36,811 nt of DNA from positions 1-36,811 of the IMG/VR virus record IMGVR_UViG_3300042368_000919. The stretch is one strand, 5' to 3'. The notes beneath the pieces are model-generated. The model saw only the letters and a program-made list of their open reading frames with translations, had not been told where the DNA came from and ran no database searches. Below are positions 1-36,811 of the stretch, piece by piece. The translations under genes and the position numbers were made by a program. This DNA is from a virus. Each line of letters begins with the position of its first letter. Position 1 is the stretch's first letter.

Positions 1-950
1 ACGTTGACATATTGCTCTCGCTGAGCAACTGCACTTTCATATCTATCAAGCGCCGACATTTCTTCTATTCCAGCCGCTAGATGATTCCAGTCTTTACCGA
101 TAGTTGAGCTAATGCGCCACTCTGTTGCAATTGGAGTAAGCGCGTTCATTGCTTGAATAAACAATGGAGACCACCACAACAACTTATCATTGTGTGGACC
201 GATAAGCACTCCAAGTGAGTTTGACACTTTTTCAACAACGTGCTCGTCTGTCCAGGTTCTGCTTTCTTTGGCTACGTCTGTTGGGTACATTAAATGTTCA
301 GCAGTGTCAATGCACCATTTAGCCTTCGTGTTTCCAACAATCCAATAGTTCTGCCTGTTCTTTAGTGCCATGCCGTCTTCAATAAATATTGAATCAAGGT
401 TTACGCCAGAGAAAGAACTGTTCATTGACTCTGGAATACCTGGAGAGTCAGACACGCTCTGATCTACTGGAAGCTTTGGGTAGATAGTTTTTGGCCATTT
501 TTCAGAAAGCAATATTTTTGCTCCAGCGATCACTTTGTCTTTTGATTTTTTATTTTGCGTGACTTCTTTGAATTCTTTTCTTGACGAGTATAGTTGCTTT
601 ACCAACCGCGAGTTTTCTTTGTCAATTGACCTAAGGCTCGCATGGATCTTAGTAGGCTCTGGCGCATCTACAAATAGTCTAAGCTTTTTACTTCCATACA
701 GTGTGGCAATTAGCGCAAGAATTCCGTATGTCTTGTTTGCAGTCATACTGAGCATCGGTGCAACGCCTGCAAGAACTACGTCATACTCGTCAAAATCTTT
801 TTTTGTCCACAAAACGCTAGGGTCTGCCCAAACAACCTCGTGCCCGTCTTTAGTAAGAGCATAGTCAATTGAACCGGCAAAAGAAAAGTTTCGCCGACTT
901 AAAGCCTGTGAAGATTGCGACGCAGTCATTCCGCATATTAGCACTTTCAT
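1..950 (-). CDS. Glycosyltransferase-like protein, C-terminus cut by window edge
   Basis: An open frame starts with ATG at 950 and runs without a stop to base 1, giving at least 316 residues; the end lies outside the window. The start overlaps the stop of the upstream nucleotidyltransferase gene as ATGA, so the two are translationally coupled. The N-terminus (MKVLICGMTAS) looks like the first beta strand and loop of a Rossmann domain, followed by 'GHEVVWADP', which resembles GT-B glycosyltransferases. Near residues 265-310 a 'GVLIGPHNDKLLWWSPLF' stretch is followed by a helix, similar to the C-terminal donor domain of GT-B enzymes. There is no signal peptide. The assignment rests on fold-like pattern only; donor and acceptor are unknown. 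It is the last visible gene of a sugar/transfer cassette. Confidence 0.5.
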   Translation of the reverse strand, partial: MKVLICGMTASQSSQALSRRNFSFAGSIDYALTKDGHEVVWADPSVLWTKKDFDEYDVVLAGVAPMLSMTANKTYGILALIATLYGSKKLRLFVDAPEPTKIHASLRSIDKENSRLVKQLYSSRKEFKEVTQNKKSKDKVIAGAKILLSEKWPKTIYPKLPVDQSVSDSPGIPESMNSSFSGVNLDSIFIEDGMALKNRQNYWIVGNTKAKWCIDTAEHLMYPTDVAKESRTWTDEHVVEKVSNSLGVLIGPHNDKLLWWSPLFIQAMNALTPIATEWRISSTIGKDWNHLAAGIEEMSALDRYESAVAQREQYVN

Positions 951-1678
951 ACTAGGTCACCGTTCTTGCTTGCAATGTACGCAGACGGTATCCCGACATC
1001 AAAAGCTTTGACATCATACAGATGCGTTGGCCATCGCATAATTGTATTTAGGTATGGACCAATTTTCATTTCAGAAGACTCTTTGCGATTAGCCCATTCA
1101 TTTGACAGTATGTCAAAAGCTCTGCTTGTTTGAAATACTACTGGACCGCACCATACCTTTACGTTTCCATCAATCCAAATATCGTCTATTCCGACTGCTG
1201 TTCCTTCAACAAACTTATAGTTTTCGTTGTCGTTTTGCGCGTGCTGGATTCTTGTAAACCGAGAAGCCTGCTCAAGAGTCACTGTTCGGACTCCGATTGC
1301 GTCGGTCTGGTTTACTCTACTGTTAAAAGCCATGTCAACTACAATGTCTTGATCCATCACATTGTCGCTCATAAGCAGCATTGTTTGATCGTGAACCGCG
1401 TCAGACAGTCCGATCATTGTCGCGTGTCCTGGCCCTGCTGGTTCTTCTTGAACAACAAGTCGTACCCATTTTGAATACGAAGAAAGCGCTTCACTAATGT
1501 CGTTGTAGTTTGCACTAGAAGCAACAACAGTTACTCGCTCAACTCCAGAAGCAGAGGCGTATTCAACAGCATAAGCAACCAAAGGCATGCCATTGATCTC
1601 AAGCAGAGGCTTGTAGAACGGCTTTGCCAGTCCTTCCATACGCTGACCACGGCCTGCGGCAAGGATTACTGCTTCCAA
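947..1678 (-). CDS. Sugar-phosphate / phosphocholine-type nucleotidyltransferase
   Basis: This 243-residue protein has the classic GT-A-type nucleotidyltransferase start: 'VILAAGRGQRM' (residues 4-14) is the NTP-binding loop, followed by 'KPLLEINGMPLV' with the conserved lysine at 23. 'LLMSDN' (residues 101-106) supplies the metal-binding aspartate region. The family (RfbA/GlmU/LicC type) joins a sugar-phosphate or phosphocholine to a nucleotide in the cytoplasm. The length fits a single catalytic domain with no left-handed beta-helix acyltransferase. It overlaps the HAD gene by 13 bases and touches the next gene by ATGA. The neighbouring APH-type kinase resembles the LicA/LicC pairing of choline activation, but a sugar substrate is equally possible. 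The family is secure; the substrate is not. Confidence 0.82.
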   Translation of the reverse strand: MEAVILAAGRGQRMEGLAKPFYKPLLEINGMPLVAYAVEYASASGVERVTVVASSANYNDISEALSSYSKWVRLVVQEEPAGPGHATMIGLSDAVHDQTMLLMSDNVMDQDIVVDMAFNSRVNQTDAIGVRTVTLEQASRFTRIQHAQNDNENYKFVEGTAVGIDDIWIDGNVKVWCGPVVFQTSRAFDILSNEWANRKESSEMKIGPYLNTIMRWPTHLYDVKAFDVGIPSAYIASKNGDLV

Positions 1679-2184
1679 CGCCAGTCCTGCTTTGCCCAGA
1701 TGAAGTCCCAGCCTGCTTCTTCTGCAGGACCTTTTCCTTCAATTCTGTCGTCAATGTACACACCAGACGAGTCAAGGCTTTCAAGTATTTCCTTGCGAGC
1801 GTCAGTTGTAACACTTGCAGCTACGAGATTGTCAGCATTAAGTCCAAGCTCTTGAAGTATCACAGTTGCAGTTGCTTTTGCAGCGCCAGTGACATAAAAA
1901 ACTCGAGCTCGCATATCGTGCTCAAGCGCACGCATAATTTCAGCAAACGGAAGCGCATTCTTTAGTGCCGCGCCTGCGCGAAGTACCTCGATGTACGCCT
2001 CTGTCTTCTTTTCATGAAGCCTGCGAGCTTTTTCGTGCGACCCAACCGCAGAAGGCAGCCATGTCTGCCACGGGTGGCCCCAGGCTTGCATCGGCATTTC
2101 AATTCCAACGTACTTGTAAGACTCGATGACTAAGCTTCGAGAGTCAACGAGAACTCCGTCAATGTCTGAACACCATGTTGCCAT
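1666..2184 (-). CDS. HAD-family phosphatase
   Basis: The 172-residue protein carries all four HAD motifs: motif I 'DIDGVLVDS' with the nucleophile Asp7 and acid/base Asp9, motif II 'YVTGA' around Thr99, motif III lysine near 131 ('ARKEIL'), and motif IV 'YIDDR' with Asp145-Asp146. The insert between motifs I and II is about 80 residues and mostly helical, as in small-cap type I HAD enzymes. Such enzymes remove phosphate from sugar phosphates or nucleotides. Its position between a nucleotidyltransferase and an APH-like kinase suggests it acts on an intermediate of the same activated-sugar route, much as GmhB does in heptose synthesis. That role is inferred from context; the HAD fold is read directly from the motifs. 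Confidence 0.82.
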   Translation of the reverse strand: MATWCSDIDGVLVDSRSLVIESYKYVGIEMPMQAWGHPWQTWLPSAVGSHEKARRLHEKKTEAYIEVLRAGAALKNALPFAEIMRALEHDMRARVFYVTGAAKATATVILQELGLNADNLVAASVTTDARKEILESLDSSGVYIDDRIEGKGPAEEAGWDFIWAKQDWRWKQ

Positions 2185-2186
2185 AC

Positions 2187-2948
2187 TTAATTCCTTTCAA
2201 TAGCTCTGTGTAGTACTTCAATTACGCGAGGCAGCGAGTCGGGTATGTTTCGTTTGACATACGGAATTGCACGCATTACGTGAACAACCGCCCATGCCTC
2301 TCCAACCTCAAATAGCTCTTCATCATTTACAATGTCTGCAATGTCATTGTGGCTGTACGCAAGCATTCCATTGTTGTACTTGGCGTGCTCCCATCCATAG
2401 GCGCTTTGAAGCATTTTGCCAACATCAACAGCAGGAGAGTCTGGTACGACTTCAGTTGCTCTGATTGGATCAATCAACACGTTGCCATAGCCAAGACGAA
2501 ACATGACATTTTCTGCCGTAGGATCCCCGTGAGTCAATGCATGCTTGAGTCTGTACGCGCCTACAGCCGCTTTTGTTGCGTCTGCAATGATAGCGTCGGC
2601 TGCAGTGCTACTGATAAGTCCAGAAAGATGACGATCAATAGTTGCTTGCATCTTTTCTTTAAGAAGATTATGTGTGTTTGTCGTTGGCGGAACCACCGCG
2701 GGCTGCGACCACACATGGCGAAGAAGAGCTACGTGAACAAATGAGTTGTCAATATTCCAGTAGTCAATGTACTCAAGCTTTTCCATGACATAGCCATCGT
2801 CAAGAAGACTGACAATGCTTGGAAAAACATGACTTCCATGCTGAATGATCCATTCGCCTTGCTCGCGTGTTCGCTCTGGAATTCCACCTGACTTGGTAAC
2901 AGTGCCATCGCCATTATCAATGACAATGGCGCCAGATAGACCCCTCAC
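2187..2948 (-). CDS. APH/choline-kinase-like small-molecule kinase
   Basis: This 253-residue protein has the catalytic signature of the aminoglycoside phosphotransferase/choline kinase superfamily: 'THGDPTAENVMF' (residues 139-150) holds the catalytic Asp142 and metal-binding Asn147, and 'VLIDP' (157-161) holds the second metal-binding Asp160. The N-terminal lobe is short and its nucleotide loop is degenerate. It starts with GTG at 2948, overlapping the glycosyltransferase stop, so the genes are coupled. Family members phosphorylate hydroxyls of sugars, choline or ethanolamine. With the adjacent nucleotidyltransferase it could form a kinase-plus-cytidylyltransferase activation pair. The function 'kinase' is well supported; an antibiotic-resistance role is unlikely in this setting. 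Confidence 0.75.
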   Translation of the reverse strand: MRGLSGAIVIDNGDGTVTKSGGIPERTREQGEWIIQHGSHVFPSIVSLLDDGYVMEKLEYIDYWNIDNSFVHVALLRHVWSQPAVVPPTTNTHNLLKEKMQATIDRHLSGLISSTAADAIIADATKAAVGAYRLKHALTHGDPTAENVMFRLGYGNVLIDPIRATEVVPDSPAVDVGKMLQSAYGWEHAKYNNGMLAYSHNDIADIVNDEELFEVGEAWAVVHVMRAIPYVKRNIPDSLPRVIEVLHRAIERN

Positions 2949-4195
2949 GAGAAAGCGCTTTCAATCAATATCTCTGCACTCTTGCGTGGATCATTTCGTG
3001 TCCTAAGTACTTCGCGGTTGTGCTTTGCGATACTAAAGCGATCAGCATCTGAAATCTCAAGACATTGTTCAAACGCTTCTTTGCACTTGCGAATAATCTC
3101 AAGGCCGTCTTCTTTAACCAATCGTGATTGCGTTGGCGATCCTTTGTACCAGTCAAGAACAAGCATTCTGAACTGTGGATCAGATAAGTGACCTGGGACA
3201 ATGCACATTGCACCAGCGTCTGCTGCCTCGAGCGACGAATACTCAACAAGTCCTCGTGCAAAATTGTGCGCAGTAAGGTTCATGTGAACACGGAACCTTG
3301 ATGCAATAGCTGCTGAGTCCATGTAGTTTCCAAGATAGCGAACTAGCGCGTGTCCAGGAATTCGTGCGTCCCACGGGTAAGGCGTGATGATGTTTCCATC
3401 AGCGCCCTTTGTTGGATCAACACGCTGAGCATAGCGTTTTGTCTGCGCTCCAAAGTGGTCACGAAGTTGCTCGTAGACAATGTATGTTGGCGATGGACCA
3501 AGCCCTACTGAACACGATCCCCAGATTTCAACAGTGACGTGCTCTGGAAGCTGTGCGCCGGCCAATGCAACAACTGGCTGTCCCTTGTTGTATATGAAGC
3601 GCCCAGAGGTGCCAACAGTCCAGTCATTTGTTATCGGCGCGTCAATGTCAAACTTTGGAATGTATGGCATGCAGCCTTTGATCCAGTCCATTGACTTAAA
3701 AAGCTCATTGCTATCTCGAGCAGAGTCATCGCTCATCGTGACGAGTTTTGCGCCTCGTGACGGCGACTCAAGAAGCTGCGGCACGAATGGAATGTCTTTT
3801 TCTGGATAAAACGATCCATGAAGTGACGTAGTCCACTTTGTCTTTGTTCTGCGCAATGCATCAACGTATTCTGGAAGCACTGGCTGGCCAGTCTTCGCGG
3901 ATTCTTTGATTGCTGTTTTGTCGTGCAATGGCACCTTAATTTCAGGAAGCACAATCATGTCATAGGTGTCAAGCGTCTCAACAAGATGCGCTGTCTTTAC
4001 AACAACATCTGGCGCTTCACTCCACCATCGGCCACCTGGTTGTGGCTTTCCCCAAGATGCTCGGGTCTTTCCACTCTTTGTAAACGAAACAACATCGCAC
4101 TCATGTCCGAGTTGTTGAAAACCATATCGTAAGCGAAATGCCCAGGCTGTTGGTCCTTTTACCCCTGGCTCTGGTTCAAGAATTGCTACGCGCAT
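2945..4195 (-). CDS. GT-B glycosyltransferase (GT4-like)
   Basis: This 416-residue protein starts with ATG at 4195 behind a good ribosome site (GGAGAG). The N-terminus 'MRVAILEPEPGVKGPTAW' and 'GHECDVVSF' form the first Rossmann strands of a GT-B enzyme. The second domain opens near residue 193 ('VGTSGRFIYNKG'), typical of GT4 donor domains. Around residues 318-335 the stretch 'EYSSLEAADAGAMCIVP' matches the family's E-x7-E-like donor-binding helix. It transfers a sugar from a nucleotide donor; the acceptor could be modified phage DNA, a virion protein or a host glycan. It is the first gene of the left cassette and follows a non-coding gap with hairpins, so it may begin a separate transcript. 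Confidence 0.78.
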   Translation of the reverse strand: MRVAILEPEPGVKGPTAWAFRLRYGFQQLGHECDVVSFTKSGKTRASWGKPQPGGRWWSEAPDVVVKTAHLVETLDTYDMIVLPEIKVPLHDKTAIKESAKTGQPVLPEYVDALRRTKTKWTTSLHGSFYPEKDIPFVPQLLESPSRGAKLVTMSDDSARDSNELFKSMDWIKGCMPYIPKFDIDAPITNDWTVGTSGRFIYNKGQPVVALAGAQLPEHVTVEIWGSCSVGLGPSPTYIVYEQLRDHFGAQTKRYAQRVDPTKGADGNIITPYPWDARIPGHALVRYLGNYMDSAAIASRFRVHMNLTAHNFARGLVEYSSLEAADAGAMCIVPGHLSDPQFRMLVLDWYKGSPTQSRLVKEDGLEIIRKCKEAFEQCLEISDADRFSIAKHNREVLRTRNDPRKSAEILIESAFS

Positions 4196-4249
4196 AAATC
4201 TCTCCGTTGTGTTAGTCGTGTGTAAATGATATCACGATTCAATCATAGA

Positions 4250-4279
4250 GGGCGTGCCTATCTTGCGACAGACACGCCC
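4250..4279 (-). terminator. GC-rich hairpin between replication and sugar cassettes
   Basis: The arms GGGCGTG (4250-4256) and CACGCCC (4273-4279) pair perfectly around a 16-base loop. The hairpin lies 28 bases past the ssDNA-binding gene's stop and 55 bases before the glycosyltransferase start. No clean T-run follows on the minus strand, so it may attenuate or protect RNA ends and need not be a textbook intrinsic terminator. Confidence 0.45.
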
Positions 4280-4294
4280 GCCTATGAACAATAT

Positions 4295-4313
4295 GTTCTG
4301 ACTAGATCAGAAC
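4295..4313 (-). terminator. Hairpin over the stop codon of the ssDNA-binding gene
   Basis: GTTCTGA (4295-4301) and TCAGAAC (4307-4313) form a perfect 7-base stem with a 5-base loop. The right arm contains the TGA stop at 4307-4309. A competing GAAC/GTTC pair occupies 4286-4298. Together with the hairpin at 4250-4279 it makes a tandem 3'-end structure. Confidence 0.4.
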
Positions 4314-4888
4314 GGTGCTGGCGGCGGAGTGTCCGTCGCTGGAGCAGGTGCTGCTTCCTGTGGAGCAGGAGCCGCTGCCGCTGGTGCAGGAGCAGGGGCC
4401 GGTGCCGGTGCTGGAGCAGGAGCAGGTGCTGGAGCGGGCGCTGGAGCAGCTGCAACAGTAGGTACTGCAGATGCAGCATTAGCTACAGTGTAGTACGCCT
4501 TGATTTCATTCTTCTTCTGACCTTGCCAAGTGCGTGAACCGACTTGTGCACGGAAGAACTTGCTCTTCATTGCAGCTTCAATTTGCGCGTTGGTTGGGCT
4601 TGTTGCGAAGAACTCACGGCCGAGACCAAGTGCGTTCATCTTACGGAAGAAGATTCCGAGTGCTGTTGGGTTGTCAGTTGAAACAACAAGGTTGTCCCAG
4701 ACAAGACGCTTTGCGTGCGCACCAGTCTGGACCTGTGCCTTGACTTTGAACATTGTCTTTCCTGATTGCGAAACAGCAGCTGTGGCTTCAACGATTTGAA
4801 GATCGTAGTCGCCATCCGGTAGTGGATCAAACCCACCAGCGGTATCGCCTGCTTCTTTGATTAGGTCGCCCCAATTGAGGGTACTCAT
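4307..4888 (-). CDS. Putative single-stranded DNA-binding protein (DUF669-like)
   Basis: The 193-residue protein has an N-terminal domain of about 140 residues with the pattern of phage DUF669/OB-type ssDNA-binding proteins: 'FDPLPDGDYDLQIVEA' at residues 20-35, then 'GKTMFKVKAQV' and a helical segment 'GIFFRKMNALGL'. It ends in a tail of about 50 residues made of Ala-Pro repeats closing with a terminal phenylalanine. Long disordered tails ending in a hydrophobic residue are usual in SSB proteins, where the tip recruits partners. This tip is not strongly acidic, which is unusual. It sits directly after the Sak4-like ATPase, nuclease and helicase, which supports a role in coating ssDNA during replication and recombination. 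The Ala-Pro DNA is itself repetitive (about 4370-4450). Confidence 0.65.
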   Translation of the reverse strand: MSTLNWGDLIKEAGDTAGGFDPLPDGDYDLQIVEATAAVSQSGKTMFKVKAQVQTGAHAKRLVWDNLVVSTDNPTALGIFFRKMNALGLGREFFATSPTNAQIEAAMKSKFFRAQVGSRTWQGQKKNEIKAYYTVANAASAVPTVAAAPAPAPAPAPAPAPAPAPAPAPAAAAPAPQEAAPAPATDTPPPAPF

Positions 4889-4917
4889 AGTTATTACCTA
4901 TGCTTTCTTTGTTGTTG

Positions 4918-5673
4918 TTATTTGGATGTTTCTTGCGGACGCTGTCCGAACACGATGTCGAGCATTCGCTCAATACCGAGATTTTCTTGCTCGACAACCT
5001 TGCCGAGCCTGCCTTGAACGCGCTCGCCAGCTTCATACTGGTTTGTGCGCTCAACGTACATACGACGTGCCTTGTACGGTGCCTGAGTAGGGTCACCAGG
5101 GAACACGTCCTCAACGGTAATTGCGCCGAGGATGTCGTAGAAGTATGGTGCTTGAATTGCAAGTTGACCTTGCAGGTACGGACGGTAACGACCGTCTTTA
5201 TCCTGACGAGCCATCGCAGTAAGAACTACTGCTTCAAGCGGTGCCGTTGGGTGCATTGTCAAGTCACGCAGGTCTCGCAAAAGCGCGCCCATGTGACGAA
5301 GCAACTCGCCCCACTGTTGCATCTGCATCTGGTTAGTGCCGGCGATGTTATCCATGCACTTAACCTGAAGTTCAGATACAGAGTCAATGATCAACGACTT
5401 GAACTGATGCCTACCAAGTTGCAACCATTGGTATGCCTTGAGCACTGTGTCGTACTCAGTGACGTTCACAACGCAGGTGTCCCATGTGCCATCGGCAACA
5501 GGCGGCTCCTCACGCAGTGGATCCCAATACTTAACATTGATAGGCAAGAACCGATGTCCTCCTTCAACGTCAAGCATAAGCCGTGGGTATGGTGCAGTGA
5601 CCGCAAATGATGATTTACCAACCTTTGACTCGCCGTAGACCATGATGGTCAATGAGCGTTGTACTTCTCCCAT
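4918..5673 (-). CDS. Sak4-like RecA-fold ATPase (single-strand annealing/recombination)
   Basis: The protein is 251 residues long. Walker A is 'GESKVGKSS' (residues 14-22) and a Walker B-like strand is 'SLIIDSVSEL' (about 92-101). After it, 'MQQWGELLRHMGALLRDLRDL' and 'VVLTAMARQDKD' match the AAA_24/Sak4 family of phage RecA-like ATPases, which anneal or pair DNA strands with the help of an SSB. Its ATG overlaps the nuclease stop (TAATG), so it is coupled to the nuclease. The downstream gene is the likely SSB partner, an arrangement known for Sak4. It acts in recombination-dependent replication or repair in the host cytoplasm. Confidence 0.78.
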   Translation of the reverse strand: MGEVQRSLTIMVYGESKVGKSSFAVTAPYPRLMLDVEGGHRFLPINVKYWDPLREEPPVADGTWDTCVVNVTEYDTVLKAYQWLQLGRHQFKSLIIDSVSELQVKCMDNIAGTNQMQMQQWGELLRHMGALLRDLRDLTMHPTAPLEAVVLTAMARQDKDGRYRPYLQGQLAIQAPYFYDILGAITVEDVFPGDPTQAPYKARRMYVERTNQYEAGERVQGRLGKVVEQENLGIERMLDIVFGQRPQETSK

Positions 5674-6653
5674 TATTCGTTTCCTTTCTTCTCTTCTGTC
5701 TTGTAGTAACCATACGGGTCGGCGACCGCGTACATCTCGCTTATTGCATGTTCGGCGGCGCTTCCGTCGTCAAACAGTGGGCAAATCGCAAAGAACTGAC
5801 ATTTCCACTTGCAATCTCGGCTTGGCCGTGGATAAACAACTCCGTAATGATCTTGTCCTTCGTCAAGCGCGCCTCTGACGGCCAGCATATCCTTGATGGT
5901 GCCATGAATACGTGACGCAAACGCACGAAGTGCAAATTGATTATGTCTGACTTCCATTTGCTCGTAGAACGGAGGCTTTGCATTTGCAGTGCGCTTTACT
6001 TTCTTAAGCATCGTAAAGATGCCACCTTCGCTTCGCTCGCCAGCGTTCTTGCCAAGTTCTTTGTTTTGATGGTCCTCGAGAAGCATGTATGTAAGGATCT
6101 GCTCATTCATGTGAGCAAGACTTGCAAACTCTGCAAACGAGCCGCCAACAGTTTTGAAGTCGCGGAACATACGCACGCCGTCGCCTTTGCGGCGAACTCG
6201 CATGTCAAGCTTTCCTTGAAGCTCAACCTCGCCGTCAAACATCGGCATCGAGATAATTTCTTCAGTTGAAATCATCTCAAGCTCGGCGTCAACTCCGTTC
6301 TCTTCTACCCACTGAAGGTATCCTTCGAGCATGATACGACCAAGCTCAGCTTCACTATCCAAGTCAACTGTGTCTCGGTAGCTGTCAATAAGAATTTGCT
6401 TATCTATCTTGACGAGCTCAGCGTGCGCCTCAAGAAGTGGGACACCGAGGCCGTAGTGAGCATCAAGAGCACCGTGAATTCGTGTTCCAAGCGCAAGTGC
6501 GCCAGTCATGTTCTGTGTTTTTGGTTGAAGTCGTCTGTAGTAGGTTAGCCACCACTTACGACGGCAGTCCTTAAACGTCTGAATCTCTGAGTTAGAGATC
6601 TTTATCGGCCGTGGTGTAACAACCACTGGCATTGCTGGTGCATCAAATGACAT
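5673..6653 (-). CDS. Cas4/RecB-like PD-(D/E)XK exonuclease with iron-sulfur cysteines
   Basis: The 326-residue protein shows the Cas4/AddB-type layout. One cysteine sits near the N-terminus (Cys30 in 'FKDCRRKWW') and three near the C-terminus (Cys281, Cys285, Cys291 in 'CKWKCQFFAIC'), together able to bind a 4Fe-4S cluster. Nuclease motifs lie between them: 'GTRIH' around His60, 'GKLDMR' with the metal-binding Asp, and 'RDFKTVG' with the catalytic Lys. Members resect DNA ends to make single strands. The gene sits between the helicase and the Sak4-like ATPase, so the three may work as an end-processing and strand-annealing unit. The short gap after the helicase gene suggests one transcript. 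Confidence 0.83.
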   Translation of the reverse strand: MSFDAPAMPVVVTPRPIKISNSEIQTFKDCRRKWWLTYYRRLQPKTQNMTGALALGTRIHGALDAHYGLGVPLLEAHAELVKIDKQILIDSYRDTVDLDSEAELGRIMLEGYLQWVEENGVDAELEMISTEEIISMPMFDGEVELQGKLDMRVRRKGDGVRMFRDFKTVGGSFAEFASLAHMNEQILTYMLLEDHQNKELGKNAGERSEGGIFTMLKKVKRTANAKPPFYEQMEVRHNQFALRAFASRIHGTIKDMLAVRGALDEGQDHYGVVYPRPSRDCKWKCQFFAICPLFDDGSAAEHAISEMYAVADPYGYYKTEEKKGNE

Positions 6654-6655
6654 GC

Positions 6656-8449
6656 TTAACTCGCTTTCTCATCTTTTAGGATTTTAAGAAGTTGTGTCTT
6701 GTCGCGCACAATCTGCTCAAAATTATCGGCTTTTGTATCTAGAACATCAATTACGCGCTCTTCAATTGTTCCTTCTGTGACGTAGTCCATAATGACAATT
6801 GAGTCGTGTATTTCACTACCAATACGGTGAACACGATCCATGGCTTGCTTGTGATCAACGAGTGACCACGGACGCTGAAGCATTACAAGTCTGCGTGCCG
6901 CCGTAAGAGTAATACCGACGCCGCCTGCCTGTGCTGTAAATAGCACCCATTTGATCTTTCCAGACTGGAAATCATCAACTGCTTGCTGGCGCTCATCTTC
7001 GTCCTGCGCGCCAGTGATAAGACCGTGCGGGATCTTCGCCTTGGTCATTTCCTCACTGAGTAGCTCAATAAGCTGGCGCGACACTGCGCATACTGCAACT
7101 GAATCATCGCCAAAGTCGCCATTTGCGATGTCGTCCATAAGCGCATCAACTTTACACGATGGACCAATAAGCTTTACTCTGCTTTCGCCTGTTATTTCAT
7201 CAAAAGTCATTTCAGCGTACGAACTTGCAAATTGCAGCAAACGTGTCGTTTGCGTAAGCGGACTTGGCGCAACTACAGCCTCACCGCCTTCAAGTTCGGC
7301 AATCATAAGCTCGCGCATTTGTTCGTACGCTTTCTTTTGCTTTGCCGACATCTCAATGTCGCGGCGCTCCTTGAGTACGGGTGGAAGCCACGGCAATACT
7401 CGTGCCTTAAGCATTCGGCGCATTCGTGGATTTATCGCCGCGTAAAACTCATCTGTCATATTAGGCTTTACACCAATCACAATCATTCCGCCGAATGCAT
7501 TCATCATCGTGTCAACCATGCGATCAATCCACCTAGTCTTGCTTGGCCACTCACTTGGTGACAGCCAGTGAAGAATTGGCCACAGATCCAAGACGTTGTT
7601 GGCTATTGGAGTTCCAGTAAGCGCAAAGCGAACATCTGCGTCGCCTGTTGCTGCCCACAACGCACGTGTTTGCTTTGACTTTGGATCTTTTGATCTGTGA
7701 ATTTCGTCAGCAACCACGGCCTTAAAATCAATACCATTTAGTTCGCGCAAGTGAACTTCGCAGCGATTTTCTGTAACTTTTTCGTCGTGACCTCCGCACT
7801 CTGTGCATCGAGCAAGCGCCACTGATCCGTAAGGCGCAAGACGCGAGTGCGAGCGCAGTGACTCCCAGTTAATGACATACACGTCGGCTTCTACTTCAAA
7901 TTGCTTGCGTCGTTGGCCTGCAGATCCGCGAATAATTTGAACGCTGGCTTCTGGCCACCACCTTGCAAACTCACGCTTCCAGTTTTTCTTAAGCGTGTTT
8001 GGGCAAACAATCAACGCTGGCAGTGAACCACCACCTGTTTCATTAAGCTGCTTAAGCGCACGAATAGCCTGTGCTGTCTTTCCTAGACCAGGCTCGTCTG
8101 CAAGTAGCGCACGTCGTGCTGTTGATAAGAAAGCAACACCGGCTCGCTGGTGAGGAAACAACGCTTCATCACCGTCGTACGTGTCAAGATCGCGTAGGTC
8201 ATTTGCTGGTGTTACTCTCGTGGCAAGCTCGTTTGCTGCCCACGCGGACAACGCTGGTCCAATTGCAAGCTCGTTCTTAAATACTGAACGAAGCGCGAGA
8301 CATGACGACCAACCAAGTGGAACTCTCCACGCTTGATCGCCTGCATTCCATGTCGCTCCAGGTATGCTTTTGCATAGCTCTTTGAAACGCCACTCTGTCT
8401 CAATACGGATGTACTCACCCGTTGGGTTGAGATCAACATTTACTGGCAC
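6656..8449 (-). CDS. SNF2-family DNA helicase/translocase
   Basis: The 597-residue protein starts with GTG at 8449 behind a strong ribosome site (GAGGAG). Residues 1-70 resemble the HARP-like domain of annealing helicases. The SF2 core follows: Walker A 'DEPGLGKTAQAI' (118-129), motif II 'DEIHR' (about 248), 'FALTGTPIANN' (motif III) and, near the C-terminus, 'MDRVHRIG' (motif VI), which is diagnostic for SNF2 enzymes. A small cysteine cluster, 'CTECGGHDEKVTENRCEVH', is inserted before motif II and looks like a zinc knuckle. The protein probably remodels forks or anneals strands in phage replication; this fits its place between the polymerase/resolvase genes and the nuclease. Confidence 0.88.
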   Translation of the reverse strand: MPVNVDLNPTGEYIRIETEWRFKELCKSIPGATWNAGDQAWRVPLGWSSCLALRSVFKNELAIGPALSAWAANELATRVTPANDLRDLDTYDGDEALFPHQRAGVAFLSTARRALLADEPGLGKTAQAIRALKQLNETGGGSLPALIVCPNTLKKNWKREFARWWPEASVQIIRGSAGQRRKQFEVEADVYVINWESLRSHSRLAPYGSVALARCTECGGHDEKVTENRCEVHLRELNGIDFKAVVADEIHRSKDPKSKQTRALWAATGDADVRFALTGTPIANNVLDLWPILHWLSPSEWPSKTRWIDRMVDTMMNAFGGMIVIGVKPNMTDEFYAAINPRMRRMLKARVLPWLPPVLKERRDIEMSAKQKKAYEQMRELMIAELEGGEAVVAPSPLTQTTRLLQFASSYAEMTFDEITGESRVKLIGPSCKVDALMDDIANGDFGDDSVAVCAVSRQLIELLSEEMTKAKIPHGLITGAQDEDERQQAVDDFQSGKIKWVLFTAQAGGVGITLTAARRLVMLQRPWSLVDHKQAMDRVHRIGSEIHDSIVIMDYVTEGTIEERVIDVLDTKADNFEQIVRDKTQLLKILKDEKAS

Positions 8450-8482
8450 TAATACTCCTCGTCATTTGGTATGTGTCACTGT

Positions 8483-8488
8483 ATCATA
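8483..8488 (-). promoter_or_regulatory. Possible -10 box upstream of the helicase gene
   Basis: TATGAT reads on the minus strand 34 bases before the GTG start of the helicase, just past the long inverted repeat. No convincing -35 box is seen at the usual distance because that position falls inside the hairpin. It is a weak candidate based on one hexamer. Confidence 0.25.
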
Positions 8489-8534
8489 TACTAAGACAAA
8501 AAACGTGCAGTTTTGCAAATTTTTTTCTTAGTAT
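8488..8534. repeat. Long AT-rich inverted repeat between resolvase and helicase genes
   Basis: ATACTAAG (8488-8495) pairs with CTTAGTAT (8527-8534). Runs of A and T continue the stem inward, and a TGCA/TGCA pair lies at the centre, giving a nearly continuous 47-base cruciform. It begins directly after the resolvase stop and is the only sizeable gap in the replication block. The symmetry would work on both strands. It may be a terminator for the resolvase transcript, a regulatory hairpin or a protein-binding site. Confidence 0.6.
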
Positions 8535-9002
8535 CTATTGAAGTAGTCTTTTTGGCGTCCAGCCATGCTTTGCAAGATACAGAAGACCATGACGAATGGC
8601 GTCTAAAGCGTGGCCTTCTCCACCTTTGTGCCAATACCCGAGCTTCTTTATCGCTTCGTTTGGAAACAACCTTTTTGCATCTACTGGTGCTTGAAACACT
8701 AACTCGCTTGCAACTCCATTGCTTTCTCGTATGAGGTGCTTTAGAACTCCAATTTGCTCAAGTGAGTACGGGGCCTGCGAGTTCTTTGCTGTTTGCGCTG
8801 TGATAGTAAAACGCTCACAAGCTACCTCAAGTGATGTCTCTCTCATCTGTGCATGGGCAATCGCTGACCTAATGACCCAAGCAAACTCATCTGCTTGATA
8901 CTCACCAGACCAGAGTAGTTCTGGTTCTCCGTTTTCGTACAAAAATAAGCATATTCCAGTTGCTTTGCCAGGATCTACTGCAAGAATAAGTCGGCCTGTC
9001 AT
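8535..9002 (-). CDS. RuvC-like Holliday junction resolvase
   Basis: The 155-residue protein has the RNase H-fold acidic residues of the RuvC family: Asp10 in 'LAVDPGKATG', Glu63 in 'VACERF' and the C-terminal 'HALDAIRHG' with Asp134. The length matches a single RuvC domain. It would cut four-way junctions in replicated phage DNA before packaging. Its ATG overlaps the polymerase stop (ATGA), so it is coupled to the polymerase gene. A long inverted repeat follows the stop. A distant nuclease of the same fold with another substrate cannot be excluded, but the replication context supports resolvase. Confidence 0.8.
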   Translation of the reverse strand: MTGRLILAVDPGKATGICLFLYENGEPELLWSGEYQADEFAWVIRSAIAHAQMRETSLEVACERFTITAQTAKNSQAPYSLEQIGVLKHLIRESNGVASELVFQAPVDAKRLFPNEAIKKLGYWHKGGEGHALDAIRHGLLYLAKHGWTPKRLLQ

Positions 9003-10825
9003 CGGTATTTATCTCCCCAGCTTTCTAGTGGACCATCAACGTCAGCAGTAAGCGGCACGTTCCAGCCTTCGGTTGTTGTCATGCACTTGCGAACAAGTTG
9101 CTTGATCTCTTCAGCACTTTCTCGTGGAGCATTGAGCACTATTTCGTCATGCACTGGAACGATAAGTAGCTCAGTAAGATCCGCCTGGTCAAGCTTTACA
9201 AGATTACTCTTAAACACTTCTGCCGCGCCACCTTGGATCAGATAGTTGACCAAAGTATACACGCGGTTGTCGTCACATGGAAGCCTGCGACCAGTCCAAG
9301 TGTACACGTAGCCTTGACCTTCAGCTTTAAATCTACGCATGCCAACATCTTCAATGCTTCGTTGGAAGTGGGTCATTCCAGGAAATCTGGCATCAAACGC
9401 ATCTGATACTGATTTCATCTGTACTTCATGAACTCCTGCTGTGAGCGCCTGCTTAGCGACACCTGCGCCGTACAAACGACCATAAACCATGCTCTTGATG
9501 AGGTTACGGCGCTTATCAGACTTTTGCATTGTTGGATCTGCGTAGACCTCGCGGCCAATTTCAGTAAACGGATCTGACCCGGTTGAGTCTGCGATGTTAA
9601 ACATTGCAGTCAAGTTTGGGTCATCTGCAAGACTTGCGAACATGCGGAACTCAACTTGGTCAAGGTCTGACGTGACAATGACATGATTCTCGTCTTTGGG
9701 TATGAATGCACGGCGCACGACATCGTCGCCCTTAGGCAGTGTCTGAAGCGCTGGATTCGTGATTGACATTCGGCTCGTTCGTGCGCCGAGAGTTCGCACT
9801 GACGGGTGCACAAGTCCGTTTATGTTTCCATTTATGAAATTAGAAAAGTATGTATTGGCAAGTTTATCTGCTTTGCGCTGCTTAAGCACTGAGTCCGCGA
9901 GCTGCTTTACTTCGTCATTGCCGTCACGGATAAGCATTTTAAGCTGATCCTTTGTGCAAGACTTTTGGCCAGTAGGAGTGTATTCGGTAATCTCGGCACC
10001 GATGCTTTCAAACAGACGGACAAGTTGCTGGTTACTTGTTATTGATACTCCGTTATACGTTTTCTTTGCCCAGTCTTTTACCAAGTCGCTGTAGTCTGTA
10101 AGTTCGCTGAATTTTCGCTTTGAGTAATCAAGATCAACTCGCGCACCGTTCAACTCCATGCGCGTGACAATGCGACGTGTTGCCATCTCAAGTTCGTATG
10201 GCTTTCTATATGGACCGTCTGGTCCGCACTGCTCGTAGAACTTTTCCCAAAGCCGTGTGGTCAACACGCAGTCGAGCGCGCCGTACGACCAATATGGTTG
10301 AAAGTTTGTTGGAACAGTTCCCCATGTCCAACCGTTCTTTGCAAGTTCAGCATCGAGAGTTTCCTGCAAAGCCACTGCACGACCGTCAACATGAAGCGCG
10401 GCTAGTCGCTTAAGCGCGCCTGCGCCAAGTGGATCAATGACGTGCGCCATAATCATCGTGTCATGTGCACGATGCCACGGCAACTGCCACCGAGACTGAA
10501 CGTCAAACCAACGTGCTTCAAACGCAATGTTGTGACAGATTATTGGGCCATCAAACTTGTCCATTGCTTCGTAGAAAACGCCTGACCATTCGCCCCATGG
10601 TATTGACCAACCCTGCATTCCGTCGCCAACTTGCACAAGACGAAGCTGTCCGTGCCACGGCGAGAACGCGTGATCACGGGGATTACCAGGAAGTTCGCCT
10701 GTTTCTGTGTCAACTGACAGAGCGTTATGCGGTCTACGCTCGCTCAGCCAAGCCAAGAAATCAGCCGCGCGTTCAACACTGTCTACTAAATGAAGCTGCA
10801 CGCCTTGCAAGTTGTCAGTTGACAT
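8999..10825 (-). CDS. DNA polymerase I (family A) with 3'-5' exonuclease domain
   Basis: This 608-residue replicative polymerase has a DnaQ-like exonuclease domain first: Asp39 and Glu41 in 'SVDTETG', then 'ICHNIAFEARWFD' as Exo II. The family A polymerase domain carries motif A 'SDLDQVEFRM' (about residue 390), motif B 'KSMVYGRLYG' (about 440) and motif C 'VPVHDEIV' with His559-Asp560. There is no 5'-3' exonuclease domain, as is usual for phage polymerases. In motif B, 'MVYGRLYG' stands at the usual Tyr/Phe selectivity site. The start overlaps the dCMP deaminase gene by 11 bases. It copies phage DNA in the host cytoplasm. Confidence 0.95.
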   Translation of the reverse strand: MSTDNLQGVQLHLVDSVERAADFLAWLSERRPHNALSVDTETGELPGNPRDHAFSPWHGQLRLVQVGDGMQGWSIPWGEWSGVFYEAMDKFDGPIICHNIAFEARWFDVQSRWQLPWHRAHDTMIMAHVIDPLGAGALKRLAALHVDGRAVALQETLDAELAKNGWTWGTVPTNFQPYWSYGALDCVLTTRLWEKFYEQCGPDGPYRKPYELEMATRRIVTRMELNGARVDLDYSKRKFSELTDYSDLVKDWAKKTYNGVSITSNQQLVRLFESIGAEITEYTPTGQKSCTKDQLKMLIRDGNDEVKQLADSVLKQRKADKLANTYFSNFINGNINGLVHPSVRTLGARTSRMSITNPALQTLPKGDDVVRRAFIPKDENHVIVTSDLDQVEFRMFASLADDPNLTAMFNIADSTGSDPFTEIGREVYADPTMQKSDKRRNLIKSMVYGRLYGAGVAKQALTAGVHEVQMKSVSDAFDARFPGMTHFQRSIEDVGMRRFKAEGQGYVYTWTGRRLPCDDNRVYTLVNYLIQGGAAEVFKSNLVKLDQADLTELLIVPVHDEIVLNAPRESAEEIKQLVRKCMTTTEGWNVPLTADVDGPLESWGDKYR

Positions 10826-11306
10826 CTGGATCCTTAATAACAGTCAATTCAATCATACATTTTTCTAGATACTCAAGCACCATCGCAGGGTCGCGGTGAC
10901 TGTCTTGTTTTCTCCAACGGCAGACTACTCTGGTAATTCCAGAATTAGAAATAAGTTTGGCGCACTGCGTGCACGGTGGCGCAGTAATGTACATTGTACC
11001 GCCCTGGCTTCTTGACCGATCAACATACATAAGCGCATTAGCCTCGGCGTGAATTGCGGGGCATGCATCGTAAATATTGTCAAGTGGAGCAGTCCCTTTG
11101 GCTCTGTCACACCAATTCATACATTCACCTGACTCTGGCCAAGTTGCCGCTGGACCGTTGTACCCGGTTGCAACAATGTGTTGGTCGTGCGAAACAATAG
11201 CAGCGCCCATCTGAGCACGCGAGCATCGTGAACGCTTTGAAACAGTTTCAGCTACAGCAAGCCAGACTTCGTCCCAGGACGGACGAGAGTCAGTCATTGT
11301 CATCAT
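10815..11306 (-). CDS. dCMP deaminase
   Basis: The 163-residue protein has the zinc-dependent deaminase signature: 'HAEANAL' with His86 and Glu88, then 'PPCTQC' with Cys112 and Cys115. 'GYNGP' (48-52) is the deoxycytidylate-deaminase substrate loop. Extra cysteines (Cys28, Cys63, Cys66) could hold a second structural zinc as in T4 dCMP deaminase. It converts dCMP to dUMP, normally feeding thymidylate synthase. Here the thymidylate-synthase homologue two genes upstream carries a change expected to favour dCMP, so the two enzymes may compete for substrate. Several ATG codons stand near the start (11306 or 11297); the choice does not affect the domain. Confidence 0.92.
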   Translation of the reverse strand: MMTMTDSRPSWDEVWLAVAETVSKRSRCSRAQMGAAIVSHDQHIVATGYNGPAATWPESGECMNWCDRAKGTAPLDNIYDACPAIHAEANALMYVDRSRSQGGTMYITAPPCTQCAKLISNSGITRVVCRWRKQDSHRDPAMVLEYLEKCMIELTVIKDPDVN

Positions 11307-11472
11307 TCTTTTGGTTGTTCAGTGCTTCGTTGATAGTTCCAGCCATAATTCTTGCCAACAACTCGATGGCGTCCTTGCGCGAGAAGCCAGCCTCTTTTAG
11401 GGTTGTGTACAGCTCGTGCATGCTGATAGCCGCATCTTTCATCGGCGATGAGTATTCTCTATCGTTTGACAT
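11290..11472 (-). CDS. Small conserved-type hypothetical protein (60 aa)
   Basis: I chose the ATG at 11472 because an AGAGG-type ribosome site precedes it; a longer frame to 11493 has no such site. The product is a small, largely helical protein containing 'ISMHELYTTLKEAGFSRKDAIELLARIM' in two short blocks, a pattern like a helix-turn-helix or a small protein-binding helical pair. It has no cysteines or membrane segment. It overlaps the thymidylate-synthase homologue by 14 bases and the deaminase by 17, so it belongs to the nucleotide-metabolism transcript. No function can be assigned. Confidence 0.6.
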   Translation of the reverse strand: MSNDREYSSPMKDAAISMHELYTTLKEAGFSRKDAIELLARIMAGTINEALNNQKNDDND

Positions 11473-12325
11473 TATTGCCTCTGTTCTTTTCAATGGCCTT
11501 AAGCATTGCTTCTGCGTACCAACGCTCGTTAGGAGAAAGTCTGTTCAACAGCTTACCGTCTGACGTTGCTTGCAGTGCGATAAGCGCAGATGACTCAACC
11601 TCGCGCCATGTTCTTCCAGTAATTGAAGGAACCTCAGCAATATTGTTTGTTTTGCGAAGCGCGGCTGCAGCATCGTAGTTTTCTTCGTAAATATGTAACG
11701 ACCCGACATGATGCGAATATGAGCCAGGCTCGATGCCAAGAATAGACGCAATGGCGATTTGTACGCGAGTGAACTGAAAGAAATCGTATGCCGCGCCGAG
11801 CCACACGTCATTTGATCGCATGTACACGCTCATGTTTAGGCGGTTCCTGCGAACACGAAACTGATGGAGGATCGTGCAAGGATAGTCACGCTTTTTCTCA
11901 AGCATGTCGCGCTCGGGGTTCCAAATAGTTACAACTGCTTGACGCGTGTCTGGATCTTTCTTGAGCCGATCAACCATGACATCGTACTGACCTTTTGTTC
12001 TTGTTCCATACGAACCGTGGAACATTCCATCGTCTTCTGTATAGTTCGCAAATTGTGGGCCAATGTCAATTACGAGTTTTGGAAAGCTAGTTCCAGAAAG
12101 AAGTTGACATGCTTCAACTGCGCCAATACCTGGAACAGTGCCACGGTTTACACTAAGTGGAAGCGCGTCTACAGCATTGTGGATATGGATTGTCGCGTCC
12201 TCAATTTCAAGTGTGTTTAGTCCACGCGGAGCAGCAGGCTCACCATGCTTAAGTACGTGATTTACAAGATCAACATAGCCATTTACACCGTCTTCAATAT
12301 CAATGTGTTTTACCGAAGAATCCAT
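11459..12325 (-). CDS. Thymidylate synthase homologue, probably dCMP (hydroxy)methylase type
   Basis: The 288-residue protein aligns with ThyA over its catalytic half. Catalytic Cys150 sits in 'YPCTILHQF', the phosphate-binding Arg170 and Asp173 in 'MRSNDVWLG', and His211 and Tyr213 in 'LHIYEEN'. Spacing from the cysteine is the same as in E. coli ThyA (Cys146, Arg166, Asp169, His207, Tyr209). At the position of E. coli Asn177, which selects dUMP, this protein has Asp181 ('GAAYDFFQF'). The same Asn to Asp change marks T4 dCMP hydroxymethylase and switches ThyA mutants toward dCMP. I therefore infer action on dCMP, making 5-methyl- or 5-hydroxymethyl-dCMP. A good ribosome site (AAGGAAG) precedes the ATG. 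Ordinary thymidylate synthesis remains possible. Confidence 0.8.
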   Translation of the reverse strand: MDSSVKHIDIEDGVNGYVDLVNHVLKHGEPAAPRGLNTLEIEDATIHIHNAVDALPLSVNRGTVPGIGAVEACQLLSGTSFPKLVIDIGPQFANYTEDDGMFHGSYGTRTKGQYDVMVDRLKKDPDTRQAVVTIWNPERDMLEKKRDYPCTILHQFRVRRNRLNMSVYMRSNDVWLGAAYDFFQFTRVQIAIASILGIEPGSYSHHVGSLHIYEENYDAAAALRKTNNIAEVPSITGRTWREVESSALIALQATSDGKLLNRLSPNERWYAEAMLKAIEKNRGNNVKR

Positions 12326-13308
12326 TTATCTTCCTTATCTGCTCCAATGTGAATAAATCTTTCAATCGCGTTTCCGTACTCTACACGGTCGTGATGGTGA
12401 AACCTGCGAACGTACTGCGGGTGCGGAACTACGATCACGTCTTCGTCTGGAATTCCAAACATCTTTAAACGAACAGCGGCCTTTCGACCAAGCGCAATAA
12501 CTGTTGGGCTACCGAGAGCTTCCCAGAGATCCACGCACCTATCGCCAAACACATCATCTGAGTTTATGATTCCAATTTCTCGCCAAAGTGTCTTTGGCAG
12601 TGCTGACATTAGATAGTCACCAGAGTTCTTGTCAACAGGCATGAACGGAAGGATCGTCACGTCCTTGTGGTTGCGATTATCGCCAACAAGAAGCGCTGTC
12701 GGCGCAGGTGCGCCAATGTATTCTGGAAACGGAACAAGATGCTTTACACTTTTGGCGACTTCTTCTGCTGTTTCAATGATACGAGCTGCCAGTCTTGGAA
12801 TATCGTCAAAGCTGTCTGGTTTTGGCGTAATCATTGCCTCAAGAGTATGGACTGAAAGAGCTGCTTTTTCATAAAGCTTTAGAATTACTTCAAGATCTTC
12901 TTCTGACACAAAGTCATCGCCACGGCCGCGCAGACGAGACTGAATTACATCAAGCGGTTGGTAAAGCCAAAACTGCGCCATTCCACGTGACGCCATGAAC
13001 ATCTCAACCCATCGCCACCCAGGAATACCTAAAAGGCCATAGTCATCTTCTATACACGTGTGAGGGCGCTTTAGAGGGGCGTATGTGACCTCGCCCCAGT
13101 GCCATCGGTCAGCAACAACGTGCTCTTCTGTAAAGTTGCGGCGCTCAATATCAATTGCGTATTCGTGAAGTGCCCACCTGCGAGTTTCCTCTGCTGGTCG
13201 CCCTTTGTGTGGAGTCTCCACTGGACCGCGCTCTTTGAGTTGGCGGACAACTTCAGCGCAGAGAGAAGTTTTTCCTGATGCGTCGGTTCCTTCAATTGCT
13301 ATAAACAT
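12310..13308 (-). CDS. Thymidylate-kinase-like / uracil-DNA-glycosylase-like fusion
   Basis: The ATG at 13308 is preferred because AGGA stands just upstream; the frame opens further to a TTG at 13335. The product is 332 residues. Residues 1-190 form a TMP-kinase-like P-loop domain with Walker A 'EGTDASGKTSL' (6-16) and a 'DRWHWGE' motif (67-73). Residues about 200-320 resemble the UDG superfamily: 'LLVGDNRN', 'FMPVDKNSGDYLMSAL', 'INSDD', 'PTVIALGRKAAVRL' and the closing 'VVPHPQYVRRF'. Motif I is degenerate, so glycosylase activity is uncertain. One chain would combine nucleotide phosphorylation with a base-recognition domain. The overlap with the thymidylate-synthase homologue suggests a shared pathway. 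Confidence 0.72.
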   Translation of the reverse strand: MFIAIEGTDASGKTSLCAEVVRQLKERGPVETPHKGRPAEETRRWALHEYAIDIERRNFTEEHVVADRWHWGEVTYAPLKRPHTCIEDDYGLLGIPGWRWVEMFMASRGMAQFWLYQPLDVIQSRLRGRGDDFVSEEDLEVILKLYEKAALSVHTLEAMITPKPDSFDDIPRLAARIIETAEEVAKSVKHLVPFPEYIGAPAPTALLVGDNRNHKDVTILPFMPVDKNSGDYLMSALPKTLWREIGIINSDDVFGDRCVDLWEALGSPTVIALGRKAAVRLKMFGIPDEDVIVVPHPQYVRRFHHHDRVEYGNAIERFIHIGADKEDKWILR

Positions 13309-13358
13309 TTGCGTCCTTTGTCGTTTGATGATCAACTATATCAATAAGTATTGCTCAA

Positions 13359-13829
13359 TTACGGGATCATCTCGATTTTATAGATTGATTCAATTCCAGC
13401 GTCAACAGCTGCAGCTTCTTCAAGAAGTCGTTGCGCGACATTAGTTAAATACCTTGCGCCAGCATTGTCATACTTGTATAGCGCTTCAAGTACAGCGCCT
13501 GGATCTTCACTAACCTGTGCCCAATAGCGATCTTTTTCTGGAAAAACTAGCCCTGCTTCAACAGATGGGCCACAGTCTGGACACGGAACTGCGTCGTTTT
13601 TAAGTAGCTCAGGTGCGATTTCTTGAAGACCGTAGCGCTTTACAAGATGGCATGCTGCGCCATGAAATGTAACTGACACACCGACACGAGAAAGAACATA
13701 TGAGCCGCTTTCTGTCTTATAGAGTTCAAACTCAATCCAACGAGTTGAGCCAGATTTCCAAGACGACGATGCGCCTAGAAGATTGCCGTTAAATTGAAGT
13801 GTTCGCGATCCATCTTTTACTTGTATCAT
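13359..13829 (-). CDS. Hypothetical protein (156 aa)
   Basis: I do not recognise a family with confidence. The N-terminal half is beta-rich ('RWIEFELYKTESGSYVLSRV'), with the look of a small barrel or sheet domain. The middle holds 'PCPDCGP', a single CxxC that could bind metal only with His/Cys elsewhere (His55 and His61 region). The C-terminal 60 residues are helical ('VLEALYKYDNAGARYLTNVAQRLLEEAAAVDAG'). It is separated from the glycosyltransferase by 78 bases with a hairpin and lies just before the kinase fusion, so it probably opens the nucleotide-metabolism block. Confidence 0.6.
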   Translation of the reverse strand: MIQVKDGSRTLQFNGNLLGASSSWKSGSTRWIEFELYKTESGSYVLSRVGVSVTFHGAACHLVKRYGLQEIAPELLKNDAVPCPDCGPSVEAGLVFPEKDRYWAQVSEDPGAVLEALYKYDNAGARYLTNVAQRLLEEAAAVDAGIESIYKIEMIP

Positions 13830-13884
13830 TTGGGGTCTTTTCTGTATCGTTGTGTGCTTATATAGACGCTATCAAAGCTTATGA

Positions 13885-13905
13885 GCCGTAATGGTTACTT
13901 ACGGC
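13885..13905 (-). terminator. Hairpin after the GT60-like glycosyltransferase gene
   Basis: GCCGTAA (13885-13891) and TTACGGC (13899-13905) form a perfect 7-base stem with a 7-base loop, starting 2 bases after the glycosyltransferase TAG stop. It probably marks the end of the late tail/modification transcript. A clear T-run is absent. Confidence 0.5.
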
Positions 13906-13907
13906 AG

Positions 13908-14849
13908 CTAACAAACCACGTTCTGTAGACTTTCTTTGTAGTTGAATCCTAGGTTTTCAATGTACTTGTCATACATCTCGTGGTCTTTTGCTCCGTAATA
14001 GCCAAACTCGTTTCCCATGAGTATTTCTTTGAAGAACAGCCTATGAGAATGCGATAAAGGCGCCAATGCACCGAACTTCTTAGATTCCGTAACAAAGTCA
14101 ATTTCAACTGATTCTAGGTACTCGGGAGTTTTATGAAGTGTGTAGGAAACGTTGTTATGTATTGAGAAGATACGAAATCCGCGGGTCCAAGCTCGCATCG
14201 GGTACACATATTCTTCCCCAAAGAATATCAGTCTTGGGTCAGGCATAACTTCAAAAAAGTAATCGTAGGTTGAGAATACTTCCCCAGCGGCGATAAGAAA
14301 ATGTTCAACATAGTTCTTACTCGGATCTGGGTCTACTGCTGGGCTGTTGATGATGTATGAACTATCAAAACGAGTAAGCAACTCTCGCTGAATATCTACT
14401 CCATGGCGATAGTCGTACCTTTTTGTTTGAAATGTCTTTTCGCCGTTTTTGCCTTTTTCGTAAGTGCTTGGCCTATGTGAAATTATGATCTTATTGTGCT
14501 CGGTTTCTTTTTCTATTTTTTCGTAGTTCTCTTTAAGCAGGGTGTCCCAGTTTTTTACGAAAACAGTATGAGCATCTACTCGTAAAACATAGTATTGATC
14601 TTTCCATAGATACAGGGCTTCAAGCATGGCGATACCCAAACCTCGTGGAGACGGCGACGTAATGTTTGAAACTGCGACATTTTCAAACATTGAGAAGTCT
14701 TCAAAACTTCCATATATTTTTTGATTACAAACGCCAATAAAAACATTAGAAGGCGAACTCGCATTCTCAAACGCACTTATCACAGTGTCCATGAGATCAG
14801 GCTCATGGAACGACGGAAGCATTATAAATACGTCGTCATTTCGCTTCAT
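13908..14849 (-). CDS. GT60-like glycosyltransferase (Skp1 hydroxyproline GlcNAc-transferase family)
   Basis: The 313-residue protein matches the pattern of the GlcNAc-transferase family of Dictyostelium Skp1 Gnt1 (CAZy GT60, Pfam GlcNAc). The N-terminus 'VFIMLPSFHEPDLMDTV' and 'NVFIGVCNQ' form the opening Rossmann unit. 'SPRGLGIAMLEALYLW' leads into 'YYVLRVDAHTVFVKNWD', where Asp92-Ala-His94 is the metal-binding DxH. 'DPRLIFFGEEYVYPMRAWTRGF' (204-225) is the family's acceptor-side signature with GEE at 211-213. Known members add GlcNAc to 4-hydroxyproline in cytoplasmic proteins. A prolyl-hydroxylase-like gene lies two genes upstream and a Pro-Thr-rich tail protein further upstream, so the virion tail is a plausible acceptor. 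There is no signal peptide or membrane segment. The acceptor is inferred. Confidence 0.75.
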   Translation of the reverse strand: MKRNDDVFIMLPSFHEPDLMDTVISAFENASSPSNVFIGVCNQKIYGSFEDFSMFENVAVSNITSPSPRGLGIAMLEALYLWKDQYYVLRVDAHTVFVKNWDTLLKENYEKIEKETEHNKIIISHRPSTYEKGKNGEKTFQTKRYDYRHGVDIQRELLTRFDSSYIINSPAVDPDPSKNYVEHFLIAAGEVFSTYDYFFEVMPDPRLIFFGEEYVYPMRAWTRGFRIFSIHNNVSYTLHKTPEYLESVEIDFVTESKKFGALAPLSHSHRLFFKEILMGNEFGYYGAKDHEMYDKYIENLGFNYKESLQNVVC

Positions 14850-14890
14850 ATGAGTACCGCTCTACGACTGCTAATCAGCAACAAGTCAAG

Positions 14891-15052
14891 TTACTTTTGC
14901 GCTGTCAGCTGATCTTGAAGCGATTTAATGACAGATTTCAATATTGCGTTGTCCCTGGCGTAGTTTGCAACCTGCAAACTAAGCTCATTTATTACAACAC
15001 CGTAGTCAATTTCAGAGACTGCCACAACCTGTGGCGTGATTTTTTCATTCAT
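14891..15052 (-). CDS. Small coiled-coil hypothetical protein (53 aa)
   Basis: The ATG at 15052, 2 bases after the oxygenase stop, is preferred over a TTG-type start inside that gene. The product is 53 residues; 'NYARDNAILKSVIKSLQDQL' near the C-terminus has heptad-spaced hydrophobics typical of a short coiled coil. It lies between the oxygenase and the GT60-like gene and may be a small partner of either. No function can be assigned. Confidence 0.55.
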   Translation of the reverse strand: MNEKITPQVVAVSEIDYGVVINELSLQVANYARDNAILKSVIKSLQDQLTAQK

Positions 15053-15054
15053 TG

Positions 15055-16410
15055 TTACACTCCATTTGTCGTTCCTCCTGCGTAGTTGTACCATCTAACA
15101 GCAGCGTAGCGTATTCCGCTAGCAACTGGTTTGACACTGTGCATATTTTCAAAGCCTGCGCCAAACACTACAATTTTGCCTGCGCCTCTTGAAACTTTTA
15201 TTTTCTTGTGCTTAAACACTAGATCTCCGCCAGTGTAGCTATCATTAAGAAGTATTGAAACAGCCACTACTCTTGGAAACTCTATGCAGTCGTCAACATG
15301 ATCATGAAAAGCGCCGTCTCGCTCGTACCTTGTGAGCTGCCAATTATGTGATTGAAGCTCTGGTATGCTATACATTTTTCTAAAGTCTTCAATAATTGGA
15401 GCAATACCAACTTCAAGGCTTTCGTACAGTCTGCGGATTGGATCGTGCACATGACACGAAAGCTGCGTGCTATTTATGAACTTGACATAGCATGTTCTCG
15501 CTAGGTAGTTCACGGCTGGTTCTCTTTCATTGTCCAGTACCTGGGCCGGCGCCCAAAGCTTAAAGCACGCGTTCTGCGTAAGTCCTTTTAGAACTTGAGC
15601 TGACTCCCGCGAGATTTGATATTCAACTATTCCAGGCGCCAGCACTTTCTTATCAACGACAGACATATCAACTAGCTCGATTTCATCGTCAATGTAGTTT
15701 CCAAGAATGTTGTCGTACAAAGACAAGACTCCAGCGTAGTTGTGGCACGCGCATACTGGCTGATTTACTGGCGCATCTGGCATTGGAATGTAGCGATTTC
15801 TATTGAAAAATCTAATGTCTCCATCGCTCCCATATCGCCCGATGCCGTGTTCTTTTGATTTCTTTTGTATCCAGTGATCAGGCCTTGTAAAGTGCATGAA
15901 CACTACAGTAGTGTGCACGTCGGTTCGTCTAGACGGAAACGGGGGTCTAGCATGAATATGCTGTTGTCCAGCAAAGATGATTCCTTCATTTTCATTTTGC
16001 TCATATTGGTTTCCTTCAACAAGCAAATTCCATTTTGCGGTATTTTCAATTGTAAGATCAATAGTCGTCTGTGTTCCGTTTTGATCAGTGTGCTCCCAAA
16101 GATGTGGAATACAGCCATCAACTGATTGGTACCTAACCGCGTAAAAGTAGGCTTTTAGAAGCGTGTCATCATTAAACAGTTCTCTTGCTTTAGCCAGCGC
16201 GTAGTCTTCAATGTCTTTTGAAAAACCTACAGGAGACTCCCAGCGCCCGATCATGGTGTGGTATTTAAGCGGGCCGTCAGGTCCCATTTTTAAGTTGTCT
16301 ACTGTTTGTTTTATACGAGAAAACATCTCGTCTGGAAAGAATGACTTGATGACTACTGGTTCGCTAATTAGCGGATCTGGTAGTTCAAATTCAATCTTTC
16401 CATTTCTCAT
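15055..16410 (-). CDS. Double-domain 2OG-Fe(II) oxygenase, prolyl-4-hydroxylase-like
   Basis: I chose the ATG at 16410, 1 base after the upstream stop, giving 451 residues; an upstream TTG at 16425 is less likely. The C-terminal domain has the full P4H signature: Tyr, Gly and Phe spaced before His371-x-Asp373 ('GAFHDHVDD'), then His424 and Arg434 in 'MHSVKPVASGIRYAAVRW'. These bind Fe(II) and 2-oxoglutarate. The N-terminal half seems to be a second double-stranded beta-helix: 'LWEHTDQNG' (His107-x-Asp109), 'AGQQHIHARPPF' (His151 or 153) and an arginine near 161. A two-domain build of this kind is uncommon. Family members hydroxylate prolines or other residues. Its place near a proline-rich tail gene and a GT60-like gene suggests virion-protein modification. 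Confidence 0.8.
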   Translation of the reverse strand: MRNGKIEFELPDPLISEPVVIKSFFPDEMFSRIKQTVDNLKMGPDGPLKYHTMIGRWESPVGFSKDIEDYALAKARELFNDDTLLKAYFYAVRYQSVDGCIPHLWEHTDQNGTQTTIDLTIENTAKWNLLVEGNQYEQNENEGIIFAGQQHIHARPPFPSRRTDVHTTVVFMHFTRPDHWIQKKSKEHGIGRYGSDGDIRFFNRNRYIPMPDAPVNQPVCACHNYAGVLSLYDNILGNYIDDEIELVDMSVVDKKVLAPGIVEYQISRESAQVLKGLTQNACFKLWAPAQVLDNEREPAVNYLARTCYVKFINSTQLSCHVHDPIRRLYESLEVGIAPIIEDFRKMYSIPELQSHNWQLTRYERDGAFHDHVDDCIEFPRVVAVSILLNDSYTGGDLVFKHKKIKVSRGAGKIVVFGAGFENMHSVKPVASGIRYAAVRWYNYAGGTTNGV

Positions 16411-16411
16411 A

Positions 16412-16648
16412 TCACCACTTACCAAGAGGGCATTTTGCGTTTAGCAACCGTGTCTTCATGTTCATAAAGCACCCGCATTCGAGACACTGCTTTGTTAAAT
16501 GTAGAAATCGCTCACAGCCGTTGCAGACCGAAAGCCTTGAACTTGACAGCTCTTCATTTGCTCTTGGAGCATGTGGATTTATTAGATCAAGTGGAGTTAC
16601 TCCACCGTTCTTTTCCTTAAACTTCTCCCAGCGAGACTTATCACTCAT
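16412..16648 (-). CDS. Small zinc-ribbon-like protein (78 aa)
   Basis: The C-terminal 40 residues carry a four-cysteine pattern, 'CNGCERF' then 'CLECGCFMNMKTRL' and a final 'CPLGKW', which looks like a small zinc-ribbon. Proteins with this 'CGCFM..K..L....CPLGKW' ending are common in aquatic tailed phages, usually beside tail or hydroxylase genes. The N-terminal half is polar and unstructured. It overlaps the upstream 146-residue gene by 8 bases and precedes the oxygenase by 1 base, so it is in the same transcript. Its role is unknown. Confidence 0.72.
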   Translation of the reverse strand: MSDKSRWEKFKEKNGGVTPLDLINPHAPRANEELSSSRLSVCNGCERFLHLTKQCLECGCFMNMKTRLLNAKCPLGKW

Positions 16649-17081
16649 CTGTTCCTACTACAACATTTCCCATTCCATCAATACGACGCTCAACGCCGCC
16701 GACAGTCTGCATTATGTAGAAACCTTTTTCATCATGCTTCCAGCCAGCCGCAACTTGAAGGCTTTTATCACGCGTTATTCTAATTGCAGTCGGCTCACTC
16801 AGCAGAACAGAAGTTAGAAGCTCGTCAAGGATCATGTCAGTTGAAGTGTCGCCAACCGTGGCTGTAATCACTTCAACTTGCTCTCCATTGATCTCTTCCA
16901 TTCGCGCCGTGTACGCCGGGTTTGCTAAGAAGATGTTGTCTCCGATTGGCGGTGAAAAAGCTTCGGCAGCTACAACTTCTCCGTTGATCACAAAAGCAAC
17001 AGGAGTTGCTGGTCTGTCAGTTGTAGTTGAGTCTCCATCGCGCTCTTGTAAGTAAAAAATGTCTGTTGCTGTAAGTATCAT
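16641..17081 (-). CDS. Hypothetical protein after the tail-tip gene (146 aa)
   Basis: I do not recognise a family. The sequence is beta-rich and acidic, with 'VAFVINGEVVAAEAFSPPIGD' and 'EVITATVGDTSTDMILDELLTSVLLSEPTAI' suggesting a small mixed alpha/beta fold. The C-terminus 'GWKHDEKGFYIMQTVGG' is aromatic-rich. There is no signal peptide, membrane segment or cysteine. The gene follows the tail-tip gene by 48 bases with an AGG ribosome site, so it could be a minor tail component, a tail-assembly factor or an accessory to the downstream enzymes. Confidence 0.6.
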   Translation of the reverse strand: MILTATDIFYLQERDGDSTTTDRPATPVAFVINGEVVAAEAFSPPIGDNIFLANPAYTARMEEINGEQVEVITATVGDTSTDMILDELLTSVLLSEPTAIRITRDKSLQVAAGWKHDEKGFYIMQTVGGVERRIDGMGNVVVGTDE

Positions 17082-17129
17082 GAGTATACCTTATCATTTT
17101 AGATTAGTGAAATGTTGACCAAAGCACGA

Positions 17130-18758
17130 CTAGCACACACCACCAGATGCGTTGCTTGCACCGCACTGTCCAGGGAAGCTACATCCAGCGAATCCAATGT
17201 CACCTGGGTTACACGTTCTGCCTGATGGTGGCGGTGTTACTGGTGGAGTTACTGGTGGAGTTACTGGTGGAGTTACTGGTGGAACTACTGGTGGAACTAC
17301 TGGTGGAACTACTGGTGGAACTACTGGTGGTGTAACTGGTCCTGCAGGCGAAGTACATGTGCCGCCTGAAGCGGCTGGATCAACGCACTGGCCAGGTGCC
17401 GAGCAACCGAAGAATCCAACGTCGCCTGGGTTGCAGAACTTATTTGAAGGAACAACTGGTGCTGTAACTGGAGCGGTAACTGGAGCAGTAACTGGAGCGG
17501 TAACTGGAGCAGTAACTGGAGCAGTCACAGGAGGTGATGCTGGTGAAGTGCACGTGCCGCCTGAAGCGGCTGGATCAACGCAGTCACCAGGTGCCGAGCA
17601 ACCGAAGAATCCAACGTCGCCTGGGTTGCAGAACTTGAGCGTCGGAGCAACTGGTGCTGTAACTGGTGCTGTAACTGGAGCGGTAACTGGAGCGGTAACT
17701 GGAGGAGTAGGCGTGCATGTGCCGCCTGAAGCAGTTGTTGAGACGCAGTCACCAGGCGCGTAGCACCCGTGGAAGCCGATGTCTCCTGGGTTACAGAATT
17801 TGTAGACTACAGCAACAGGAGATACAGGAGCAACAGGTGACACAGGGGCAACACCACAACTCTGAATGCAGTACGAGTCTGTAGTACCGTTGCTGTAGAG
17901 AATATTGCAATAGAGATTTGATCCGTCGTAGTTAAGTGAGTACGTGTTCGTGTCGTTTTGCGCATCATAGCGTATTCCAGTTGGAAGAAGCTCTGTCTGA
18001 TTGTTTGCTTCGTTATACGAGACAACTCCATCGTAGGTAAATGCGGTGACGTTTCCTGGCCAGTTGCCGCCTCCTCCTGGCAGCGGGCCAGAAGGACCAT
18101 TGACGAGCATTCCTGCGATTGCGCCTGTCCAGCCAGCGTCCCCGAGGTTGCCAATGTACATGTTTCCTAGGAATGTTCCACCAGTAAACAACGTGTCGCC
18201 GACAATTGTCCAACCAGCAATTGAACTACCTTCACCGCCAAATCCTTGACCAATTTGAATGTCAATACCTGTCAAAGTTCCTACGGTAATGTTTCCAGCG
18301 TCAAGGTTTGACACTGTAATAACACTTGCGTCAATCGTTCCTGCTGTAATCTTATTTGCGCTTACAGACGCAATGGCGTTGTCGCCAAGCGCGTTGGCCT
18401 GCCACACTGTACCTGTCCAGCGATAAATCTTATTTCCGTTGTCTGTTTCAAACCAAATGTCGCCTACAGCGGTCGCTGTCGGCTCATCGGCCTGGTGGAA
18501 CGCTTTATTTTTGCCGTCTGCAGTCGTAATTGCGTAGGCAATGTTAGAACTTACTGTATTGCTAAGATTGTTTTCTTGTACAGCATTATTTGCCAATTCG
18601 TAGTTTGTTACCGCCTGCCTAACGATTGCCGTTGTTGGAACAGAGCGAACTTGCAATTTCGTAGGGACAGCACGCTTTTGAACAGTGCGCAGCCTTGAGT
18701 CCATATGCGTAATCATTCGGCCAACGCTTCGAAGGCTTCTACGACGAATGCTAGCCAC
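17130..18758 (-). CDS. Tail-tip protein with Pro-Val-Thr linkers and four cysteine-rich repeats
   Basis: This 542-residue protein starts with GTG at 18758, overlapping the previous stop. Residues 45-170 are typical of siphovirus minor tail proteins: 'ADEPTATAVGDIWFETDNGN' and then 'ANKITAGTIDASVITVSNLD'. Residues 170-300 form a beta-rich part with Gly/Pro. The C-terminal 220 residues contain four near-identical 27-residue knobs (322-348, 377-403, 442-468, 516-542), each with four cysteines spaced C-x9-C-x5-C-x9-C. Linkers of repeated PVTA, PVTP and PVVP separate them. The knobs probably fold around disulfides or metal and are displayed on stalks for host binding. The protein ends on the last cysteine. 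The linkers are the best candidate substrates for the hydroxylase and GT60-like enzymes encoded downstream. Confidence 0.8.
   Translation of the reverse strand: MASIRRRSLRSVGRMITHMDSRLRTVQKRAVPTKLQVRSVPTTAIVRQAVTNYELANNAVQENNLSNTVSSNIAYAITTADGKNKAFHQADEPTATAVGDIWFETDNGNKIYRWTGTVWQANALGDNAIASVSANKITAGTIDASVITVSNLDAGNITVGTLTGIDIQIGQGFGGEGSSIAGWTIVGDTLFTGGTFLGNMYIGNLGDAGWTGAIAGMLVNGPSGPLPGGGGNWPGNVTAFTYDGVVSYNEANNQTELLPTGIRYDAQNDTNTYSLNYDGSNLYCNILYSNGTTDSYCIQSCGVAPVSPVAPVSPVAVVYKFCNPGDIGFHGCYAPGDCVSTTASGGTCTPTPPVTAPVTAPVTAPVTAPVAPTLKFCNPGDVGFFGCSAPGDCVDPAASGGTCTSPASPPVTAPVTAPVTAPVTAPVTAPVTAPVVPSNKFCNPGDVGFFGCSAPGQCVDPAASGGTCTSPAGPVTPPVVPPVVPPVVPPVVPPVTPPVTPPVTPPVTPPPSGRTCNPGDIGFAGCSFPGQCGASNASGGVC
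17229..17340 (-). repeat. 12-bp tandem repeats encoding linker 3
   Basis: Units of GGTGGAGTTACT and GGTGGAACTACT (plus-strand reading) repeat about nine times and encode the PVTP/PVVP linker before the last cysteine knob. Two unit variants occur in separate blocks, suggesting expansion by slippage or unequal exchange. Confidence 0.85.
17458..17532 (-). repeat. 12-bp tandem repeats encoding linker 2
   Basis: Units of the type GGAGCGGTAACT / GGAGCAGTAACT (plus-strand reading) repeat about six times and encode PVTA repeats between the second and third cysteine knobs. Confidence 0.85.
17651..17704 (-). repeat. 12-bp tandem repeats encoding linker 1
   Basis: Units GGTGCTGTAACT and GGAGCGGTAACT (plus-strand reading) repeat about four times, encoding PVTA repeats between the first and second cysteine knobs. 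This is the shortest of the three linkers. Confidence 0.85.
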
Positions 18759-20757
18759 GTTTATCTACTTCGTACTCTGAGATCAAGTTGAGGTCAACTT
18801 TTTCTGGAAACGTTGGAACATCTGGCACAGAAACAGTAAATGAGTCAATCTTACGGACAATGACAGTGTCGCGCGGTTCAAGATCACTCGCTAGACGTGC
18901 GCGAAAAAACTCGTCGTTAACATTCAATGCGCACCAATCGCCTGGATCATACTCGCCTACTTTTGGAGAAAGAGATCCGTTTACACTAACTTTAATGTCA
19001 GCAATTGGTGGTCTAAACTCATCTAGGTACCGCTTGGCGTATTGATATATGGTTGCCTCACTGGCCGCATCAACAAACCTTACGTTGTCAGATAGCGTAG
19101 GTGTTTGCTGGTCAAGCGCGTCGTCAGCGTCGAGTAGCGGCCAACCTGCTTCTAAAAGATCATGCGCAACTGCTGCTGCGTACGGCTGACTTACGTCTTG
19201 TCCCAAGTCTCCAGTGTTGCCAACAACAAAAAATCTAGTTGCTGCGTTTTCAGCAGACTCGTCTACACTAATGTCAATGATGCTTCCCGGGTAATCAAAC
19301 ACGAGTTGATCGGCGCCGAACCTGCTAATCGGCGAGACCTCACCCGGAGCAGGAGGGTCTGGAAAGTTTATTGAAATCAAGACAAGTGTTCTTGTAAATG
19401 AGTCTGTGGCAGCATCATAGGCGCAGTCAATACGGTACTCAAAGCCGTCAATTGTGTCTGAGTACTTATCGAGTTCTTCACCAACTGAAGCAAGCTCATA
19501 TCCGCGGTACGTTCTATTTTGAACATTACTTCCGCTGTATGCTGCAGTTGAGTATCCTATTCCAATATCAGCGTTTGCCGGATACGGGCCGTACGTGTTT
19601 GCGTAAACATACGGTGTCTTTGTCGCAGTGCCAGAGCTTGCCTGCGGAAGTATGTCCGTGACAGCGAACGAAGTAAATGTAAATGATGTTGACGATGGCA
19701 CGGTGACAACTGTATGAAGACCGTCAAACACAAGAATTGTTGAGTTCGCATCGTCAACTCCAGACACTTCAACAGTGTCTCCGACAGAAAACCCGTGTGA
19801 AGTTGATGTAGTTATCGTCGCAACAGACGCTATTAGTTGCTTGTTTGAAATTGACACAACCGTTGGCGTGGCAGCAGCAAGTGCCTGATTTGCTGAAACA
19901 AGGTCAAAAGTAAATGTAGATAGGTTTGGAGTACTTGTCACTTCATGATCTCCGTTGTACGGAGCGACACTATTTACAATCTGCACTAGTTGACCTGGAA
20001 GCAGAGTATGGTCATGCTGCGCAACAATTGTTGCGACATTTGATGTTAGTTGCGTTGTAGATATTTCAATTGCAGTTGAAAGCCCAGGCTCAATTTCATC
20101 ATTTGGAAAATCTATGTTTGTGAAGTCAATTGCCATCGTGTCGAGTAGCTGACGAATATAGTCGTAGGTGTCAACACGAACGTAGACAGTTGCATTCAAA
20201 TATGTGCCGTTTGGAAGAGTCGGTATAGACACGGTGCAGCTTGTTGCGCTTGGTGCCGTAAGAACTGTGTAGTACCCGTTGTACTGAAACTCGCCTACTT
20301 CATAGAAAATAATTTGGATTGTGGATCCGATTGGAAAATCAAATGAGTACAGGTCAAGAGAAACTGTAGTTGTTCCAGAAGCTTTAGTAATAGTTGCACC
20401 AAAACTGTGCGAGTACGTTTTCCATATATTTCTATGGTAGAAGTAGCTTGTAAACTCTGCTCCAGAAACCTGCAGCACACGAGATTCAACTGAATACGAG
20501 CGCGACCAAATAATTCCACCCCATACGCACTGCCCGTCGCGAACAACGTACAGCCCAGTTTTTCCAGGCATCGTGCTTGAGTACAAGTCAAACGACACGG
20601 TTTCTGGAATGTAAGGAATTGATCCAGAGAACTTTCCAGCGCCTTTGATTGCACGCTCGTATTGAACTGACTTAAACGGAATTTCCCCGATGACCTGATT
20701 AGACAGCAGGTCAGTTACGAAGTATCTGTATATCGGTGCGTATTCTGTTATTGACAT
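18751..20757 (-). CDS. Minor tail protein, Gp37/tail-associated type, with inserted beta modules
   Basis: The 668-residue protein resembles the siphovirus ReqiPepy6 Gp37-like family, the baseplate-hub protein of many actinobacteriophages. The N-terminus ('YRYFVTDLLSNQVIGEIPF', 'YERAIKGAGKFSGSIP') and the C-terminal part ('ADIKVSVNGSLSPKVGEYDPGDWCAL') are the hub halves. Between them lie three small beta modules: about 120-195, 236-305 and 307-380. The last shows the pattern 'ATITTSTSHGFSVGDTVEVSGV' followed by 'FDGLHTV' and 'TSFTFT'. Modules of this kind also occur in the Dit-like and major tail proteins. The gene follows the Dit-like gene, as expected for a tail hub, and has an AGGA ribosome site. 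Confidence 0.75.
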   Translation of the reverse strand: MSITEYAPIYRYFVTDLLSNQVIGEIPFKSVQYERAIKGAGKFSGSIPYIPETVSFDLYSSTMPGKTGLYVVRDGQCVWGGIIWSRSYSVESRVLQVSGAEFTSYFYHRNIWKTYSHSFGATITKASGTTTVSLDLYSFDFPIGSTIQIIFYEVGEFQYNGYYTVLTAPSATSCTVSIPTLPNGTYLNATVYVRVDTYDYIRQLLDTMAIDFTNIDFPNDEIEPGLSTAIEISTTQLTSNVATIVAQHDHTLLPGQLVQIVNSVAPYNGDHEVTSTPNLSTFTFDLVSANQALAAATPTVVSISNKQLIASVATITTSTSHGFSVGDTVEVSGVDDANSTILVFDGLHTVVTVPSSTSFTFTSFAVTDILPQASSGTATKTPYVYANTYGPYPANADIGIGYSTAAYSGSNVQNRTYRGYELASVGEELDKYSDTIDGFEYRIDCAYDAATDSFTRTLVLISINFPDPPAPGEVSPISRFGADQLVFDYPGSIIDISVDESAENAATRFFVVGNTGDLGQDVSQPYAAAVAHDLLEAGWPLLDADDALDQQTPTLSDNVRFVDAASEATIYQYAKRYLDEFRPPIADIKVSVNGSLSPKVGEYDPGDWCALNVNDEFFRARLASDLEPRDTVIVRKIDSFTVSVPDVPTFPEKVDLNLISEYEVDKRG

Positions 20758-20783
20758 GTGTGATCCGTCCTTAGGCTAGTAAA

Positions 20784-21983
20784 CTATCCGATCCAGCCGG
20801 ACCTGTAGTACACGTCCATAGTTGCGGCGCCAGTTGCGTCGGTATCGTCTGTGAATGTTATCACGTTGTCTCCTGGCTCAAGTCTGATCCAGTCAGTAAG
20901 AACCTCAAGCATTGACCGTGTCCCAGTGGTTTGACTGTTAAAAACTACAGATCGGTCATAAGTGTCAATTTCAAGAATATCAGCGTCAATTGCAGCAGTT
21001 CCACTGGCAGCGCCGTACGCAACGTTTGCGGCAACTTTGTCATATGTAAATGTTGAAGTTGTTGGGACACTGGCAATTGTATGCGTTCCGTCAAACGTTG
21101 CATTTGAAATGCTAACAGTGACAAGATCTCCGGCAATGAATCCATGTGTCGTGCTTGTCGTAATCGTAGCAATATTGCTTGCAAGTTGGCTGTTTGAGAC
21201 ACTTTTTGAAGTGGCTGCTCGAAGTGGTTGAATAATTGTAATGAACTCTTCATTTGCCGCGTTGTAGATTGTCCCTGGTCCAGCAAGCGGGCCTTCAACG
21301 ACAAACACTGCTGAGACTCGTGTGTTTCCATCATTTGAAATTGTGCGCGTTCCAGTCTCACTTACCGCGCTATTAGCAGAAGGAATTGTAGTGATGTCGT
21401 AGCCATCTGGCTCGGCGGTATTCCACGAGTACTTAATTGGATCAGCGGCGCGTAGACCAATTGAAAAGTCAATGCGGCCTCGAGGACTTACTGATGTGAT
21501 GCTTGGGCGTCCACTAAGTCGTACCTTAGAGGCTTTGATTGGATTTTCATGAACCTTAAGCCAGCCATACGTGTACACCAGACTTGTTGATGTAATTAGT
21601 TCATTTCGAGCTGCAGGTGCAAGACTTGGATCTGGAGTAAGAATTGAGCCGTTCAATGTCAACTGGCGAGCAAGCCAACGACCGCGGACGTCATATGATC
21701 CGTCGCCGTAGCCGCGCTCAATATCTGGAACCATTGGATCTGGGTGAACCCACCAACCTTCAATATCTGTGCACACCCACACAACGTTGTTTTCATCAAT
21801 TCTGTTGAGGACAAGATCATTTATCTCGATGTCATTCTTTAACTTCATTCCCGTAAACCACGGGCGCGGTAAAGCAGTTAGCGACCTGTTTACAGCTACG
21901 TTTTCATTTGCCTGCGATGGGGCGTCAGTATATTCTCCTGCGCCGTATTCTCCAGCTCCGTAAGCTAATTCTGCTGCTGCCAT
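20784..21983 (-). CDS. Distal tail (Dit-like) minor tail protein with inserted beta module
   Basis: The 399-residue protein has the layout of a distal tail protein: an N-terminal ring domain with 'GWWVHPDPMVPDIERGYGDG' and 'DVRGRWLARQLTLNGSIL' (about residues 77-115), a middle 'PIKASKVRLSGRPSITSVSPRG' and 'IGLRAADPIKYSW', and a C-terminal jelly-roll ending 'RLEPGDNVITF...DVYYRSGWIG'. A beta module (258-331, 'ATITTSTTHGFIAGDLVTV') interrupts the C-terminal domain. Dit forms the ring joining the tail tube to the hub. The gene lies immediately upstream of the Gp37-like hub gene. Here a fibre-like gene lies between tape measure and Dit, a slight departure from the usual order. Confidence 0.72.
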   Translation of the reverse strand: MAAAELAYGAGEYGAGEYTDAPSQANENVAVNRSLTALPRPWFTGMKLKNDIEINDLVLNRIDENNVVWVCTDIEGWWVHPDPMVPDIERGYGDGSYDVRGRWLARQLTLNGSILTPDPSLAPAARNELITSTSLVYTYGWLKVHENPIKASKVRLSGRPSITSVSPRGRIDFSIGLRAADPIKYSWNTAEPDGYDITTIPSANSAVSETGTRTISNDGNTRVSAVFVVEGPLAGPGTIYNAANEEFITIIQPLRAATSKSVSNSQLASNIATITTSTTHGFIAGDLVTVSISNATFDGTHTIASVPTTSTFTYDKVAANVAYGAASGTAAIDADILEIDTYDRSVVFNSQTTGTRSMLEVLTDWIRLEPGDNVITFTDDTDATGAATMDVYYRSGWIG

Positions 21984-22010
21984 GATGTGTCCTTACTTCC
22001 CCTGCGCGAA

Positions 22011-23291
22011 CTAGCCGATGTTTCCAACTGTTGGTCCTGCGCCCATGTCAATGTACATGAAGTTGCTTCCAACTGCAGATGTAACAGTTCCAGAAGAGCA
22101 GTTAACAACAAGACCAAGCCGTGTGTCCGCTACTGGAACGACGGTGCCAAGAATTCTGGCAACCATGTTTGTCGCGTCTGAAACAACAAAAGAAGCAGCC
22201 GATGTGGTTGTTGCAGCTCCAGTTGCATTTATGTTAGTGATGTTTCCGTTTGTTCCAGTTGTCAGTGTAGTGCCAACTGTCATAAGTTCAATGATTCCAA
22301 TTAAGTCAAGGTTTGTCGCCGCCGAGTTCGCAAACGAAAAAGTAATTGTCCCAGACGTTGCCTTTGTGAACTTAAGGTAGTACTCAAACTTGTATAAACG
22401 ACCAGCGAGCAATGCAGGGCGAACCGTTGAAGTAAAGAAGTGACCTCCAGAAGCAACGCTAGCGCCAGACGTAATCTCACCCATCTGCGGAGCCATAACA
22501 ATTCCTCGACCAGTGCCGTTTGTTGTATCGCCGGTAACAAACATCGTGTTTCCGTCAAACTCAATTGCACCCTGAGTAGGAGAAGTAAGGTTTGTGCCGT
22601 TGTTCAACTTAATTGCAGCTGCTGAAGTAGTTCCAGCAGTAATCGTTGGTGCTGTCAATGTTTTAGTTGTCAAAGTTTGGTTGTCAGATGTACCAACAAT
22701 TGTTCCAGTTGGCACAGTCTTGCCGAGGACCTCTGTCGCGCTGAGCACGGTGGATCCGTTGATCTCATAGACTTTGCCAGACACGAGGTTAAAGTCTTCA
22801 GATGATGTCCAAGCCGCTGTCGAGTTTACCCAGTTAAGTGTCTTATCAGTGGCACCCTTAAGCGTGATTCCGCCGCCGTCTGCCGTGGTGTTTGACGGTG
22901 TTGTGACAGACCCAAGCTCGAGGTTCTTATCGTCTACAGAAATAGTGGTGCTGTTCACTGTAGTTGTGGTTCCGTCTACAGTCAAGTTTCCGGTGAGGAC
23001 AATGTTTCCAGTAACACTTGCGTTTCCAGTAACTGTTAGTGACCCACCGACTGAGGCGTTTCCACTAATCGTGACGTTGCTAAGAGTACCTACGCTTGTC
23101 AGACTTGATGTTGTCACGTTAGACGAGAGCGTTGTTCCGACAACACCGTTTGCCGCAGCTTTGATTGCCCAGGTGTTCGAGCTTAAGTGCGCAAAGCGAT
23201 TATCAATTGCCGTAATCGCAGCGTTCAGTACCGTACCCCAACCAGTGTCTCCGTTGTCTGGAACCGGTGTGCCATCTATTAATGTTGTCAT
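22011..23291 (-). CDS. Tail-fibre-like structural protein
   Basis: The 426-residue protein is Gly/Ser/Thr/Asn-rich and beta-repetitive, as phage fibres are. It opens with 'PDNGDTGWGTVLNAAITAID', a common fibre N-terminal motif. A run of short repeats ('TISGNASVGGSLTVTGNASVTGN', broken here in the 70s-100) follows, then a block at 103-172 with 'VNSTTISVDDKNLELGS' and 'GGITLKGATDKTLNWVNS', a signature shared with fibres of cyanophages and other marine/freshwater phages. 'SDNQTLTTKTLTAPT' at 202-216 is another fibre motif. The C-terminal 160 residues form a separate domain rich in small residues that may bind host surface. It sits between tape measure and Dit-like genes. Confidence 0.7.
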   Translation of the reverse strand: MTTLIDGTPVPDNGDTGWGTVLNAAITAIDNRFAHLSSNTWAIKAAANGVVGTTLSSNVTTSSLTSVGTLSNVTISGNASVGGSLTVTGNASVTGNIVLTGNLTVDGTTTTVNSTTISVDDKNLELGSVTTPSNTTADGGGITLKGATDKTLNWVNSTAAWTSSEDFNLVSGKVYEINGSTVLSATEVLGKTVPTGTIVGTSDNQTLTTKTLTAPTITAGTTSAAAIKLNNGTNLTSPTQGAIEFDGNTMFVTGDTTNGTGRGIVMAPQMGEITSGASVASGGHFFTSTVRPALLAGRLYKFEYYLKFTKATSGTITFSFANSAATNLDLIGIIELMTVGTTLTTGTNGNITNINATGAATTTSAASFVVSDATNMVARILGTVVPVADTRLGLVVNCSSGTVTSAVGSNFMYIDMGAGPTVGNIG

Positions 23292-23308
23292 ATTTTTCTC
23301 CTAGTTGC

Positions 23309-26300
23309 TTATGCTGCTCCGCGCCGTAGTTGAAGCGCAAGTTGGCGCGAAACAACTGACGCTAGTTCTATCTCGTCCATACCTGGCGATGGGTTCACAT
23401 TTACAGTAATTCCACCCTGTCCTCCAGATAGCATTGTAATGATCGCTCTATCACGCTTAGAGAGACCGCTTTCGTCAAGCGGTTCTACACGTTCAGCACG
23501 CCCTGCCTCGCCTATGCGTGCGAGAGTGCCGCCTGGTGACGGCATAATGACGCCTCCTTCAGCAAGCTCTGGAATGTCTGGAAGGCCAAGAGTAAATCCG
23601 CCAACAGTTACTCCAAATATCTTTGCAGATGGAATCCTAAACTCCATTCTGTTCCAGGCACGAATGATGAAGTTGATCGCGGACTTAAATGTATCTCTAA
23701 TTGCATCGCCAATTCGTCCAAATATCTGTCGAGCGCCGCTAACTACTCCAGTAATGAAGTTCCACGCATTAGTAAACGCTGTCCTAATGCCGTTCCATAC
23801 GTTACCCCAAATTGTACCGATGAGTCCAAAGATTGGCTTAATTACGTTGTTCCAGTAGAATTCCACTAGCGTAGAAACGTAGCGCCATACTGTAGAAAAC
23901 ACGGCTTGAATTCCATTCCATACGCCGCCCCATACAGTGCCAATAAACCCAAACACTGGCTTGATTATGTTGTTCCAAGCAAACTCAATTCCACCGGTAA
24001 TTAAGTTCCACACAGTCGTGTAGTACAGCAGAATGCCATCCCAGATTAGACCCCACACAGCACCAATAAGACCAAATATCGGTTGAATTACGTTGTTCCA
24101 AGCAAAGTCAATAGAGGTGGTAATTATGTTCCAAGCTGTTTCAAATGCAACCTGCATTGCTCCCCACACAGCACCAACAACGACACCAAAGATCTCAAAT
24201 ATCGGTCTGATTATGTTGTTCCATGCAAATTGAATTGAATTGTAGATTGCCGGCCACACGAGGTCCCACGCCGCTTGAATACCTCTCCAAATTGCAATTA
24301 TGCCTAGCCCCATTAGAATAAATGGCAGCATGATTAGTCCAACAGCGATCTTAAAAGCGATTACAAGTCCAGGCCACACTGCGTCCCACGCTGCCCTGAT
24401 TCCATTCCAAATTCCAGAAAAGAATCCGCCAATCAGTCCACCGACAAACTGGATACCTTCCCATAGGAAATCTATGCCTGCCTTAATTCCTTCCCATGCA
24501 ATGAGGGCTACTGCTTGGATTCCATTCCAAATAGGAGCAAAAAACCCGGCAATTAGTCCGCCGACATATTGGATGCCTTCCCAAAGAGCATCGAGTCCTG
24601 CCTTAATCCCGCGCCATACTGCGTCAACGATGTCACGAACAAACTCAAACCTCTTATACAGTACAACAAGTATTGCGATCAAAGCAACAATGCCAAGAAC
24701 CCACCACGTGATTGGACTTTTCCACATTGTCATGTTTAGAATTCGCTGCGCAATCGTTGTTTGCTTGATGTTGAATGCAAGCTGCTTTAGCTGGCCAGGA
24801 ACATTTTTAAGTGCAGTAATTCCAGCTTTAATCTTGTCCTGAGCGTACATTGCCTTAAGTGCTGCGGTTTCCATAGCGCTCTTAAACTTCGCTATGTTTG
24901 CTGCTGAAAGTATCATGCTGCCCTTGATGTACAGCCCTGTTAGCTGTGCAACGCGACCAAGAACTCCAAAAGCCGCTCGTGCAGCATGGATCATTGCCAA
25001 CATTTTGAAGACTTCTCCAACAAGTGGTATTGCCAAGAACCCGGTTAGCACGTCCATGGCTTTTGAAAGAATACCAAAGAATACTTGCACGCTGCCAGAC
25101 TCGATGAACGCCGCGGTCATCTTTAGGAAGCTTTCTATAGCTTTAGCAAAGGTCTCACCACCTTTGATTAGCTCTGGCATCTTGTCAAGAATTGCGTCAA
25201 TTCCTGATCCAACTCGTTTCATCGATCCTTCAAATGATTCATCACCACCAGCACGAAGGATTGCTGCAACAATCCTCCCAAGAATGCTAAGAATCTCTTG
25301 AAAGCCGGCCCAAGCAACTTGAAAATACTCTTGTAGCTTTCCACTGGCAAGGTGCTTTGCTGTAAAGTCTTCAAACCTCTGCGACAGATCAATGAACCAG
25401 TCCATCATTGTTTGGCCTGCGCCACCCTGGCCTGAAATAGCTCTACCAATGTTCATAAACGCGCCGACAATGTTTCCAAGAATTGTGCCAAAGTCGGCGG
25501 CAATCTCACCAGACCTGTTGAACATGTCTGTTAGTCCGCTGATGTTTCCTTCAGCGTCCTTTGCCCAGCCGCCAGTGAGTGCGACAATCCAGTCAGTAAA
25601 CTTGCGAATAAGTGGATCAGCAGCAACAAGAAGCGCAGAGATCAGTCTTGTAATGTTTCCAAGTACTTTACCTGTGTTTTCAAGAACATAGTTGTTTGTA
25701 TCCATGTTCTTGCCAATGTTCTGAATTGCGGTAGGGCTAGTGATTGCTGCTGCAAAATCTTTTGAAGCTTTACCGAGAGCAATGCCAGTCTCTCTTAGCT
25801 TTGTTTCAATAGTTGGGAAAAGCTTAGTAACAACTAAACTAATTGCATCTTGCAATGCTGGAAGAAGACCTTCGCTAACTGCGAGCTTGAGCTTGTCAAT
25901 TTGCGGCTTAAGTCCGGCAATGAACTTAGCAAATTCAATTTGAAATTCGTTTAGGCCAGCAAATGGGTCTTGTCCGCCGCCGCCTTTTCCAGCCTTTGCG
26001 TCTTTGACTTCTTTATCTGCAAGAAGCTTATCATCAGCCGCTCTGTTTAAGTCTCTTCTAGCCGCCGTTTCAGCCTCGATAGCGTCTAGAACAGTCCTTG
26101 AGTTTGCGACTTGTTGCTCAGTACTCCACTGACCATTGTTAGTTGCTTTATTGAGATCTTTGTTAAGCTCTTGCACGCTAGTTCGTGATCTGCGTAAGTT
26201 AAGATCAGCTTCAGCAAACGCAAGTTCGGCTTCGCGGCGGGCACGGTTATTTGGTGGAAGGTCCTGTACACGAAGCAAAGCTTCACGAGCTTTTTCAAGT

Positions 26301-26923
26301 TCAATTACCGCGCGCTTTTCACTGATGACAGCGTCTTCGCTGTCGTATTTAAGTTTTTTGAGCGCTCTATCTGCTTCTTCGTACGCATCTGTGACAGCCC
26401 TCTGCGCCTTTTCAAGTCGCAATTGGCTATCAAGCCAACGATCAGTTGCGTCACGGGCAGCGCGAAGCAATTGCGGCATTCTGTCAACACCACCACCAGG
26501 CTTTGTTATCGCACCAATTGCTTTTCCAATACCACTAAACGCGAGCTTGAATGCTGCCATGCCCTGGATAAAAGCAGAGATAACACCGCCAAGAACTATG
26601 AAAGATGGCGCGGCGGCAGCGGCTTGAAACGCCATGACAGAAAGACCCGCAGCAGCTGAGCCAAGGGCAGGAGCGAGTAGTCCAACAGCACCCTGCAACT
26701 TATAACCAGACTTAATTAACTCATTGATTGCTTTGTATGTTTCTACCGCGTCTTGCTCAACTCGTGTAAACCCACTTGAAGAGCCTTTGCTAAAACTTCT
26801 ACCAAGCGTGGAACCAAGCTTTGAGAACCGCGACTCAAGGCCATCAATGATGTCTTCAATATCGTCTTTAAATCCAGTTGTAATTGCATTAACAACGATG
26901 TAGGCACTACCGACTACGGCCAT
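23309..26923 (-). CDS. Tail tape measure protein
   Basis: At 1204 residues this is the longest gene here. It starts behind a strong GGAGG ribosome site. The N-terminal 110 residues hold a hydrophobic segment ('LQGAVGLLAPALGSAAAGLSVMAF'), followed by a charged coiled-coil region (about 160-310). Two further hydrophobic stretches and a tryptophan-rich repeat region follow, including four 41-residue repeats starting 'FAWNN' or 'FYWNN' (bases 24229-23738). The C-terminus 'ELAEGGVIMPSPGGTLARIGEAG' is a standard tape-measure motif. The protein sets tail length and is ejected ahead of DNA. It follows the chaperone genes as in all siphoviruses. I see no clear peptidase or lysozyme domain. Confidence 0.93.
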   Translation of the reverse strand: MAVVGSAYIVVNAITTGFKDDIEDIIDGLESRFSKLGSTLGRSFSKGSSSGFTRVEQDAVETYKAINELIKSGYKLQGAVGLLAPALGSAAAGLSVMAFQAAAAAPSFIVLGGVISAFIQGMAAFKLAFSGIGKAIGAITKPGGGVDRMPQLLRAARDATDRWLDSQLRLEKAQRAVTDAYEEADRALKKLKYDSEDAVISEKRAVIELEKAREALLRVQDLPPNNRARREAELAFAEADLNLRRSRTSVQELNKDLNKATNNGQWSTEQQVANSRTVLDAIEAETAARRDLNRAADDKLLADKEVKDAKAGKGGGGQDPFAGLNEFQIEFAKFIAGLKPQIDKLKLAVSEGLLPALQDAISLVVTKLFPTIETKLRETGIALGKASKDFAAAITSPTAIQNIGKNMDTNNYVLENTGKVLGNITRLISALLVAADPLIRKFTDWIVALTGGWAKDAEGNISGLTDMFNRSGEIAADFGTILGNIVGAFMNIGRAISGQGGAGQTMMDWFIDLSQRFEDFTAKHLASGKLQEYFQVAWAGFQEILSILGRIVAAILRAGGDESFEGSMKRVGSGIDAILDKMPELIKGGETFAKAIESFLKMTAAFIESGSVQVFFGILSKAMDVLTGFLAIPLVGEVFKMLAMIHAARAAFGVLGRVAQLTGLYIKGSMILSAANIAKFKSAMETAALKAMYAQDKIKAGITALKNVPGQLKQLAFNIKQTTIAQRILNMTMWKSPITWWVLGIVALIAILVVLYKRFEFVRDIVDAVWRGIKAGLDALWEGIQYVGGLIAGFFAPIWNGIQAVALIAWEGIKAGIDFLWEGIQFVGGLIGGFFSGIWNGIRAAWDAVWPGLVIAFKIAVGLIMLPFILMGLGIIAIWRGIQAAWDLVWPAIYNSIQFAWNNIIRPIFEIFGVVVGAVWGAMQVAFETAWNIITTSIDFAWNNVIQPIFGLIGAVWGLIWDGILLYYTTVWNLITGGIEFAWNNIIKPVFGFIGTVWGGVWNGIQAVFSTVWRYVSTLVEFYWNNVIKPIFGLIGTIWGNVWNGIRTAFTNAWNFITGVVSGARQIFGRIGDAIRDTFKSAINFIIRAWNRMEFRIPSAKIFGVTVGGFTLGLPDIPELAEGGVIMPSPGGTLARIGEAGRAERVEPLDESGLSKRDRAIITMLSGGQGGITVNVNPSPGMDEIELASVVSRQLALQLRRGAA
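23738..24229 (-). repeat. Four 123-bp tandem repeats in the tape measure gene
   Basis: The repeat starts lie at 24229, 24106, 23983 and 23860 on the minus strand, each 123 bases long. They encode 41-residue units beginning F-[AY]-W-N-N-[VI]-I. The exact length and diverged third positions indicate old duplication. A looser Trp-rich repeat ('LWEGIQ') precedes them. Confidence 0.85.
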
Positions 26924-26977
26924 ATGTCTTCACCTCCTTCCATCATAGTGTCTACGTCTATTCTAAAACATCTACAA

Positions 26978-27403
26978 CTACCTGAGTGGGGCATCTAATG
27001 CGCGGCCAAACGGTAGTGGTGAGTTTTCATCTGGAAGTGACGCTGAAATATAAGGCTTTGTTTCTCCAGAGCGAGCAAACGGATCTACTGGCATTGGAAT
27101 GTCATCATCGTCTGCAAGAGGAGGCTCGATATTGCGCGTAGACGACGAGCTATTAGTAGCGTACTTGTACTCTGTGTTGTACAGTTCTCTGTAGATTACT
27201 TGCCTAAACTTGCCCTTCGCCTCGAGCGCTTCACCAGACGCAGCGTTCAACGAATCTTCTTCAAATAAGAAATGAAGAAAATCAACCGCGTCAGCGGCGT
27301 CTAATTGTCGGATATCAACACCAAGGGAAATTGCCTTGCCGTTGACATACGGCCAGAGATCAACTGCCCAAGCTAGGAAGCTGCTGGCGGCTGCGTAGGG
27401 CGG
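26978..27403 (-). CDS. Tail assembly chaperone, -1 frameshift extension
   Basis: This frame is open from 27403 (just after a TGA at 27406-27404) to the stop at 26978, in the -1 frame relative to the upstream chaperone. No ATG or GTG starts it near the overlap; the only usable start is a TTG at 27250, which would drop the first 50 conserved-looking residues ('WAVDLWPYVNGKAISLGVDI'). It is therefore almost certainly made as a fusion by ribosomal slippage, like G-T in lambda. The C-terminal 60 residues are Pro/Asp-rich and disordered. The fusion helps load the tape measure protein, encoded next. The product would be about 250 residues. Confidence 0.78.
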   Translation of the reverse strand, partial: PPYAAASSFLAWAVDLWPYVNGKAISLGVDIRQLDAADAVDFLHFLFEEDSLNAASGEALEAKGKFRQVIYRELYNTEYKYATNSSSSTRNIEPPLADDDDIPMPVDPFARSGETKPYISASLPDENSPLPFGRALDAPLR

Positions 27404-27714
27404 TCAGAGTACTGCTCCACCAACCAAGCAACAATGTTGCTCAACTGCTCAACTTCAACAATCTTGTCATCGCTCTGTACTAGCGCGTCAAATCGTTCGT
27501 AGCTTTCTGCAATAAGAACAAGCTTAAAGAACTTGTTGATGATTGCAGCTGCCTCACCTGGATTGTCTTGCGCTGACGACGCAGCGACAAGGTCAAGAAG
27601 AACTTTTCCTTGCATCTTTGGCTTGCATGAAAAGTCTTCTCCATGAAGCTTAAATGAAAGTGGCTCTGCTGGTTTGTCTTGATCTCCAGCGCCAAAATCT
27701 TTGAATCTTGCCAT
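27373..27714 (-). CDS. Tail assembly chaperone (G-like)
   Basis: The 113-residue protein sits between the neck genes and the tape measure gene, the fixed place of the tail assembly chaperone. It begins 'MARFKDFGAGDQDKPAEPLSF' region (residues 1-20) and has a helical C-terminal half ('EAAAIINKFFKLVLIAESYERFDALV') typical of the family. The CGGAG ribosome site precedes the ATG at 27714. It ends 'QPPAAS' at a TAG overlapped by the -1 frame extension. The chaperone coats the tape measure during tail assembly and is absent from the mature virion. Confidence 0.8.
   Translation of the reverse strand: MARFKDFGAGDQDKPAEPLSFKLHGEDFSCKPKMQGKVLLDLVAASSAQDNPGEAAAIINKFFKLVLIAESYERFDALVQSDDKIVEVEQLSNIVAWLVEQYSDRPTQPPAAS
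27376..27403 (-). promoter_or_regulatory. Programmed -1 frameshift window
   Basis: The shift must occur between the -1-frame TGA (27406-27404) and the 0-frame TAG (27375-27373). No textbook XXXYYYZ heptamer occurs here. The best single-tRNA slip is CCU to CCC at 27400-27397, where proline tRNA can re-pair. The window is GC-rich and followed by a proline-coding stretch. Confidence 0.55.
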
Positions 27715-27751
27715 ATGTGTTTTCTCCGTATGTTTGTGTTATCTGTCGTTA

Positions 27752-28138
27752 TTACTTTACCATGTACAAAAAGGTAGTTAGGTACCTATTCGGTCTGGTT
27801 CCCGGGTGCGCTACTTGTCGCGAGTAAACTATTCTTCCTCTAGAGGAAAACCTAAGAAGTCCTCCACTGTCTGCTCTAATAATGTGTGGACGCGTACCTT
27901 CGTGGTGCATGTACGCATATGACAATGGCGAACCGATTGTCATCTTTTGGCCAGTTGGAGTTGGCTCTTGTGACATATTGATAGATGCTGCTAGCGCACC
28001 TGTTCTTTTTCCAACCTTCATCTTTGCAGCCGCAGTAATTCGTAAACCACGGCCAAACATGTGACGACCAACGTCGCCAGTTGGATCTTTTAATAGACGA
28101 AATAAGGCTGGTTCGTTCCAAACAATGTAGTGTGCCAT
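27752..28138 (-). CDS. Neck / tail-completion protein (HK97 gp10-like)
   Basis: The 128-residue protein has the HK97-gp10/minor neck family pattern: 'RGLRITAAAKMKVGKRTGALAASI' (residues about 30-53) followed by 'SPLSYAYMHHEGTRPHII' and a C-terminal 'PGTRPNRYLTTFLYMV'. The 'VGKRTGAL' and 'YA...HEGTRPH' blocks are the family's core. The ATG shares a base with the upstream stop (TAATG). It joins head and tail at the neck. Confidence 0.78.
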   Translation of the reverse strand: MAHYIVWNEPALFRLLKDPTGDVGRHMFGRGLRITAAAKMKVGKRTGALAASINMSQEPTPTGQKMTIGSPLSYAYMHHEGTRPHIIRADSGGLLRFSSRGRIVYSRQVAHPGTRPNRYLTTFLYMVK

Positions 28139-28641
28139 TACGGTATCGCCATCGTAAGTTGCATCGTGACAAGTTGAAACCCGCCTTCTGGAGGTGGAAT
28201 GTCAACAGTTGCGATTGTACCTACACCAAAAGTACCTGGTTCCCACTGGTCAAGTACGTTAATTGACTGCATAAGAACCCAGGCGTCTATTGCCGAAATT
28301 TCAGCGCCTTCTGAGATCTTTTCAGCAGACGGTGGACGACCGTTCACTCCAACTACTGGTATCTCTCGAGCGATCAATATAGTCATAACTGCGCTTCTAG
28401 GCATGTTGCACTTTTGCGGAGCAGAAGCTTGGTCTCCTGGAGCACCCAAGTAAATCTGAACTAAAGATACAGAAAGTTGTTCACAATCAATTGCGACCTG
28501 TCCGACGTTCCAGTACCGCCTATTTGGCAGTGGAACATTGTGAGACTCAAAGATTGACACAACGCTGTCAAGAACATTTTGAAGTAAGTTCTTTACATTA
28601 AGAGCATCGTCTGAAACGTCTGCGATAGATGTGATTGCCAT
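28138..28641 (-). CDS. Tail terminator-like protein
   Basis: The 167-residue protein lies between the adaptor and the gp10-like gene, the usual place of the tail terminator. Its fold pattern is mixed: an N-terminal helix ('LNVKNLLQNVLDSVVSIFES'), a central strand-rich part ('VAIDCEQLSVSLVQIYLG') and a C-terminal strand ('GGFQLVTMQLTMAI'), resembling lambda gpU/actinophage tail terminators. The assignment relies on position and secondary-structure pattern; no catalytic motif is expected. Confidence 0.68.
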   Translation of the reverse strand: MAITSIADVSDDALNVKNLLQNVLDSVVSIFESHNVPLPNRRYWNVGQVAIDCEQLSVSLVQIYLGAPGDQASAPQKCNMPRSAVMTILIAREIPVVGVNGRPPSAEKISEGAEISAIDAWVLMQSINVLDQWEPGTFGVGTIATVDIPPPEGGFQLVTMQLTMAIP

Positions 28642-28643
28642 GG

Positions 28644-29786
28644 CTAGTCGCCAATCGTAACAATTGGATTTAACTGAGGTGTTGACATGTTGATTCTCAG
28701 GTTTCCAGATGCTACATAGACAGTCTCAATTTGACCTTCGTATTCAATGCTCGGCCGCGATGCGTACATATCCCACGTGCCTGGGTCAACAAGACCAACT
28801 ATCGCAAGGGCGTCTTCGTATTGGACATTGATTTGAACAGAGTTGTCGTCCTCGAGTAGTAGTACTGATCCTTCACCAAGGTCACGAGACTTTACGTTTG
28901 CCCAGTCATTGATAGTTACTCGTGGTATCCAACCAGTTCCATCAAGCAACCACCACGCGTTGAGGTAGTCGTAGGTGATTGCAACTGAACCGTAGCTTCC
29001 ATTCACAATTGTGATGTCTTGAATTGACTTAACGAGCTTGTCATCTTTTGGTGTAAGCCTTCGTGCGCGGGCGAGGTCAGGACTAAATACTCGGGCGCGG
29101 TTCTTTGCATTGTCTGGGTTTACTGACTTTAAGAACAAGTCAACAAAGTAGATGCCAGTACGGCCTTGAGCAACAAACTCTTGTGGGTCAAGAATTGTGT
29201 AAGAAACACCTTGACGTGCAATACTCGTTACGCGCTGTGGAAGCTCGCAATCTTCTCCAGACCACATCTTGCAGAACTCAATAGCAAGCATTCGTGCGGC
29301 CATCTTTCCCATTGCTGGGGCCTCAACACCATACGTGTATGTAACTTCAACGTTGCATGGTCTCCATGGGACACCACGAACTGGTTGAATAACAGAATGG
29401 TCTGAAAGGTAGTAATAGTTCGGGTTAATGATCTCGCCGAGGTGATCACGAATTGCGTGAACTTTTGTCACTGGCTTTCCGCGCAAACGAAGTCGTGAAC
29501 CTGTTGTAATTCCATCAGACGCTGTTTCATAAAAGTCATAGGCAGTCAGTGGAATGTTCTGCACGTCGCCATTGACGAGTGCTGCAGTAGTTGTTCCCCG
29601 AGCAAGGCCGTAGTTGTGTCCGCGCGTTGCGCAGACATATCGCTCTGTTACCGTCGTTGCGCCACTGTACTTTCGTCCCGACAATTGGAAAAGAAGCTGC
29701 GATGCTACTTTTGCTGCGTCGTACGAGAACTCTGAGTCTGAGTAGCTGCCAAGATCTGAAGTGCTTACCCAGAGGTTTGTCATCAA
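28644..29786 (-). CDS. Head-to-tail adaptor with extra C-terminal domain
   Basis: The first 230 residues match actinobacteriophage head-tail adaptors: 'FSYDAAKVASQLLFQLSGRKYSG' is cut here at the family's N-terminal helix, followed by 'RLRLRGKPVTKVHAIRDHLG', 'VEVTYTYGVEAPAMGKMAARML' and 'RVTSIARQGVSYTILD'. The remaining 150 residues are beta-rich and Tyr/Trp-rich and are not part of the minimal adaptor; they may add a surface or collar domain. Total length is 380 residues. It follows a strong hairpin after the major tail protein and starts the connector block. Confidence 0.78.
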   Translation of the reverse strand: MMTNLWVSTSDLGSYSDSEFSYDAAKVASQLLFQLSGRKYSGATTVTERYVCATRGHNYGLARGTTTAALVNGDVQNIPLTAYDFYETASDGITTGSRLRLRGKPVTKVHAIRDHLGEIINPNYYYLSDHSVIQPVRGVPWRPCNVEVTYTYGVEAPAMGKMAARMLAIEFCKMWSGEDCELPQRVTSIARQGVSYTILDPQEFVAQGRTGIYFVDLFLKSVNPDNAKNRARVFSPDLARARRLTPKDDKLVKSIQDITIVNGSYGSVAITYDYLNAWWLLDGTGWIPRVTINDWANVKSRDLGEGSVLLLEDDNSVQINVQYEDALAIVGLVDPGTWDMYASRPSIEYEGQIETVYVASGNLRINMSTPQLNPIVTIGD

Positions 29787-29815
29787 AGTTCCTTGTCTAT
29801 TCAGTGCTCGTAAGT

Positions 29816-29857
29816 GAGCGTGGCGCGTAAGTACATACTACTACGAGCGCCACGCTC
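29816..29857 (-). terminator. Strong hairpin after the major tail protein gene
   Basis: GAGCGTGGCGC (29816-29826) and GCGCCACGCTC (29847-29857) make a perfect 11-base GC-rich stem with a 20-base loop. It begins 12 bases past the tail protein stop. No T-run follows, so it may act as an attenuator or 3'-end stabiliser that keeps structural protein output above that of the connectors. Confidence 0.7.
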
Positions 29858-29869
29858 AGATTACGTGAA

Positions 29870-30919
29870 TTACGCTGTTGGATCCTCCGAGGAAGCGATG
29901 ATGAAGTCAATTGCTTCGTCAGCGTTGTATTCGGTGTTACCAGGTACGTTGTACTCAGTTGTTGAACCCTGCGACGTAAAGTCAGTAACTGCCCAGCTAT
30001 TTGCAAGAACAACTGCCGTACCAGTTTCTACGCCAGATGTAATTGTTCCGCTTGTTGCCGTGGTGTACGTGAACGTTGTAGTGGTTGGTCCCCCTGTGAT
30101 TGTATACGTACCGTTAAGAGCGGCCGCGTTAGTTACTGCAGTGACTGTCACGCTGTCTCCTACACGGAAACCGTGCGCTGTTGACGTTGTAAGTGTAGCC
30201 GTTGTTGTGGAGCGAGCAGCGTTCGAGATCGTCTTTGAAAGATCTCCGTGCCATTCGTAGAAGCCCTTGCGACCAGTTGGTGCCCACGAAGCACGAGCGT
30301 ACGAGTACGGACGCTCTGTTGCCAATGGGAATTCCCAACGCTCATCAAGGCCGTCACCAAACAACGAGTTGCCGATGCTGTAGCCTTCAAATGTGCTTGC
30401 GAGCATTCCGTTCTCAATCACGCGGTCACCAGACTGACGCATACGGCAGTATGGGAAGACCCAGTGGAAGTAAGGAAGTGTTGCTGCGCGCTTGCCGTCC
30501 TTAACTGCGAATGACCAACACTCAATTGCAACACCGTTGCCGGCTGGGTCGTCACCAATACCTGGCGATGACCAACCGATGCTCTTTCGGTCAGGTGAAG
30601 CGAATGTTCCGAGGTTCTTGCGAAGCAAGAGACCACCAGACATAAGCTCTGTCAATTCAGGATCTGGTTCGCAAATAGCAAGTTCCATTGTCACACGCTT
30701 GAGTGTGTCTGGTGCCTTGTATGAAACGCAGATTGTTCCGTTTGCCGACTTCTCAACGATTTCATCGCCTTCTTCGTATTCAGGTGTGAACGAGATACGC
30801 ATGAATGCGCTGGTCGTGTAACTGTCGCCAGGATTGTTGAGCAAGTTGCCAGCTGCATCAAGACGCGTGACGCGAATTGAAACACCTTGAATACTTGCTG
30901 CGTAGTCTTGGGTTGCCAT
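29870..30919 (-). CDS. Major tail protein with inserted beta module
   Basis: The first 210 residues match actinobacteriophage major tail tube proteins: 'GVSIRVTRLDAAGN' (12-25), 'RISFTPEYEEGDEIVEKSANG' split here around 41-61, 'CVSYKAPDTLKRVTMELAI' and 'DPELTELMSGG'. Residues about 229-303 form the beta module also found in the Dit-like and Gp37-like proteins ('LTTSTAHGFRVGDSVTVTAV'), probably displayed on the tube surface. The last 45 residues form a further extension. An AAGGAGA ribosome site precedes the ATG. It precedes the adaptor genes, an unusual order since tail tube genes normally follow the neck genes. Confidence 0.8.
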   Translation of the reverse strand: MATQDYAASIQGVSIRVTRLDAAGNLLNNPGDSYTTSAFMRISFTPEYEEGDEIVEKSANGTICVSYKAPDTLKRVTMELAICEPDPELTELMSGGLLLRKNLGTFASPDRKSIGWSSPGIGDDPAGNGVAIECWSFAVKDGKRAATLPYFHWVFPYCRMRQSGDRVIENGMLASTFEGYSIGNSLFGDGLDERWEFPLATERPYSYARASWAPTGRKGFYEWHGDLSKTISNAARSTTTATLTTSTAHGFRVGDSVTVTAVTNAAALNGTYTITGGPTTTTFTYTTATSGTITSGVETGTAVVLANSWAVTDFTSQGSTTEYNVPGNTEYNADEAIDFIIASSEDPTA

Positions 30920-30941
30920 GTTTTTATTTTCTCCTTAGGGA

Positions 30942-31817
30942 TTAGACTGTCAGGTCTACTCTGACTGCTAGATGAATTGTTGTATCAAAGTAAACCGCCG
31001 CTGGGCGAATTGCCTTGAGCTTCATGTCGTTTTGGTTTCCGCTGACATCGTACGCTTGGCCGTTGCTGTCGTTTACAACATCAACTTTTCCAACGTATGT
31101 ATGCACTGATCCAGTGCCATACATCCATTTGTTTCCGTCAGTTGCAGTTGCACCAGTTGCACCCGTTGGTCCAGTGCCCGAATATCCAGATCCAACGATG
31201 ATTGGTGTTCCAGATATTGTCTCAAGACGGCCATCAGCCGTATGAAAAATCATGTAGCTGCTAGACAAAAGCGCTGCTGTGTCGCGTGTCATGTGGATAA
31301 CACCCTGCTCTCCACAAGGAGATGTTGACCCAATCTTAAAGTCAAGAAGTGCAATTGCCCTAGCCGCGTTAAGTGCTGTTCCACTGTTTAGAATAGTTGC
31401 TGTAGCAGCTGACAGTGCAAGGTTGTCGTGCGACTCTCCCTCACGGACTGCGCCGTCCCAGAGTTCTTGCTCTACTGCTTTTTGCGTAACGCCCTTGATT
31501 TGTCGCGAAATTCTTTCAAAGCGATCAAGTGCTGTGTAGCCAAATGTTGAAATCTGTTCTTCTACTTCAATAAAAAATGGCTTGATTTGTGTAAATCGTG
31601 TTGGGGTTGCGTCTGACGCAATGGACGCTGACGTTGTATCTGTGTCGTCCCAATTCTTAGCTGAGTAAAGACTTGTATCCCACTCTTGTGCGAATGTGCG
31701 GATCCATCGGTCCTCGTCAGATAGCGTAGTCCGTGCAGGCTTAGCCACCGAAAACAGACCACAGTCTGCTGGCTCAATTGCAGGTGCGACTACAACTCCA
31801 TCTTTTGGAAATGCCAT
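30942..31817 (-). CDS. Second capsid-like structural protein (possible minor capsid/penton)
   Basis: The 291-residue protein resembles an HK97-fold capsid protein. A long spine-helix-like segment ('YTALDRFERISRQIKGVTQK', 95-115) leads to a central 'ALNAARAIALLDFKIG' and 'GVIHMTRDTAALL' region, and a late 'GTPIIVGSGYSG' and 'KWMYGTGSVHTYVG' resemble the P-loop/A-domain strands of capsid proteins. A short Gly-x-Thr stretch ('GPTGATGATATDG') is inserted. It lies between the major capsid and major tail genes, separated from the former by a strong hairpin. It may form pentons or a minor capsid component; a scaffold-independent decoration protein is the alternative. Confidence 0.5.
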   Translation of the reverse strand: MAFPKDGVVVAPAIEPADCGLFSVAKPARTTLSDEDRWIRTFAQEWDTSLYSAKNWDDTDTTSASIASDATPTRFTQIKPFFIEVEEQISTFGYTALDRFERISRQIKGVTQKAVEQELWDGAVREGESHDNLALSAATATILNSGTALNAARAIALLDFKIGSTSPCGEQGVIHMTRDTAALLSSSYMIFHTADGRLETISGTPIIVGSGYSGTGPTGATGATATDGNKWMYGTGSVHTYVGKVDVVNDSNGQAYDVSGNQNDMKLKAIRPAAVYFDTTIHLAVRVDLTV

Positions 31818-31864
31818 TTTTGTTCCTAACTTAAGTTCCGCGTTATATGTTTCTTACTTGTATT

Positions 31865-31890
31865 GGGGGCACCCATTTCTGGGTACCCCC
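31865..31890 (-). terminator. Hairpin after the major capsid gene
   Basis: GGGGG-c-ACCC (31865-31874) pairs with GGGT-a-CCCCC (31881-31890) around a 6-base loop; the only break in the stem is one C-A mismatch on the plus strand (a U-G wobble in the minus-strand RNA). It lies 27 bases past the capsid stop and 47 bases before the next start. It probably ends or stabilises the capsid mRNA. Confidence 0.65.
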
Positions 31891-31917
31891 TCTACGAGTT
31901 TTTGCTTTAGCTTCGGT

Positions 31918-33792
31918 TTAGTACTCGATAGCTGCTGCGGTTGCACCACCTGTGGTGTCACGGAGGGCTGCTGCCACACCGTTTACCGAGATGGTTGAGG
32001 TTACAACGAGTGACTCAACGCCAATCTTTGCAATGCCTTCGAATGTTTCTACGAACATCTTGTAGTCGTTGGTTCCAACGAGTGAAGAGTCGCGGATAAT
32101 TCCGAGGTCCAAGGTGCCACCATCAAGGAACAAGAATGTTCCTTCTGCGAAGATGTACCATGTGAATGTGTCTGAGAACTCGTTGAGTGCTGCGGAGCCA
32201 GACTGCGCGCCGTAAACATTCAAGTCGTGTGAGTAAGTGATGTCAACACCGCGTGCTGCGAGGTATCCATCAATTTCTCCAGTTGCATTCATTGTTGCAT
32301 CACCAGGCATTGCCAATGTGAGGTCGGCAACCATTGCGTCCTTGATCCAAGCTGGAGCGATTACTCGCAACTTCTGATCTGGGGACAAACGGTGACGGCT
32401 ACGCATTGCAACTGCTGCGCGTCCAACCTGGACGAGGAAGTCACGAGCAACGCCGATGAGGCTTGTTGTCGTAACAGCTGTCGAGCCAGATGTCAACTTG
32501 CCAGCGAGGTACTGCTCTGCTTCACGTGCGTGCTGGATAAGAGCAAGTTCGTTGTGACGAGCAATCAACTCTGGATACGCACGTGTCATCAAGTTACCAA
32601 ATTGCAGTTGCAAAGTAACAGCGTCGGTAGCGACGGTTGTTTCACTTGCTGCTGTAATGGTGAGGCTTGACTTAACGTCTGTGCCAGGGCTTGTGTCTGT
32701 TACGTTTGTCCAAACGCCAACTGCGTTGCCGTAATCAGCAAGCACTGGTGGGACGATGTAACGGATACCACCACGGTCTGCTGCAAAGCGTGGAAGCGAG
32801 TCGCGGATCGGACGGTCTGTTGTTCCTAGACCGAAGATGTCATACTTGACTTCAAACGGTGCGGAGTGACCACCCGAAGCTACGAGTGCTTCTGGCGATG
32901 CAACGGCCTTGATTTTGGCAACGTTGCTGTCGGTGTCCTGTGTAAGAACACGGGACTCTGGGTACTTGGTTGTGATTGAAGCAACGATGTGCTGTTCGCC
33001 GTCGCCACCCTTAACACGGCGAAGACCGTGCAAGCGTGAAGCCATAGCTTCTGCAATTTCGTTTGCATCTTTCATTTGTGCACCGGCCGTGTAGCCAGGG
33101 ATGTCTGCGCCAGCAGTGATTGCTACTGGTGCTGTTTCCTTCTGACTTGGTTGACGGTCGGCTGGAGCTTGGAATTCTACTTCCAAGTTCGTGTTGTCTG
33201 CCGCGGCAGTCATGGTTGCCTCCTGGGCTTCCTGCTCTTGTGGAGCATTGATAATTTCTGTTGATGTGCTTGCTTCAGCTTCAACTGGTGCTTCAATAAC
33301 TGCTTCAGCTACAACTTCTTCCACTACTGCGGCTTCTGTTGTTGCTTCTGGAGCTACTGTTGCTTCAGCTGTTGCTGTTTCTTCTGTGGTTGAAAGTTCA
33401 GAACCTTCTACTGCTTCAGCGGATGCTTCCATTGGCATTTCCTTCTTCTCCTCTTCAGGAGCTTCAGGTGCTTCTTCCATTGGCATTTCTGCATCTGGCG
33501 CCGGCATTTCCTCTGGCATTTCTTCCATGTCACCTTCGGCTTCACCCTTAACACGCATTGTAGCTTCAGCCGCGCGTGTGGCGAGCTCTTGTGCAAGAGC
33601 TTCGCGACGCTTGGATTCACCACGAACTGTGTCAAGCATGTCCGCAAGTTGCGTCATGGCATCTACTGTTTCTGTAGTTGGATCTTGACCCTCAACCGTT
33701 TCAAACTCGGTAACGATTTCAGCTTGAAGAGCGACGATTTGATCGTCTGTCAAGTCTCCAATCGTGTCGAGTTGTTGTTTGATACGGTCCAC
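31918..33792 (-). CDS. Major capsid protein with long acidic N-terminal scaffold-like region
   Basis: I chose the GTG at 33792 because GGAGGAGGG stands 3 bases before it; the open frame continues to 33816. The product is 624 residues. Residues 1-200 are rich in Glu, Ala, Pro and Met, with heptad-like helices near the start, and look like a delta/scaffold domain removed during maturation. Residues about 215-624 are the HK97-fold capsid: 'AEAMASRLHGLRRVKGGDGE', 'IRDSLPRFAADRGGIRYIVPP', 'FTWYIFAEGTFLFLDGGTLDLG' (broken across the P domain) and the closing 'FVETFEGIAKIGVESLVV'. The upstream protease would cut it near residue 200. Its own leader with a promoter-like box and hairpin suggests high, separate expression. 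Confidence 0.92.
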   Translation of the reverse strand: MDRIKQQLDTIGDLTDDQIVALQAEIVTEFETVEGQDPTTETVDAMTQLADMLDTVRGESKRREALAQELATRAAEATMRVKGEAEGDMEEMPEEMPAPDAEMPMEEAPEAPEEEKKEMPMEASAEAVEGSELSTTEETATAEATVAPEATTEAAVVEEVVAEAVIEAPVEAEASTSTEIINAPQEQEAQEATMTAAADNTNLEVEFQAPADRQPSQKETAPVAITAGADIPGYTAGAQMKDANEIAEAMASRLHGLRRVKGGDGEQHIVASITTKYPESRVLTQDTDSNVAKIKAVASPEALVASGGHSAPFEVKYDIFGLGTTDRPIRDSLPRFAADRGGIRYIVPPVLADYGNAVGVWTNVTDTSPGTDVKSSLTITAASETTVATDAVTLQLQFGNLMTRAYPELIARHNELALIQHAREAEQYLAGKLTSGSTAVTTTSLIGVARDFLVQVGRAAVAMRSRHRLSPDQKLRVIAPAWIKDAMVADLTLAMPGDATMNATGEIDGYLAARGVDITYSHDLNVYGAQSGSAALNEFSDTFTWYIFAEGTFLFLDGGTLDLGIIRDSSLVGTNDYKMFVETFEGIAKIGVESLVVTSTISVNGVAAALRDTTGGATAAAIEY

Positions 33793-33816
33793 TGTCCCTC
33801 CTCCGGGATCAGTCAC

Positions 33817-33839
33817 GATAGACCCACTTTAGGTCTATC
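33817..33839 (-). promoter_or_regulatory. Leader hairpin before the major capsid start
   Basis: GATAGACC (33817-33824) and GGTCTATC (33832-33839) form a perfect 8-base stem with a 7-base loop, ending about 15 bases before the capsid ribosome site. A smaller GTGC/GCAC hairpin lies further upstream in the same leader. It may stabilise the mRNA 5' end or tune initiation. Confidence 0.6.
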
Positions 33840-33912
33840 TGGGGCTTCTGTCCATGGAGAGGGACTCTGACACGATGTGCAGAGGCACTCACCTATGGAA
33901 TACATTAACATG

Positions 33913-33918
33913 ATTATA
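33913..33918 (-). promoter_or_regulatory. Candidate -10 box for the major capsid transcript
   Basis: A consensus TATAAT reads on the minus strand 7 bases after the protease stop, placing a start of transcription near 33906 and giving a leader of about 114 bases. No good TTGACA-like -35 box is seen 16-18 bases upstream, so it may depend on a phage factor or be an extended element. Confidence 0.4.
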
Positions 33919-33924
33919 AATGTC

Positions 33925-36811
33925 TTATGTCAGTAGTCTTAGAAGCTTGCTCATCTCAGATGATACCTCACCTTGAGAGTAAACATCACTTCCAGACTTG
34001 TAGCTACGAAGCGACTTTGTCGCCTCGTCTGCGTCTTCTTTTCCGATCTTTGCCTCAACCTTAGTAATCATGTCATCAATAAGATCCCTGAGTACTGGCG
34101 GTAGATCGCTAAAGCGAACTTTATCTGTTTGTTTTCCGAAAGGCAGCGGAAGGTTGGAAATCACTGTTCCCAATAGTTTCGCGGCTTCGCGGACGTTTTC
34201 AAGCGATGTAGCATCTAAAGCACCGCTGTCTAACCGCGCGATTAGGTCAAGTAAACCTGCGGCGCCGGCAGCGGCGGCGTCGTAGTTTCCAGCATTTACA
34301 AGCGCATCTGTTTCTTCAATCTTGTCCATTACGCCTTGAAGACCGCTTTGTCCAAGATTCTGTTTCAACCTTGCAAGTACATCGCGGAACTTTCCTTTGG
34401 TATCTCGCGGTTGGTTTACGCCAGAAATGTATTTGTTTCCTCGTGTGGAAACTGCTTCTGGATTTGCCTTAACTTCACTCGCTTCTGTCGGTTCCATCGG
34501 TGAGGCCGCTAAAAGCCCCTCCTTGGCCGAGGCCACACGGGCGCGAAGCTCTTCAATTTTCTGAGCGTTGTCAGCCTTGGTGCTTTCCGCGGTTGACTTT
34601 GCAGCCGCTACTCGAGCTTGAATGTCTGTAACAACTTCATCGTCAATAAGACCTGCAGTTTTCCACTGCTCTGGGACCAATTCTGACTTTCCAAGCCCAC
34701 GTGCTTTTTTGATGATGTGGCGACGAACTGCTGCTCGCTTGCCAGGCTTTGAACGACCATACGCTTGAATTGCGTTTTTAAGATCTTCAGTGTTGCGAAT
34801 TGGATATGAACCATCTGGAAGAGCTTTGCCTTCCTGAGCAAGACGCTCGCGCATCGCCTTTGACATATATCCAAAGGTGTCATAGTCAAACGATGAACGA
34901 AGTCTGTTTGAGAGCTCTTCAGCTTTTGCTGCAAGCTCTGGATTTGCTGCTTGACGCTTTTCAAGGCGATCAATACGCGCTGCAAGTTCTTGCATTGGGT
35001 CTTCTTTTATCTGAGCAAGTGAAGCAGCACCTGCCGCGACAAGCGCGTAGATCTGACCAGATGCAACACGTGCTCGAGCAATTGGGAATCCTGGCACGTT
35101 TACTTGGCAAACTGCAACAAGTTCAAGCGAGCCATTGATTGGTCGCCAGTCGCCCGACGGAGCAGATGCGCGGAGGGCACGGATCTGTTCTGGTGACGCA
35201 CTTGGACGAAGCGCGCCTGCAACCCAGATACCAAACTGATCTTCACCAGCGTGAACGTCCGCGATAGCAGAACCAGTGTCGTCGTAGTGACGAGCAGCTT
35301 CAAGCGCACTTGCCTCAAGCGACGCGTGTCCACCTGCAAGTGTCAACTGACCGACTGTGTAGTCTTTGCCATCGTCAGCGCGAACAACACCAGTGTGGAA
35401 GTACGCATAGCCTGTGCGACTCTTTGGTGCACGTGTTCCAGACCGCATACCAATGTGGTCGGTCTTCCACGAAGCGACGTGGCCAAATACACGGCCATCA
35501 TCATCAACTGTCAGTGGCGTAGGGCCAGACAATTCTGGGTTTGCAAACCATTGAGCAGGTGGAACTGTTGGGATCGCGCCTGCGATCATTCCACAAGCCA
35601 GAAGCGCTGCCGCCTCGATTGATGCAACGCCGTCGCCGTCTTCAATATAGACGCCGTCTGGTAGATTTTCCATTGGTTCCTCCTGCATATCTTCAGTTTG
35701 TACAGTATCCTCCAAATAGATCTTGCATTCTTCAAATGCAGGCTTTGGAACGATTGTTACTGCCATTACTCGTGATTTTGTAATTGTGATCTTATCTCCG
35801 CCAATTTTCTTGGCTTTCATTTCATCTGTGTCGTCGCCTGCCTCGTCTTTAGCATCTTCGCTCGCCTCAAACTTGTCAAGGTCTGCTGAAACGCCTCGGA
35901 TAAATCCATCGCGAACCATACGTTCTGCTTCTTTACCATACGCGCTGGTGTCAAAAACGCCATGTGCGTTTCCGATTCCTCCATCAACTCTTTCCATATG
36001 GTCAATGCGACCAACAACTACTGAGCCAGAGTGGCCGTCAGCTGTCTTGATTTGCCAAAGTAGCGGAAGAGGTAACTCACGGACTGTGATTGCACCTTTC
36101 TTAAACTTTCGGCCGTCGCCAGACTCTGTTTCTTCTGGAATAACCAAAGGAATTCTAAACTTTGCGCCGTAGCTAGGCGTGTCAATTGATGCCATAAGAA
36201 CTCTATCCTTTGCCTCTTGCATTCCAGCCTGTGCAAACAGCATCTCAAAGATCTCTTGTTCATCTCTAATTGCGTCGCCACTTCCAATGATGTTCTTGTT
36301 TTTCTTCCCGACGTTGTACTTGCTGCCTGGCCACACACCAGTCATTTCTTTATGACGAAGTGAGCAGTATCCTTTTGCTCGAGGACCCATATACTTCATC
36401 AACTGACGATAGCAACGTGTCCAGTCGCCAGGTGTATTCCAACGAATCTTTAGTCCACCTCTGCCAATAGTCCAGTAGCGACGAAGCTTCTCAGCGTTCC
36501 CTCTGTTGCGGTCGAGTCCACCCTCAACGCCAACTGCAACAAGCGCACTGTCAGAATTTGCAGAAAAATCTTCAACAGCTTCTTCAACAGAGTTGTATTT
36601 CTTTGTTTTCTTCTTTGGAGCTATTGGATAGACCTCGTACACTGGCTCTGCCAATGTAAGTTCTTTTTTGCTGATGCTAACAACGCCATCTGGAATGAGT
36701 GCAAATCGGCAGTAGCCACCAGGCTCAACTTCGGCTGCAATAATCTTGCACGATGAGCCGCCTTCATACAAAATGCAATTTGCGCAAGTGACTCCGATAT
36801 CTTTGATTTCA
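33925..36811 (-). CDS. Capsid maturation protease polyprotein, N-terminus beyond window
   Basis: The frame stays open to the right edge, so the true start lies outside; a TTG at 36771 is only an internal possibility. Numbering from 36771 (948 residues): 60-151 is a small conserved phage domain ('GLDRNRGNAEKLRRYW', 'GDWTRCYRQLMKYMGPRAKG'). About 185-345 is the prohead protease, with 'VVGRIDHME' (His258) and 'IRGVSADLD' (Ser295) as likely catalytic residues. About 400-585 is the actinophage 'ANPELSGPTPLTVDDDGRVF' to 'LVAVCQVNVPGFPI' domain. 620-705 holds 'LPDGSYPIRNTEDLKNAIQA', a DUF6582-like helical domain. 710-948 is coiled-coil and disordered, scaffold-like. Four cysteines near the visible start resemble a HiPIP motif. 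It cleaves capsid precursors inside the prohead. Confidence 0.85.
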   Translation of the reverse strand, partial: EIKDIGVTCANCILYEGGSSCKIIAAEVEPGGYCRFALIPDGVVSISKKELTLAEPVYEVYPIAPKKKTKKYNSVEEAVEDFSANSDSALVAVGVEGGLDRNRGNAEKLRRYWTIGRGGLKIRWNTPGDWTRCYRQLMKYMGPRAKGYCSLRHKEMTGVWPGSKYNVGKKNKNIIGSGDAIRDEQEIFEMLFAQAGMQEAKDRVLMASIDTPSYGAKFRIPLVIPEETESGDGRKFKKGAITVRELPLPLLWQIKTADGHSGSVVVGRIDHMERVDGGIGNAHGVFDTSAYGKEAERMVRDGFIRGVSADLDKFEASEDAKDEAGDDTDEMKAKKIGGDKITITKSRVMAVTIVPKPAFEECKIYLEDTVQTEDMQEEPMENLPDGVYIEDGDGVASIEAAALLACGMIAGAIPTVPPAQWFANPELSGPTPLTVDDDGRVFGHVASWKTDHIGMRSGTRAPKSRTGYAYFHTGVVRADDGKDYTVGQLTLAGGHASLEASALEAARHYDDTGSAIADVHAGEDQFGIWVAGALRPSASPEQIRALRASAPSGDWRPINGSLELVAVCQVNVPGFPIARARVASGQIYALVAAGAASLAQIKEDPMQELAARIDRLEKRQAANPELAAKAEELSNRLRSSFDYDTFGYMSKAMRERLAQEGKALPDGSYPIRNTEDLKNAIQAYGRSKPGKRAAVRRHIIKKARGLGKSELVPEQWKTAGLIDDEVVTDIQARVAAAKSTAESTKADNAQKIEELRARVASAKEGLLAASPMEPTEASEVKANPEAVSTRGNKYISGVNQPRDTKGKFRDVLARLKQNLGQSGLQGVMDKIEETDALVNAGNYDAAAAGAAGLLDLIARLDSGALDATSLENVREAAKLLGTVISNLPLPFGKQTDKVRFSDLPPVLRDLIDDMITKVEAKIGKEDADEATKSLRSYKSGSDVYSQGEVSSEMSKLLRLLT

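Follow-up and report, generated by a model that had tools for sequence, protein, structure and literature searches.

In the window, the 36,811-nucleotide stretch of virus record IMGVR_UViG_3300042368_000919 that we analysed, the genes of a tail-tip protein, a tandem 2OG-Fe(II) oxygenase and a GT60-family glycosyltransferase lie on a common minus strand, at the positions first assigned to them. This arrangement raises the question of whether the phage modifies its own fibre and, if so, at which residues. The first-pass annotation had proposed that the two steps known from Skp1, hydroxylation of proline and then glycosylation of the hydroxyproline, are carried out on the tail linkers, with a mucin-like modification of threonine as an alternative. 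The reading that we favour, with a probability of roughly 0.6 and on the strength of sequence comparison, is that a modular cassette would modify the receptor-binding fibre of the phage itself, with the oxygenase acting on linker prolines and GT60, in parallel, on linker threonines.

The fibre and its neighbouring genes

The proposed substrate is a tail-tip or fibre protein of 542 amino acids (17130..18758, minus strand); a minor tail gene and a Dit-like one (PF22768) precede it upstream. Its N-terminal part gave hits to phage tail families (phrog_1330, E = 6e-13), and its C-terminal part contains 14 (A/P)PVT units together with PPVV units. Residues 301-542 hold 53 prolines and 17 cysteines, compared with 8 and 2, respectively, in residues 1-300. 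In this part of the protein (17133..17795), four modules of the form CNPGDxGFxGCxxPGxCxxxxASGGxC, with four cysteines each (17715-17795, 17550-17630, 17355-17435 and 17133-17213), alternate with three long linkers: PPVTAPVTAPVTAPVTAPVAP (17643..17705), PPVTAPVT...TAPVVP (17448..17534) and PVTPPVVPPVV...PPVTPPP (17226..17339), all on the minus strand. Two adjacent (A/P)PVT units were not obtained in any of 5000 shuffles. The tail-tip protein with Pro-Val-Thr linkers described at the outset was thus recovered, and its four-cysteine modules are probably disulfide-bonded. A collagen-type fibre served by a P4H was considered and rejected, as the Gly-X-Y array is absent from the window fibre and the linkers are made of (A/P)PVT and PPVV. 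A 203-aa ORF on the opposite strand (17152-17763, plus) was discarded as an antisense artefact of the fibre repeats.

Downstream of the fibre gene, a 146-aa gene (16641..17081, minus) has homologues at the equivalent position in 13 loci (cluster c3), and other small genes take its place elsewhere. It is followed by a gene for a zinc-ribbon-like DUF6171 protein of 78 amino acids (16412..16648, minus; PF19668, E = 2.6e-6, 28.1 bits against a curated cut-off of 27), whose cysteine pattern, CxxC..CxECGCF..CPLGKW, is invariant in 26 homologues. This gene, overlooked in the first-pass annotation, is more constant than any other member of the cassette. DUF6171 loci number 566 or more, and cultured cyanophages are among the carriers of the gene, while the cassette occurs in actinobacterial phages of freshwater. 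We found no paper on DUF6171 in the open-licence literature; our guess is that it is probably a factor for assembly, recruitment or the handling of cysteine or metal. Since the ORFs overlap and share one strand, it is plausible from the gene layout that the cassette is transcribed as a unit; scans of the locus for promoters and terminators gave a chance-level signal.

The oxygenase (456 aa, 15055..16425, minus) is a two-domain tandem protein, a feature that had also been missed. The profile search placed PF13640 at residues 363-446 (E = 8e-11). Across 14 homologues, H376-x-D378 and H429 of the C-terminal domain are invariant and R439 is nearly so; this domain has the HxD..H triad and 2OG-binding basic residue of the prolyl 4-hydroxylase type and, by its fold matches, the double-stranded beta-helix, in agreement with the intact catalytic residues reported before. 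In the N-terminal domain, H112-x-D114 and H158 are invariant in the alignment with homologues, but a basic residue some 10 positions beyond H158 is not conserved. The model of the enzyme folds like Tpa1/OGFOD1, PBCV-1 vCPH, PHD2 and the Chlamydomonas P4H, and the best matches of the fold search were mainly protein prolyl hydroxylases, with lysyl hydroxylases also matched; a phmmer search against PDB sequences returned only weak PKHD-type and prolyl 3-hydroxylase matches. From its homology and fold, and from the co-occurrence described below, we infer that it hydroxylates peptidyl proline.

A 67-aa ORF with a weak phrog_3335 match (14891..15094, minus) separates the oxygenase gene from that of the glycosyltransferase (313 aa, 13908..14849, minus). 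The latter was correctly assigned to GT60, since it matches PF11397 with 103.5 bits (E = 2e-29) against a curated cut-off of 21. The protein carries the metal-binding DxD/DxH motif of a GT-A fold as D92-A-H94, and a GEE motif at residues 211-213; among 18 homologues H94 is invariant, the GEE motif recurs and D92 is replaced by Cys in two (L094 and L245). Its model (pLDDT 80) resembles most closely the polypeptide GalNAc-transferases, with the best matches to GalNAc-T2, and phmmer against PDB sequences gave no useful match.

Distribution of the enzymes and composition of the linkers

Co-occurrence across phages had been set beforehand as the observation whose failure would speak against the proposal. 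The pairing of such a fibre gene with these enzyme genes was found to recur widely, in many uncultured relatives of the window phage and in non-relatives; the P4H-like gene follows Pro-rich fibre linkers with several anchors, and GT60 recurs in the cassette. When DUF6171 was the anchor, a downstream 2OG gene was present in 30/32 loci with Pro-rich linkers versus 3/26 others (p = 7e-11), and GT60 in 10/14 loci with poly-Thr linkers versus 4/44 others (p = 1.4e-5); these p-values overstate independence, as the loci have partly common ancestry. In this analysis the linker ORF was the longest one with at least four cysteines, a rule that replaced the choice of the ORF with most cysteines, which had selected out-of-frame ORFs and had given p = 6e-4 for Pro/2OG and p = 0.08 for Thr/GT60. 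The exceptions to the first association are L264 and L310, which have Pro-rich linkers and lack 2OG; to the second, L325, with GT60 and a Thr-free Pro linker, and L300, with poly-Thr and no GT60.

Starting from the two-domain oxygenase, DUF6171 was present in 32/32 loci and a Pro-rich linker in all 28 testable ones, a linker count made with a revised ORF choice, the earlier one having taken a longer tail gene at some loci. With the linker DNA pattern as anchor, a PF13640 gene (counted if downstream, on the same strand and within 5 kb) accompanied 23/31 records of PVT proteins with at least four cysteines and 0/19 of those with fewer, the cysteine cut-off having been set post hoc, with the data already seen. 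Proline is the sole residue common to all linkers associated with 2OG genes (PVT, PVV, PTPT, PPFF and PAPV).

Within the tail family of the window, the 2OG gene is limited to three lineages, which are those with PVT tips. All three enzyme-cassette genes are missing from relatives whose tail tips are ordinary, among them the cultured phage DSL-LC01, which has matching synteny and a Pro-poor tip. These distributions bear on the idea that the oxygenase and GT60 are cargo unrelated to the fibre, whose genes happen to occupy a variable position downstream of it and which are directed at host targets such as EF-Tu, lipids or surface glycans. Positions after fibre genes are insertion hot spots. Cyanophages commonly carry 2OG genes, and some P4H enzymes use host substrates, for example EF-Tu (PDB titles). 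However, the presence of each enzyme tracks the linker composition of the neighbouring gene, and related phages are without these enzymes in the equivalent slot, which makes this the most improbable of the explanations considered.

Slightly less improbable, though still very unlikely, is a different chemistry on the same fibre, in which the 2OG enzymes would hydroxylate Val, Phe, Thr or residues of the Cys modules, and GT60 or GT61 would glycosylate these. Loci with PPFF linkers contain four to six 2OG genes each, which exceeds the need of a single proline modification, and some relatives of these enzymes modify residues other than proline, as the lysyl hydroxylases of the fold search illustrate. 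The restriction of the shared linker residues to proline, and the predominance of prolyl hydroxylases among the top fold matches, argue against it.

The acceptor of the GT60 glycosyltransferase

From the GT60 side, a poly-Thr linker was found in 40/45 loci linked to DUF6171, and a 2OG gene in 10/45; in the other 35 none was detected in the fetched flank. Of the cellular GT60 loci, 0/80 had DUF6171 and 1/80 had a Thr-rich neighbour. In cassettes with Pro linkers and 2OG, GT60 was present in 0/19 with Thr-free linkers versus 4/14 with Thr-containing ones, and the nearest PVT relatives of the window have the oxygenase and no GT60. This distribution of GT60 among phages weighs against the Skp1-type succession, in which the 2OG enzyme makes linker hydroxyproline and GT60 then attaches GlcNAc to it; we regard that order of events as unlikely, even though one gene cluster holds both enzymes and a Pro-rich substrate, and the Hyp-GlcNAc transferase of Skp1, Gnt1, is itself a GT60 enzyme (PMC6939170). 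Also in its favour, the window GT60 and its nearest relative, from phage L151/L492, whose gene order is that of the whole window, accompany 2OG and fall outside the poly-Thr GT60 clade in the tree. Of the two-step proposal, the tie between the hydroxylase and Pro-rich linkers stands, and glycosylation of hydroxyproline by GT60, which may still apply to the window phage, finds no support as a general rule; the mucin-like modification of threonine fits the distribution better.

An alignment across all GT60 types gave no usable pattern, so subclades were used for the searches. The scan with the window-type GT60 returned mostly loci without DUF6171, and several members of its clade sit in such contexts; because of this, and because the clade differs from the poly-Thr GT60s, threonine specificity of the window enzyme is an extrapolation. 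The GT60s of cassettes with Pro/Thr linkers and 2OG represent at least four separate gains on the tree, which suggests that these cassettes recruited GT60 repeatedly.

In the parallel modification that we favour, the tandem oxygenase would hydroxylate the linker prolines and thereby promote a stiff, extended stalk of polyproline-II type. GT60, judging from its co-occurrence with Thr-rich linkers, would place a sugar, alpha-GlcNAc by family precedent, on their threonines and so yield a mucin-like, protected stalk. Each modification would be kept or lost with linker composition, with no need for an obligatory succession, and DUF6171 accompanies the Cys-rich fibre irrespective of linker type. The window phage would have both enzymes because its linker contains both Pro and Thr.

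Relation to known systems

In the Skp1 pathway of Dictyostelium and Toxoplasma, P4H/PhyA acts first and Gnt1 (GT60) second (PMC6939170). The phage cassette likewise combines GT60 with a 2OG enzyme that resembles prolyl hydroxylases. However, Skp1 is a cytosolic protein modified at a single proline in an obligatory order, whereas the likely phage target is a set of virion-protein repeats, and the phage GT60 tracks Thr and is found without the hydroxylase. The phage enzyme also compares with the mucin-type polypeptide alpha-GlcNAc transferases of GT60 in Trypanosoma cruzi and the Dictyostelium Golgi (PMC8724618), with which it shares PF11397, putative Thr-rich acceptor regions and a predicted GalNAc-transferase-like fold; it differs in its gene position beside a tail fibre and in its Golgi-free bacterial setting.

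Among hydroxylases, PBCV-1 vCPH (5c5t) is a viral prolyl hydroxylase and one of the best fold matches, but it belongs to a eukaryotic algal virus, and the phage enzyme is a tandem-domain protein of a tail gene cluster. Tpa1/OGFOD1, the top matches, also have two 2OG-type domains; they modify the ribosomal protein Rps23, and at a low overall TM-score (~0.3) the two domains need not be arranged in an equivalent way. The cassette shares a P4H-fold enzyme with the Chlamydomonas system. The hydroxyproline-rich glycoproteins and extensins of plants and green algae have repetitive Pro-rich stalks, as does the phage fibre, although the proteins and glycosyltransferases differ and the likeness is one of substrates and need not reflect common ancestry. 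Capsid glycosylation has been suggested for mycobacteriophages, for example of cluster F1 (PMC11256854), and there too phage glycosyltransferases are proposed to target virion proteins; a hydroxylase and a link to linker composition are unreported for them in the open-licence literature, where we also found no description of such a fibre-modification cassette.

The agreement between enzyme make-up and stalk suggests that phages modify their own fibre stalks, in a manner comparable to the hydroxyproline proteins and mucins of plants and animals. We see about even chances that this extends to tailed phages at large, with a constant pair of DUF6171 and Cys-rich fibre, interchangeable enzymes (2OG oxygenases, GT60, GT61, radical SAM and cupin-like) selected by the chemistry of the stalk repeats, and virions displaying hydroxyproline-rich or mucin-like stalks made in the bacterial cytoplasm. 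If so, the receptor-binding fibres of phages would bear kinds of protein mostly associated with eukaryotes, made by enzymes that suit the stalk sequence. Phage genes labelled only '2OG-Fe(II) oxygenase', 'ferrochelatase' or 'auxiliary metabolic gene' would acquire a substrate, and DUF6171 a context. The cassettes would also be a source of compact prolyl hydroxylases and polypeptide O-glycosyltransferases expected to function in bacteria, and the reasons for modifying a virion protein, such as stiffness, protease resistance, lectin binding or masking, would become testable.

The tail-tip locus and its enzymes

The first-pass annotation proposed that a prolyl-4-hydroxylase-like oxygenase and a GT60 glycosyltransferase act in succession, as on Skp1, on the Pro-Val-Thr linkers of a tail-tip protein. 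We confirmed that these three genes are real in this 36.8 kb viral contig; in addition, a DUF6171 gene (PF19668) is present and the oxygenase has two domains. On the minus strand, a Dit-like gene (20784–21983, PF22768) and a minor tail gene (18751–20757) lie upstream of the gene for the 542-aa tail-tip protein (17130–18758), which is followed by a 146-aa gene, the DUF6171 gene, overlapping both its neighbors, the 456-aa 2OG-Fe(II) oxygenase, a 67-aa ORF, and GT60. The N-terminal 300 residues of the tail tip contain 8 Pro and 2 Cys, compared with 53 Pro and 17 Cys in the last 242, where four CNPGDxGFxGC..C..SGGxC modules are separated by APVT/PPVT/PPVV linkers; comparable repeats appeared in 0 of 5000 shuffles of the protein. 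A 203-aa antisense ORF crossing the linker repeats (17152–17763, plus strand) was discarded as an artefact of repeat composition. The product of the thymidylate-kinase-like gene at 12310–13335 shows, toward its C-terminus, a weak similarity to the uracil-DNA glycosylase superfamily that does not reach the cut-off (E = 0.14).

The PF13640 match falls on the C-terminal domain of the oxygenase; there, all of 14 homologues keep H376, D378 and H429, and nearly all keep R439. The same set shows no variation at H112, D114 and H158 of the N-terminal domain, but has no conserved basic residue at the usual distance after H158. The AlphaFold2 model (pLDDT 79) matched the folds of the tandem prolyl hydroxylases Tpa1/OGFOD1, PBCV-1 vCPH, PHD2, and the Pseudomonas and Chlamydomonas P4H. 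GT60 scored 103 bits against its profile (cut-off 21), and its model (pLDDT 80) resembles polypeptide GalNAc-transferases in fold. Since this family includes the Skp1 hydroxyproline transferase as well as mucin-type transferases (PMC6939170, PMC8724618), membership is uninformative about the acceptor.

Oxygenases and proline-rich linkers across phages

In all the cross-phage counts reported here the loci share ancestry, so that p-values are descriptive, and many contigs are fragments. For unrelated phages, a search with degenerate DNA encoding (A/P)PVT repeats matched at least 120 stretches; PF13640 was detected in 25 and GT60 in 4 of the 50 records tested. A 2OG gene was located downstream, on the same strand and within 5 kb, for 23/31 PVT proteins that have 4 or more Cys, compared with 0/19 with fewer, a cut-off chosen post hoc with the data already seen. 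Neighbor clustering revealed that the fibre is followed by a small gene, then DUF6171 and one or more 2OG genes, and optionally GT60, GT61 (PF04577), a cupin-like or a radical SAM gene. With near-copies counted, DUF6171 occurs at 35 loci and the 2OG family at 36.

With DUF6171 as anchor, where the linker plays no part in selection, 58 non-redundant loci with downstream room were obtained; the 2OG gene was present in 30/32 with a Pro-rich linker versus 3/26 others (p = 7e-11; 6e-4 under an earlier, poorer criterion for picking the linker ORF, which gave 0.08 for Thr and GT60). These three loci still hold short Pro motifs (VTPAVTP, PPFFPPEF, FFPPYFPP), and proline is the sole element common to 2OG-associated linkers (PVT, PVV, PTPT, PPFF, PAPV), otherwise very unlike in sequence. 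Anchoring on the 2OG gene, DUF6171 was found in 32/32 non-redundant two-domain loci, and a Pro-rich linker in 28/28 with upstream room (27 of these reach 10 or more Pro in 30, the last one 8). The co-occurrence of oxygenase and Pro-rich linker, which the first-pass annotation had put forward as a check, was thus borne out. At some compared loci (L258, L260, L262, L272, L273, L282, L283, L292, L302), a tandem array of four to six 2OG oxygenase genes lies after PPFFPPFF-type linkers, perhaps serving different Pro/Phe positions or hydroxylations.

DUF6171 accompanies the Cys-rich fibre also where 2OG and GT60 were undetected (e.g., L267, L305, L312), so it is more likely connected with the Cys modules or the assembly of the fibre than with either modification. 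DUF6171 also lies beside fibre-type or 2OG genes in the cultured cyanophages S-IOM18 (Synechococcus phage, L328, HQ317383; 4666–6925), S-CBS2 (L573) and Sf-FS3 (L330); in S-IOM18, a small gene encoding a thioredoxin-like CPQC motif separates it from a Cys-rich protein.

The acceptor of GT60 and other candidate modifiers

With poly-Thr linkers defined by 12 or more Thr within 30 residues, GT60 was present in 10/14 DUF6171-anchored loci with such a linker versus 4/44 others (p = 1.4e-5), and the 2OG gene was absent at most of these poly-Thr GT60 loci. Among 45 GT60-anchored loci with a DUF6171-linked Cys-rich ORF, 40 had a poly-Thr linker and 10 a 2OG gene; near cellular GT60 genes, DUF6171 was found at 0/80 loci and a Thr-rich neighbor at 1/80. 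At Pro-rich loci with 2OG, GT60 occurred in 4/14 with a Thr-containing linker versus 0/19 Thr-free (p = 0.024), which speaks for Thr over hydroxyproline as the acceptor.

In the GT60 tree, a single clade takes most poly-Thr enzymes. The GT60s of Pro/Thr cassettes with 2OG are scattered: supported branches require at least four gains, which suggests repeated recruitment of GT60 into such cassettes. The window enzyme groups with the GT60 of L151/L492; this phage is 151 kb long, has 99 bases in common between its contig ends and repeats the window's full gene order. The placement is provisional because of long branches, and certain relatives of the window GT60 were found outside such cassettes. 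Taking these points together with the Thr/Thr-free counts, we rank Thr first as the window acceptor and hydroxyproline, the acceptor originally proposed, second. At L263 (1529–2450) and L325 (6213–7224) GT60 is broken into two ORFs, probably by a frameshift, a sequencing error or pseudogene formation.

A GT61-family glycosyltransferase occupies the GT slot in 2OG cassettes whose linkers are of the PVT type or of a PPVV type devoid of Thr (L105, L135, L149, L158, L164, L166, L179, L190, L252, L291) and is a better candidate than GT60 for a hydroxyproline glycosyltransferase. A radical SAM gene precedes GT60 in many poly-Thr cassettes and accompanies GT61 in some PPVV cassettes (L251, L285, L307, L315, L395, L397–L400, L402, L407, L409), a possible additional peptide modification. 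In the cultured cyanophage S-SRM01 (Synechococcus phage, L572, MW015081; 2327–5273), an annotated flavin-dependent halogenase, an adhesin tip protein and a DUF6171 protein follow in succession; the halogenase adjoining the fibre gene suggests a further kind of fibre modification.

Relatives of the window and a proposed pathway

Among 80 loci related through the neighboring tail gene, PVT-type tail tips occur in three lineages and the 2OG gene in exactly those three, GT60 being restricted to the window lineage; neither PVT-type tip nor 2OG gene was found in the remaining 75/80, some of which are cut by contig ends. The cultured Actinomycetia phage DSL-LC01, whose tail gene is 58% identical to that of the window, shares the order tape measure, two minor tail proteins, tail tip, thymidylate kinase and thymidylate synthase; its tip is Pro-poor (2.3% Pro, 2 Cys), and every cassette gene is missing. 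From this kinship, an actinobacterium is the probable host; the cassette, together with the fibre end, behaves like a unit of exchange.

Late in infection, the 2OG enzyme would act in the bacterial cytoplasm, with oxygen, iron and 2-oxoglutarate, to hydroxylate the prolines of the linkers, and GT60 would transfer a sugar from a nucleotide sugar onto linker threonines; the modified stalk would then be built into the tail tip where, rigid and protease-resistant, it may space the Cys modules apart. Such a cassette is undescribed in the open-licence literature searched, which is no proof of novelty. The cyanophages S-IOM18, S-CBS2 and Sf-FS3 could serve as laboratory models.
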